Positions 1-53,331 of a stretch of DNA of 53,331 nucleotides are shown piece by piece (positions within the stretch are counted from its first letter, which is position 1; each line of letters begins with the position of its first letter). Position numbers and translations under genes: made by a program. The stretch lies in assembly GCA_903870815.1 (NCBI GenBank), contig CAIQEI010000079.1:1-53331 (forward strand). Reading direction: 5' to 3'. The notes beneath the pieces were generated by a model that worked only from the letters and a program-made list of their open reading frames with translations, had not been told where the DNA came from and did no database searches. This DNA comes from an uncultured Verrucomicrobia subdivision 3 bacterium (GTDB taxonomy: Bacteria > Verrucomicrobiota > Verrucomicrobiia > Limisphaerales > UBA11358).

Positions 1-1252
1 AGTTGCGTTTGCTCAACACTTTTTTTTCGTATGTTTTCACTTCCGTGAGCCAGTGGTCGCCGACCGGAACGCCTTTGCTCTCGCAGTAATAATCCCAGAC
101 CGCGCCGAAGGGCAGCGTCTTGGCTTCTTCCTGCAACGCGAGGCGCGTGGTGAAATCGCCCGCCGCCTCCGCCGTGCGGATGAGCGGCGTTTCCAGCAGC
201 GCGATGAGCAGCGCGCGGATCATGTTGCGCGTGCCGATGGTCCACGCGGCGACGCGGTTGATGCTCGCGTCAAAATAATCCAGCCCGATATGGACGCGCT
301 TTTCAAAGCCGTTCGCCGTGATTTCGCGCGCGATGGCCAGCAGGTCGTCATTCAATATAACCACATGGTCGCTGTCCCAGCGGACGCCGCGGCTGACGTG
401 CAGCAAAATCTTCGGCATGAACTGCAGCACGCTGGAAATCTTGTCGGAGATGCTCTCCGTGGGATGATAATGGCCGGCGTCGAGCGTCAGCAGCTTCTTC
501 CGGCTGACCGCGTAGCCGAGATAAAATTCGTGGGAGCCGACCACGTAGCTTTCGCTGCCGATGCCGAACAGCTTCGGCTCAACGGCATCGAGGTTCAGTT
601 TCGGCGAGATGGGTTTCTTGAAAATGGCATCCAGCGATTCCGCTAGCCGGGCGCGCGGACCGACACGGTCGGCGGGCGTGTCTTTCATGCCGTCGGGAAT
701 CCACACGTTCGTCACGCAGGTTTTGCCGAGCGCCTGGCCCATCGCCGCGCCGATTTCGCGGCTGCGGATGCAATGCTCGATCCAGAATTTGCGAATGCCC
801 TTGTCCGCGTGCGACAACGTGAAACCGTCGGCGGCCTTGGGATGCGAGAAACACGTCGGATTGAAGTCGAGGCCGAGGCCATTTTTCCTGGCCCAGGCAA
901 TCCAGTTCTTGAAATGCTCCGGCGCAACGGCGTCGCGGTCCACCTGCTTGCCGCCGAACTCGCCGTAGAAGGCGTGAAGATTCAGCCGGTGTTTGCCGGG
1001 AATGAGCGAATAGGCTTTTTCCAAATCAGCGCGCAACTCGTCCGGCGTGCGGGCCTTGCCGGGATAATTGCCGGTGGCGACCAATCCGCCACCGAGCGTG
1101 CCGCCGAAGTTTTCAAACCCGCCCACGTCGTCGCCCTGCCAGCAGTGCAGCGAGATGGGGATTTGCGACAGGGTTTTCAGCGCGCGGTCAACGTCCACGC
1201 CCAGCCCGGCGTAGCGCTCTTGGGCCAGTGAAAAGGATTTGGCGGTGCTCAT
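1..1252 (-). CDS. rhaA: L-rhamnose isomerase (3' end truncated by window edge)
   Basis: Minus-strand reading frame open from ATG at 1252 to base 1 ([47 protein letters not shown]...[16 protein letters not shown]...[29 protein letters not shown]). Not in the ORF track because the stop lies outside the window. Confidence 0.9.
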
Positions 1253-1455
1253 GAGTAAAACAGGAAATTTTGTCGCGACACATTATCGGAAAGCAGGCGC
1301 GGTGCAAGCAATCACTATGGCTGGCCACCGTGTCGCTGGCTGAGGCTGGCCGGCCACTGCCGAAAACCATTGAAAATCAAGCAATGCAGGCTTTTCTTTT
1401 GCGCGGATTGCTATATGATCCGCCTGTCAGACGCAAACCAAAATCTAATTATCCC

Positions 1456-3036
1456 ATGGGCAAACTATTTCTCGGACTTGATTCCAGCACCCAGGGCCTG
1501 AGCGCGGTGGTCATAGACCTTGACGCGCGCAAGGTCGTATACGAAAAGTCGCTCAACTTCGACCAGGCGCTGCCGCAATTCAAAACCAAGAACGGCGTGC
1601 TGCCCAACCGCGACCCGCTCGTCAAACACAGTCCGCCACTGCTTTGGGCCGCCGCGCTGGATCTACTGTTCGCACAGATGAAAAAGGACAAGGTTGCGCT
1701 TGGCAAAATTCTCGCCGTCAGCGGTTGCGGTCAGCAGCACGGCTCCGTTTACCTCAATGAAAAGGCCGGGGAAGTGCTCGCCACTCTCGATCCCAAGAAA
1801 TCCCTGGTGGAAAACCTCGACGGCGTGTTTGCGCGCAAGACTTCGCCCATCTGGATGGATTCCTCCACCGCAAAAGAATGCGCCGAAATCCGCAAAAAGC
1901 TAGGCGGCATCAAGTTCACCGCCTCCCGCACCGGCTCGGACACGTTCGAGCGCTTCACCGGTCCACAGGTCCGGAAGTTTTACAAAACCGAGCCAAAAGC
2001 CTACGAGAAGACCGCCGGCATCGCGCTCGTCAGCTCCTTCATGGCGTCGCTGCTCGCCGGTAAAATCGCGCCGATTGATTTCGGCGACGGCGCGGGGACA
2101 AACTTGATGGACATCCGCCGGAAAAACTGGAACCACGACGCCCTCAAGGCCACCGCGCCCAGCCTCGCGAAAAAACTTCCGCTGCTTGCGCCGTCCGGCC
2201 ACGTCATTGGCCCGGTCAGCGCCTATTTCGTCACCAAGTACGGCCTGAATCCCGAGGCGCTGGCCACCGTGTGGACCGGCGACAACCCGGCGAGCGCCAT
2301 CGGCCTCGGCCTCATCAAATCGGGCCAGGCTGCCATCAGCCTCGGCACCAGCGACACCTTTTTCGGCACGATGGCGGAGTGCCACACCGACGAGAACGGC
2401 GAGGGCCATGTCTTCGGCTCGCCGACCGGCGGCTACCTGACGCTCATCTGTTTCAAAAACGGCTCGCTCGCCCGCGAAAAAATCCGCGAGCTGTACAAAA
2501 TCTCCGACTGGAAAAAATTCGGCGACCTCGTCGCCCAGACCCCGCCCGGCAACGACGGCGCCATCCTGCTGCCGTGGTTCGAGGCCGAGATTGTTCCGCG
2601 CACCGTCACGACCGGCATCCGCCGCTTTGACCTCGACGAGAAAAATGCGGCCGCCAATTGCCGGGCCGTTTTCGAGGCGCAGATGCTGTCCATGCGGCTG
2701 CACTCGCAGTGGATGCAGGTGGCGACGGAAAAAATCCTGGTCACCGGCGGCGCCGCGAGCAACCAAACCCTGCTGCAGATTCTGGCCGACGTGATGAACT
2801 GCCGCGTGCTGCGGATCGAAGTCTCCAAAAGCGCCGCCCTTGGGGCCGCGCTCCAGGCCGCGCACGGCTGGCTGGTAGCGGCGGACAAAAACCCGGCCTG
2901 GGACAAAATCGTGGCCGGGTTCACCGCGCCCGTGCCGGGCAGCGAAATCCTGCCGGACAAAAAAACCGCCCGCATCTACGATAAACTGCTGGAGAAATAT
3001 GCTTCGTGCGAAAGCGACGCGCTGGACGGTCTTTGA
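1456..3036 (+). CDS. xylB: FGGY-family carbohydrate kinase, xylulokinase-like
   Basis: ORF 1270..3036; likely start MGKLFLGLDSSTQGLSAVVIDL at 1456. Motifs SGCGQQHGSVY, PIWMDSST, FERFTGPQ, TGDNPASAIGLG, SLGTSDTFF, VTGGAASNQ. Confidence 0.85.
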   Translation: MGKLFLGLDSSTQGLSAVVIDLDARKVVYEKSLNFDQALPQFKTKNGVLPNRDPLVKHSPPLLWAAALDLLFAQMKKDKVALGKILAVSGCGQQHGSVYLNEKAGEVLATLDPKKSLVENLDGVFARKTSPIWMDSSTAKECAEIRKKLGGIKFTASRTGSDTFERFTGPQVRKFYKTEPKAYEKTAGIALVSSFMASLLAGKIAPIDFGDGAGTNLMDIRRKNWNHDALKATAPSLAKKLPLLAPSGHVIGPVSAYFVTKYGLNPEALATVWTGDNPASAIGLGLIKSGQAAISLGTSDTFFGTMAECHTDENGEGHVFGSPTGGYLTLICFKNGSLAREKIRELYKISDWKKFGDLVAQTPPGNDGAILLPWFEAEIVPRTVTTGIRRFDLDEKNAAANCRAVFEAQMLSMRLHSQWMQVATEKILVTGGAASNQTLLQILADVMNCRVLRIEVSKSAALGAALQAAHGWLVAADKNPAWDKIVAGFTAPVPGSEILPDKKTARIYDKLLEKYASCESDALDGL

Positions 3037-3202
3037 TTTATCGCGCGCGGGCACAATCATCCGCCCGGACGGTTTTTTCCCACGGCTGGAGCAGACTTTC
3101 AGCCAGGGATTAACTTTGGATTGACAATAATCCCGCGGTCATTCCGGCTTTGGCCGCGCCGGGCTTGCAAATCCGGGCGTTTTAGCTATTTCTTGTTTCA
3201 AG

Positions 3203-4771
3203 ATGTTTCGACTCTGTGGCCTGCTGGTAATCATTGCATGTCTGCTGACCGCGCCGGTCGGCTTCGGCGCGGAGTCCGCCGAGGTGAATCTGGATTACGT
3301 AGCGCAGCGCGCCCTGGAACGCGCCCAGTCGCCCTTCCGGTCCCCGCGCGCCGACCTGCCAAAGGTGCTGGGGCAGGAAAATCTCGACTACGACAAATAC
3401 CGGCAAATCCGCTTCCGCCGCGAGCAGGCGCTCTGGACGGCGGACAACCTGCCGTTCCGGGTGGAATTTTTTCATCCGGGCTACTATTACCAGGAGCCGG
3501 TGCATGTGAACGAGTTCACGGCCACGCACACGCAACCCATCCGGTTCGTCCAGGATTTTTTCGACTACGGCAACTTGCACATCGCCAACCAGATTCCGAC
3601 GAAAATGGGCTATGCCGGTTTCCGCGTGCTGAACGAGTTGAACGCGACCAACCGCTGGGATGAACTCGGGTCGTTCCTCGGCGCGAGCTATTTCCGGCTG
3701 CTTGGCAAAAACCTGTGCTACGGCGAATCCGCCCGCGGCCTGGCGCTCGACTCCGGTGAGGGCGACCGGGGCGAGGAATTCCCCATCTTCACCGACTGGT
3801 GGCTTGGCAAACCAGAGCCGGACGACACCGAGCTGCGCCTATACGCGATCCTCGACAGCGTGAGCTGCGCCGGCGCGTATGAATTTTTTATCCGCCCGGG
3901 CGAGACGACGACGGCGAGCATCAAAGCAGTGTTGTATTTCCGCGATACCAACCTGGTCACCGCCGTGGACAAAAACCGGAGGCCGTCCAAGACCATCGGA
4001 CTTGCGCCGCTGACGAGCATGTTTTGGTTCGGCAAGGACACGGAACGGAAGTTTGACGACTACCGCACGGAGGTGCACGACAGCGATGGCCTGCTCGTCC
4101 ACATGGGCAACGGCGAAATCTTCTGGCGGCCGCTCGACAATCCGCCCGCGACCCGGCATCAGGTCTTTCACGCGCCGAACATCAGGGGCTACGGCCTGCT
4201 CCAGCGCGAACGTAATTTCGGCGCGTATCAGGACATGTTCAACCTCTACCACGAGGTGCCGAGCGTGTGGGTAGAGCCGGATGGCAACTGGGGCGATGGC
4301 GATCTGCACCTCGTCGAATTGAGCACCGGCTACGAGGGCCTGGACAACATCGTCGCGTTCTGGGATCCGAAAAACAAACCCGCGCCGCTCCAGCCGTACC
4401 GCTTCGGCTACACGCTGCACTGGGAAGGCGGGGAGGCTGACTTGCGGCGTTCGGAGAACCGCGTCGTCGCCACGCGCATCGGCCCGGACGCGCAGTTTCG
4501 CGGCGCGCGGCAGTTCGTGATTGATTTTGACGGCCCGCAACTGGATGCGATCCCGGAAAACAAGCCGCCGGTGGCCATCGTCAATTGCAGCGGCGGCGCG
4601 CACATCGCGGACGCGTTTGTGGCCCGCAACCATTTTCTCGGCACCTGGCGCGTGATCCTGAAAATGGTGCCGCCCGCGGACACCAACGCGGCCGTGGATT
4701 TGCGCTGCACCTTGCAGCAGGGGACCAACGCCGTCGGCGAAACCTGGGTGTATCAATGGAGCCCGCACTAA
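3203..4771 (+). CDS. opgG: Periplasmic glucan biosynthesis protein OpgG/MdoG family
   Basis: 522 aa with N-terminal signal peptide; NLDYDKYRQIRFRREQALW, FRVEFFHPGYYYQEPVHVNEF and RGYGLLQRERNFGAYQD are OpgG/OpgD-like. Confidence 0.88.
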   Translation: MFRLCGLLVIIACLLTAPVGFGAESAEVNLDYVAQRALERAQSPFRSPRADLPKVLGQENLDYDKYRQIRFRREQALWTADNLPFRVEFFHPGYYYQEPVHVNEFTATHTQPIRFVQDFFDYGNLHIANQIPTKMGYAGFRVLNELNATNRWDELGSFLGASYFRLLGKNLCYGESARGLALDSGEGDRGEEFPIFTDWWLGKPEPDDTELRLYAILDSVSCAGAYEFFIRPGETTTASIKAVLYFRDTNLVTAVDKNRRPSKTIGLAPLTSMFWFGKDTERKFDDYRTEVHDSDGLLVHMGNGEIFWRPLDNPPATRHQVFHAPNIRGYGLLQRERNFGAYQDMFNLYHEVPSVWVEPDGNWGDGDLHLVELSTGYEGLDNIVAFWDPKNKPAPLQPYRFGYTLHWEGGEADLRRSENRVVATRIGPDAQFRGARQFVIDFDGPQLDAIPENKPPVAIVNCSGGAHIADAFVARNHFLGTWRVILKMVPPADTNAAVDLRCTLQQGTNAVGETWVYQWSPH

Positions 4772-5379
4772 AAATCTTGACCGACGTTTCCGGCGAAATC
4801 GCTGGGCGTTCGCTGGAGGAATGGAACGCGGCCTATGTGAAGGTGGAAAACTACTTTCATGCGCTGCGCATCCGCAACAAGCCGCTGCTCGGCCAGCTCG
4901 TCCTGCGCGTGCTCGAACGCGCCCAGCGCCGCGCGCCCGCCGAACCGAACCGCAGCGCCACGGAAATCGCCGCCGAGGAGATGGATCATCTGGTCACCGG
5001 CTGGTTCGGCGAAGTACTGCAAACGTCGCCGGTCGGCAGCGAACAAACGCTTTCCACGCGCGGCCGGCTGGCGCTGCTGCTCGCCGACATGCCGGGCAAA
5101 TGGCAGGACCAGTTTCTCCGGCCCGGCCCGTGGCCGCAGGAGTTTGTCGAGGCCATGCGCGAATCCTTCTTCCGCGCCGGCCCGGATTTCCAGCTGTCCA
5201 AGATGACGCCGCGCCCGCTCGACCTCGGCCCCATCACCACGCTGACGAACCTTGGCAAGCTGCCTTATGTCCGCATGACTCTGGCATGGACCGGCTTTGC
5301 GCTGCTGCTCGTCGCCATTTTCTGGCTCACCCACGGCGGGTTTGAACAGTTAATCGGCTGGTTCCGGCAATATGACTGA
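4756..5379 (+). CDS. Hypothetical protein with C-terminal TM helix between opgG and opgH
   Basis: Start MEPALKILTDVSGEIAG at 4756 overlaps opgG by 16 nt; stop overlaps the opgH start by 8 nt. C-terminal TM MTLAWTGFALLLVAIFWLTHGGF. Confidence 0.75.
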   Translation: MEPALKILTDVSGEIAGRSLEEWNAAYVKVENYFHALRIRNKPLLGQLVLRVLERAQRRAPAEPNRSATEIAAEEMDHLVTGWFGEVLQTSPVGSEQTLSTRGRLALLLADMPGKWQDQFLRPGPWPQEFVEAMRESFFRAGPDFQLSKMTPRPLDLGPITTLTNLGKLPYVRMTLAWTGFALLLVAIFWLTHGGFEQLIGWFRQYD

Positions 5380-7516
5380 CGCGCCAGACATTTCCGTGAT
5401 GGCAGCTCCGCGGCTCCGGCGCGGCTGGCAGTTGTTCCTGTTTTTTACGTCCGCCCTCGTCCTCACCGGCGTCATTTCGATGTTGTTTGCCGATTTGCTC
5501 TGGCGCACCGGCTGGTCGGCTTCACGCACGGTGCTGTTGGTGCTGTTCATCATTTTGTTTCTGCTCACGGCCACCGGCTGCATGCACGGCGTTTATGGAT
5601 TTTTTATCCGTATCTTCGGCACACGCCGCCGCCTGACGGCCCTGAAACCGTTCCGGGAACAGACGATTGCCGGGGTCAGCACTGCCATCATCTTTCCAAT
5701 TTATAACGAGGATTCCGTCCGGGTCATTGAAGGGCTGCGCGCGACCTATGAATCGCTCGAACGAACGGGCCAGCTTGACCGTTTTGATTTTTTCATCCTG
5801 AGCGACTCGACCAACCCCGACCGCTGGGTAGAAGAGGAGGCCCGCTGGTCCGAACTGGTGCGCGACCTCGATGCGCTTGGGAAAATCTATTACCGACGCC
5901 GCCTCTTCAACGAGGAACGCAAAAGCGGCAATGTGCGCGATTTCCTCAACACCTGGGGCAAGCGCTACCGCTATTTCGTCTGCTGCGACGCCGACAGCGT
6001 GATGCGCGGCGAAACGCTGGTGGACTTGGTGAAATTGATGGAAGCGCATCCGACCGTCGGGCTGATCCAGACGGTGCCGTCGCTCGTGAACGCCGAGTCG
6101 CTGTTCGGACGCATCCAGCAGTTCGCCAACCGCCTCTACGCGCCGGTGTTCATCACCGGGCTGAATTACTGGGCGCTGGATTTCGGCAATTACTGGGGCC
6201 ACAACGCCATCATCCGGACCGAGCCGTTCATGCAGTGCTGCGACCTGCCGCAGCTGCCGGGCCGCAAACCGTTCGGCGGCCAGATCTTGAGCCACGACTT
6301 TGTCGAGGCCGCGCTGATGCTCCGCGAAAATTGGGAAGTCTGGCTCGCTTACGATCTCGAGGGCAGCTACGAGGAAGCCCCGCAAGCGCTCATTGAGAAC
6401 GCCCAGCGCGAACGCCGCTGGTGCCAGGGCAACTTGCAGCACGGCCTCGTGCTGTTCGCCAAAGGCCTGCGCGGGGTCAGCCGGATGCACCTGATTCTCG
6501 GTATTTTCGGCTATCTTTCCGGCCCGCTCTGGCTGGCGTTCCTGCTCGGCTTTAGCTGGATTTTCTGGTACCAGAAATTCACCGGACTTTCCAATATCAC
6601 CCTGCCGTCGCTGCTGGGCGACTGGAGCGGCACGGCGGAGGCATTCCTGGTCTTCCTGATCTGCATGTTCGTCATTATGCTGCCGAAATTTCTGTCGCTC
6701 ATTGATCTCGCCAATGATTGGCCGCGCCGGAAACTGTTTGGCGGCTTGCTGAACGCCACCGGCGGCGTGATATGCGAAACGATATTCTCCACGCTGCACG
6801 CGCCGCTGCTGATGCTCTGGCATACCCGTTTTGTGGTGACTAACCTCGCCGGCATCAGCGTCGGCTGGACGACGCAAAAACGCACCGCCGATGGCACCGA
6901 CTGGCTTTATGCCGCGCAACGGCACTGGGGCCACACGCTCATCGGTGTGGTTTGGGGGTGGTTCACCTGGAAGCTGGATCCCGGCTTGTTCTGGTGGTTC
7001 ACGCCGGTGCTCGCGGGCATGGTGTTTTCGGTGCCATTGAGCGTGTTGACCAGCCGCCGGAGCCTCGGCGCATGGGCCCGAAGCGCCGGACTATTTTTGA
7101 CGCCGGAAGAAACCCGGCCGCCGGTGGAACTCGTTTCTTTGCGTTCACGGATGAAAATCCACGAGTTGACGGAAGACGATTCACCGCGCTGCCGGGTTCA
7201 CGCCGGCCTGGCGACCGCCGTACTCGATCCCTATGTGAATGCCATTCACGTGACGCTGCTGCGCGAGAAACAATTGAATCCGGTTTATGCGGAACATCTC
7301 GCCCGGATCGGCGCGGGCACGGACGCCGTGCGCGAGCTGGGCGAAAAACTCCTCGCCGGCGGGCCGGAAAAACTGACGCCGGCGGAGCGCCTGGCCGTAA
7401 TGGCCGACCAGCGCGCGATGGTATGGCTGCACCAGCAGACGTGGCTGCGACCGGAGGAAAAACTCGCCCCCTGGTGGAAGGCGATGATCCGTGAATTCAG
7501 CCAGCGGGATAATTAA
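5372..7516 (+). CDS. opgH: Glucans biosynthesis glucosyltransferase MdoH/OpgH
   Basis: 714 aa; GT2 signatures YNEDSVRVIEGLRATYESL, FILSDSTNPD, CCDADSVMRGETLVDLVKLMEAHP, YWGHNAIIRTEPF, SHDFVEAALM, RRWCQGNLQH, multiple TMs. Confidence 0.93.
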   Translation: MTDAPDISVMAAPRLRRGWQLFLFFTSALVLTGVISMLFADLLWRTGWSASRTVLLVLFIILFLLTATGCMHGVYGFFIRIFGTRRRLTALKPFREQTIAGVSTAIIFPIYNEDSVRVIEGLRATYESLERTGQLDRFDFFILSDSTNPDRWVEEEARWSELVRDLDALGKIYYRRRLFNEERKSGNVRDFLNTWGKRYRYFVCCDADSVMRGETLVDLVKLMEAHPTVGLIQTVPSLVNAESLFGRIQQFANRLYAPVFITGLNYWALDFGNYWGHNAIIRTEPFMQCCDLPQLPGRKPFGGQILSHDFVEAALMLRENWEVWLAYDLEGSYEEAPQALIENAQRERRWCQGNLQHGLVLFAKGLRGVSRMHLILGIFGYLSGPLWLAFLLGFSWIFWYQKFTGLSNITLPSLLGDWSGTAEAFLVFLICMFVIMLPKFLSLIDLANDWPRRKLFGGLLNATGGVICETIFSTLHAPLLMLWHTRFVVTNLAGISVGWTTQKRTADGTDWLYAAQRHWGHTLIGVVWGWFTWKLDPGLFWWFTPVLAGMVFSVPLSVLTSRRSLGAWARSAGLFLTPEETRPPVELVSLRSRMKIHELTEDDSPRCRVHAGLATAVLDPYVNAIHVTLLREKQLNPVYAEHLARIGAGTDAVRELGEKLLAGGPEKLTPAERLAVMADQRAMVWLHQQTWLRPEEKLAPWWKAMIREFSQRDN

Positions 7517-8661
7517 AGCAACTCAACCACGCGCTGTAATTCGGCGTCGGTGTTGTAAAAGTGAGGGGAGAGGCGGAGGTAATGCCGCCCCTGCCGGTCG
7601 GCGCGCAATGAGGCGATCACGCCGGCCTCCGCCAGCTTCTGGTGCAGGTCCGCAAGATTTTTCCCCGACGCATAAAACGAAGTTATGCCACTGAAGTGCT
7701 CGGGTTTCACTTCGGCATTCAGAACGGTGTAGCCCTTCGCTTGGATAGCCGGCACCAGCCGCGCGCGTTTGCGCAGCAATTCGGCGGCAATGTTGGCCAC
7801 GCCAATCTCCAGCGCCAGTTCCATCGCTGAGAGCAGGCCGGTCAAGCCAATGAGGTTGTGCGTACCGGCCTCGAACTTGGCCGCGCCGCTGCGGAACTCG
7901 ATCGATGCCTGCGCAACGAAATCCGGATTGCGCACATTGTGCCAGCCGTAAATGGGCGGATTCAATTTCTCCTGCAAATCTTTTTTTACGTAAAGCAGGC
8001 CCGCGCCGCACGGGCCAAGCAGCCATTTGTGCGAATCGGCGGCGAGAAAATCCACGTTCTCCACGGTCGTTGGAAACGCGCCCAGGGTCTGGATGGCGTC
8101 GAGACAGAATAGAATTCCGCGTTCGCGCAGAAATTTGCCGATGGCGTCATGTTCCAGCCGGTGGCCGCTGATGAAATGATTCGAGGCGAGGGCAACCAGC
8201 CGGGTGTTTTCGTCCACCTGCCCCATCACGTCCACCTGGCGAATGACGCCGAGGCCGCGCGTATTTAGCAGGCGGACTTTTACCCCCTGGTCCGCCAGCG
8301 CCATCCAGGGATAGACATTGGATGGATAATCATCATGATAAATCAGGATGTTGTCGCCCTTGCGAAAATCCAACCCGGCGGCGACCAGGCTCAACGCAAG
8401 CGATGTCGGGCCGACCAGCGAGACTTCGTCCGGCTCGCAGTTGAGCAATTTGGCGCCAGCCTTCCGCGCGTCCGAAATCTTGTGCATCACGAAGGCTTCC
8501 TGGTCGCCGAGCATGCCGCCGTTGGCGCAATCAATCATGGCCTGCGCGACCCGGCGCGGCAGCGCGCAGACGCCGGCGTGGGCGAGAAAGATTTTGTTTT
8601 TCGTGACGGGGAATTCGTGCTGGCGCAATTCCTCGTTGGACAGAATTTCGAACAACGTCAT
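7513..8661 (-). CDS. Class V aminotransferase-fold PLP-dependent enzyme
   Basis: 382 aa; FLAHAGVCALPRRVAQAM, CLDAIQTLGAFP, FLAADSHKWLLGPCGAGLLYV (PLP lysine context). Confidence 0.85.
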   Translation of the reverse strand: MTLFEILSNEELRQHEFPVTKNKIFLAHAGVCALPRRVAQAMIDCANGGMLGDQEAFVMHKISDARKAGAKLLNCEPDEVSLVGPTSLALSLVAAGLDFRKGDNILIYHDDYPSNVYPWMALADQGVKVRLLNTRGLGVIRQVDVMGQVDENTRLVALASNHFISGHRLEHDAIGKFLRERGILFCLDAIQTLGAFPTTVENVDFLAADSHKWLLGPCGAGLLYVKKDLQEKLNPPIYGWHNVRNPDFVAQASIEFRSGAAKFEAGTHNLIGLTGLLSAMELALEIGVANIAAELLRKRARLVPAIQAKGYTVLNAEVKPEHFSGITSFYASGKNLADLHQKLAEAGVIASLRADRQGRHYLRLSPHFYNTDAELQRVVELL

Positions 8662-8732
8662 GCGGTGAAGTTAGCGCAAAAAGAAAAACGGCAAAGCGGG
8701 AAAAAACGCCTTGCCGGTGCGGGCGAAAAATT

Positions 8733-9065
8733 TCAGGCGGTGGCGCGGTCCAGGCTGGCTTTCAAATCGCGCTTGCTCTTGGCGCCGACCATCTGCTCGG
8801 CAACCTGGCCGTTTTTGATGACCAGCAGCGTCGGAATCGCGCGGACGCCAAACTGCGCGGCGAGGCCCTGATGCTCGTCAATGTTGACCTTGCCGATTTT
8901 GACCTTGCCCTGATATTCGGTGGCAAGTTCGTCCAGCACGGGCGCAATCATCTTGCACGGGCCGCACCACTCAGCCCAGAAATCCACCAGCACCGGGGTG
9001 CCGGATTTCAAGACTTCGGTTTCAAAATTGTCCTGCGTGAGGGTGACGATGAGAGGTGAGGCCAT
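8733..9065 (-). CDS. trxA: Thioredoxin
   Basis: 110 aa with [19 protein letters not shown] and [13 protein letters not shown]. Confidence 0.96.
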
Positions 9066-9068
9066 AAT

Positions 9069-9554
9069 TCAATTCAACTGGAGAAAGTTTTCGACGGTGT
9101 TTTTCAAGGTGAGGAAAACCCAGACCACTCCGCCAACGGCGGCGAGGCTGGCGACGGCGGCGGAGAAAATCAGGACCCGGTCCAGCGTTTTGATCGCCGG
9201 CGCGGCGGCCGCAACGTTTGATCGCTGCGCGGATGCCGAGCGCTGGGCCGCGGGCGCAGCGGGAGCGGCACCGGGCTTCGGTGCGGCGACGGGCGCGGCG
9301 GCGGCGGCGGTTCTCAAAGCGGAAGCCGGAGCGGCGGCGGCCGGAGCGGCACTAACCGGACTGGGTGCTCCGGTGGGGCCGCCGGGCGGAAGCGTCGGCA
9401 GCTTGATGGTCGGGGCGGCCGTCGGCTTGGGCGGGAGGTTAATGCGGACCGTTTCTTTTTTGGGTTGCACCTTGCCGGTCTCTTTTTTCGGCGGCGGCAC
9501 CGCACCAGTTGGTACTGGCGTTGACGCGGGATTGCTCGGAGGGATGTCAGCCAT
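9069..9554 (-). CDS. Pro/Ala/Lys-rich disordered protein with C-terminal TM (tail-anchor-like)
   Basis: 161 aa low-complexity cytosolic part followed by LIFSAAVASLAAVGGVVWVFLTL; 3 nt from trxA. Confidence 0.65.
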   Translation of the reverse strand: MADIPPSNPASTPVPTGAVPPPKKETGKVQPKKETVRINLPPKPTAAPTIKLPTLPPGGPTGAPSPVSAAPAAAAPASALRTAAAAAPVAAPKPGAAPAAPAAQRSASAQRSNVAAAAPAIKTLDRVLIFSAAVASLAAVGGVVWVFLTLKNTVENFLQLN

Positions 9555-9658
9555 AATGTCTGCGGGTCAAGATAAACCGGTCGGGGATGCTGTCAATTTT
9601 AATTCCCAACGAAAACTCGGAAGGCGCTTTGCCTGAGGGCCGGTCGGCAATATCCGGA

Positions 9659-11041
9659 TCAGGTTTTTTCCTCGATCAGTTCGCGCCGCGCCCCGCCGAG
9701 CAATTGTTCGACGAAGCTGGTGGAATAAACGCCCCGGCGGAAATTCGGATCCTGCATGATGGCCTGCTGGAACGAAATCGTGGTCTTGATGCCGGTGATC
9801 ATGAATTCGTTCAGCGCGCGGTTCATGCGATCAATCGCCTCCCGGCGATCCTTGCCCCGGACAATAAGTTTGCCGATCATCGAATCGTAAGTCGGCGGGA
9901 TGGTGTAGCCGGCGTAGGCATGGGTATCCACGCGCACTTCGCGCCCACCCGGCTGGTAATACATCTCGATGCGGCCGGGACTGGGCCGGAAATCACCGAA
10001 CGGATCCTCCGCGTTGATGCGGCACTCGATGGCGTGACCCTTCATCACGATGTCGCTCTGCGAATAGCGCAGCGGTTCGCCCATGGCAATCTCGATCTGA
10101 GCGCGCACCAAGTCAATACCCGTAACTTCCTCCGTGACCGGATGCTCCACCTGGATGCGCTTATTGACTTCAAGAAAGTAAAAGTTGCCGTGATCGTCCA
10201 CGATGAATTCCACCGTGCCGGCGTTGGTGTAACGCGCCGCCTCGGCGATGCGGATGGCGGCCTTGCCGATTTTGTCGCGCAGCTTGCGGAATTTCTGCTC
10301 CAGCAGCGGCGACGGTGATTCCTCGATCAATTTCTGGTTGCGGCGCTGCACCGAGCAGTCGCGCTCGCCGAGGTGAATGATTTTCCCCTTGGTGTCGCCG
10401 AGGATTTGGATTTCGATGTGGTGCGGATTCTCGATGAATTTTTCGATGTAAACACCGGAATTGCCAAAGCATTTTTCCGCCTCGGAACGCGCGGTATGGT
10501 AACCCTTGACCAGCGAAATGTCGTTGTGCGCGATGCGCATGCCGCGTCCGCCCCCGCCCGCCACGGCCTTAATCATGACCGGGTAGCCGATTTTCTTGGC
10601 GATGGTCAGGGCTTCCTTTTCATTTTCCACCGTGCCTTCCGAACCGGGCGGGGTTTCCACACCGGCCTTCTTCGCCAGGGCACGACTGACCGCCTTGTCC
10701 TCCAACGCGCTCATCGCGCGCGGACTGGGGCCGATGAAACGGATGTTGCAACTCTCGCAGACCTCTGCAAAATGCGCGTTCTCCGATAAAAATCCATAGC
10801 CCGGATGAATTGCGTCTACGTCGGCGATCTCCGCCGCGCTGATGATCCGGTCAATGCGCAGGTAACTCTCGGAAGAAGCCGCCTTGCCGATGCAAATCGC
10901 CTCATCGGCCATTTGGACATGCATCGAATTTGCATCCACCTCGGAATACACCGCTACCGTGCGGATGTTCATTTCCTTGCAAGCACGGATGATGCGGACG
11001 GCGATTTCTCCGCGGTTGGCGACCAATACTTTTTCGAACAT
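9659..11041 (-). CDS. accC: Acetyl-CoA carboxylase, biotin carboxylase subunit
   Basis: [24 protein letters not shown]..., [64 protein letters not shown]. Confidence 0.96.
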
Positions 11042-11065
11042 GATGGGTGCGGTTAAAAAAACCGT

Positions 11066-11539
11066 TCAGACCGGACGGACTTTGAACAAAGGCTGCCCAA
11101 ACTCAACCGGTTTGCCATTTTCAATCAGAATCTGCGTAATAACGCCTTTGACCTCGGATTTGATTTCATTCATCACCTTCATTGCCTCGATAATACAGAC
11201 AACGGAGTCGGGGTTCACCTCGGCACCAACTTCAATGTAAGAGGCTGATTCTGGAGAAGGTGAACGATAAAATGTTCCAATAATCGGTGATTTTATGTCG
11301 ATTTCACCGGAATTAGCTGTCGCAGCCGCTGACGGGACTGAAATTGATGTTGCAGGAAGCGTTGACGCCGAAACTGGCACTGGGATCAACTGAGCCGGCT
11401 CATCGCCTTGCGCCAAAGGTGAAACACCGTTAATTCCCCGCTTTAGGCGTAATTTTGAATCTTTTTCTTCCAGTTCAAACTCCGTAATGGAGTTTTTCTT
11501 CATCAAATCAATGATGGCCTTGATATCTTTTAGTTCCAC
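11066..11539 (-). CDS. accB: Acetyl-CoA carboxylase biotin carboxyl carrier protein
   Basis: 157 aa; biotinyl motif EAMKVMNEIKSEVKGVI; directly upstream of accC. Confidence 0.95.
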   Translation of the reverse strand: MELKDIKAIIDLMKKNSITEFELEEKDSKLRLKRGINGVSPLAQGDEPAQLIPVPVSASTLPATSISVPSAAATANSGEIDIKSPIIGTFYRSPSPESASYIEVGAEVNPDSVVCIIEAMKVMNEIKSEVKGVITQILIENGKPVEFGQPLFKVRPV

Positions 11540-11724
11540 AATTCTTTTTCGTTAAAGATTTACTAAAATTACAATAATATATTATTTTTGACTTGTCTTG
11601 CAGTGACCCTTGACAAGGTATCGACATTCAAAAACGATTGCAATGTGGCACTCTATTTATTTAATGGCACAACGTCAAGCCCTAATTTTAAGCAAATACA
11701 GCCCAACTACAACAGGTAAAAGAA

Positions 11725-12165
11725 CTACTTTTTTGATTCGTTAACGTCAACGGCAGCTTCCAATCCAAAAATGTATGATTTTGAACCAAATCCGCAGATT
11801 TGACCGCGGCAAACCGGCGCGATCAGTGATTTGTGCCTAAATTCTTCTCGTGCATGGACATTGGAAAGGTGAATTTCGATCGTCGGTATCCCCACAGCCG
11901 AAATCGCGTCACGCAACGCAACGCTCGTATGCGTATATGCGGCGGCATTGATGACAACCACTTGAAATTTACCTTTGGCTTCCTGAATCCAGCCCACGAG
12001 TTCGCCTTCGAGATTTGACTGTCGGAACTCCACTTCCACCTTTAATTCCGCCGCCCTTGCCCGGACCATGGCCTCGATATCGGCCAAGGTCAGCCGGCCA
12101 TATACCTCCGGTTCACGGGTGCCGAGCAAATTGAGGTTGGGGCCGTTAAGGAACAGAATCTTCAT
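11725..12165 (-). CDS. aroQ: 3-dehydroquinate dehydratase, type II
   Basis: [23 protein letters not shown] start at 12165; [50 protein letters not shown]. Confidence 0.94.
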
Positions 12166-12256
12166 GGCTGCCAGATTATCCACCCAGACAATTGCTGTCG
12201 AATTTAATGTTCGGTGACCCGGTTCCTGGCCCGGATTGGTTGGCCCGTTAGCGGCT

Positions 12257-12991
12257 TTATTTACCGAAGAGTCCGCCAAAGCTTTTGCCGAGCTTGTTGG
12301 CTTCACCGCCGAGGGCCTTGCCCGCGTTACCGACCGAACCGGCCACGGCCTTGAGGGTGGCGGTGGTGATTTCACCAAGTACTTTCTTGGTCAAGTCACC
12401 CGCCGTGATGCCTTCGGGACCCGTACCCAGGTTGGTAAAGTGAATGTCCGGCAGGGGCAAAATTGCGCCTTCAAAGTTCACCTTTCCGCCGCTGATCAGA
12501 AAATCGTCCACCTCAAGCTTCTTGGCCGGCTTCTTGGCCCCGGGCTGGGCGGTAGCGTTGGTGGCGGGCGCGGCGGTGCCAGTGAAAGCATTCACATTGT
12601 CCATGATGGCTTTAAGGTTGTTCGCGCCCAGGGGATTTCCCACAAAAGTGATCTCCGGTTCGCGCACCTCGACAGACTTGACAACGATCTTGTCGGAAAG
12701 CACCGAGAAAGGCGCAACGCTGACGGCCGTCTTGCCGACACTGATTGCGTTTGGAGCCTTGGACTTATACTGATCCGGATTGCCCAGCACCAAACCGTTC
12801 ACACCGGCGGAACCGGTGAAAATTCCAACATGCACGGAGCTGACGGTGAGACTGGTTTGCGTCACTTTGGGGCCGACCGTTTCCATGCCCACCTTGACGA
12901 CGTCGCCGAGGAAGAATCCAACGATGATGACCACGACCAGAACGACCACCACCAAACCGATACCAATGCCAAGAAGGATCTTCTTTTTCAT
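12257..12991 (-). CDS. AsmA/DUF748-like membrane-anchored hypothetical protein
   Basis: N-terminal [31 protein letters not shown]; repeated beta-type segments ([28 protein letters not shown]...[11 protein letters not shown]). Confidence 0.6.
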
Positions 12992-13217
12992 AGAACTGGA
13001 AACTACCACCGGGATCGGGCTTTGAAAATAAAAAAAACACCACCCGAAGCAATGGGGTGCCTCTTGACATCGTTCTTAAAGTTCTGATGTCGACCAGGGT
13101 TTCCCCTGCCCCCGACAGGCGAGATCTCTAGCGTGGTAGGGTTGAAGCGTTGAAGAGTTAATGGGTTGGAGCCGTAGTATTTTGGCACCTGGCATTCGCG
13201 CGACCCGCGATGTCACT

Positions 13218-13287
13218 TTTTGGCACCTTTTGTCCGTTTTTGTCACCCGGTTTTAAAAATGCCAAAAACGGACAAAAGGTGCCAAAA
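13218..13287. repeat. 25-bp perfect inverted repeat with 20-nt spacer
   Basis: Arm 13218..13242 TTTTGGCACCTTTTGTCCGTTTTTG; arm 13263..13287 CAAAAACGGACAAAAGGTGCCAAAA. Confidence 0.9.
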
Positions 13288-13395
13288 GTTGAACGGTCAT
13301 AAAACTTTTCACGGTCACACGAACTTTACCAGACAGGCCTATTTTCTTTACCATCCCCGGCCCCAACTTTTGTAAGTGCTTGATAGAGCATCTGG

Positions 13396-13440
13396 AACTT
13401 TACCTTTTCTTTACCAAAAAAAGTTTTGGAAGGTAAAGTT
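13396..13440. repeat. Nested inverted repeat AACTTTACC..CCAAAA/TTTTGG..GGTAAAGTT
   Basis: aactttaccttttctttaccaaaaaaagttttggaaggtaaagtt; outer 9-bp and inner 6-bp perfect arms. Confidence 0.75.
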
Positions 13441-13551
13441 TCAAGAGAACAGCCTGAGCTGTGGTCGCGAACGGAATCGGAATACGGCACAAGCTGAAGC
13501 TTGAACTCCAACTCGGACAGAAAAACGCAGAACCGATCCACCCGGCGCCGA

Positions 13552-13580
13552 ACATTGAACGCCGAACATCGAACTTGGAC
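13552..13580. repeat. Degenerate period-7 tandem GAACrTy
   Basis: gaacatt|gaacgcc|gaacatc|gaacttg read directly. Confidence 0.7.
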
Positions 13581-13940
13581 CCAAAAATATCGCCCGCGCC
13601 TAACTTCCTGCACTCCGGATTAGGTGAACGGCGCGGACAGAAACGAAGACCAACCTGAAGGTTGAACTCCAACGGGGCCGGCCGTTGCGGACGACGAGGC
13701 GTGCGCAACGACCGACCCGGAGGGCGTGAGCCGGCAGCAATATAAAATGGATATGTCAAAGAACGATCGCGGCAGAAAGATCACATAAAAGTTCCGCCAA
13801 AACCGAATGTTTGCATATTAAAAAACGTATACAGTATGTCAAAAATAATTTTTCATAAATTTTGTCGGCGACCCGGGGCAGGAAATTAAAGCGACAGCCA
13901 CTCCAACTCCGGTTTTATAGAGACTCGTACAATACGGTGA

Positions 13941-14046
13941 CGGAGCGTGGCGTTCACGCCGCTTCAACGACCGCAAACACGAATTACGAGGAAAACCCAG
14001 CCCGCCTGTTTTTTTCACGCTGAAGCGGCGTGAACGCCGCGCTCCG
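13941..14046. repeat. Palindromic REP-like element in inverted pair
   Basis: 13941..13966 cggagcgtggcgttcacgccgcttca versus 14021..14046 tgaagcggcgtgaacgccgcgctccg (25/26 as inverted repeat); flanking gagactcg also mirrored. Confidence 0.8.
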
Positions 14047-14142
14047 CGTGCGCCAAATTCGTGTCACTCTATCTTGCGAGTCTCAATAGGGTTTAGCAGA
14101 GCCAGTGAATAGCGAGTTGCGGGCTTGCGCCATGGATCCGCT

Positions 14143-17100
14143 TCAGTAGTAGTCTATTGTTTTGGAATTTATTCCCTGTGTTTGCGAAGGTTGCGAAGGC
14201 TGCGGTGGCTGCGGTGGCTGCGAAGGAACTCCATTTTTCGCGAATGGTAAGTCGTCATCGGAATGGATCCGATTGTCGGCTGGGTCAACGATGTTCGCGG
14301 TGATGAAAACCAGCAGCTCCTTGTCGCTGGTTTTTGAGTTTCCAGTGACCACGCTGCCACTGACATGGTTTGCTTCCGGCAGGCCGCCGAGCATGGCCGT
14401 CTGGCCGTCCCACAAATTCACAGTCGCCACCACTTGCCGGACGGTGAAGTGAGGCGAAACTTTCGGCACGTGAATTATTTCTCCGGCGCGGTCGTAACCC
14501 GTCGTGGTATTGGTGGGAGTGTCGTATCCCCAAAATTCCGTCAAGGTCGGGATGAGCGCCAGGCTGATGGTGTAGCCGTCAGCTAAGACGTAAGGAACCA
14601 CATCCAAAACCGGACCGGTCTCAAGCCGCGTGGATTGGGGCACAATGGTATTGGAAATAATAAGCCCAGCTCGGTTGGTATAACTTTCCTCAAGGACCAA
14701 GTTGGTGACGAAATTCATAATTTGCGTCGCCCGCATTTGCATTTGCCGTCCGCTGGTGGTGGTCGCTTCCGGCTCGGCCAGCAATTCAAACCCGGGCTTT
14801 GCTTGCAACAACTGCAGAATAGTCTTGAAGTCTTCACCGGTCAGAATGCCCGTCATCTGGCCGTTGGGATGGTTGGTGAACATTTTCGGATCAACGAAAC
14901 CCAGCTTCGGCACCTCCACAAATCGGGCCTTGATGTGGATTTGCGGCGGGGCGGTGTTAATGGTCTGGATGGCCCGTTCAATAATATCCAAATCAGATTC
15001 CGTGGCTTTGACAAACAAGACGCCCAGCCGGTCGCCATAGAAAACCGACTTGCCGGCGGGGAAATCCAAGTTCACGCCCAATTGGCTGAAAAAACTTCTG
15101 GCCATCGCCGAAACCGTGTTGGTCTGCTCGCCGGCGATATTTCGTAACGCCGCTGGGAACAAACGGGGATCCACCTTGAACGCCCTCGTGAACAGGTTGG
15201 TTGTTGAGGTGTCATCCAATCCAAATGTGGCAGTTTGCCCGACAAATTGTCTGGCATCGGCCTCAATATTCTTGTCCGACAAGCCATTCAACTTCAGCAC
15301 CACCCGGTTCACCCGTGCCAGTTGTTCACCGGAACCCCGAACAAATAAGATTCCATTGGCTGTATAGAAATAAAACGTCGTCGGGATTTTTACGCCCGCC
15401 TCTGCCAGTTGATTCGTCAGATCGACCAACAGAACCCGCGGATCCACCCGGAAAGTCATGGTCATCGGGGCGGTTTTTTCCACAGGCGGCTTTTCCAAAG
15501 CGGAGCCGGCCAATTGATCAAGGGCGCGTTCAACCAATCTCAAATCCGATCCCGTGGCTTTAACATACAGTCGCCCTGACCGGTCTTGGTACGAAATCGA
15601 CTTGCCTGGGGGTGAATCCCAATCCACGCCCAGAGTGCTGAAATAGCTTTGGGCCTGGACAGGAACACTGATGGTCTGCAGGCTCGTGACTTTCTGCAAA
15701 GCCTTCAGGAACGAATTCGTGTCCGTCAGGAAGACGAGGCCGAATAACGGGTTGGCGGGCGGCTGATTCAGTGAAAACACGATGGCAAAATCTTGTACGG
15801 AATACTTGATTGGCCGGCTGGCTCCCGCCACGACGGCATCAAGCACGTCTGCCAGCGTCACGTCTTGCATCGCGGCTACGGTGACGGGAACGTCCGCCGA
15901 GTTGTAACTAATGCCGGTCGCCGGGTTTGTCTGCGGAGGCTGGCCAGAGGAGGGAATGGGTTTGAGCAGTATTGGCATACCGGTCAAGGGATTGATCGCC
16001 GATACCGGGATGCCTGAATTATCCTCGTGGTCATCAGTCAAGAAGTTGATCCCCGCATGATTCGTTTCGCGCAACAAGGATTGTTCCGACAGTCGCCGCA
16101 GCACTTCACTCAGCGGCAGACCGGCGCTGGAAAACTCGGCGAGCCGGATCTGTTTAAGTTTGGCGATGATGGCCTGACGTCCGGGAACGGTGGCGATGAA
16201 ATTGGACCGGCCGATTTCACCTGTTGGCTTAACGATGGCCTGAGGCCGTTGTTGAAAATTCTGAGTGTTCGTGATGATTTCGACATGGGCGAGCACGACG
16301 AGGTTGGTCCAGCCGGAACCGGGCGAATGCACCACGCTGATCATGACGCCCCCGTGATTCTCGATGGTTGCCATATTTCCCTTGAATTGGTTCGTGGCCA
16401 GACCGCCATTCAGCGGATAGACAACCTGACCCTGAACCATCAGTTCAATCAGCCCGTTGGTCAAGGTTAGACGGCAGGAAAAACTCGTGCTGTTGGTTCC
16501 GTTGCCAACGTACATATCCGCACGTTCACCGCTGATGGTCACCATGCGCGGCCCGGAGAACTTTCGATAGCCTTTAGATTCCAGACTCGTTTGCAATTGC
16601 GCGAACTCCGCTGGCATGACAAGCGACGTAGTGATGGCGGTGCCTTTGTCCTGATCAGATTTCAAAGCAGCGGCGGCTTGATAAAACCGCGTCGTGATCA
16701 AAACCTCGGGCAGGTTGGTGTTGATGCTAGCCGGCTTCGGCAAAGGAGAAGCAGGAACAATCGCAGGCGTAGAAACTTTTTCCGGCAGAACCGGCCCTTC
16801 GCCCATCGGCACGGCGACGGCGGTGAAAGCCAGAATTCCCAGAATCGAAACCAGCGTCAGTCCGGCATGGCGAGGAGCACGAAAATCAACCAGTCGCTCG
16901 ATGCGCTGTCGTAACGCGCCGCGTGATTCCATGATGCCCACCAGACCCAGTGTAGCCAAAGGGCGGTTCAGGGCCAGTTTCGCCACTTCTAACAATGTGG
17001 GTGCGTAAGTATCAGCCTCGTCGCGCAATGCCAACATCACGGCATCATCCACGGCTTCCTCGCGCACACGGCGGATTCGGGCGTTTGCCATCCATACCAG

Positions 17101-17835
17101 TGGGTGCCACCAGTAAACAACCTGCAAGAGCGTCTGCAAAAAGTTCACCCACACGTCACGGCGACGCAGGTGAATCAATTCATGCACCAATACTGTGAGC
17201 AATTGCTCGTCGGCGAAGTTTTCCGCGACCGATTGCGGAATCAAAATCGCTGGATGGAAAAATCCACACACGGCGGGCGAGATCGAGTTCGCTGCCAACT
17301 TCACCGGCACATTCATTTTAAAGCCGACGATATTTTGCGCTGCCGCAGCGATGGTGTTCAACCGTCCAGAAGCAGCCGCATGGCGAATTTGCCCCGTGAT
17401 TTGCCACCAACGCACCAGCAGCCACGCAAATAGCGCCACGCTAACGGCAACCGCTGCAACCGACAACCACGCAGCGTTTGTCATGGCCGGTTTCGGCGGA
17501 ACAAAAGCCGGTAGCGGTGTTTGTGGAATTTCCGGGAGCGGTGTGTTGTCGTAAGTAACGGTAAAATGCAACTTTGGTTTGGTAGCGATTGGGGGCGGAG
17601 TTTTGTGCATCCACCAAGCCGGACTCGTGGGCAGCGCGAGCGTGGGCGGCAGGCAAAGTTTAACGAGCACCACCAGCCATAACGCGTAGCGGATGGATGC
17701 CCGCAGCCGGCGCCGCAATGAAAAATCCAGCGCGAAAAGAACGGCGATGAGCAGGCTCGATTGCCAGAGCATCGGCCAGCCAAAGGCCAAAAAGTTTCCG
17801 CCCCACTGGTTCAGTGTTTCGATGATGGAATTCAT
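14143..17835 (-). CDS. M56 (BlaR1-type) membrane metallopeptidase fused to a secretin-like C-terminal region
   Basis: Start MNSIIETLNQWGG at 17835. N-terminal TMs, zinc motif VLVHELIHLRRRDVWVN, EEAVDDAV. C-terminal half: LADVLDAVVAG (STN-like), repeated 'FFSxLGVxxDxPxGKSxxYxDRxGxLxVKATxSDLxxxERA', then GPVLDVVPYVLADGYTISLALIPTLTEFWGY...NLWDGQTAMLGGLPE...KELLVFITANIVD (secretin-like). Confidence 0.8.
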   Translation of the reverse strand: MNSIIETLNQWGGNFLAFGWPMLWQSSLLIAVLFALDFSLRRRLRASIRYALWLVVLVKLCLPPTLALPTSPAWWMHKTPPPIATKPKLHFTVTYDNTPLPEIPQTPLPAFVPPKPAMTNAAWLSVAAVAVSVALFAWLLVRWWQITGQIRHAAASGRLNTIAAAAQNIVGFKMNVPVKLAANSISPAVCGFFHPAILIPQSVAENFADEQLLTVLVHELIHLRRRDVWVNFLQTLLQVVYWWHPLVWMANARIRRVREEAVDDAVMLALRDEADTYAPTLLEVAKLALNRPLATLGLVGIMESRGALRQRIERLVDFRAPRHAGLTLVSILGILAFTAVAVPMGEGPVLPEKVSTPAIVPASPLPKPASINTNLPEVLITTRFYQAAAALKSDQDKGTAITTSLVMPAEFAQLQTSLESKGYRKFSGPRMVTISGERADMYVGNGTNSTSFSCRLTLTNGLIELMVQGQVVYPLNGGLATNQFKGNMATIENHGGVMISVVHSPGSGWTNLVVLAHVEIITNTQNFQQRPQAIVKPTGEIGRSNFIATVPGRQAIIAKLKQIRLAEFSSAGLPLSEVLRRLSEQSLLRETNHAGINFLTDDHEDNSGIPVSAINPLTGMPILLKPIPSSGQPPQTNPATGISYNSADVPVTVAAMQDVTLADVLDAVVAGASRPIKYSVQDFAIVFSLNQPPANPLFGLVFLTDTNSFLKALQKVTSLQTISVPVQAQSYFSTLGVDWDSPPGKSISYQDRSGRLYVKATGSDLRLVERALDQLAGSALEKPPVEKTAPMTMTFRVDPRVLLVDLTNQLAEAGVKIPTTFYFYTANGILFVRGSGEQLARVNRVVLKLNGLSDKNIEADARQFVGQTATFGLDDTSTTNLFTRAFKVDPRLFPAALRNIAGEQTNTVSAMARSFFSQLGVNLDFPAGKSVFYGDRLGVLFVKATESDLDIIERAIQTINTAPPQIHIKARFVEVPKLGFVDPKMFTNHPNGQMTGILTGEDFKTILQLLQAKPGFELLAEPEATTTSGRQMQMRATQIMNFVTNLVLEESYTNRAGLIISNTIVPQSTRLETGPVLDVVPYVLADGYTISLALIPTLTEFWGYDTPTNTTTGYDRAGEIIHVPKVSPHFTVRQVVATVNLWDGQTAMLGGLPEANHVSGSVVTGNSKTSDKELLVFITANIVDPADNRIHSDDDLPFAKNGVPSQPPQPPQPSQPSQTQGINSKTIDYY

Positions 17836-17865
17836 TTCAGCCTTTCGAAGTCTTGTTTTAGTGCC

Positions 17866-17953
17866 GCCATGGAATACCGGCGGTGAACCGCCGCAGTCCA
17901 AACGCTCCGCGAACTCCGATGATGGCAGACAAACGCGAAGAGTCTGGACTGCG
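17866..17953. repeat. Palindromic dispersed-type repeat in the blaI-blaR1-like intercistronic region
   Basis: ggcggtgaaccgcc near-palindrome plus IR cgcagtccaaacgctccgc (17892..17910) / gcgaagagtctggactgcg (17935..17953). Confidence 0.65.
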
Positions 17954-18012
17954 TGTACTTCAGAACCGCTTTGAGCAGTGATAGCAAAGGAATCAGGGGC
18001 TTGAGTTTCATG

Positions 18013-18402
18013 TCATTTTTTCGCGGATTTTTTCTTGGCCTTGATCAGGGATTCCAACTCCGCCAGTTCATCCGCATTCAAATTCCGGCTGTCCAGCAGG
18101 CATTGCACCATGGGCGTGAGCGCGCCGTTGAAAGCGTGCTTGAGCGCGTAGAACAGTTCGCCACTCTGCGCCTGGGCGCGGGTGACGACCGATTGATAAA
18201 TGGTAAGCTTGCCTGTTTTTTTTGCCTTGAGCACGCCCTTGGTCACCATGCGGTCCATCAGCGTGCGGACGGTGGAGTAGTGCCAGCCCGTCGGTGGGAA
18301 CAGTTTTTCCTGAATGGCGGGCGCGGTGCAGGGTTCGGTTTCCCAAACGGCCTTGATGATGGACCATTCGGACTCGGTGAGTTCAACGGCTGGCTTGGAC
18401 AT
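18013..18402 (-). CDS. BlaI/MecI/CopY-family transcriptional repressor
   Basis: 129 aa; LTESEWSIIKAVWETEPCTAPAIQEKLFPPTGWHYSTVRTLMDRMVTKGVLKAKKTGKLTIYQSVVTRAQAQ is the classic wHTH. Confidence 0.93.
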   Translation of the reverse strand: MSKPAVELTESEWSIIKAVWETEPCTAPAIQEKLFPPTGWHYSTVRTLMDRMVTKGVLKAKKTGKLTIYQSVVTRAQAQSGELFYALKHAFNGALTPMVQCLLDSRNLNADELAELESLIKAKKKSAKK

Positions 18403-18416
18403 GAGGCGAGAATCTC

Positions 18417-18457
18417 TACAAACGTAGATAATGTCAAGCGGATAATTTACAAATGTA
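18417..18457. promoter_or_regulatory. Two candidate BlaI-type operators
   Basis: 18417..18426 TACAAACGTA and 18448..18457 TACAAATGTA (TACA-N2-TGTA dyads, 31 bp apart), immediately upstream of the repressor ATG. Confidence 0.75.
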
Positions 18458-18544
18458 GATTATGCGGTGTGGTAAGGGAAGATGCGAAGGTCTTTTGAGG
18501 CCAGCATCCGGCAGAAATAATCCCGGGGTTATTTGGGTGACAAC

Positions 18545-18570
18545 AAAAAAGGCGCGTCTTTCGACGCGCC
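18545..18570 (-). terminator. Intrinsic terminator for 18589..19062
   Basis: Stem GGCGCGTC-tttc-GACGCGCC (18551..18570), then a T6 tract on the minus strand. Confidence 0.8.
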
Positions 18571-18588
18571 TCGGAAAGCGGGAAACAA

Positions 18589-19062
18589 TTACTTCAATTT
18601 CGCCAGCACGGCCTTGATGGCTTCGAAGTTCGGCAGATCCTTCGGCGTGGGGGTCTGTTCGCTGTATTGAACCACGCCGTTTTTATCAATGACGAAGGCC
18701 GCGCGCGCCGCCGTGTCGCCCACGCCGGCGAGCATCGGGAACACCACGCCATATTTCTTGATGACTTCCTTGTTCAGGTCGCTGGCGAGGGTGACCTGGA
18801 TGTTGTTGGTTTTGGCCCACGCCTCCTGCGCAAACGGGCTGTCCACGCTTATGGCGATGAAGCTGGCACCCGGGAAAGACTGCAGGCCGTTGGTCACGTC
18901 GCACAGCTCCGCCGTGCAGACGCTGGTATAGGCGAGCGGGAAAAACAGCAACACGGTGTTGGTTTTGCCGAAGTTGATGCTCAGCTTCACGTCCACTAGG
19001 CCGGAAGCGGTTTTGGATTTGAGCGTGAAATCAGGGGCTTGGGAGCCGACAGGTATTGCCAT
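18589..19062 (-). CDS. Peroxiredoxin (AhpC/TSA/redoxin family)
   Basis: 157 aa; GSQAPDFTL, FFPLAYTSVCTAELCDV, AISVDSPFAQEAWA. Confidence 0.88.
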   Translation of the reverse strand: MAIPVGSQAPDFTLKSKTASGLVDVKLSINFGKTNTVLLFFPLAYTSVCTAELCDVTNGLQSFPGASFIAISVDSPFAQEAWAKTNNIQVTLASDLNKEVIKKYGVVFPMLAGVGDTAARAAFVIDKNGVVQYSEQTPTPKDLPNFEAIKAVLAKLK

Positions 19063-19306
19063 AATGGTATAATCGTTTTTTGTTTAAATTAGGTTGAAAA
19101 TTGCCAACGCGGGATTCTCCAACTTCAATACACGCCTGTCAAATGGGGATTTTTTTAAAAACCGATCCGGGCCACAGTCGCCAAGGAGGCGGGACAGAGG
19201 GTGTCCACTGAAGAAACGGCTGTGCGCCCGAATCAAGTTGGTATTACAATCCCATATTCATGCGGGCAATACTAACCACTGATTGGCAATTTCCTTACCT
19301 CAATTG

Positions 19307-19783
19307 TCATGCCAGCGCCGCCAGCACTTCCGCCGCGTGCGCCTCCGGCTTCACCAGCGGCCAGATCTTTTTTATCCGGCCATCCGGTCCGATAAGAAAC
19401 GTCACGCGGTTGGTGCCGAGATATTTCCGGCCCATAAAGCTTTTCTCGCCCCAGACGCCGTAGGCTTCGACAATTTTCTTGTCCTCGTCCGCGAGCAAGG
19501 TGAACGGCAATTTGAATTTTTCGACAAACTTGTCATGCGACTTCACCGGGTCGGTGCTGACGCCGAGAATGACTGCACCCCGTTTCTTGAAATCCGCAAA
19601 TTGATCGCGGAAGGCGCAAGCTTCCTTGGTGCAGCCCGGAGTGTCATCGCGCGGATAAAAGTACAGGATGACGTTTTTCCCGAGAAAGTCGGCGAGCGAG
19701 ATTTTTCCGCCGCCGTTGGTCGCAGCGGTGAATTTCGGGGCGACTTCGCCCGCCTTCAGTTTGAGTTCGATTGCTTTGGCCAT
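19307..19783 (-). CDS. bcp: Thioredoxin-dependent peroxiredoxin Bcp
   Basis: 158 aa; VILYFYPRDDTPGCTKEACAFRDQ, VILGVSTDPVKSHDKF. Confidence 0.93.
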   Translation of the reverse strand: MAKAIELKLKAGEVAPKFTAATNGGGKISLADFLGKNVILYFYPRDDTPGCTKEACAFRDQFADFKKRGAVILGVSTDPVKSHDKFVEKFKLPFTLLADEDKKIVEAYGVWGEKSFMGRKYLGTNRVTFLIGPDGRIKKIWPLVKPEAHAAEVLAALA

Positions 19784-19797
19784 AAAGATTTAACCAT

Positions 19798-19839
19798 AGA
19801 TAAACACGGATGCACACGGATGAAAACCAAATTTCAGAC
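19798..19839. repeat. Dispersed 'ACACGGATG' period-10 repeat
   Basis: taaccatagataaacacggatgcacacggatgaaaacc upstream of bcp. Confidence 0.6.
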
Positions 19840-19915
19840 GCAGCGGAATTGTAGCTCGCTCGGTGGGCGACATTTTCGGCAGTCAAAGACCGCCGCTACA
19901 AATTCTTATCCGCGT

Positions 19916-20512
19916 TCATCTGGGTTTTTTTTGTATTGGCAGACTGGCTGGATGCGCGCCGAGCTGTTTCATGAAGTCCCAGACATAGAGCAGGCCGGAC
20001 GCGCCCGTAAACAAACCGGCGGCGAGACTGACGAGGCGCAGGCGGAACGGGTGGTGTTCTGACCATTTCAGAAGGATCCACAGCACCAAAGCCATTTGCA
20101 GCACCGTGGCGATCTTGCCGGTGATCCGCGGCCGCACGGTGACTTTGCCCACGGTGAAACGGACGACAACGACGCCGAGGCACAGGAGCAGATCGCGCCC
20201 GATGATGGTGCCGGTGAGCCAGAGCGGAATCATCGCCAGCCGCGTTGCGTGGTCAAAACTCAACACGACGATGGCGGAGACCAGCAGCAGCTTGTCCGCG
20301 AGCGGATCCAGCACCGTGCCGAGTTCGCTCCACTGGTTATAATGCCGCGCGACATAACCGTCCACGCCGTCGAGAATCGCCGCCACCGCAAAGGAGATGA
20401 TCGCCAGCAGCCGGTGCAATTCATTGCCGGTCTCCACGTAATAAAGGACCTCGACGACAAAAAACGGGATCAGCAAAATGCGCAGGATCGTGATTTTGTT
20501 GGCGGTGGTCAT
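19916..20512 (-). CDS. pgsA: CDP-alcohol phosphatidyltransferase (phosphatidylglycerophosphate synthase-like)
   Basis: 198 aa; NKITILRILLIPFFV, ILDGVDGYVARHYNQWSELGTVLDPLADKLL. Confidence 0.88.
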   Translation of the reverse strand: MTTANKITILRILLIPFFVVEVLYYVETGNELHRLLAIISFAVAAILDGVDGYVARHYNQWSELGTVLDPLADKLLLVSAIVVLSFDHATRLAMIPLWLTGTIIGRDLLLCLGVVVVRFTVGKVTVRPRITGKIATVLQMALVLWILLKWSEHHPFRLRLVSLAAGLFTGASGLLYVWDFMKQLGAHPASLPIQKKPR

Positions 20513-20532
20513 CCGATGAAGATTTTGACACG

Positions 20533-20560
20533 AAGTTCACGGATTGGCACGAATTGAATT
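20533..20560. repeat. Dispersed repeat 'TTCACGRATTGGCACGAATTGAATT' (copy 1)
   Basis: gttcacggattggcacgaattgaattc; copies also near 21833..21860 and 21913..21936. Confidence 0.75.
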
Positions 20561-21811
20561 CTGCGGTTTCCGGCAAATAACCCACCAGAACCAGCCGGTA
20601 CCCAGCGCGCCGCAGATGGCGGCGCCGATGAAGTTGGCCTGCGGGCTGAGATACCAGAGCCAAGCGCCGAGGAAGGAACCGGTGGTGACCGTGCAATCGC
20701 GGATGAGATAATACGCGCCGTAGGTCCGCGCGCGGAGTTCCGGCACGGCCTCGCCGATGATGAGCGCCTTGCGCGCCGGCTCGCCAAATTCCTTCAATCC
20801 GCGCACCACGAACGCCAGCGCCAGCCACTTGAAATCGTGCGCAAACATCAGCGTGACCGGAAACAGCGTGAAGAAGACGAACGTGATGAGCACGAACGGG
20901 CGGCGGCCGTATTTGTCCGCCAGATGCGCGACGGGTAGGTAGCAGAGCATGGCCGTGACCATCTCGAACGTGACGAGATAACCGAATTGCTGCGCGGTAA
21001 CGCCGCCGTGGTCCATCGCCCACAAGATGATGAACGCATAGGGAATCCGTTCGCAGAAGCGGATGAGGATGTCGCTTACGAGCAGTTCGCGCAGCGCGGG
21101 GGTGAAGGATTTGACAATGGTAAGAAAAGTAGGCGGGGTCGCCGCGTTAGGTCTTGGCACTCGATTCGAGGAGGCTGCTTCGGGGTATTTAGTTTGAGCC
21201 TCGTTACCTCGGCGGCCACGGGAGTCGGGTTCGAACATGAACCATTGAAACGCCAGTGTCAGCAGGCTCATGGCGATGCACAGCGCAAGGGCGTAGCGCA
21301 CCCCGTCCGTCCAGCCGAACCGCGTGAGCAGCCAGCCGCCGATCAACGGCCCGAGCATCATGGGCACCCGGCGGATCATGGATTGCACCCCCACGCCCAT
21401 GGTGTGCCGGTGGCTTTGCAACGACGTGGCGATGACGGAAAGAGTGGCCGGGAGCGATAATGCGCTCCAAGCGAGGAACAAAAAAGAACCCAGCAGCAGT
21501 GCCAGCCAGCTCGGCCAGACCAAAACCAATACGTAACCGGAAATGGAGATCAAGCTGAACAGCAGCAGCGATTTTCTTTGGCCCCAATGATCCGTCAACC
21601 AGCCGCCAGGATAGGCGTAAATCGCGCCGAGAAACGTTTGCAGCGCGTCGAACAGGCCGATGATCAGAATGCTGCCGCCCAGCGTCTCAATATATTTGGG
21701 GGCGAAGCCGAGCCAGAGTTTTTCACCGGTACCCGCCAGCACGAGCGCGACGAGCAGCAACGAGGTGTTCCGACGCAGCGCGAGAAATTCTGAAATGTTC
21801 TTCAAGGTCAT
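20537..21811 (-). CDS. MFS transporter
   Basis: 424 aa, about 12 hydrophobic segments; PGGWLTDHWGQRKSLL, HLADKYGRRPFVL. Confidence 0.88.
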   Translation of the reverse strand: MTLKNISEFLALRRNTSLLLVALVLAGTGEKLWLGFAPKYIETLGGSILIIGLFDALQTFLGAIYAYPGGWLTDHWGQRKSLLLFSLISISGYVLVLVWPSWLALLLGSFLFLAWSALSLPATLSVIATSLQSHRHTMGVGVQSMIRRVPMMLGPLIGGWLLTRFGWTDGVRYALALCIAMSLLTLAFQWFMFEPDSRGRRGNEAQTKYPEAASSNRVPRPNAATPPTFLTIVKSFTPALRELLVSDILIRFCERIPYAFIILWAMDHGGVTAQQFGYLVTFEMVTAMLCYLPVAHLADKYGRRPFVLITFVFFTLFPVTLMFAHDFKWLALAFVVRGLKEFGEPARKALIIGEAVPELRARTYGAYYLIRDCTVTTGSFLGAWLWYLSPQANFIGAAICGALGTGWFWWVICRKPQNSIRANP

Positions 21812-21832
21812 CGAAGAAAAAATCTGACATGG

Positions 21833-21936
21833 ATTTCACGAATTGGCACGAATTGAATTGGCCGCTCCCAGCCGGCAATCCGACCCGTAGCGACAAAGAA
21901 AAAACAGACACGAATTTCACAAATTGGCACGAATGA
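21833..21936. repeat. Dispersed repeat 'TTCACGAATTGGCACGAATT' (copies 2 and 3)
   Basis: tttcacgaattggcacgaattgaattggc and tttcacaaattggcacgaatga flanking the MFS/purE divergent region. Confidence 0.75.
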
Positions 21937-22100
21937 CGGGTGGCAGACCGCAGATTTGTCAACGCAAAGGCGCAAAAACGCCAAGTCGGAAAGAAAACCT
22001 GATCGATCCCTGGCGCCTTGGCGTTGAAATGAATGATCAAATTGAAACGTATTTTGCTGCTTGCCAAGTGAGCGATTTCTTCGCTCAATTTTGTCCGACA

Positions 22101-22601
22101 ATGAAAAATTTATCGGACAAGCCACAGGTCGGCATTTTAATGGGCAGCGATTCGGACTGGCCCACGATGAAGGCCGCCGCCGAAGCGCTGAAAGAATTCG
22201 GCATCGGTTCGGAGGCCAAGGTTATTTCTGCCCACCGAGATCCGCACGGGCTGGAGGAATACGTTTCCGGCGCACCGGCGCACGGCATCAAGGCGTTCAT
22301 TTGCGGCGCGGGCGGCGCGGCACATCTGGCCGGCGTCACGGCGGCGTTTACGACGCTGCCAGTCATCGGTGTGCCGATCCTTGGCAAATCCACGGACGGT
22401 TTTGATTCGTTGCTTTCGATGGTACAGATGCCGCCGGGTGTGCCGGTGGCGACGGTCGCCATCAATGGGGCGCGGAATGCGGGAATTCTCGCGGCGCAGA
22501 TTATCGCGACGGGCGACGCGCGGCTGCAGGAGGAATTGAAGAAGTTCAAAGTGCGCCTGATGGAAGAATCCCGCGCCAAAAACAAAACCCTTGGCCAATA
22601 A
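22101..22601 (+). CDS. purE: 5-(carboxyamino)imidazole ribonucleotide mutase (PurE)
   Basis: Start MKNLSDKPQVGILMGSDSDWPTMK at 22101; SAHRDP, CGAGGAAHLAGVTAAFTTLPVIGVP, FDSLLSMVQMPPGVPVATVAI. Confidence 0.95.
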   Translation: MKNLSDKPQVGILMGSDSDWPTMKAAAEALKEFGIGSEAKVISAHRDPHGLEEYVSGAPAHGIKAFICGAGGAAHLAGVTAAFTTLPVIGVPILGKSTDGFDSLLSMVQMPPGVPVATVAINGARNAGILAAQIIATGDARLQEELKKFKVRLMEESRAKNKTLGQ

Positions 22602-22613
22602 TTTGTTTTTGTA

Positions 22614-23258
22614 ATGCAACGGCTCATTGAAGGCGTCCACAAGTTCCGTACCGACGCGTTCGGCAATTACCGGAAGCTGTTCCGCAAGCTGTCGCAGGAA
22701 GGGCAGAATCCGCACACGCTATTCATCACCTGCTCGGATTCGCGCGTGCTGGCCGAGCTCATCACCCAAAGCAAACCCGGCGACCTATTTGTCGTCAAGA
22801 ACGTCGGCAACATCGTGCCGCCGGCCAATGTGCGCGGCGACACCAACTCCACCGCCGCCGCCATCGAATTTGCCGTGGAGACGCTGCGCGTCAGCGACAT
22901 CGTGATCTGCGGCCATTCCCAATGCGGCGCAATCACCGCGATGCTGGGCAGTGCGCCGGTGAGCAAAACCATGCCGCACCTGCGCGACTGGCTGAATCTC
23001 GCCGCGCCCGTGCTGGAAACCTTGAAAAAGGAATACGCCCATCTCCACGGAACCACCGAACGCGAAACCGCCGCCGCCGAGGAAAATGTTTTATTCGGCC
23101 TGGACAACCTCCACAGCTATTCCTGCGTGCAGGAGCGGTTGATGGACGGTTCGCTGCGGTTGCACGGCTGGTTTTTCAAGATTGCCACGGCGGAACTGTT
23201 TGCCTACGACCCGGAGACGCGGCAGTTTCTGCCGCTGGTCGCCGACAAGCCGGCGTAG
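22614..23258 (+). CDS. Beta-class carbonic anhydrase
   Basis: 214 aa; FITCSDSRV, VVKNVGNIVPP, EFAVETLRVSDIVICGHSQCGAI. Confidence 0.94.
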   Translation: MQRLIEGVHKFRTDAFGNYRKLFRKLSQEGQNPHTLFITCSDSRVLAELITQSKPGDLFVVKNVGNIVPPANVRGDTNSTAAAIEFAVETLRVSDIVICGHSQCGAITAMLGSAPVSKTMPHLRDWLNLAAPVLETLKKEYAHLHGTTERETAAAEENVLFGLDNLHSYSCVQERLMDGSLRLHGWFFKIATAELFAYDPETRQFLPLVADKPA

Positions 23259-23271
23259 GGGGCGCCGTCAG

Positions 23272-24408
23272 CTAAATCTGGATGGTGGACGGCTTGGTTA
23301 TATCATTGCCGGCGCGCGGCAGGAGCAGCAGCGAGATGACGGACATGAACAGGCCGCTCAAAATCACCCACGTCGCGGCGTCCCGCCGGTCCGCGCTGAA
23401 CAAGGCGTTGGCCGCCAGCGCGGCCATCGTCAGGTTCGGGCACAGCAAGAGGTAGGCCCGCGCTTCACCGCCCGTTTTGAGCCAGCGCCGGTGCACGATT
23501 TCCCGGAAACCGAGCAGCAGAAATGCGCCGCACAGGGTGAGCAAGGCGATCCGCGAAAACAGCACCGGCGTCTCCACCGCCAGCCCAAGCGAAACAAAGA
23601 AGACCGGAATCAAAAACCGCCGGCTGATGGGCGCGATGTATTCCTCCACGCCCACGCCCTCCAGCCGGGCGCGGCTCATAAACAAGCCCAGGAAGAATGC
23701 GGTTTTGGCCGCCGAAAGCCCCAGCCGGTTGCCGACGGCGCAGATGACCAGCACCAGCAGCACGAGAAAATGCACGCGCCAGTGCGTGGTCTTGCTGATG
23801 ATCCACTGGCATAGCTTCACCACGTGCGTCGCAAAGCGGCTGATCAGAAAGACGGTCACCGCCATGCCTGCCAGCTTCAGGAGAATGATCCAGCTGAAAC
23901 CGGATTTTACCGCCACGGAGCCGAGGCTTAACACCACGATGGCCATCATTTCCAGCACGATCATGATTTGCAAAATCAACCCGCGTGCCGGTTCGATGAG
24001 ACCTGGAAAATGTTTCCAGCCGAAATATGCCATGCTCATCGAACAACTGGTCAAGGCCGCCGCCGCCAGCAGGCCTTCCGCCAAACTCAGGCCCGAGGCG
24101 CACGCCAGACCAAGTACGAGCGGATATTGACACAGCGACCACAACACGGCGAACCGCAGCGATGGCAGCAGTTTGCGCAGCGGCGGGAGATCGATTTCCA
24201 GCCCCACCTCGAACAGCACCAGCAGAAAACCGACTTCGCCCGCCTCCTTGACCATGGTGGCCACGTCGGATTTCACCAACGGACCGAGAGCGAGGCCGAA
24301 CACCACAAAGCACACGTTGGCCAGCGCCGGCCGGCCGAGCTTTCGGCAGAGATCCGGCACGGCCATCAGCAATAGCATCAGGCAGATAATGGTTTCGATG
24401 CTGGTCAT
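23272..24408 (-). CDS. Cation:proton antiporter (CPA2/Kef-type membrane domain)
   Basis: 378 aa polytopic; VLFEVGLEIDLPPLRKLLPSL, GLFMSRARLEG, PISRRFLIPVFFVSLGLAVE. Confidence 0.85.
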   Translation of the reverse strand: MTSIETIICLMLLLMAVPDLCRKLGRPALANVCFVVFGLALGPLVKSDVATMVKEAGEVGFLLVLFEVGLEIDLPPLRKLLPSLRFAVLWSLCQYPLVLGLACASGLSLAEGLLAAAALTSCSMSMAYFGWKHFPGLIEPARGLILQIMIVLEMMAIVVLSLGSVAVKSGFSWIILLKLAGMAVTVFLISRFATHVVKLCQWIISKTTHWRVHFLVLLVLVICAVGNRLGLSAAKTAFFLGLFMSRARLEGVGVEEYIAPISRRFLIPVFFVSLGLAVETPVLFSRIALLTLCGAFLLLGFREIVHRRWLKTGGEARAYLLLCPNLTMAALAANALFSADRRDAATWVILSGLFMSVISLLLLPRAGNDITKPSTIQI

Positions 24409-24473
24409 GGCCCCACATTGTTGGCTGGCGATTGGACATCCGCCAAGCCCTTTGTTACGCTGCGTGACCTTTT

Positions 24474-26279
24474 ATGAGTTTGGAAACCAAAGAACCCGCA
24501 GTGCCCGCCGCCCCATCCGACTTCATTCGCGATATCGTGGCCGCGCATGTGGCGGAAAACATATACTCGCGCATCCACACCCGCTTTCCGCCGGAACCCA
24601 ACGGCTACCTCCACATCGGCCACGCCAAGAGCATCTGCCTGAACTTCGGGATTGCGCGCGAGTTCGGCGGCGTCTGCAACCTCCGGATGGACGACACCAA
24701 TCCGGCCAAGGAAGATGTGGAATACGTTGATTCCATCCAGGCCGACGTGAACTGGCTTATCGCCGGCTGGGCCGACGACAAGCTGGGATTGAAGCCCAAA
24801 GGCATGACGCCCGAGACGGTCGCCGAGGAAGGCCGGCGGGATTTTTATCTGCCGGCGGTCACCCAGTCGGAAATTGGAAACCGGAAATCGGAGATATTCG
24901 AGCCATTCTACGCCAGCGATTATTTCGACCAGATTTACGATTTCGCCGAGCAGCTGGTCGAAAAGGGCAAAGCCTTCGTCTGCGACCTGACTCCGGAGGA
25001 GACCGACGAGTATCGTCGCAACGGCAAGGCTTCGCCTTTCCGCGACCGCGGCGTCGAGGAGAACCTGAACCTGTTCCAGCGCATGAAAGCCGGCGAGTTC
25101 ACCGACGGCTCCCGGGTGCTGCGCGCGAAAATTGAGGTGGACGCCGCCAATATCTGGATGCGCGACCCGCTGCTTTACCGCATCAAGAAGACCGAGCATC
25201 ATCACACGGGCGCGAAATGGTGTATCTACCCGATGTACGACTTTGCGCATTGTTTGAGCGATTATATCGAAGGCATCACGCACTCGATCTGCACGCTGGA
25301 ATTCGAAGTGCACCGGCCGCTGTATGACTGGATTCTGGAAAGCCTCGGGCTGCCGCGCCCATTGCCGCACCAATACGAATTTGCCCGCCTCTCGCTCGGG
25401 TACACCGTCATGAGCAAACGCAAACTCATGCAGCTCGTGGACGAAAAACTAGTCACCGGCTGGGACGATCCGCGGATGCCCACCATCAGCGGTATCCGCC
25501 GGCGCGGCGTCACTCCAGAAGCGTTGCGCAACTTTGCCTACAACATCGGCATTACCAAGTATAACGGGCTGACGGACGTGTCGGTTTTGGAATTCGCCAT
25601 CCGCGAGGACTTGAATAAACGATCCCTCCGCCGGCTCGCCGTGCTGCGGCCCATCAAGGTGGTGATCACGAATTATGCCGCAGGCCAAGTCGAGGAACTG
25701 GAGGCGGTCAACAATCCCGAGGACGAAACCGCCGGCAAGCGGAAGATTCCCTTCAGCCGCGAACTCTACATCGAGCGCGAAGATTTTGCCGAGGTGCCCC
25801 CGCCGAAGTTTTTCCGGTTGAAACCCGGCGGCGAAGTGCGGTTGAAATACGCCTACATCATCAAGTGCGAAGAAGTGGTTAAAGATGCCGCCGGCAACCT
25901 CGTGGAGCTGCGCTGCACCGCCGACCTCGACAGCAAAAGTGGCGGAGCCACGTCCAATCGCAAGGTCAAGGGGACGATTCATTGGGTCAGCGCGGCGCAC
26001 GCGGTGGAGGCGGAGGTGCGCCTTTACGATCGGCTCTTCACTGAAGCTGAACCGGACAAGGACGGACGCGATTTCAAATCCGTCCTGAACCCGCACTCGC
26101 TCGAAGTGGTAACGGCCAAGCTCGAACCGTCATTGAAGGATGCGCGACCGGAGGTCCGCTACCAATTTGAACGGCTCGCCTACTTTGCTTTGGATTACGA
26201 TGCCCAGCCCGGCAAGCTCGTCTTTAACCGCACCATCACGTTGAAAGACGCCTGGGCGAAGGCAGCGCAGAAAAGTTGA
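24474..26279 (+). CDS. glnS: Glutaminyl-tRNA synthetase
   Basis: 601 aa; [94 protein letters not shown]. Confidence 0.96.
24868..24895. repeat. Period-7 degenerate tandem inside glnS
   Basis: cggaaat|tggaaac|cggaaat|cggagat; encodes [11 protein letters not shown] before the conserved [13 protein letters not shown]. Confidence 0.75.
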
Positions 26280-26357
26280 TGTGGCGGCGACTCGGCAGAG
26301 CTGCCTCATCTAAAATAAATAAATGCGGCAGTCTGCCGACGTGCCGCCACGCCAGCT

Positions 26358-26711
26358 ATGCCGGACGACTCGTTCAAGGAATTTGTGCTCGACCAGTTGG
26401 GCGCGTTGCCGGAGTTGCGCGCGCGGGCGATGTTCGGCGCGCATGGCCTTTATGCCGGCGATAAATTCTTCGGGATTCTGGATGAGGGCCGGTTGTTCTT
26501 CAAAACGGATGCAGCGAGCGCGGCAGATTACACGTCGCGCGGCATGGGGCCGTTCACCTACGAGTCGCGGGGCAAAAGGCTGACGATGTCGTATCACGAA
26601 GTTCCGCCCGACATCCTGGAAAGCGCGCCGGAACTGACCGCCTGGGCGCGGCGGGCAATCCAAATCGCCGCCAGTTCGAAGTGGCAAGCCAAGCGGTTGA
26701 AGCGGGGTTGA
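26358..26711 (+). CDS. TfoX/Sxy N-terminal domain protein
   Basis: 117 aa; LGALPELRARAMFGAHGLYAGDKFFGILDEGRLFFKT...GMGPFTYESRGKRLTMSYHEVP. Confidence 0.87.
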   Translation: MPDDSFKEFVLDQLGALPELRARAMFGAHGLYAGDKFFGILDEGRLFFKTDAASAADYTSRGMGPFTYESRGKRLTMSYHEVPPDILESAPELTAWARRAIQIAASSKWQAKRLKRG

Positions 26712-26747
26712 GACGGCGGAAACTCGTCCAGTAATCGCAACCTTACT

Positions 26748-26969
26748 TCAGCGTTGGCCCGGTTTGGGCTTTTCGCCAAAGACCTGGTCGATCACCTTGC
26801 GGAACTTGCTGTCCGGAGCTTTTTGTTTCACCGCCGGACCGGCGATTTCCGCCTCAATATCCAGCACGAGCCGCTTGGACCGTTCGAGGCGGGTCTGAAG
26901 TTTTTTAATCAAGACTTCCAGTTCCCCGACTTCGGTCCGCAAGGTGGCGGCTATTTCAGCTTTGTTCAT
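26748..26969 (-). CDS. Small hypothetical coiled-coil-like protein
   Basis: 73 aa MNKAEIAATLRTEVGELEVLIKKLQTRLERSKRLVLDIEAEIAG...; amphipathic helix pattern. Confidence 0.5.
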   Translation of the reverse strand: MNKAEIAATLRTEVGELEVLIKKLQTRLERSKRLVLDIEAEIAGPAVKQKAPDSKFRKVIDQVFGEKPKPGQR

Positions 26970-27091
26970 GTGCCGCCCACTAAAACAGCTTGGCCGGTAA
27001 ACTCAAGTGCAAAGGTCCGTGCCGGAATTATTTTCGTCCCGAGAGGGCTGGTGTCCTGCTCACGGCCGCCAGCCGGCGGATACCCGACCCA

Positions 27092-27118
27092 ATAAAAAAG
27101 GCCGTCCGTAGACGGCCT
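27092..27118 (-). terminator. Intrinsic terminator downstream of the small basic ORF
   Basis: Stem AAAGGCCGTC-cgta-GACGGCCTTT (27095..27118) followed by a T tract on the minus strand. Confidence 0.8.
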
Positions 27119-27137
27119 TTAAGCTTCAAACTGTGGC

Positions 27138-27245
27138 TCAGCCTTTTTTCTTGGTGGCGACTTTAGCCTTGATGACAGCCTTCTTGCGTTTGAGGTAGGC
27201 CTTGCGGCGCTTTTTGTGTTCGGTTTTGTTGTATTGTTGTCCCAT
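27138..27245 (-). CDS. 35-aa highly basic small protein
   Basis: MGQQYNKTEHKKRRKAYLKRKKAVIKAKVATKKKG*, followed by a strong terminator. Confidence 0.65.
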   Translation of the reverse strand: MGQQYNKTEHKKRRKAYLKRKKAVIKAKVATKKKG

Positions 27246-27290
27246 ATCGTCTTTACTTTGTTGGTTGGTTGCGTTTTTGTGTGGGCCACT

Positions 27291-27827
27291 ATGAATTTTA
27301 ATGCGCGCGGTTTCAATCTTTATTTGCTGCTCGCCGCCATCTGGCTGGCGGGCGGCGGCTGCACGTCGGACAAATCCGGCAAAGGCGACAAGCATCTGGC
27401 CACATTGCGCATCCATTTGGAAAATCGCTCGCAGATGCCGGGCTCCGGCACGACCGTGTCCGTGATCCGTTCACAGCCAGTTCAGATCACGATCAACTCC
27501 GAGGCGATCCTGACCGAGGCCAATATCATCAGGGCGACGCTGCTTGAATCGCCCGTCGGCTACGCGGTGGAGGTGCGATTTGACGAAATGGGAGCCTTGA
27601 CGCTGGAGCAGTATTCGTCGGCCTATGTGGGAAAATATTTTGTTATCTTCGGACAGTGGAGCAACCACACCAAGGATAGCCGCTGGCTGGCGGCGCCGCT
27701 GATCACCCATCGGATCGCCGGCGGCGTGCTGGCATTCACGCCGGACGCCTCGCGCGAGGAAGCCAGACAACTGGTGATCGGCCTTAACAACATGGCCAAG
27801 CAGATCGCCAAGGGAAAATTGAAATGA
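27291..27827 (+). CDS. Lipoprotein with SecD P1-head-like domain
   Basis: Start MNFNARGFNLYLLLAAIWLAGGGC (lipobox); 'ITINSEAILTEANIIRATLLESPVGYAVEVRFDEMGALTLEQYSS' resembles the SecDF P1 head. Confidence 0.6.
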   Translation: MNFNARGFNLYLLLAAIWLAGGGCTSDKSGKGDKHLATLRIHLENRSQMPGSGTTVSVIRSQPVQITINSEAILTEANIIRATLLESPVGYAVEVRFDEMGALTLEQYSSAYVGKYFVIFGQWSNHTKDSRWLAAPLITHRIAGGVLAFTPDASREEARQLVIGLNNMAKQIAKGKLK

Positions 27828-28840
27828 AGTTTCTGATCGTCCGGGTGCTGGCGCTGGGCATTTGGCTTTCACAGGCCGCCGGTTTGTCAGCGCAAACACC
27901 GTTCCAATTCCCGACGGCCAACCACGCGCTCTACACGGTGGGGAGCGAATTGAAATTCTTTGCGCCCACGTCGCCGGACCGTTCCTGGACCACCGGCAGT
28001 TTCGGCTGCGTGCGCAGCGATGGCTGGCAGATGCACGAGGGGCTGGACATCCGCAGCCAGCAGCATGACCGGCGGGGCGAACCGACCGATGCCGTTATGG
28101 CCACCGCCGACGGCACCGTGATGTATGTCAACCTGAAGGCCGGGCTGTCCAATTACGGCAAATACATCGTCATCCGGCATATCATCGAGGGCCTCGAGAT
28201 TTACTCGCTCTACGCACATTTGAGCGCCGCCAGCGTGTCGGCGGGCCAGACCGTCCGCGCCGGCGACGTCATTGCCACCATGGGCCGGACCTCGAACACG
28301 AGCGAGCGGATCGGCAAAGAACGCGCGCACGTCCATTTTGAGCTAAACTTACTGGTGAACGACAGTTACGCTGCCTGGTTCAAAAAGAACGGCACGGGCG
28401 AACGCAACGACCACGGTGAATGGAACGGCCAGAACCTCGACGGCCTCGACCCGCGCGAAATCCTGCTGGCGGAGCACAATCCGGTGAAGCCGTTCAGCCT
28501 CCTGAATTTTCTCCGCGGCCAGACGGAACTCTGTCGGGTGCTGGTGCGGGCGACGAACTTTCCGTATCTAAAGCGCTACGCGGCACTGGTCCTGAAAAAT
28601 CCCCGGGCGGATCGGGAGGGCGTCGCCGGCTATGAAATTGCCCTGAACTACAACGGGGTCGCCTTCGCGCTCATGCCCCGCGCCGCCTCGGAAATCAAGG
28701 GCGCGGCGAAAGTCCAGTTGATCTCGGTGAATGAGGCGGAATATCACGCCAATCCGTGCCGCAAACTCGTCGTGCAGCACGGCAGCCGCTGGCAGTTGAC
28801 CGAGAAAGGCCAGCGCGAAATGGAAATGCTTACGTATTGA
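27824..28840 (+). CDS. M23-family peptidase (LytM-like)
   Basis: 338 aa; signal peptide; HEGLDIR, ADGTVMYVN, GLEIYSLYAHLSAASVSAGQTVRAGDVIATMGRTSN, HVHFELNL; ATGA overlap with upstream lipoprotein. Confidence 0.82.
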   Translation: MKFLIVRVLALGIWLSQAAGLSAQTPFQFPTANHALYTVGSELKFFAPTSPDRSWTTGSFGCVRSDGWQMHEGLDIRSQQHDRRGEPTDAVMATADGTVMYVNLKAGLSNYGKYIVIRHIIEGLEIYSLYAHLSAASVSAGQTVRAGDVIATMGRTSNTSERIGKERAHVHFELNLLVNDSYAAWFKKNGTGERNDHGEWNGQNLDGLDPREILLAEHNPVKPFSLLNFLRGQTELCRVLVRATNFPYLKRYAALVLKNPRADREGVAGYEIALNYNGVAFALMPRAASEIKGAAKVQLISVNEAEYHANPCRKLVVQHGSRWQLTEKGQREMEMLTY

Positions 28841-28889
28841 TTTCAGTTGCAGCGGCGGCATTTAGGCATAACTTTTAATAAAGTTTGTC

Positions 28890-30461
28890 ATGCCTCGTCT
28901 TAATCCAGATTCGGTTCGGTGCACGGTTTCCGCAGGCGGTTTTACGCTGGCCGCGATGGTGGCTGTGCTGGTTTCCGGAACGGTTTCGGCGCAAAGTATC
29001 CGGTTTCCGTGGAGTGGCTACGCCCATGACCCGCAACACGGCACGATTTCGGCGGTCGCGTCCCAGCCGCTTAGCCGCATCGTGTGGCAGACGACGGTGG
29101 ATTTGAGTGTTCCCACCAACAACATCGCCGAACTGTTCATCCACTATGGTTCGCCTTTGATCACCCGTTCCAACACGGTGATTGTGCCGGTAAAGACCGG
29201 CGCGTCGGGCGGTTTCGAAATTCAAGCGCTGGCGGGCGCGACGGGGGCGGTGAATTGGATGCAAACCACGGATTATATTTTGCCGCCACACAATTGGATT
29301 CCAAGTTATTCCCCCACCTTGACGCCAAAGAACCGGCTTTATTTTGCCGGCGGCGGCGGCACGGTTTATTATTGCGACACTCCCGATACGACAAATGCGG
29401 CTCCGGTAATTGGCCAAGTCGCATTTTACGGGCTGACCAATTATTTGGCCAACACGAACGCCTATTTGAACACCGTGTACATCAATACCCCGATCACCGC
29501 GGATCGTTATGGAAACATATTCTTCGGCTTTCAAGTCACCGGTTCCAACCCCTTGAACCTCCCGAGCGGCATTGCCCGGATTGATTTCAACGGGACGGGC
29601 ACTTGGATTGCCGCCAGCAACACTGTCACAAATGCCACGATCAGCCAGGTCGCCATGAACTGCTCGCCGGCTTTGAGTAACGATCACCTGACGCTTTATC
29701 TCGGCGTGAACAACGGTTATTCCGGCTATGGCTATCTCGTCGCTCTGGACAGCCGGAATCTCCAGCCGCTGGCCAGCGTCCGGCTCAAGGATGTAAAATA
29801 TTCCGGGAACGACGCCAACGTGGATGACGACGGCACGGCCTCGCCCACGGTCGGCCCGGACGGCGATGTCTATTATGGCGTGCTGGAAAACCCCTGGTAT
29901 TCAAATAATGACCGCGGGTGGCTGCTGCATTTCGACCGCACGCTAACCCAAAGCAAGCTGCCCGGCGCATTCGGCTGGGATGACACGGCATCGATTGTGC
30001 CGGCGGCCATGGTTCCATCCTATCACGGCACTTCAGCCTATTTGCTGATGACCAAATATAACAATTACGCCGATCCCGGTCTCAATGGGGATGGCGTCAA
30101 TAAAATTGCCATTCTCGATCCACAGAACAGTGAAACGGATCCGGTCTCCGGTGCCACGGTGATGAATGAAGTCCTCACCATCCCCGGCCCCACGCCCGAT
30201 CCCAACCTGCGAAATCCATCTCATCCCAATGCCGTGCGCGAGTGGTGCATCAATTCCGCCGCCATTGATCCGTTCACCAAATCCGTGCTGGCCAACAACG
30301 AGGATGGCCGGCTCTATCGGTGGGATTTGGCCTCCAACACGCTCTCGCAAACCAATGTTTTGACCACGGGCGTCGGGGAGGCATACACGCCCACCGTCGT
30401 CGGCATCAACGGATTCGTCTATGCGATCAACAACGCCATCTTGTTTGCCATTGGTCATTGA
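28890..30461 (+). CDS. Secreted PQQ-like beta-propeller hypothetical protein
   Basis: 523 aa with signal peptide; repeated propeller-like motifs (FVYAINNAILFAIGH, YLVALDSRNLQPLASVRL). Confidence 0.65.
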   Translation: MPRLNPDSVRCTVSAGGFTLAAMVAVLVSGTVSAQSIRFPWSGYAHDPQHGTISAVASQPLSRIVWQTTVDLSVPTNNIAELFIHYGSPLITRSNTVIVPVKTGASGGFEIQALAGATGAVNWMQTTDYILPPHNWIPSYSPTLTPKNRLYFAGGGGTVYYCDTPDTTNAAPVIGQVAFYGLTNYLANTNAYLNTVYINTPITADRYGNIFFGFQVTGSNPLNLPSGIARIDFNGTGTWIAASNTVTNATISQVAMNCSPALSNDHLTLYLGVNNGYSGYGYLVALDSRNLQPLASVRLKDVKYSGNDANVDDDGTASPTVGPDGDVYYGVLENPWYSNNDRGWLLHFDRTLTQSKLPGAFGWDDTASIVPAAMVPSYHGTSAYLLMTKYNNYADPGLNGDGVNKIAILDPQNSETDPVSGATVMNEVLTIPGPTPDPNLRNPSHPNAVREWCINSAAIDPFTKSVLANNEDGRLYRWDLASNTLSQTNVLTTGVGEAYTPTVVGINGFVYAINNAILFAIGH

Positions 30462-30464
30462 ACT

Positions 30465-31103
30465 ATGCATGCCCGGCGCTTAAGACCATTCCTGCTGCTG
30501 TCCGTTTTGGTGTTTCTGCGGGTGACTTCGGCGCGCGCGGATTTGGCGTTCGTGCTGACGCCGGCCGCTCAAACGGATGTGGGGAGCAATGAAGTCATCT
30601 TTACCGGCGCGCTCATCAACACCAGCCTGACCGATACGCTTTTCCTCAACAATCTGCAGGTTGATTTGATTGATGCGGCGAATACTTATCTCGCTGCGGA
30701 CACGAATGTATTCTTCGCCAATGTGCCCGGCATTTTGCTGCCCGGTGAAACTTATAGCGACGTCGTGTTTGGCCTCACCGTGGCCCCGACTGCGCCGCCG
30801 GGCCAGTATTTCGGCATCGTCACCATCCAGGGCGGCACTAACATTTATGCCGTCACCGATCTGGCCAGCCCGATTTTTGAGGTTTCATTGCCGCCGGCAG
30901 TTTTGGGGGTCACCCTCGCCGGCACCAATCTGCTTTTGTCGTGGCCGTCACCGCCGGGCGGTTTTGAGCTGCAGCAAAACCCGGATTTGACCACGACGAA
31001 TTGGACGGTGGTGACCAACCCGGTGACCTTCACCAATGGGCAAAATCAAATCCTCTGCGTCCCGGCCGGCGGCAGCCAGTTTTATCGTTTGCAATATCCA
31101 TGA
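30465..31103 (+). CDS. Secreted hypothetical protein with C-terminal 'FYRL' Ig-like module
   Basis: 212 aa; signal peptide; C-terminus LLLSWPSPPGGFELQQNPDLTTTNWTVVTNPV...AGGSQFYRLQYP; 3 nt after the previous ORF. Confidence 0.65.
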   Translation: MHARRLRPFLLLSVLVFLRVTSARADLAFVLTPAAQTDVGSNEVIFTGALINTSLTDTLFLNNLQVDLIDAANTYLAADTNVFFANVPGILLPGETYSDVVFGLTVAPTAPPGQYFGIVTIQGGTNIYAVTDLASPIFEVSLPPAVLGVTLAGTNLLLSWPSPPGGFELQQNPDLTTTNWTVVTNPVTFTNGQNQILCVPAGGSQFYRLQYP

Positions 31104-31164
31104 CCGGCTGCGCCGCATGCGAACGCGGCTTGGTTTTCCGTCCCCCACCGTTTAACGTGAAGAT

Positions 31165-32319
31165 GTGCTGACCGACATCAAATCCCTGACCCGCGAGGAA
31201 CTCGCCGCCCAGTTCAAGCAGTGGAACGAGCCTGCCTTCCGGGTGGATCAGTTGCTCGACTGGCTTTACGCGCGCCGCGCCCTGGCGTGGGACGCGATGT
31301 CCAATCTGCCCAAAACGCTGCGCGCAAAACTGCGCGAAAACTATTCGCTGCAAATCCTCGAACTCGCCCGCCGGCAGGGTTCGCCCGACACCACGCAGAA
31401 ATTTCTCTGGAAACTGGCGGACGGCGCGTTCATTGAAAGCGTGTTGATTCCAGCCAACCCGGCGCTTTACGGGGAGGCCAGCGACCGGCACACGCTCTGC
31501 ATCTCCACGCAGGTCGGCTGCGCCTACGGCTGCCGCTTTTGCGCCAGCGGCCTGGACGGCTGGAAACGCAACCTTGGCATCCACGAAATTGTCGAGCAGA
31601 TCCTGGCGGTGGAACGCGAGAGCGGCAAGCTGGAGGCTGAAAATCGCAAGTCGATGACGGCCGCCGCCGTCGATCCGGCCACTTTCAAACAGCCACCAGC
31701 AACCGATTCCCGGCTCGTCAATAATATCGTCGTCATGGGCATGGGCGAGCCGCTGGCAAATTATGATCATTTGATCCAGGCGTTGAAAATTCTGAACGCG
31801 CCGTGGGGCGGGGGCATCGGCGCGCGGCGGATCACAATTTCCACGAGCGGACTCGCGCCGCAGATCCGCAAACTCGCCGTCGAGCCGATGCAATTCCGGC
31901 TGGCCATTTCGCTGCACGGCGCGACGGATGAAGTCCGCAACCGAATCATGCCCATTAACCGGAAGTATCCGCTCACCGAGCTTACCGCTGCGTGCGAGGA
32001 TTACCAAAAGCTGAAAGGCCGGATGATCACGCTGGAATACATCCTGATCGCCGGCGTCAACGATTCGCTGGAGCAGACGCGTCCGCTGGCGACGCTCGCC
32101 AAAAGGCTTTACGCGAAGGTAAACCTGATTCCCTACAATAAGGTTGAGGATTTGCCTTGGGTGCGTCCGGCGGAAGAAGTCTGCGAACGGTTTCTCGCCG
32201 CGCTGGAAAAGCTCGACGTCACGACCACGCTGCGCCGCGAAAAAGGCGGTGATATCGACGCGGCTTGCGGGCAGTTGCGGCTGAAGACAGAAAGAGCCTT
32301 GAAGGCGACGACGCTCTAA
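31165..32319 (+). CDS. rlmN: 23S rRNA (adenine2503-C2)-methyltransferase RlmN
   Basis: 384 aa, GTG start; LCISTQVGCAYGCRFCASG (radical SAM CxxxCxxC), NNIVVMGMGEPLANYD, LAISLHGATDEVRNRIMPINRKYPL. Confidence 0.95.
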   Translation: MLTDIKSLTREELAAQFKQWNEPAFRVDQLLDWLYARRALAWDAMSNLPKTLRAKLRENYSLQILELARRQGSPDTTQKFLWKLADGAFIESVLIPANPALYGEASDRHTLCISTQVGCAYGCRFCASGLDGWKRNLGIHEIVEQILAVERESGKLEAENRKSMTAAAVDPATFKQPPATDSRLVNNIVVMGMGEPLANYDHLIQALKILNAPWGGGIGARRITISTSGLAPQIRKLAVEPMQFRLAISLHGATDEVRNRIMPINRKYPLTELTAACEDYQKLKGRMITLEYILIAGVNDSLEQTRPLATLAKRLYAKVNLIPYNKVEDLPWVRPAEEVCERFLAALEKLDVTTTLRREKGGDIDAACGQLRLKTERALKATTL

Positions 32320-33310
32320 TTAATGGCCGGAAGGGTTTGTGCGCTTGTAGATGGTGATGGATAGATCACCGGAGTCGGGATGGTTGGTGACCGCACCGTT
32401 CCAGGAATAAATCGTTTCGCCGTCAGCCCGGGTATCGACCTGGGCAACCGGTTCATAGAATTCACCGCGGTATCGATTGAACCAGCGGAAGATTCCCGGA
32501 TCGGACGACGGCTGGACCATCCACGAATTGGCAAATCCGACCCACGCGAGGTATTCCGGTTTAGCCGCCTCGATCTCCTGAATCATTTCCCGCTGCATGG
32601 CCGGGGCGTACGGCTGCGGTTCCACCAACGCGTAGGTGCAGAGATAGCCGCCGGCGGAACGGCGATGGGCGTAGAAACATATTTGCGGCTCCGACCCCAA
32701 CACCCCGATGCGATCATTCACTGCGGAGTGGGCCCTCAGGTAGTCGGCCACCTAAATTTCGCCGAAAGCTCCAAAAACTAATCCTTGCTGTTTCATCAAA
32801 AAGGCCAGTCCGAAAAGCAGGCCGCTGAAAAACATAAAATGCAGCCGGTTGTTCTTTTGGCCTTGCCATAACAGCAGCGTGGCCGGCACGGCGAAAAGCA
32901 CCACAAAATGATTCGCGTGAATGGCCATCCCCAGCACCACCGGGCTCACCGACATGATTCCGTAACTCGCGGCGGAGACCAACCCCGCCAGCTTGCCAAA
33001 AAGCCTTCGACCCAGAAAAAAAACAAAAAGAATGGTCAGCCCGTTGACGGCCAGCAAGGTCAGGTGCAGGCCCGCGCCGGTTTGACCAAAGGCCGTCATC
33101 CCGGCGGAGCAGGCATAGTACGTGCCCGGCAATTTCATGTTGTAGGCGAGTTGGTAGGGGGGGGATGCCTTCCAGAATCAACTGGCCCGAATAGGTATAT
33201 TCACATTCATCGCGTTCCAGCGGCATGTCGAGCAGGCGAAACCGGATAAAGGTAGTCAGCAGGAGGACGAGCAATAATCCCAGCCACGGCTAGTATCGCA
33301 GCAGGGTGCT
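32320..33310 (-). pseudogene. Glycosyltransferase family 39-like (ArnT/PMT) pseudogene
   Basis: N-terminal DMPLERDECEYTYSGQLILEGIPP, then +1 frameshift at the 33157..33164 G8/C8 tract, then YQLAYNMKLPGTYYACSAGMTAFGQT..., TAG at 32752..32754, then a C-terminal piece GVLGSEPQICFYAHRRSAGGYLCTY...; TAG also at 33290..33292. The expected middle region is missing. Confidence 0.85.
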
Positions 33311-33439
33311 TCGGGAATTATTGCTCAGGGGCTGGCGATCTATTGCGCATGGAAATAGCACGGAATATTTTCCAACAAAAGTCTAATTGCCGGAAAATCG
33401 CTGTTTCATCCGGGTTGCATCTGTGGCTAACATAGCAGC

Positions 33440-34060
33440 GTGATTGCTTTGCTTGACTACGGTTCCGGCAACCTGCGCAGCGTCCATAAATCGCTGCTCA
33501 AGGTCGGCGCGGACGTGCGGCTGGTCCAGCGTCCCGGCGAGATCGGCGACGCGCGCGGCCTCGTGCTGCCGGGGGTCGGCGCGTTTGATGACTGCATCAA
33601 TGCGCTCCGCAAACAGGAGCTACTGGAAGCCGCGCGCAAATTCATCAAAACCGGCAAGCCGTTTCTCGGCATCTGCGTCGGCTACCAGGCGCTGTTCGAG
33701 CGAAGCGAGGAATTCAATTCCTGCGCCGCCGGTCTGGGCGTTTTTTCCGGCAGCGTCGTTCGCTTCCAAGACAAACCCGGGCTCAAGATACCGCAGATTG
33801 GCTGGAACCAACTGGAGATCGTGAAGTCCGATTGCCCGCTGTATCGCGGGATCGCCAGCGGCAGCTATGTTTATTTTGTGCACAGTTTTTTTCCCCAGCC
33901 GGTGGACGCTTCCATCATCGCCACCCGCACTGATTATGGCGGTGATTTTGCTTCCTCCGTCTGGCATGACAATGTTTTCGCCACGCAGTTTCACCCGGAG
34001 AAAAGCCAGCAGGTCGGCCTGCAATTGCTCCAGAACTTCGTCGAGCTGACGAATGGCTGA
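33440..34060 (+). CDS. hisH: Imidazole glycerol phosphate synthase subunit HisH
   Basis: 206 aa; DYGSGNLRSVHKSL, PGVGAFDDCINAL, FLGICVGYQALFERSEE, FATQFHPEKSQQVGLQLLQNF. Confidence 0.95.
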   Translation: MIALLDYGSGNLRSVHKSLLKVGADVRLVQRPGEIGDARGLVLPGVGAFDDCINALRKQELLEAARKFIKTGKPFLGICVGYQALFERSEEFNSCAAGLGVFSGSVVRFQDKPGLKIPQIGWNQLEIVKSDCPLYRGIASGSYVYFVHSFFPQPVDASIIATRTDYGGDFASSVWHDNVFATQFHPEKSQQVGLQLLQNFVELTNG

Positions 34061-34066
34061 CCGCGC

Positions 34067-35413
34067 TCACGCCACAAACTTATAGTCGTAAGGCGCGCGC
34101 ATTTCGCGGGCGAGATGCCGGTTGGCCTCGGTCGCTCCATCGCCGGTGAAGCTTTCCGTTTCCGGGTTCCATTGCAGCTTCAAGCCGGTGCGCAGCGCGA
34201 TGATGATCAGGTGGCCGATGCAAGCTGAGCGATGGCCGTTTTCCACGTTCGCCACCGGGTCTTGCCGTGAACGGATGCAGTCAAAGAAATTTCCCATGTG
34301 ATTCTTGCTGGTCGCCAGTTTTACGGCGTTGTCCGGCAGCTTGGCCTGCAGCAGTTCCGGGTCGCTGGCGCTGATGCCTTCGCGATTTACCCAGATCCAG
34401 CCGTCGGTGCCGATAAATCTGATGCCGTTGCGCTGACCGTTCGCGTCCAGCACCCCGCCGCCCGGGCTTTCGGCGGTCGTGGTGCGGATGATTTGGGTGA
34501 CACCGTTGGCCCAGCCGAGCGTGGCTTCAAATTCGCTCGGGGTCGTATAGCCATCGGGCAATGGCGGCATGACCACGCGCGCCTCGACCTGCACCGGTCC
34601 GTCGAGCCCCATGGCCCAGCGGGCGATGTCATTGTGGTGTGCGCCCCAGTCCGTGACGGGGCCTCCGGCATAATCGAACCACCAGCGAAAGGTGAAGTGG
34701 CAACGCTCGGTGAAATATTCCGCCGCCGGCGCCTGTCCGAGCCAGAAATCATAATTGAACCCGGCCGGAACCGGCACCTTGGCGAAGTGGTTGCCCCGGG
34801 TGCCCGCAGGAACAAAGACATGAATCTCCTTGAGCCTGCCCAGGCGCTGGCTCCGGACCAGTTCACAGGCGAGATGAAAATAGGCGCTGCTGCGCTGCTG
34901 GGTGCCGGTTTGGAAAACAATTTTATTCTCCCGCACCGCCCGGATGACGTGCCGGCCCTCGTCAATCGTGAGCGTCAATGGCTTTTCGCCGTAAACATCT
35001 TTTTTGGCCCTGGCGGCGGCGAGGTTGATGAGCGTATGCCAATGATCCGGCGTGGCCTGCACAATGGCTTGGACATCATCACGCTCGAGCAGCCGGCGGA
35101 AATCCGTGAACTTTGCGGGCGCCTTGCCGTTCTGCGCGAACCGCTGCGCGGCAGCGTTGACGTGGCGCTCATCCACGTCGCATACGGCCACAATGTCACC
35201 ATATTGCAAGGCATTGTTCGCGTCCCCTTGGCCCATGCCGCCGCAACCGATCAATCCGATCCCGGGCCGGGCATTCGGGCTGTTGACCGGCTGGACGACT
35301 TCAGCGGCGTCGAGCCGGCGTTGCACGAACCAAAGCGGTAAACCGGCGGCGGCGGCAGCCAGCGTGGTCTTTTGCAGAAACGAACGGCGCGAAATATTAA
35401 AACTTTTTTTCAT
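34067..35413 (-). CDS. Gfo/Idh/MocA-family oxidoreductase with Tat signal
   Basis: Start MKKSFNISRRSFLQKTTLAAAAAGLPLW at 35413; GIGLIGCGGMGQGD, YGEKPLTLTIDEGRHVI, YAGGPVTDWGAHHNDIARWA. Confidence 0.9.
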   Translation of the reverse strand: MKKSFNISRRSFLQKTTLAAAAAGLPLWFVQRRLDAAEVVQPVNSPNARPGIGLIGCGGMGQGDANNALQYGDIVAVCDVDERHVNAAAQRFAQNGKAPAKFTDFRRLLERDDVQAIVQATPDHWHTLINLAAARAKKDVYGEKPLTLTIDEGRHVIRAVRENKIVFQTGTQQRSSAYFHLACELVRSQRLGRLKEIHVFVPAGTRGNHFAKVPVPAGFNYDFWLGQAPAAEYFTERCHFTFRWWFDYAGGPVTDWGAHHNDIARWAMGLDGPVQVEARVVMPPLPDGYTTPSEFEATLGWANGVTQIIRTTTAESPGGGVLDANGQRNGIRFIGTDGWIWVNREGISASDPELLQAKLPDNAVKLATSKNHMGNFFDCIRSRQDPVANVENGHRSACIGHLIIIALRTGLKLQWNPETESFTGDGATEANRHLAREMRAPYDYKFVA

Positions 35414-35525
35414 GCAATCAATATTGGTTGACCAGATTGGAACAGCTAAGGGCACAAAAGCCAAATTGGAAATTTGACCAGGGGCGATTTTCAGAACAAC
35501 CAATGATCTAAAGACTGCCGGGAAA

Positions 35526-36968
35526 CTAACTTCCCTTCACCGCCTTGAACATCGCCAGGCATTTCACGCGCTGTTCCTCGTGCAAAATAATCCGTGGCGG
35601 ATATTTTGATTTCGCCAGCAACAGCGGGTTTTCCCACGGCTGCTGGATCAAATCATCGGGAAACCCCTTAAGTTCCGGAATCCAACGGCGGACGAATTCG
35701 CCTTTCGCGTCAAATTTCTCGCCCTGCGACACCGGGTTGAAGATGCGGAAATACGGCGCGGCGTCCGTGCCGGTGCCGGCGCTCCATTGCCAGCCGCCGT
35801 TGTTGGCTGCCATATCACCGTCCACGAGCTGCTTCATGAAATAGCGCTCGCCCCATTGCCAGTGGATCAACAGATCCTTGGTCAGGAACATCGCGACCAC
35901 CATGCGCAGCCGGTTGTGCATCATGCCGGTGGTGTTGAGGCAGCGCATCGCCGCATCCACGATGGGATAGCCGGTGCGCCCCTCGCACCAGGCGGTAAAG
36001 TGGGCCTGGTTTTCCGACCATGCCAGCTGGTCATATTCCGGCCGGAACGCACCCCGGGTGACGTGCGGAAAGTTGTGCAGCACCTGCAAATAAAATTCCC
36101 GCCAGATCAATTCGTTCAAAAAGACGTCGCCCCCGCCTCCGGTATCCGCTTTCCGTGTCCCGCCTTCCGCTTGGTTTGCCTGCGCCGTTTTCAAAGCGGC
36201 GAGAATTGTGCGGATCCCAATCGTCCCGGCGCGCAAGTGTGGTGAGAGCAGGGAAGTGCCGTCCACCGCGGGGTAATTTCGGTTCGCGCCGTAGTCATGA
36301 ACCGGGCCGGCCATGAATTTCCGCAACAGTTCCAGCGCGGTCCGCTCGCCCCCGGGCGGAATCGTCTGCGTCAGGGGAACCCCGATTTGATCCGGCGACG
36401 CCGGCAGCCCGTCGCTTTGGATACTGTCAGTTAAAGGGTGATGGTTCGAGGTTTTGAATTTCGGTTTCGGCGCGGGAATCGGCTTCGCTTTCCACGTCTT
36501 GGCATACGGCGTGAACACGGTGTAAGGCTTGCCCGCCTGCGTGAGGATTTCGGTCTCCTCCCAAACCACCGCATCCTTGAATAGTTCAAAACCGAAGCCC
36601 GCCGCGTGCAAAATGCCGGTGATGCGCTCATCGCGCCGCTGGGCATAGGGTTCGTAGCGTTTGTTGGCAAAAACCGCCTGCGCGCTGGTTTCACGGCAGA
36701 TTTGCGGCAGGATTTCCTCCGACTTGCCGCAGCGGATAACCAGCGGGTGACCCAGTTCGGCCAGATTTTTGCGGAGTGACTCGACCGATTGCAGTAGAAA
36801 CGCCAACCGCGCCGCGCCGACATCCGGTCCGGTGCGAAAGGCGTCTTCGAAGATGAAAACGGGGATGACAATCTCTGCCCTCCGCGCCGCCTCACTCAAG
36901 GCGGTGTTGTCCGAAATGCGCAAATCGCGGCGGAACCAATGGATGACGGTTTTCACGGATGGATCCAA
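35526..36968 (-). CDS. phr: Deoxyribodipyrimidine photolyase
   Basis: 480 aa; IHWFRRDLRISDNTAL, SPHLRAGTIGIRTI, LIWREFYLQVLHNFPHV, GRTGYPIVDAAMRCLNTTGMMHNRLRM, DGDMAANNGGWQWSAGTGTDAAPYFRIFNPV. Confidence 0.96.
   Translation of the reverse strand: MDPSVKTVIHWFRRDLRISDNTALSEAARRAEIVIPVFIFEDAFRTGPDVGAARLAFLLQSVESLRKNLAELGHPLVIRCGKSEEILPQICRETSAQAVFANKRYEPYAQRRDERITGILHAAGFGFELFKDAVVWEETEILTQAGKPYTVFTPYAKTWKAKPIPAPKPKFKTSNHHPLTDSIQSDGLPASPDQIGVPLTQTIPPGGERTALELLRKFMAGPVHDYGANRNYPAVDGTSLLSPHLRAGTIGIRTILAALKTAQANQAEGGTRKADTGGGGDVFLNELIWREFYLQVLHNFPHVTRGAFRPEYDQLAWSENQAHFTAWCEGRTGYPIVDAAMRCLNTTGMMHNRLRMVVAMFLTKDLLIHWQWGERYFMKQLVDGDMAANNGGWQWSAGTGTDAAPYFRIFNPVSQGEKFDAKGEFVRRWIPELKGFPDDLIQQPWENPLLLAKSKYPPRIILHEEQRVKCLAMFKAVKGS
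36133..36172. repeat. Period-7 degenerate tandem inside phr
   Basis: Coding strand: aag|cggaagg|cgggaca|cggaaag|cggatac|cggaggc; encodes AEGGTRKADTGGGG before DVFLNELIWREFY. Confidence 0.7.
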
Positions 36969-37034
36969 GCTGGGCAGCGGCGGGATGCCGCCAAACCGGC
37001 TGCTGTAAGGTTGAACGAAGCCAGGCCGCTCATT

Positions 37035-38003
37035 TCAGCTTTTACTCTTTCGCCACTCGGTCTTCGGCGGCTCGGGCAAACCTTGCGCTCGCAGCGCGGT
37101 GCGGAAATGCAGCTTGGAAACCCGCTGCAACTCACCCGCGCCGCGTTCGGCCACAAAATGTTTCGCCGCCGCATCCACCGCCGCGCTTGCGCCCTTCGGC
37201 AGTTTCAGGGCAAAATCTTTTTCGAGCTTCGCCAGGCCTTTCACAAAGGCGTCGCGCGCCAGAATGGACGCCGCCGCCACGGCGATGTCCTCTTCCGCCT
37301 TATGCCGCTGCACGAGCTGGATTTCCTTGCCCTGGGTCATCAGCGCCTTCTCGATCACACTTTTGCTCGCGGCGAACTGGTCGCTGATGGCTTTCACCGG
37401 CGGCGGGTTCATCTGGTAACGCTTGCCCATGAGGTTTTCGATCACCCGGGCATGGCCCCAGGCCAGCAGCGTGTTCACGCTGCGCATCTTCGTGTAAAGC
37501 CGGTTGTAAGCCTCGTTGCCGACCACCACGGAATCCACCACGCAGCCGGGCGTCTGGCGGATGAGTTCGGCGAGGTCGGAAATCTTATTGTCGCTGGAAA
37601 TGTTCTTGGAATCGCGAATGCCGGCCTCCTTCCATGCGGCAATCACCTGCTCGTTCACATAAACACCCGCGATGCACAGCGGACCGAAGAAATCGCCCTT
37701 GCCGCTTTCATCAACGCCGATGCGCGGCAGGAGCAGGTCGGGATTCAAGATGGTTTCGTAGCCCAGCTTGGCCTGCTGCAATATTTCCGGTTCCAGCACG
37801 AACTCCACGAACTCCTGTGTGCCTTTGCCCTGCACCACCAGCTTGCCGCTCTCGTAAAACACGATGTTCGTTTTGTCCGATTCAAATGCGAACCGCGCAT
37901 ACGGCATGTCGCGCGGCTTCCAGTGGCGCGCCAGCAACGCGACCTTCAGCGCCGACGCCTGATCGTCGGTCAGCTTGCACGTGTGGATGGTCAGCGGCTT
38001 CAC
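37035..38003 (-). CDS. rnhC: Ribonuclease HIII
   Basis: GVDESGKGDFFGPLCIAGVYV, ESGKLVVQGKGTQEFVEFVLEPEI. Track start 38093 lies inside repeat DNA; GTG at 38003 (VKPLTIHTCKLTDDQ) is more plausible. Confidence 0.88.
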   Translation of the reverse strand: MKPLTIHTCKLTDDQASALKVALLARHWKPRDMPYARFAFESDKTNIVFYESGKLVVQGKGTQEFVEFVLEPEILQQAKLGYETILNPDLLLPRIGVDESGKGDFFGPLCIAGVYVNEQVIAAWKEAGIRDSKNISSDNKISDLAELIRQTPGCVVDSVVVGNEAYNRLYTKMRSVNTLLAWGHARVIENLMGKRYQMNPPPVKAISDQFAASKSVIEKALMTQGKEIQLVQRHKAEEDIAVAAASILARDAFVKGLAKLEKDFALKLPKGASAAVDAAAKHFVAERGAGELQRVSKLHFRTALRAQGLPEPPKTEWRKSKS

Positions 38004-38011
38004 AAGAAAAA

Positions 38012-38086
38012 GTTTAGTCACGATAAAGCCCAAAAGACACAAAAGATTTTTTGCGACTTTTGCGTTTTTTTGCGGCAATAATTCCG
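38012..38086. repeat. Dispersed 'TTTTGCGACTTTTGCG' period ~9 repeat
   Basis: aagacacaaaagattttttgcgacttttgcgtttttttgcggcaataa between rnhC and mutY. Confidence 0.6.
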
Positions 38087-38093
38087 GCAGCAA

Positions 38094-39371
38094 ATGAGGC
38101 TGAACTCAAATATCAAAATTCAAAACTCAAAACTGCAAAAACTTGTCCCGCGGTTGCTTGATTGGTTCGCCGCCAACGCGCGCGACCTGCCGTGGCGGCG
38201 CACGCGCGATCCCTACGCCATCTGGGTTTCTGAAATCATGCTGCAGCAGACGCAGGTTAAGACGGTGATCCCCTTTTGGGAGCGGTGGATGCGGGAATTG
38301 CCCTCGATTGAAGCCGCCGCCAATGCGCCTTCGGCCAAAATCCACAAGCTCTGGGAAGGATTGGGCTATTACACCCGCGTCCGCAATTTGCAGAAGACGG
38401 CGCAGCAAATTGTGAAAAGCGGAAAGCGGAAAGCGGAAAGCGGAAACGCGGTTTACCAGTTTCCCGGAAACTTTGACGACGTTCTGGCCCTGCCGGGCAT
38501 TGGACGTTACACCGCCGGCGCGATTGTTAGTATCGCCTTCAACCAGCCGGCGCCGATTCTGGACGGCAATGTCATCCGCGTCCTCACCCGACTCTTCGGC
38601 ATCGCAGAGAACCCGAAGGAAAAAACCACGAACGCGCGGCTTTGGCAGCTGGCGGAAGAGCTAGTTTGTGGCGCGCATAACAGCCGGTGGGGCGAGCGTC
38701 CCCACGAGCTGAAACAAAATGGTGGCCGTGCGCAAGCACCGGCTCGCGAGAACGTTCGCCCCACCAACGAGAAGACTTGTTCCCATCTCAACCAGTCGTT
38801 GATGGAACTGGGCGCGCTGGTCTGTACGCCGCGAAATGCGCAATGTTTGATTTGCCCGGTGAAAAAACTGTGCATGGCGTTCAAGGAAAACCGCGTGGAC
38901 GAATTGCCGAACCTGGGCAAGCGCGAGACGGCGACCGCGCGACATTTCATTGCTTTCGCCGTGGAGCGTGACGGCAAGTTTCTCGTCCAGCAAAGGCCAG
39001 CCGGCGTCGTGAACGCGCATCTCTGGGAATTCCCGAACCTTGAAGTCACCGGCACGAAGCCGGAGGGCGAAGCTGTGTTCCATAAACTTTTTGATGTTAA
39101 ACCAAAGGTGATTCAGCCTTTGCGCACGGTGAAACACTCCATAACACGCTATCGCATTACGCTGGAGGCGTTTTATGTCAGTCTTGGAGGGACGGGTTCC
39201 ACGAGACCCCATGCCAAAACCAAGTCGCGGATTCGTGGCGCTGGTCCATCCGGACGAATTTCCAACACCGGCCGCTGGATAGCACCGGAGGAATTTGATT
39301 CGCTCGCCTTTTCCAGCGCCCATAAAAAACTCGCCAGCGCTGCCGCGAAAAGTATCCTGTCCGGCCGATGA
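38094..39371 (+). CDS. mutY: A/G-specific adenine glycosylase MutY with Nudix-like C-terminal domain
   Basis: 425 aa; WRRTRDPYAIWVSEIMLQQTQVKTVIPFWERW, EGLGYYTRVRNLQKTA, LPGIGRYTAGAIVSIAF, DGNVIRVLTRLFGI, LNQSLMELGALVCTPRNAQCLICPV. Confidence 0.95.
   Translation: MRLNSNIKIQNSKLQKLVPRLLDWFAANARDLPWRRTRDPYAIWVSEIMLQQTQVKTVIPFWERWMRELPSIEAAANAPSAKIHKLWEGLGYYTRVRNLQKTAQQIVKSGKRKAESGNAVYQFPGNFDDVLALPGIGRYTAGAIVSIAFNQPAPILDGNVIRVLTRLFGIAENPKEKTTNARLWQLAEELVCGAHNSRWGERPHELKQNGGRAQAPARENVRPTNEKTCSHLNQSLMELGALVCTPRNAQCLICPVKKLCMAFKENRVDELPNLGKRETATARHFIAFAVERDGKFLVQQRPAGVVNAHLWEFPNLEVTGTKPEGEAVFHKLFDVKPKVIQPLRTVKHSITRYRITLEAFYVSLGGTGSTRPHAKTKSRIRGAGPSGRISNTGRWIAPEEFDSLAFSSAHKKLASAAAKSILSGR
38414..38446. 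repeat. Heptanucleotide microsatellite inside mutY
   Basis: gaaaagc|ggaaagc|ggaaagc|ggaaagc|ggaaa. Confidence 0.92.
38686..38765. repeat. Imperfect hairpin (REP-like) inside mutY
   Basis: ggtggggcgagcgtccccacgagctg vs reverse complement of cggctcgcgagaacgttcgccccacc: 21/26 identities with 5 transitions. Confidence 0.8.
39186..39221. repeat. 36-bp dispersed repeat inside the mutY C-terminal region
   Basis: ggagggacgggttccacgagaccccatgccaaaacc; inverted copy at 46464..46498. Confidence 0.8.
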
Positions 39372-40507
39372 TTTACTTCGATTACAACGCCACCGCGCCG
39401 GTCATGCGCGAGGCGCGCGAAGCCTGGCTGAATGTGACCGAGAAAATCGGCGGTAATCCCTCGTCCATGCACCAGGCCGGAACGCGCGCCAGCATCGCGC
39501 TCGCCGACGCGCGCGAAAAGCTCGCGGCGTTCCTCGGTTGCCATCCACTGGACCTCATCTGGACCAGCGGCGCGACCGAGGCGAACAACATGGTCACCCA
39601 CCATTTTTCAAAGATTCTCGGCGACAAAGATGAGATTTGGATTTCCGCCATCGAACACCCGTGCGTCCACGATTCGGCGAAACATTATTTTGGCCGGCGC
39701 GCCAGATTGATTCCTGTGACGCGTGACGGCGTGGTGGACGTGGATTGGATCACCGCCGAGATGGCCGACAAACGTCCGGGTCTGGTCGGGGTAATGGCCG
39801 CGAACAACGAGACCGGCGTCATTCAGCCCTGGCGGGAAATCCATTCGATCTGCCAGGCCTACGAAGTGCCGTTTTTCACCGACGCCGTGCAGTTCATTGG
39901 CAAGCTGCCACTGAAAGGGCTGGGGGACTGCGATTATGTGAGCGGCGCGGCGCACAAGTTCGGCGGGCCGCGCGGCGTGGGTTTTTTGAAGCTTCCGCAT
40001 CGCAAGTCAATTACGCCGCTGTTGCACGGCGGCAAGCAGGAAGGGGGCCGGCGCGCGGGCACGGAAAACGTGGCAATCATCGCCGCCATGCTGGCGGCGC
40101 TGGAGATCCGCGAAAAGCAGATTTCCCGAAGCGAACATCTGCTGCGCAAAGTCTGGCGCGACAATTTCGAGCGCGAACTGCTGCGGGCGCTGCCCGGCGC
40201 GAGCATCATTGGGGCGAACGTGCCGCGGTTGTGGAACACCGTTTCCGCGCTCATGCCCGAAGGCGACCGCAAGCATCAATGGGTGGTGCGCCTCGACAAG
40301 GCCGGCTTTGCGGTGAGCACCGGTTCCGCCTGCACCACCGGCAAGGAGGAACCGTCACACGTGCTCGCGGCCATGGGTTTCAAAGGCCCGCAGGCGGTTC
40401 GCGCCGTGCGTTTCAGCGCGGGCTGGGAGACGAATGAAGCCGACTGGGAAGCGCTCGTCCGCGGCGTGGCCAAAGTCCATGCCGAAATGAATCACGCGAA
40501 AATCTGA
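39368..40507 (+). CDS. Cysteine desulfurase (NifS/IscS family)
   Basis: MIYFDYNATAPVMREAREAWLNV, TSGATEANNMV, DAVQFIGKLPL, GAAHKFGGPRGVGFL, VSTGSACTTGKEEPSHVLAAMG; ATGA overlap with mutY. Confidence 0.94.
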   Translation: MIYFDYNATAPVMREAREAWLNVTEKIGGNPSSMHQAGTRASIALADAREKLAAFLGCHPLDLIWTSGATEANNMVTHHFSKILGDKDEIWISAIEHPCVHDSAKHYFGRRARLIPVTRDGVVDVDWITAEMADKRPGLVGVMAANNETGVIQPWREIHSICQAYEVPFFTDAVQFIGKLPLKGLGDCDYVSGAAHKFGGPRGVGFLKLPHRKSITPLLHGGKQEGGRRAGTENVAIIAAMLAALEIREKQISRSEHLLRKVWRDNFERELLRALPGASIIGANVPRLWNTVSALMPEGDRKHQWVVRLDKAGFAVSTGSACTTGKEEPSHVLAAMGFKGPQAVRAVRFSAGWETNEADWEALVRGVAKVHAEMNHAKI

Positions 40508-41260
40508 TCAGCCGCGGTAGCCTTGCATTGCCGCAAGCATCTCTTGAACGGCAGTTTCCATCCCGACATACACAGCGCGGCTTACGATGCTGTGGCCGAT
40601 GTTCAGTTCCACCAGATGCGGCACTTGATAAAGAGTCGCCAGATTGATGTAGTTCAAGCCGTGACCGGCGTTCACCTTCAGGCCCAGTGAATGCGCCTGT
40701 TGCGCACCGGCAACCAGACGTTGCAGTTCCGTTCTCGCTCTCCCATTTCCGCCTTCCGCTGGTTGAAACTCCTCCGCAAACTTGCCGGTGTGCAGTTCGA
40801 TGAACTGGCTGCCGGTGCGCGCGGCGGCGGCGATCTGGTTTGTATCCGGCGCGATGAACAGGCTCACCTCGACCCCGGCATCGTTCATTCGTTTGCGGGT
40901 CTCGGTCAGGGCTTTTTCCGCCGCGACCACGTCGAGTCCGCCCTCGGTCGTCACCTCCAGCCGCCGTTCCGGCACGAGGCAGACGATTTCCGGCTTGAGC
41001 CTGAGCGCAATCTCGATGATCTCCGGCGCATTGGCCATTTCGAGATTCAATCGCGTGCGGACGACTTCGCGCAGCTTCCAGACATCGCGGTCCTGGATAT
41101 GGCGTCGATCCTCGCGCAGATGCGCGGTGATGCCGTGGCAGCCGGCGGCTTCGCAAAGCCGCGCCGCCGCGACCGGATCCGGTTCGCCGTGGCCGACGCC
41201 GCGATAGCGCGCCTCGCGCACCGTAGCCACGTGATCTATGTTGACGCCGAGCTTGAGCAT
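40508..41260 (-). CDS. pdxJ: Pyridoxine 5'-phosphate synthase
   Basis: 250 aa; [79 protein letters not shown]. Confidence 0.95.
40732..40763. repeat. Period-7 degenerate tandem inside pdxJ
   Basis: Coding strand: ag|cggaagg|cggaaat|gggagag|cgagaac|gg; encodes [10 protein letters not shown]. Shares AGCGGAAGGCGG with the phr insert. Confidence 0.7.
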
Positions 41261-41450
41261 AAATTCAACGATCTAAATCCGCGCCCGCGCCGGTCAGGAC
41301 CGGTAATGATCTGGTTGGTGAAACAAACTTTCTCATCGAGTGCATTTCTGTGCCAAAAATGGCGCTGCTTGGCAATCGCAAAGGCGGGACGTCGCCGCCG
41401 GACCCATAATTTCGGATTGCCGCGCCAGCGGAATCACGCTTACATCGGGC

Positions 41451-41909
41451 GTGCCAATACTGCGAAATATTCTCAAATACTGGCTGCCGGTGGTGGTTTG
41501 GATGATCCTGATATTCACCGCCTCCGCCGACACCAAGTCCTACCAGCATACCTCCACTTTTTTTGAACCGGTGCTGCAGTGGCTGTTCCCGTGGATGTCG
41601 CCGGCCCATATTGAACTCCTCCATCATCTCGTCCGTAAAACCGGCCATCTGACCGAATACGCCCTTCTCGCGCTGCTGCTCTGGCGCGCCCTCCGCCGGC
41701 CGCAACGAGGCGACCGGCGACCTTGGCGTTTGGACGAGGCCGGTCTGTCATTGGTCGTGGTGTTCACCTATGCCGCCAGCGACGAATTTCATCAGATCTT
41801 CGTCCCGGGCCGAACGGCGCTCGTCTCGGATGTGTTCATTGACACTACCGGCGGGGCTATCGGCCTGATGCTGCTCTGGGCCATCGGAAAAGTCTTCAAA
41901 CAATGGTGA
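41451..41909 (+). CDS. VanZ-family protein
   Basis: ORF 41340..41909, likely GTG start at 41451; LPVVVWMILIFTASAD, HHLVRKTGHLTEYALLALLLWRAL, ASDEFHQIFVPGRTALVSDVFIDTTGGAIGL. Confidence 0.85.
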   Translation: MPILRNILKYWLPVVVWMILIFTASADTKSYQHTSTFFEPVLQWLFPWMSPAHIELLHHLVRKTGHLTEYALLALLLWRALRRPQRGDRRPWRLDEAGLSLVVVFTYAASDEFHQIFVPGRTALVSDVFIDTTGGAIGLMLLWAIGKVFKQW

Positions 41910-41910
41910 G

Positions 41911-44355
41911 ATGAACCGGCCGCTCCTCAGCGTCGTCATCGCCTATACCGCCGGCCTGCTGCTGGCTCAGTTTTTTCAGCCGCCACCCGCCGCGCTGATC
42001 GGCATCTCGCTTTTCCTTCTGCTCCTTGTCCTCGTCCTCGAAAAACTTCGCCCCGTGCTTTTCTGGCCATTGCTGACGGTGGCCGGCTGGACCAATTTTG
42101 TCTGTCACACGGCCATCATCTCGCCCCATGACCTGCGAACCTTGTTTGGCAACGAACCCGCGCTGATTACCCTGCGTGGCGAACTGGCGGAAACGCCGCG
42201 CCTGAAAATCACCGTCCGCGACGAAGTAGAAAACTGGCACAGCGTCGCCCGCGTCAGCGTGGCCGAAATCTGCCGCACGGACAACTTCCAGCCGGCCGCC
42301 GGCGAAATCCTCGTCACCACGCCCGGCATTCCCGGCCCGGAATTTTTCGCCGGCCAGATGGTGGAAATTTCCGGCGTGATCTCGCGCCCGCCGCCACCGC
42401 TGGCCGAAGGCCTTTTTGATTATCAAAATTATCTCGCGATGCGTGGCAGCTATTACCAGTTCAAGGCTGGCTCCACCAACGACTGGAAATTGCTGCCGCC
42501 CGTTCGGCTGAAACCGCCGCGCACCGACCGCTTTCTCAACTGGTCGAAAGCCACTCTCGCGTTGGGGCTGCCCGATCAAGACGAGCCGTTGCGGCTGCTC
42601 TGGGCCATGACGCTCGGCTGGCGCACCGCCTTCACCGGCGACATCGGCGAGCCCTTTCTTCGGTCGGGGACGATGCACATGTTTGCCATCGACGGCCTGC
42701 GCATCGCGCTGCTTTCCGGCATGATCGTGGCCCTGCTCCTGGTCCTGCGACTCTCCCGGGCCTGGTGCGGCGCGGTGGCCGTTCCCGTCATCTGGTTTTA
42801 CACCGCCGCGACCGGTTGGGAAGCATCCGCCATCCGCGCCTCCGTGATGATGACCATTGTCCTCGGCGGCTGGGCGCTGAAACGGCCGAGCGACCTGCTC
42901 AATTCTCTTGCCGCCGCCGCGTTCGTGATTCTGCTGTGGGATCCGCGCCAGCTGTTCGAGGCCAGCTTTCAACTGTCGTTTTTCGTCATGCTCGTCATCG
43001 CCCTCATGCTGCCGCGATTGAATGAATTCTCCGACCGGCGGCTGCGGCCGGACGCACTGCTGCCGGATGAATTGGTTTCTGGCTGGAAACAGTCCGGTTT
43101 TTGGCTGTCCCGGAAATTGGCCCGCTACGCCGGACTTTCGTTGGCCGCCTGGATCGGCTCGATTCCGCTGGCGGCAAAGTATTTCCATCTGTTCAGCCCG
43201 GTCTCCACTCTGGCCAACCTCGTCGCCGTGCCCCTCGGCACCCTGGCGCTCATGGCCAATCTTGGCGCACTTGCCTGCGGCCACTGGCTGTCGTGGGTCA
43301 CTGAACTTTTCAACCACGCCGCGTGGTTCTTCATGGTCGCGATGACGTGGGTCAGCGTCGAGGCCGCCAAAATACCCGGCGCGTATTTTTACGTTCCCGA
43401 ACCGTCGCTGACCACGATTGCGATTTATTACCTCGTCATCGTCGCCGTGTTTAGCGGTTGGTTCGCGACGCGGCGAAGGATTCTTTGGGGTGCGGCCAGC
43501 CTGCTTTGCCTCACCGGTTTTTATGCCTGGCAATGGCAGTCAACCCGGGCGGAAACCATTCTGACCGTGCTGCCGCTGGACGGCGGCCACGCGGTCTACG
43601 TGGATGCAGACGGACGGAAAAACGACTGGCTCATCAACTGCGGCAACGAGTATGCCGTCGATCACACGCTCAAGGATTTCCTCCGCGCGCAAGGCGTGAA
43701 CACCATTCCGCGCCTGGTGCTGACCGAGGGAGATATTAAGAACATGGGCGGCGCCCAGCGGATTGATAAACTGTTCGGTGTGGACGAACTTTGGACCAGC
43801 AACGTGAAATTCCGTTCCACTGCCTATCGCGATGCCGTCGCGGCCTTTGAAGACGGTGAGCGTCCGCAACCCGCTGACCGGACGCCCGGATCTCGCCATA
43901 AAATTCTCAATGCGGGCGACACTAATGGCTGTTGGCAGGTGACTTTCCCCGACACCACCAATGGTCTGGCGAAGGCGGATGACCGTCCGCTGGTGTTGCT
44001 CGGAAAATTTGCCGGCGCGAAAGTGCTGCTGCTCTCCGACCTGAGCCGCGCCGGCCAGAGTCGGTTGCTCGCTACGACTAATAATCTGCGCGCCGACATC
44101 GTCATCGCCGGCCTGCCGACCGAGGGCGAACCGTTATGCGACGCCCTGATCGACGCGATCCAGCCCCGGGTCATCGTCATCGCGGATTCGGATTCTCCCG
44201 CCACCCGCCGCGCGAGCCGCGCCTTGCACGAACGGCTGGCGCAAAAAAAACTGCCTGTCATCTACACCCGCACGGCCGGCGCAGTTAAGATTGCGGTGGA
44301 CAAAACCGGTTGGAAACTGGCGGCGAAGGACGGGGAGAAGTGGGTTTCTCCGTAG
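41911..44355 (+). CDS. comEC: ComEC/Rec2-family DNA internalisation protein with degenerate C-terminal MBL-like domain
   Basis: 814 aa; N-terminal DUF4131-like region; competence-domain motifs LLWAMTLGWRTAFTGDIGEPFLRSGTMHMFAIDGLRIALLSGM, GWEASAIRASVMMTIVLGGWALKRPSDLLNSLAAAAFVILLWDPRQLFEASFQLSFFVML. Confidence 0.9.
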   Translation: MNRPLLSVVIAYTAGLLLAQFFQPPPAALIGISLFLLLLVLVLEKLRPVLFWPLLTVAGWTNFVCHTAIISPHDLRTLFGNEPALITLRGELAETPRLKITVRDEVENWHSVARVSVAEICRTDNFQPAAGEILVTTPGIPGPEFFAGQMVEISGVISRPPPPLAEGLFDYQNYLAMRGSYYQFKAGSTNDWKLLPPVRLKPPRTDRFLNWSKATLALGLPDQDEPLRLLWAMTLGWRTAFTGDIGEPFLRSGTMHMFAIDGLRIALLSGMIVALLLVLRLSRAWCGAVAVPVIWFYTAATGWEASAIRASVMMTIVLGGWALKRPSDLLNSLAAAAFVILLWDPRQLFEASFQLSFFVMLVIALMLPRLNEFSDRRLRPDALLPDELVSGWKQSGFWLSRKLARYAGLSLAAWIGSIPLAAKYFHLFSPVSTLANLVAVPLGTLALMANLGALACGHWLSWVTELFNHAAWFFMVAMTWVSVEAAKIPGAYFYVPEPSLTTIAIYYLVIVAVFSGWFATRRRILWGAASLLCLTGFYAWQWQSTRAETILTVLPLDGGHAVYVDADGRKNDWLINCGNEYAVDHTLKDFLRAQGVNTIPRLVLTEGDIKNMGGAQRIDKLFGVDELWTSNVKFRSTAYRDAVAAFEDGERPQPADRTPGSRHKILNAGDTNGCWQVTFPDTTNGLAKADDRPLVLLGKFAGAKVLLLSDLSRAGQSRLLATTNNLRADIVIAGLPTEGEPLCDALIDAIQPRVIVIADSDSPATRRASRALHERLAQKKLPVIYTRTAGAVKIAVDKTGWKLAAKDGEKWVSP

Positions 44356-44379
44356 GGGATGAATCGAACCACCGGCGGA

Positions 44380-44511
44380 TTATTTTCCGTAGGGATTATG
44401 GTGGGCAACCACCCACAAACCTATGCCAAAAGTCAACGGAATCAGAATCAGAAGTGTGATCTTCCAGCGCCGCATTTTCCGTTCCCAGGGGGTTTTTCTG
44501 CTTTTATCCAT
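44380..44511 (-). CDS. 43-aa single-TM small protein
   Basis: Not in ORF track: MDKSRKTPWERKMRRWKITLLILIPLTFGIGLWVVAHHNPYGK*; basic N-terminus plus TM helix. Confidence 0.5.
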   Translation of the reverse strand: MDKSRKTPWERKMRRWKITLLILIPLTFGIGLWVVAHHNPYGK

Positions 44512-44748
44512 TAGCCGGTTACAACGACGTTAACCCGAAAGGAGGGTCTCGGCAAGTTGATCCAACGCAAATACAAAAGTTTTGCATGATCAAATCATTT
44601 CTGGCCGTTAAATCTTGAAAAGTACTCAATTCAAACGCGCTGAATTGTCGCGCCGGCACCAGGCAAAAGCTGCTTTGTGGTGTTATCATTTGACTGGAAG
44701 ACGGGGTGTGCGAAATTTGTTTATAACTTTTGTGATAAAGGAGGAACC

Positions 44749-45762
44749 GTGAGTCGTGGAACTTTGCATATTTTGCTGGTGGGAGAAAATCCGGATGACG
44801 AGCTGCTTTTGTTGTCAGAATTGAAGCGGCAGGGTTACCTGATCATCCATCAACGCGTGGCGAAGAAGGCCGCATTCGTGGCCGCCTTGAGAAACTGGTC
44901 GTGGGACGCGGTCATTTCAGATTTTGTCCTGCCCGAGTTCACCGGCCTGGAGGCCTTGAAAAGTTTGCGGCAAATGGGTTTTGATCTGCCGTTCATCATG
45001 GTTTCCGGCATTTACGGCGAAGAGATGGCGGTAAAGGTGCTGAAGGCGGGGGCCAACGATTATCTTTTGAAGGGAAATCTGTCCCGGCTTGTGCCGGCGC
45101 TGGAACGGGAGCTGGAAGCCGCCGAAAACCGCCGTCGCCGTCAACGCGCCGAGGGCGCCATGCAATATCTCGCCGCCATCGTCGAATCGAGCGATGACGC
45201 CATTTACGGAAAGAATCTCGACGGTTTCATTGTGAGCTGGAATCCGGCAGCAGAGCGCATCTACGGCTACAGTGCCGAGGAGATCATCGGCAAATCCATC
45301 AACAGTCTGTTCCCGCTGCGGCGCACGGAAGAACTGCTGGAGATTATGGCCGCCGTCCGCCGGGGTGAAATCGTCAGCCTGCCGGACACCGAACGCCAGC
45401 ACCAGAGCGGCCGAATCATTCCAGTTTCAGTCACCATCTCGCCGATAAAAGATAGCCTCGGGACCATCATCGGGGCTTCTGCCATCGCCCGCGATATCAC
45501 CCGGCAGAAGCAGATGGAACGGGAACGGCAGCTCTTGATCGAATCCCTCACCGCCAAAGCGAATGACATCCATACGCTCGCGGGGATGTTGCCCATCTGT
45601 GCGGCCTGCAAACGCATCCGGGACGACCAGGGCTACTGGCAGATGGTTGAAGTCTATGTTTCCGAACATTCGGATGTGGTTTTCTCGCATGGCCTGTGTC
45701 CCGAATGCATCCAGGGATACGAGCGACAATCCGTCTCTCCGGATCAATCAAAAGTGCTATAG
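44749..45762 (+). CDS. Response-regulator receiver + PAS protein with C-terminal Cys4 motif
   Basis: GTG start at 44749 behind AAGGAGG; WDAVISDFVLPEFTGLEALKSLRQ, PAS AIVESSDDAIYGKNLDGFIVSWNPAAERIYGYSAEEIIGKSI, tail LPICAACKRIRDDQGYWQ...SHGLCPEC. Confidence 0.88.
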   Translation: MSRGTLHILLVGENPDDELLLLSELKRQGYLIIHQRVAKKAAFVAALRNWSWDAVISDFVLPEFTGLEALKSLRQMGFDLPFIMVSGIYGEEMAVKVLKAGANDYLLKGNLSRLVPALERELEAAENRRRRQRAEGAMQYLAAIVESSDDAIYGKNLDGFIVSWNPAAERIYGYSAEEIIGKSINSLFPLRRTEELLEIMAAVRRGEIVSLPDTERQHQSGRIIPVSVTISPIKDSLGTIIGASAIARDITRQKQMERERQLLIESLTAKANDIHTLAGMLPICAACKRIRDDQGYWQMVEVYVSEHSDVVFSHGLCPECIQGYERQSVSPDQSKVL

Positions 45763-46087
45763 TTTCGTTATCTGGCTTTGCCCTTGGGCGCTGCGCGATA
45801 AGAGTTAACCGCGCGCGCTTATTTCGTCAGAACTATGTTTGGTTCCCTCGGAATACGCGGATGGAAGATGGCGATGGTTGGTGGCCCATACAAAAGAATC
45901 CAAGTGACGGGAGACGAGCGTGACGAGAGGCGAACTTAAACTGGAATTGTCCCGAATTGGTTTCAGGCAGGGCAGGGCTGCGTTGGCGCGCTGCCCAGAC
46001 GAAATATGCTGAAAGCGCTGCGCAAGCATTAGCAAAAGGTCGAAATCCACCACCTCGCCTCCCTGACCCGCGGGTGATCCGGGCGCT

Positions 46088-46444
46088 TCAGGCGGCGGCG
46101 CGGTTTTTGGTGATTTGAACCGAGATGTGCCGCGCCTGGGGGATGATGAATTTTTTCACCTCGACGGTGACGGCCAGCGGATTGAACTCCACCAGCACAG
46201 TGTCCGCGATGTCGGTAGCCAGCTTTTCAATCAGCCGCCATTCGCGGCCTTCGCCCAGCTTTAGCAAACGGCGGGTGACGGCGAAATAATCCACCGTGTC
46301 CGCGATGCCGTCGCTGCCGGCGGCTGCGGCGAAATCGGCTTCCATCGTGACGGTCAGCAGCAGGCGCTGCGGCTGCGCGCGTTCCGCATCCGGCACGCCC
46401 ACGTGATAGAACACCTCGAGATCCACGATGGAGATTTGGGACAT
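46088..46444 (-). CDS. folB: Dihydroneopterin aldolase
   Basis: 118 aa; SIVDLEVFYHVGVPDAERAQPQRLLLTVTMEADF, DTVDYFAVTRRLLKL, EWRLIEKLATDIADTVL. Confidence 0.92.
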   Translation of the reverse strand: MSQISIVDLEVFYHVGVPDAERAQPQRLLLTVTMEADFAAAAGSDGIADTVDYFAVTRRLLKLGEGREWRLIEKLATDIADTVLVEFNPLAVTVEVKKFIIPQARHISVQITKNRAAA

Positions 46445-47562
46445 TACGGTTTGCGCTTAGCGATTTTGGATTTGGGGACTCGTGGAACTCGTCCCTCCGG
46501 GGTTTTCGCCACGGCGTCGAGCAAAACCTTTGTTGGCCGGTTCAATTTCAATTTCTTGGCCTGGGCCAGTTTGAGCCACTGGAATTCCCGCGCCTCCTCG
46601 TTTAGCACGACGCGCGGATCTTTGGCGACGCACTTGCAGGTGTAGTTCAGCAGCACAAAATGTGCGTCGCGGTAAAACTCCTTGGAACTGATGCAATCCT
46701 GCACGAGCACGAACCGGATGTCCGTGATGTTCAGGCCGGTTTCCTCCCTGAGTTCGCGGCGCAGCGCGGCCAGCGCGGTTTCGCTGCGCTTGATTTTGCC
46801 GCCCGGAATGCCCCACAGCCCCGACCATTTGTGCGTGCGGATCATCAGGACCTCGTTTTGGACGTTGAAGATGAGCGCGCCCACCGTGGCGAGCGGCGGT
46901 TCGACGCTAGCCTCCGGCTCGACGGGCTTGAGGTGGAATTTGTTTTTCAGCAGCACCCGCTTCAGTTCGTCGAGGTGCTCCACGATCAGGTCCGGCCGCG
47001 CGGCGCGCAATTGCTCCAGGGTGTTGTAGCCGGTCAGTACGGCGCAGGAATGGATGCCGCCGTGCCGCGCGGTTTCGATATCGTGCTCCATGTCGCCGAT
47101 GAAAAGCGTTTCGTCCGGCTGGAGATTGTTTTCGCGGAGTACCTCGTGGATGATTTCGCGTTTGTCCCGGACATTGGTGTAGGGCCGGTCGAGGTACGCG
47201 TCAAAACCAGTGACCGCGCATTGCACCTTGAAATGGTCGGTGTGGATGGTGCTCAGCAGAAAGGTGCGGAATTTTTTAGCGCGGCAAAACTCCAGAAACT
47301 CCCGCGCGTGCGGCAGTTCAATCACGGAAGTTTGGGCGCGCTTGAACTCGGCGTGGAACCAGGCTTCCAGTTGCGGCAGCGGCACTTCCGGCGTGTGGCG
47401 GTCGTAGAATTGCGTGAACGGCAGGCTGAACTCCGCGCGGAACTCCGGCAGCGTCATGGCCGGTCGGCCGGATTGCTCGAGCACGAAGTTCGACGCCTTC
47501 AGCACGGCGGGCAGGTCGTCTACCAAAGTGCCCGACCAGTCGAAAATGATGTTGCGGATCAC
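46444..47562 (-). CDS. HAD-superfamily hydrolase fused to Nudix hydrolase
   Basis: 372 aa; N-terminal IFDWSGTLVDD, LSTIHTDHF, DETLFIGDMEHDIETARHGG; C-terminal GGKIKRSETALAALRRELREETGL exactly fits GX5EX7REUXEEXGU. Confidence 0.92.
   Translation of the reverse strand: MIRNIIFDWSGTLVDDLPAVLKASNFVLEQSGRPAMTLPEFRAEFSLPFTQFYDRHTPEVPLPQLEAWFHAEFKRAQTSVIELPHAREFLEFCRAKKFRTFLLSTIHTDHFKVQCAVTGFDAYLDRPYTNVRDKREIIHEVLRENNLQPDETLFIGDMEHDIETARHGGIHSCAVLTGYNTLEQLRAARPDLIVEHLDELKRVLLKNKFHLKPVEPEASVEPPLATVGALIFNVQNEVLMIRTHKWSGLWGIPGGKIKRSETALAALRRELREETGLNITDIRFVLVQDCISSKEFYRDAHFVLLNYTCKCVAKDPRVVLNEEAREFQWLKLAQAKKLKLNRPTKVLLDAVAKTPEGRVPRVPKSKIAKRKP
46464..46498. repeat. Inverted copy of the 36-bp repeat, in the C-terminal tail of the HAD-Nudix ORF
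   Basis: Reverse complement ggagggacgagttccacgagtccccaaatccaaaa vs 39186 copy; core ggagggacg-n-gttccacgag-n-cccca identical. Confidence 0.8.
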
Positions 47563-47617
47563 GCGGAAAAATTATCAACAAAGGAGCCCGGACACAAAGT
47601 GAAACGAATATCGCCGC

Positions 47618-48211
47618 TCACTTCCCGTCATCTCGCCCGGCCAATTTTTTGGCCAGCGCTGCTTTCGTGGCCGCCTGAAGTTCATCCAGTTCCGGCTGCA
47701 GTTCTGCCTTGGTTTTCTTGTCCATCCGGTCAATGAACAGGAGCCCGTTCAGGTGATCCGTCTCGTGCTGGACCGCGCGCGCCAGCAGGCCGCCGCAGCG
47801 GAAGGCAATGGGTTTGCCATGCGCGTCCAGCGCCTGCACGTCCACGGTGCCGGGGCGGGCGATGTCCGCGAAAATCTCGGGGAAGCTCAGGCAGCCTTCG
47901 CCGCCGGTCACCGGCTCGCCCGCCGGGGTGACCACCGGATTGATGAGCACGAGCGGCATGATCACGGCCACGTCCGCCGGCTGGCCGTCCAGTTCCAGCG
48001 TGGAAGGGCGGTCGGTCACGGCGCGCACGTCAATCACCGTGAGCTGCTTGGCCACGCCGACCTGCTGCGCGGCAAGGCCGACGCCATGGCGGGCTTCCAT
48101 CGTGGCAAACATGTCCGCGATAAGTTTTTTGATGTCCGGCGTGATGGCGTCGATCTTCGCGCCTTTTTTCCGGAGCACGGGGTCGCCGTATTTTACGATG
48201 GGCAATATCAT
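47618..48211 (-). CDS. def: Peptide deformylase
   Basis: 197 aa; GVGLAAQQVGV, EGCLSFPEI, VQHETDHLNGLLFID. Confidence 0.96.
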   Translation of the reverse strand: MILPIVKYGDPVLRKKGAKIDAITPDIKKLIADMFATMEARHGVGLAAQQVGVAKQLTVIDVRAVTDRPSTLELDGQPADVAVIMPLVLINPVVTPAGEPVTGGEGCLSFPEIFADIARPGTVDVQALDAHGKPIAFRCGGLLARAVQHETDHLNGLLFIDRMDKKTKAELQPELDELQAATKAALAKKLAGRDDGK

Positions 48212-48374
48212 GTCCGGCTATAGCGATGCAATGGCTAATGACGAAGCCCTAATGACTATGGAATAATCAATAAAAGTTGAAACACGCTCCAGATTATTAG
48301 GCTTTGGAAATTCTTTAGTCATTAGGATTTACTCATTCGTCATTACACAATCACGTGTCACCTGTCACCGCTGA

Positions 48375-49301
48375 TCAATCAGCATTCACGCCAAGGATTT
48401 CGAGAACGCGCTGGAGTTCATCGTCGCTGTAGAAGGAGATTTCCACCGCGCCTTTGCCGTGGGCGTATTTCAATTGCACCTTGGTGCCGAACTTTTCGCG
48501 CAGCTTTTCCTCCAGGCGGCCAATGTTGGCGTCAACCGGGACGATGGCCGGCGTTTTGGCGGTGTCGCCCGGGCTGCGCGTGGCGCGCGCCTGAAGTTTG
48601 GTAACGAGGCCTTCGGTCTGCCGGACGTTCAGTCCGTCCTTGACGATTCGTTCGGCGGCGAACTGCTGGTTTTTTTCGTCGGTCAACCCGAGGATCACCT
48701 TCGCATGGCCGACGGAAATCCGGCCCGTGCGCAGAAAACTTTGGACCGGCGCGGGCAGCTTCAGGAGGCGCGTCGCATTGGCCACGGCCGCGCGGCTCTT
48801 CCCGACTTTGGTGGCGATCTCCTCCTGGGTGAGGTTAAATTGTTCCGCGAGTTGCGAATAGCCGACGGCCTCCTCGATGGCGTTTAGGTTTTCGCGCTGC
48901 AGGTTTTCGATGAGCGCCAGTTCCAGCACCGCGCGGTCATCCGCCTCGCGCACGATCACAGGAACTTCCGGCAGATTCAGCAGCTGCGCGGCGCGCCAGC
49001 GGCGTTCGCCGGCGATGAGTTCAAAAACGCCGCCGCGGGCGCGGACGATGAGCGGCTGGACGATGCCTTGTTCGCGGATGGAATCGGCCAGTTCCCGCAG
49101 CGCCTCCTCGGAAAATTCCTTGCGCGGCTGCAGCGCGGACGGGCGGACTTGGTTCAACGGCACGCGCTGGACGCGCTCGCGATCATCCGGCGCGGGCGTC
49201 GCCACCGCCGCGGGAACGGCGGGCGTCGTTGACGTCTGGGTGAGCGGCGGATTGCCGCCCAGCAGCACCCCGAGCCCGCGTCCTAAAGCAGGTTTTGACA
49301 T
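48375..49301 (-). CDS. parB: ParB/RepB/Spo0J-family partition protein
   Basis: 308 aa; RVPLNQVRPSALQPRKEFSEEALRELADSIREQGIVQPLIVR, LIAGERRWRAAQLL, ALIENLQRENLNAIEEAVGYSQLAEQFNLTQEEIATKVGKSRAAVANATRLLKLP. Confidence 0.94.
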   Translation of the reverse strand: MSKPALGRGLGVLLGGNPPLTQTSTTPAVPAAVATPAPDDRERVQRVPLNQVRPSALQPRKEFSEEALRELADSIREQGIVQPLIVRARGGVFELIAGERRWRAAQLLNLPEVPVIVREADDRAVLELALIENLQRENLNAIEEAVGYSQLAEQFNLTQEEIATKVGKSRAAVANATRLLKLPAPVQSFLRTGRISVGHAKVILGLTDEKNQQFAAERIVKDGLNVRQTEGLVTKLQARATRSPGDTAKTPAIVPVDANIGRLEEKLREKFGTKVQLKYAHGKGAVEISFYSDDELQRVLEILGVNAD

Positions 49302-49501
49302 CCGCGCAGAGTGTCGCAGGGCAGGCGAATTGTCAACGCGCTGGGCATCTGAACCGGATTCATGTCATGGTTCGCTTCGACGCTTCAACGTTTAATCCTA
49401 GCTGCCTGCTAGCGACCAGGCACCAAGTACGTTTTTTTGTAACCCGCAACCTATCTGTGGCGTATTATCATTGTGACTGCGCGAAGCCTCGGCGGGAATT
49501 T

Positions 49502-50755
49502 ATGATAAGAAGAATTATTCTTTGGGGCGGTATTTCGATCCTGGTCGTCGGTTTGGCGGCCCTCGTCTGGTGGCTGATGCGGCCGCAAGAGTTCACCCTG
49601 GCCGGTGGCACCCGGCTGAGTTTGGTGGCGGTAACCTACGGCCGGCATCACGCTTCGCCGGCCACGAAATCGCAGGATCGCCCGCACCGGGTGGGGTTTG
49701 AGGGGACGAATGACTTTCTGGTCGTATGGGTCCGTCAGCAACACAACCCCAACCAGTGGCCGGCCTATCAGCTTTTTGCGGAGGATTTGGCGGGCACGGC
49801 CTGCGTGGGCAGTTCCGCCGTGGCCGGCAATGTCAACCGGCGGCGGGGGGATGAAACCGTCGGCTTCCGGTTCGATGCGTTCCCCCGGCGGCAGCGGAAA
49901 TTCATTCTGCGCCTCCAGGAATGGAACCCGCAGAGCGGACGCCAAACCATCACCAATGCTTTCGTCATTTCTAATCCGGCGCGCCGTTCCTTTCCCGCGT
50001 GGTATCCCGACGCCCTGCCGGACACGCAAACGGCCGGCGATCTGGATGTGACGCTGACCAAGCTGGCGTTCGGCGCAAAAATGCCCTACCAGCGCAACGA
50101 CCTGTCGCCGGACGACCCGATGAACCAAGGTGTGCTCGCCGGGCTGGAGATCCAGAAAAACGGCGAAACCGCTCCCAACTGGCGGCCCGTGCGGGTGGTG
50201 ACTTCCGATGCCACCGGCAATCACGTCTCCGCCGCCGTCAACAGCTTTGGCCAGGACGAAGGTCGGGTGTTGCTCTACCAGTTCGGCCTGTGGCCCGAAG
50301 AGCCCGCGTGGAAGGTGCAGGTTGAATTGTCGCGTCAAACGGGTTTTTCCGAAAATGAACTGTGGACGGCGCAAAATGTTCCGCTGCAGCCGGGCCGGAT
50401 GCAGGATTTTATGCGCTACGGCCATAACCGGGCCAACCCCGCTTTTGCCGAAACCACGCTGAACGGTCTCCACTTGAAAGTATATCCCGCCATGCAATTC
50501 ACGGATCGAGCGGGTTGGTTCCAAGCCGGCGGCGGATTTGAGATTCAGGCCGACAAAACCCCGGAAGGCACCCACGTGACCCTGGTCAAGGTGACTGATG
50601 ATCAGGGTCGGGTAATACCGACGGTTAACTGGAACCTGGGCGGCAACCTCCGTTTCGGTCTGGGCAACCTCGGGAATGCCCAGACGCTGAATCTCACGTT
50701 TGCGGTGCACCAGAGCCGGTTCATTGAGTTCACCGTCAAGCCGCTTCGCCAATAA
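49502..50755 (+). CDS. Membrane-anchored hypothetical protein
   Basis: Start MIRRIILWGGISILVVGLAALVWWLM at 49502; Ig-like C-terminal part; no family recognised. Confidence 0.7.
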   Translation: MIRRIILWGGISILVVGLAALVWWLMRPQEFTLAGGTRLSLVAVTYGRHHASPATKSQDRPHRVGFEGTNDFLVVWVRQQHNPNQWPAYQLFAEDLAGTACVGSSAVAGNVNRRRGDETVGFRFDAFPRRQRKFILRLQEWNPQSGRQTITNAFVISNPARRSFPAWYPDALPDTQTAGDLDVTLTKLAFGAKMPYQRNDLSPDDPMNQGVLAGLEIQKNGETAPNWRPVRVVTSDATGNHVSAAVNSFGQDEGRVLLYQFGLWPEEPAWKVQVELSRQTGFSENELWTAQNVPLQPGRMQDFMRYGHNRANPAFAETTLNGLHLKVYPAMQFTDRAGWFQAGGGFEIQADKTPEGTHVTLVKVTDDQGRVIPTVNWNLGGNLRFGLGNLGNAQTLNLTFAVHQSRFIEFTVKPLRQ

Positions 50756-50777
50756 GTTTGCGGGAGGATGATTGCTA

Positions 50778-50816
50778 GCGGCGTCTTCGCCGCCAAGGTG
50801 GGGCAATGCGCCCGCT
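50778..50816. repeat. Palindromic repeat downstream of 49502..50755
   Basis: gcggcg-tctt-cgccgc hairpin followed by ggtggggcaatgcgcccgctcc. Confidence 0.6.
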
Positions 50817-50848
50817 CCAACCCTTCAACGATTCAACGCTTTGCCCCG

Positions 50849-51094
50849 CTACTGACGCGCTGGTGTCGCGACGCTCGCCACCGCCTCGCAAAGTTCCGCC
50901 ATGGAAAATGGCTTGATCAGCAGGTGGTCCACAATGCCGTTCAGCGTGCCATTGGCCTTGAGGTCATCAGCAAAGGCCGTGGCCAGGATGATGGGCAGGG
51001 CGGGGTGACGTTGTTTGATGGCGGCGGCCAGTTGATCGCCTCTCATCCCATGCATGAGGTAATCGGTGATTACCAGGTCAAATCGCTCTGTTTC
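50849..51094 (-). pseudogene. Response-regulator receiver domain fragment (N-terminus missing)
   Basis: RFDLVITDYLMHGMRGDQLAAAIKQRHPALPIILATAFADDL...LLIKPFSMAELCEAVASV; lacks the beta1 acidic pair and continues into unrelated sequence. Confidence 0.75.
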
Positions 51095-51104
51095 CAGCCG
51101 GGTG

Positions 51105-51192
51105 GTGATGGCTTCTGGCCGGCGTTCTGGATGCTGGGGACGAACTATGATCCCAACGCCCGCTGGCCGCACTGCGGCGAAATTGACATACC
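51105..51192 (+). pseudogene. GH16 glycoside hydrolase fragment
   Basis: Plus strand GGDGFWPAFWMLGTNYDPNARWPHCGEIDI matches the GH16 active-site neighbourhood; no upstream or downstream GH16 sequence present. Confidence 0.75.
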
Positions 51193-51210
51193 GGAGACCC
51201 GAATTATTGG

Positions 51211-51462
51211 TTGAGGTTTGTAATGGGTTCGGCTGTCTGCCGGTGGACGAGTCCAGACGGCAAGGAGCGAGTTTATTTGATTGCCCGGCACGACGGCGGT
51301 TTTGGTTACGGTAGCGAGTATTTCAGTGACGCCGAATTCGAGCATTGCTGGGTTCCGATTGGTGCAGGTGGTAGTATTTATGGTTCGGAGGAGATTGCCG
51401 TGAGAGAGATTCACGCGTCATATTCTTGGTCAAGAGATGTTAAACGTGAAGATTACGCCTAA
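51211..51462 (+). CDS. Small hypothetical protein
   Basis: 83-aa ORF (or from MGSAVCRWTSPDGKERVYL at 51223); no family recognised. Confidence 0.45.
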   Translation: MRFVMGSAVCRWTSPDGKERVYLIARHDGGFGYGSEYFSDAEFEHCWVPIGAGGSIYGSEEIAVREIHASYSWSRDVKREDYA

Positions 51463-51481
51463 CCAGTCGCCGTTTCCGCCC

Positions 51482-51523
51482 GCCCGGTCAAACCGGTCGC
51501 TGAAAGCGACTGGGTAGCCGGGC
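51482..51523. repeat. Palindromic repeat family copy A
   Basis: gcccggtcaaaccggtcgctgaaagcgactgggtagccgggc; abuts the stop of 51524..51832. Confidence 0.8.
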
Positions 51524-51832
51524 TTACCCCTGCGGACGATACCTGTCGTCGTTGTCGGGAGCGGCTTCAGCCACGCTGGGTTCTGCTCTTTCTGGTTGCT
51601 CCCAGTGAACTGGACGGCTGGTTCGTAGCCGTGACGTCCCTGCAAAGTGTTTATCAATGCGCCAAAGTAGCACGACGGTGGCCACTGCACAGACAGCGAT
51701 TAAGATGTACCAGAAAAATGTGAACCACATTGCCAAATAAGGATGCTGGAAAAGAAATGGCAGTCCGTTATTTATGGCCTGCGCCTGTTGGTTAAGAAGT
51801 TGTTGCATTTGGTCTTGGCTCATATTTTGCAA
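51524..51832 (-). CDS. Small single-TM hypothetical protein
   Basis: 102 aa MQNMSQDQMQQLLNQQAQAI...YLAMWFTFFWYILIAVCAVATVVLLWRI. Confidence 0.55.
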   Translation of the reverse strand: MQNMSQDQMQQLLNQQAQAINNGLPFLFQHPYLAMWFTFFWYILIAVCAVATVVLLWRIDKHFAGTSRLRTSRPVHWEQPERAEPSVAEAAPDNDDRYRPQG

Positions 51833-51885
51833 CTAGACACGAAATGACCGTTCGCGGTCAAGTGCTTTTACAGTGACGGCACCTC

Positions 51886-51948
51886 GTACGCCGGAGGCGT
51901 CTGGCCCACCGGTCGAAACCGGTCGCTAGAGCGACTGGATAATCCGGG
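51886..51948. repeat. Palindromic repeat family copy B
   Basis: gtacgccggaggcgtctggcccaccggtcgaaaccggtcgctagagcgactggataatccggg. Confidence 0.8.
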
Positions 51949-52014
51949 AAACTGAGCACAGGCGGGTGTGGTGCGGGGAACTAGGCGGCTTAGCTCCGTC
52001 TAGCCGTTGTGGTT

Positions 52015-52341
52015 TTAGAAGAAATGAAGAAAAACTACCGTCCAAATCGCCGCAAACGCAGAACTCATCGCCATCACAGCTGCGCCGTGTCCATGCTGGT
52101 TTTTGAATAGCAAATAGACGCCAACAAAAAACCCGACCGCTGGGAGCAAGACAGCCAGCAAATAGCCCATCGCAATTATCCCGTCAAACGAATCTGATTC
52201 AACATTCGGCTTGAATGAATAATCCGAGCCTTTGGCGTAAATGTGTGTTTCCTTGCCGCAAGAAGGACACCAAACGGTTTTCTCCATGCCTTCATCCTCA
52301 AACACGGCCTGACAATGTTCGCATTGTGCTTTGATTATCAT
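52015..52341 (-). CDS. Zinc-ribbon + two-TM hypothetical protein
   Basis: MIIKAQCEHCQAVFEDEGMEKTVWCPSCGKETHIYA (CxxC...CxxC) followed by hydrophobic segments. Confidence 0.65.
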   Translation of the reverse strand: MIIKAQCEHCQAVFEDEGMEKTVWCPSCGKETHIYAKGSDYSFKPNVESDSFDGIIAMGYLLAVLLPAVGFFVGVYLLFKNQHGHGAAVMAMSSAFAAIWTVVFLHFF

Positions 52342-52361
52342 AGTATGCGCCTCCGGCAACT

Positions 52362-52721
52362 TCAGTTTGCACCGTTCCAAAAACAAACAATGTGTTTTGG
52401 ATGAAAATGAATTTCATCATCGGACTTCAGTATTGTCGTGAACTGGGGCGAACTGTCGAGCCTGCCGACCACAAATGCGCCACCAGACTCAATGACTCTC
52501 ACCCACATATGCTCTGCTGTAAATGTCTGCCCATTCTTCACAACGTGGTCTCTGTATCTGAATATCAGCTTTACAATGTCGCCAAGCTTCACGGCATCGC
52601 GAGTAGCGTCATCGGGAATCGGGTATCGTAGAAATTCATGCCTCCGGGCATCAGCTTGGTCAACAACCTCCAAATCATAGCCGTCCTTTTCAAGCGTGGG
52701 ATATGGATATGGCGTGGACAT
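52362..52721 (-). CDS. Hypothetical protein, DUF2314-like
   Basis: 119 aa from MSTPYPYPTLEKDGYDLEVV; AEHMWVRVIESGGAFVVGRLDSSPQFTTILKSDDEIHFHPKHIVCF. Confidence 0.55.
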   Translation of the reverse strand: MSTPYPYPTLEKDGYDLEVVDQADARRHEFLRYPIPDDATRDAVKLGDIVKLIFRYRDHVVKNGQTFTAEHMWVRVIESGGAFVVGRLDSSPQFTTILKSDDEIHFHPKHIVCFWNGAN

Positions 52722-52870
52722 GTGCGACCTACCAATAATATTCACCCCTAGTCAACCATCCCGGGTTCAGGTCAGATTCTGCTGGTTGCATTAAGGCATC
52801 TTCATCCCGCCCCTCCCGGCTCGTCAATCCCAATTTCACCGGATGAAGATTTTATCACCATCCCCGGCCC

Positions 52871-52941
52871 ACCCGGTACGCTGGAAGCGTCTGGTGCCCG
52901 ACGGGCACTGGTACGCCTTTGGGGCGACTGGATTAGCCGGG
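52871..52941. repeat. Palindromic repeat family copy C
   Basis: acccggtacgctggaagcgtctggtgcccgacgggcactggtacgcctttggggcgactggattagccggg; three short 3-nt-loop hairpins in a row. Confidence 0.8.
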
Positions 52942-52977
52942 AAGACCGGGCATGGACGGGGTGTGGGGTGAGGGCGG

Positions 52978-53331
52978 TCACTTCTTCTTGTAATAAATCT
53001 TTAATCCATCCAGCTTAGCAACAAAAGCCAATTTTTCCTTCACAAGTGTCTTTAACCTTCTGATTGCGGTCTGGTATCCCAATCCCAATCCTTCAACCAA
53101 ATCTTTGGCTGTCTTCTCTTCGGTGATAAATTTCAGAATATCGTCATTGGAAATCTTTGAACGAGGCCTGCGGGACTTCTTGGGTTTTGTTTCAACGGAG
53201 ATTCCGTGTTCCTTTATTGCCCCAATCACCGTTGCCAACTCTGCTTCCAATCGTTCCTTTTCTTTCAAAAGACCAGATTGAATATTTTTTTTGAGCTTTT
53301 CCAATTCGGCAAGCTGTTCAAGAATCGTCAT
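52978..53331 (-). CDS. Small coiled-coil + winged-helix-like hypothetical protein
   Basis: 117 aa; N-terminal coiled coil, basic linker KPKKSRRPRSK, C-terminal wHTH-like DDILKFITEEKTAKDLVEGLGLGYQTAIRRLKTLVKEKLAFVAKLDGLKIYYKKK; start at the window edge. Confidence 0.5.
   Translation of the reverse strand: MTILEQLAELEKLKKNIQSGLLKEKERLEAELATVIGAIKEHGISVETKPKKSRRPRSKISNDDILKFITEEKTAKDLVEGLGLGYQTAIRRLKTLVKEKLAFVAKLDGLKIYYKKK

Follow-up and report, generated by a model that had tools for sequence, protein, structure and literature searches.

Is the run of small genes and palindromic repeats at the right end of this DNA an array of gene cassettes, and if so, in what state does it survive? The window, by which we mean the whole stretch analysed here, is an entire contig (C79, 53,331 bases) of the assembly G000, which comprises 3.17 Mb in 176 contigs and is 96% complete. 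A preliminary description had pointed to three copies of a palindromic repeat downstream of minus-strand small genes, and had read the succession of ORFs and repeats on the minus strand as mimicking the order of integron cassettes. The results presented here suggest instead that the region is probably, although by no means surely, an eroded cassette remnant devoid of integrase, adjoining a separate and local family of REP-like hairpins. The array reaches the end of the contig, the start codon of the last ORF being the final base triplet of C79; an integrase or an intact attC may lie just outside, which counts against the reading of an eroded region.

Integron integrases and attC sites in the order

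Of 320 genomes of the order, 99 have a match to the integron integrase profile TIGR02249 above its cut-off, compared with none of 14 controls; counted from the table, 19 of 48 congeners have one. Since complete integrons are reported in 20% of gammaproteobacterial genomes (PMC8618304), this bacterial group is rich in integrons. Integrons in Verrucomicrobiota were already known, as were clusters of attC sites without an integrase (CALIN; PMC8618304). The genome studied here has no match above the cut-off: in this 96% complete assembly, the TIGR02249 search returned only XerC/XerD-like proteins scoring below the 265-bit limit (XerD-like, L106:7745-8725; XerC-like, L107:9094-10128). The order-wide scan likewise gave no integron integrase for G000, although gaps in the assembly and the contig end could, with a small chance, hide one. 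The genome thus encodes tyrosine recombinases, as XerC/XerD systems do, but they are of the housekeeping type, are carried by other contigs and have no link to the array. The same search found, at the start of contig C86 and adjoining a sigma factor gene, a phage-type integrase that is apparently split into two overlapping ORFs (L108:194-1534, minus strand).

Integron integrases were located in the order, 60 loci were fetched, mostly at integrases, and attC sites were found beside them. A covariance model (R2) was built from 25 aligned attC sites, nearly all adjoining an integrase and one taken from a locus (L136) that carries a homologue of the plus-strand gene described below; its R/L-box structure was drawn up manually. 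Base pairing in this model is upheld because covariation exceeds that of shuffled alignments: the covariation score is 0.280 versus 0.075, 94.5% of cells are paired versus 82.1%, and 10 pairs are changed on both sides versus 5.5 in shuffles (none of 500 shuffles as high), while sliding the partner by 1-3 columns makes pairing fall to 19-42%. R2 recovers 38 attC sites in the first 20 loci, its own training sites included, and 59 in 40 further loci outside the training set. At two loci (L199 and L213) the array is complete and counts at least ten attC sites.

A plus-strand gene with homologues in cassettes

The gene that lies immediately to the left of the first repeat on the plus strand (ORF+, 51199-51462) had been left uncounted in the preliminary description. 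Its annotated start is TTG 51211 or ATG 51223, but homology spans 51199 to the stop codon TAA at 51460-51462, and its 5' end is cut. In a 196-genome sample of the order, ORF+ has relatives that are 80% identical (G208) and 64% identical (G187), and a weak one (G127). The homologues are directly followed by an attC recognized by R2 with 75.9 bits in G208 (L132) and 39.2 bits in G187 (L137), and they are cassette genes in this sense at L132/L136 as well as at L137. Comparison of ORF+ with the G208 homologue gives dN 0.13 and dS 1.2 (NG86), and from these values the family is under purifying selection.

Of an attC, ORF+ itself has no more than the initial 16 nt (GCCTAACCAGTCGCCG, 51457-51472, plus strand), which hold its stop codon: the TAA sits within GCCTAAC, the attC R'' box. 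When a position weight matrix derived from positions 1-16 of these 25 attC sites was scanned over both strands of the window, 51457-51472 scored 21.9 bits, compared with 11.1 for the runner-up in the 53 kb and 17-27 for real sites. With the matrix lengthened to 20 and 24 positions the score drops to 12.9 and 7.9; the attC therefore has a correct start and is interrupted after about 16 nt. The motif GTTAGGC/GCCTAAC, which had been noticed near the first repeat only, is thus a real attC end and is indeed confined to that copy, at 51457-51463, one base to the left of the position first given. Part of the 9 nt immediately after GCCTAAC (CAGTCGCCG) could come from the repeat arm CCAGTCGC and not from attC. 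With attC reduced to this stub, ORF+ would no longer be excised or shuffled by the ordinary attC route.

The cassette of G208 has features of its own. A perfect inverted repeat of 13 bp (GTTAGGCGTAATC ... GATTACGCCTAAC) flanks it (L136:4663-4998), so that both of its ends look like an attC boundary. At the same locus (G208:C694; L136 positions 1-1870 and 4330-4600), the last codons of purB (SLDFHFKEVNNRFKKL) recur about 2.6 kb downstream, where they directly precede the attC of the ORF+ homologue; this repetition may have been left by the insertion of a cassette or element at the 3' end of purB.

The junction to the left of ORF+

Three gene fragments converge within about 90 nt at the left of the array. 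The first, on the minus strand (50849-51172), is a response-regulator receiver domain that lacks its N-terminal third (Pfam PF00072, E 1.5e-13, profile positions 33-110 of 111). It is overlapped on the opposite strand by 29 codons of a GH16 beta-glucanase (51110-51196, plus strand), recognized in a phmmer search of PDB, where laminarinase 8xph (E 1.5e-7) and numerous further GH16 chains were matched, and the third fragment is the 5'-cut ORF+. The overlap of the GH16 and response-regulator fragments may mark a mosaic junction, arisen either by a true rearrangement or by an assembly join. A neighbouring gene has a 65% homologue in another genome (G004), and no other gene is common to the two loci.

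The right end of the contig would be foreign or chimeric if a join made in assembly or binning had added unrelated DNA at about 51196. The meeting of three truncated genes speaks for such a join, as do the fall in GC from about 0.60 to 0.47-0.55 moving rightwards, the confinement of the repeat to this place in the genome, and the end of the contig soon after. ORF+ nevertheless has relatives in the same order and an attC end of the type of that order, and foreign cassettes residing within the chromosome would shift composition equally; we therefore hold a chimeric contig end to be unlikely, albeit worth keeping in mind.

The minus-strand genes

All other genes of the array, which is a set of small and foreign-looking genes, are on the minus strand. 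Gene A (51524-51832) encodes an orphan protein of 102 amino acids with a predicted transmembrane stretch; it matches no Pfam family above the cut-off and no NCBIfam family, and searches of plasmid and viral sequences gave no relatives of either gene A or ORF+. Gene B1 (52015-52341, in an ORF open to 52386, with a probable ATG at 52341) encodes a small protein with two hydrophobic stretches and a zinc-ribbon-like N-terminus (CxxC/CxxC), for which zinc-ribbon matches are sub-threshold only; a distant homologue, 35% identical, is found at L140. The following gene (52362-52745, probable ATG 52721) encodes a DUF2314 protein (PF10077, E 8.9e-7, above the cut-off). Gene C (52978-53331), the start codon of which is at the contig end, encodes an orphan protein of 117 amino acids with no Pfam or NCBIfam family, and a search of 195 other genomes of the order gave no homologue.

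The DUF2314 gene has a homologue that is 75% identical at L147, without attC, and another, 36% identical, at L148/L220, with an attC just downstream (39.6 bits with R2 in L148). The sequence common to the window and L147 upstream of the gene reaches, judged by eye, TAGG(T/C)CGCACATG and not further, a limit that would fit a cassette start at TTAGGC. A close homologue carried with an attC is known for only one of the five genes of the array, and none is known for genes A and C, which weighs against the reading of an eroded cassette region.

Three clusters of hairpins in the gene gaps

The three repeat copies, to which no strand is assigned, lie at 51471-51524 (A), 51886-51951 (B) and 52876-52944 (C), and score 37.4, 60 and 47.7 bits, respectively, with a sequence profile built from the copies themselves (R1). 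Their kinship was assessed by pairwise similarity, scored ungapped and gapped, against 1,700 background segments. Local similarity is 31 for B and C (background maximum 18), 27 for A and B (15) and 17 for A and C (15), so that the first two relationships are secure while A-C by itself is marginal. A conserved end, GCGACTGG-nTnnn-CCGGG on the plus strand, begins at 51506 (A), 51931 (B) and 52924 (C). The existence of three related palindromic copies with a common core is thereby upheld, but the 18-nt core pattern on which the resemblance had first been recognized is poor evidence of kinship when taken alone: with 3 mismatches allowed it matches 5 times in the window where 1.8 matches would be expected, a count that is attained in 5 of 100 shuffles.

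Copy A contains two perfect hairpins (loops in square brackets), CCGGT[CAA]ACCGG and GTCGCT[GAA]AGCGAC, the latter followed by TGG, and its outer arms CCAGTCGC (51463) and GCGACTGG (51506) are also able to pair. Copy B contains three, ACGCC[GGA]GGCGT, ACCGGT[CGAA]ACCGGT and GTCGC[TAGA]GCGAC, two of which are followed by (C)TGG. In copy C, two perfect hairpins, ACGCT[GGA]AGCGT and GTGCCC[GAC]GGGCAC, and a near-perfect one (ACGCC/GGCGA) are all followed by CTGG, and the whole set lies within an outer stem. Altogether there are 7 perfect hairpins with stems of 5-6 bp, 5 of them followed by TGG or CTGG, and all lie in gene gaps. Between B and C, pairing in the first stem is kept through a C-G to T-A change. 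Folded as single-stranded DNA, copy A gives a z of -2.46 and copy C (52860-52955, minus strand) a z of -3.12, with none of 200 shuffles as good, whereas copy B (minus strand) gives -0.41, no better than shuffles.

The minus-strand stop codons lie 0-1, 66 and 36 nt upstream of copies A, B and C, in agreement with the distances of 0, 66 and 36 nt first given. With no more than three gaps between genes here, and one copy in each of them, the gene-repeat order arises of itself from the genes being co-directional. The only recognizable cassette gene, ORF+, lies on the opposite strand and ends exactly where copy A begins, so that copy A is placed between convergent genes; the minus-strand succession of ORFs and repeats is not a cassette order.

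Run with filters off over the whole window, R2 reports nothing at A, B or C, its best score (9.8 bits, E 1.6) lying elsewhere. The repeats are therefore not attC sites of the type found in this order, and the cassette reading holds for the presence of genes of the cassette pool but not for the three repeats. On other G000 contigs, over 228 kb, R2 likewise found no attC. The window has zero intact attC, where a CALIN would have at least two close sites without integrase and an integron several cassettes each ending in a fitting attC.

The repeat is local. Neither this genome nor any of 48 congeners yields a further copy with R1, the next-best match in the 49 genomes of the family having 17 bits (E 0.035), and all three copies are confined to one stretch of 1.5 kb; the prospect that such repeats would also stand beside core genes throughout the genome, raised at the outset as an argument against a cassette array, did not materialize. 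Hairpins in tandem with the same kind of tag occur in the window as B and C and are rare elsewhere: 262 kb of other contigs have 4 cases, and 647 kb of integrase loci of relatives have 2. Those inspected outside the window are not related in sequence to A, B or C. Several candidates were discarded. The core pattern matches viral contigs exactly at 59 places; in nearly all of these the flanks differ from those of the repeats, and most are one recurring coding stretch (GDWIIRG). A gapped pattern made from B and C has 3 matches GTDB-wide, with flanks unlike the repeat, and in 388 genomes of the phylum it finds B and C themselves plus scattered single matches. A blastn search with copy B in 293 genomes of the order gave two matches of 27-28 nt that are not the repeat. 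No Rfam family matches at its gathering threshold, copy A having a sub-threshold match of 17.8 bits compared with a gathering score of 57.

Origin and possible roles of the repeats

We propose that ORF+ would have arrived as a gene cassette carrying the attC type used by the integrons of this order, would later have lost its 5' end to the mosaic junction, and would have lost its attC past the first 16 nt, where copy A begins. The DUF2314 gene may come from the same mobile pool of small genes and its neighbours perhaps likewise, judging by their surroundings. The region resembles an integron cassette or a CALIN in its small accessory genes, in ORF+ as a homologue of cassette genes with its stop codon in the R'' box and in having no detected integrase; it differs from a CALIN, which is by definition a cluster of attC sites without integrase (PMC8618304), in that none of its attC is intact. 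The copies A, B and C would be short GC-rich hairpin clusters, most hairpins followed by (C)TGG, that spread or were duplicated locally and would at most serve as transcript-end hairpins.

REP elements include GTAG- and CGTC-tagged palindromes, and the verrucomicrobium O. terrae is reported to be rich in GTAG repeats (PMC3733652). As in such elements, the hairpins of A, B and C are short, rich in GC and placed in gene gaps, they have a short conserved unpaired tag at one end, and pairing is kept as the stems change. They differ in their tag, which is CCAG/CTGG and not GTAG or CGTC, and in being grouped by twos or threes with the same orientation; moreover, there are three copies within 1.5 kb and not many dispersed ones. 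REP elements normally exist in many copies, and a number of three counts against the REP-like reading.

The copies could instead have a function at transcript ends only, as terminators or as stabilizing hairpins in the 3'-UTR of small operons, with no mobility involved. Each repeat lies just 3' of a minus-strand gene, copy A being in addition between convergent genes, and stems are conserved while their sequence changes (the GGA-loop stems of B and C). A run of T is absent after all three copies, and copy B folds no better than shuffles. Since no such structures follow other genes of the genome, this repeat is not its general terminator. We hold a pure transcript-end role to be improbable, at about the level at which we place a chimeric contig end, and the two are not fully mutually exclusive.

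It is much less probable that A, B and C serve a new cassette system as its recombination sites, in which a recombinase would recognize the folded hairpins and each gene or gene pair with its repeat would be a mobile unit. The presence of one copy per gene gap over this 1.5 kb and nowhere else in the genome or the congeners, the mobile small-gene type of the genes, the position of copy A exactly on the attC break and the folding of copy C, better than all 200 shuffles, would be expected of such a system. Against this, the unit is found in no second genome, either by the pattern search of the phylum sample or by the GTDB-wide scan with its 3 dissimilar matches, no dedicated recombinase adjoins the array, the homologues of ORF+ use ordinary attC and not this repeat, B and C are without the inverted-end symmetry of attC, and the spacing of repeat and gene on the one side varies (0, 66 and 36 nt). 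That the repeats acted as substitute sites which took over after attC breakage, making this a new array based on folded-DNA sites, is more doubtful still. Equally implausible is a complete and functional attC of about 63 nt at copy A (GCCTAAC...GGTAGCC), the array being a true CALIN: the outer arms pair at 12 of 14 positions and a simple attC scan scores 10.5 (4 of 300 shuffles as high), but another tile of the window scores 15.0 in the same scan, the covariance model does not report the site, its R' box GGTAGCC has two mismatches to GTTRRRY and its 3' side is without an L' box of the type of this order.

If the region is indeed an eroded cassette remnant, it illustrates a route to cassette fixation, in which a stub of 16 nt around the stop codon is all that is left of attC, so that the gene stays and mobility is lost, while homologues of ORF+ elsewhere retain a full attC. 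The attC model of the order is now at hand for counting such remnants and, with the count of integrases, is more useful than the cassette itself.

A run of GC-rich hairpins was also seen at the locus of the close DUF2314 homologue (L147, reverse complement 2630-2860; G086:C29), with GAA and GGA loops (GTCCCGGAGGGAC, CCCAGCGTTTCAACGCTGGG, TCCCGAAGGGA). It is like A, B and C in general build and different from them in sequence.
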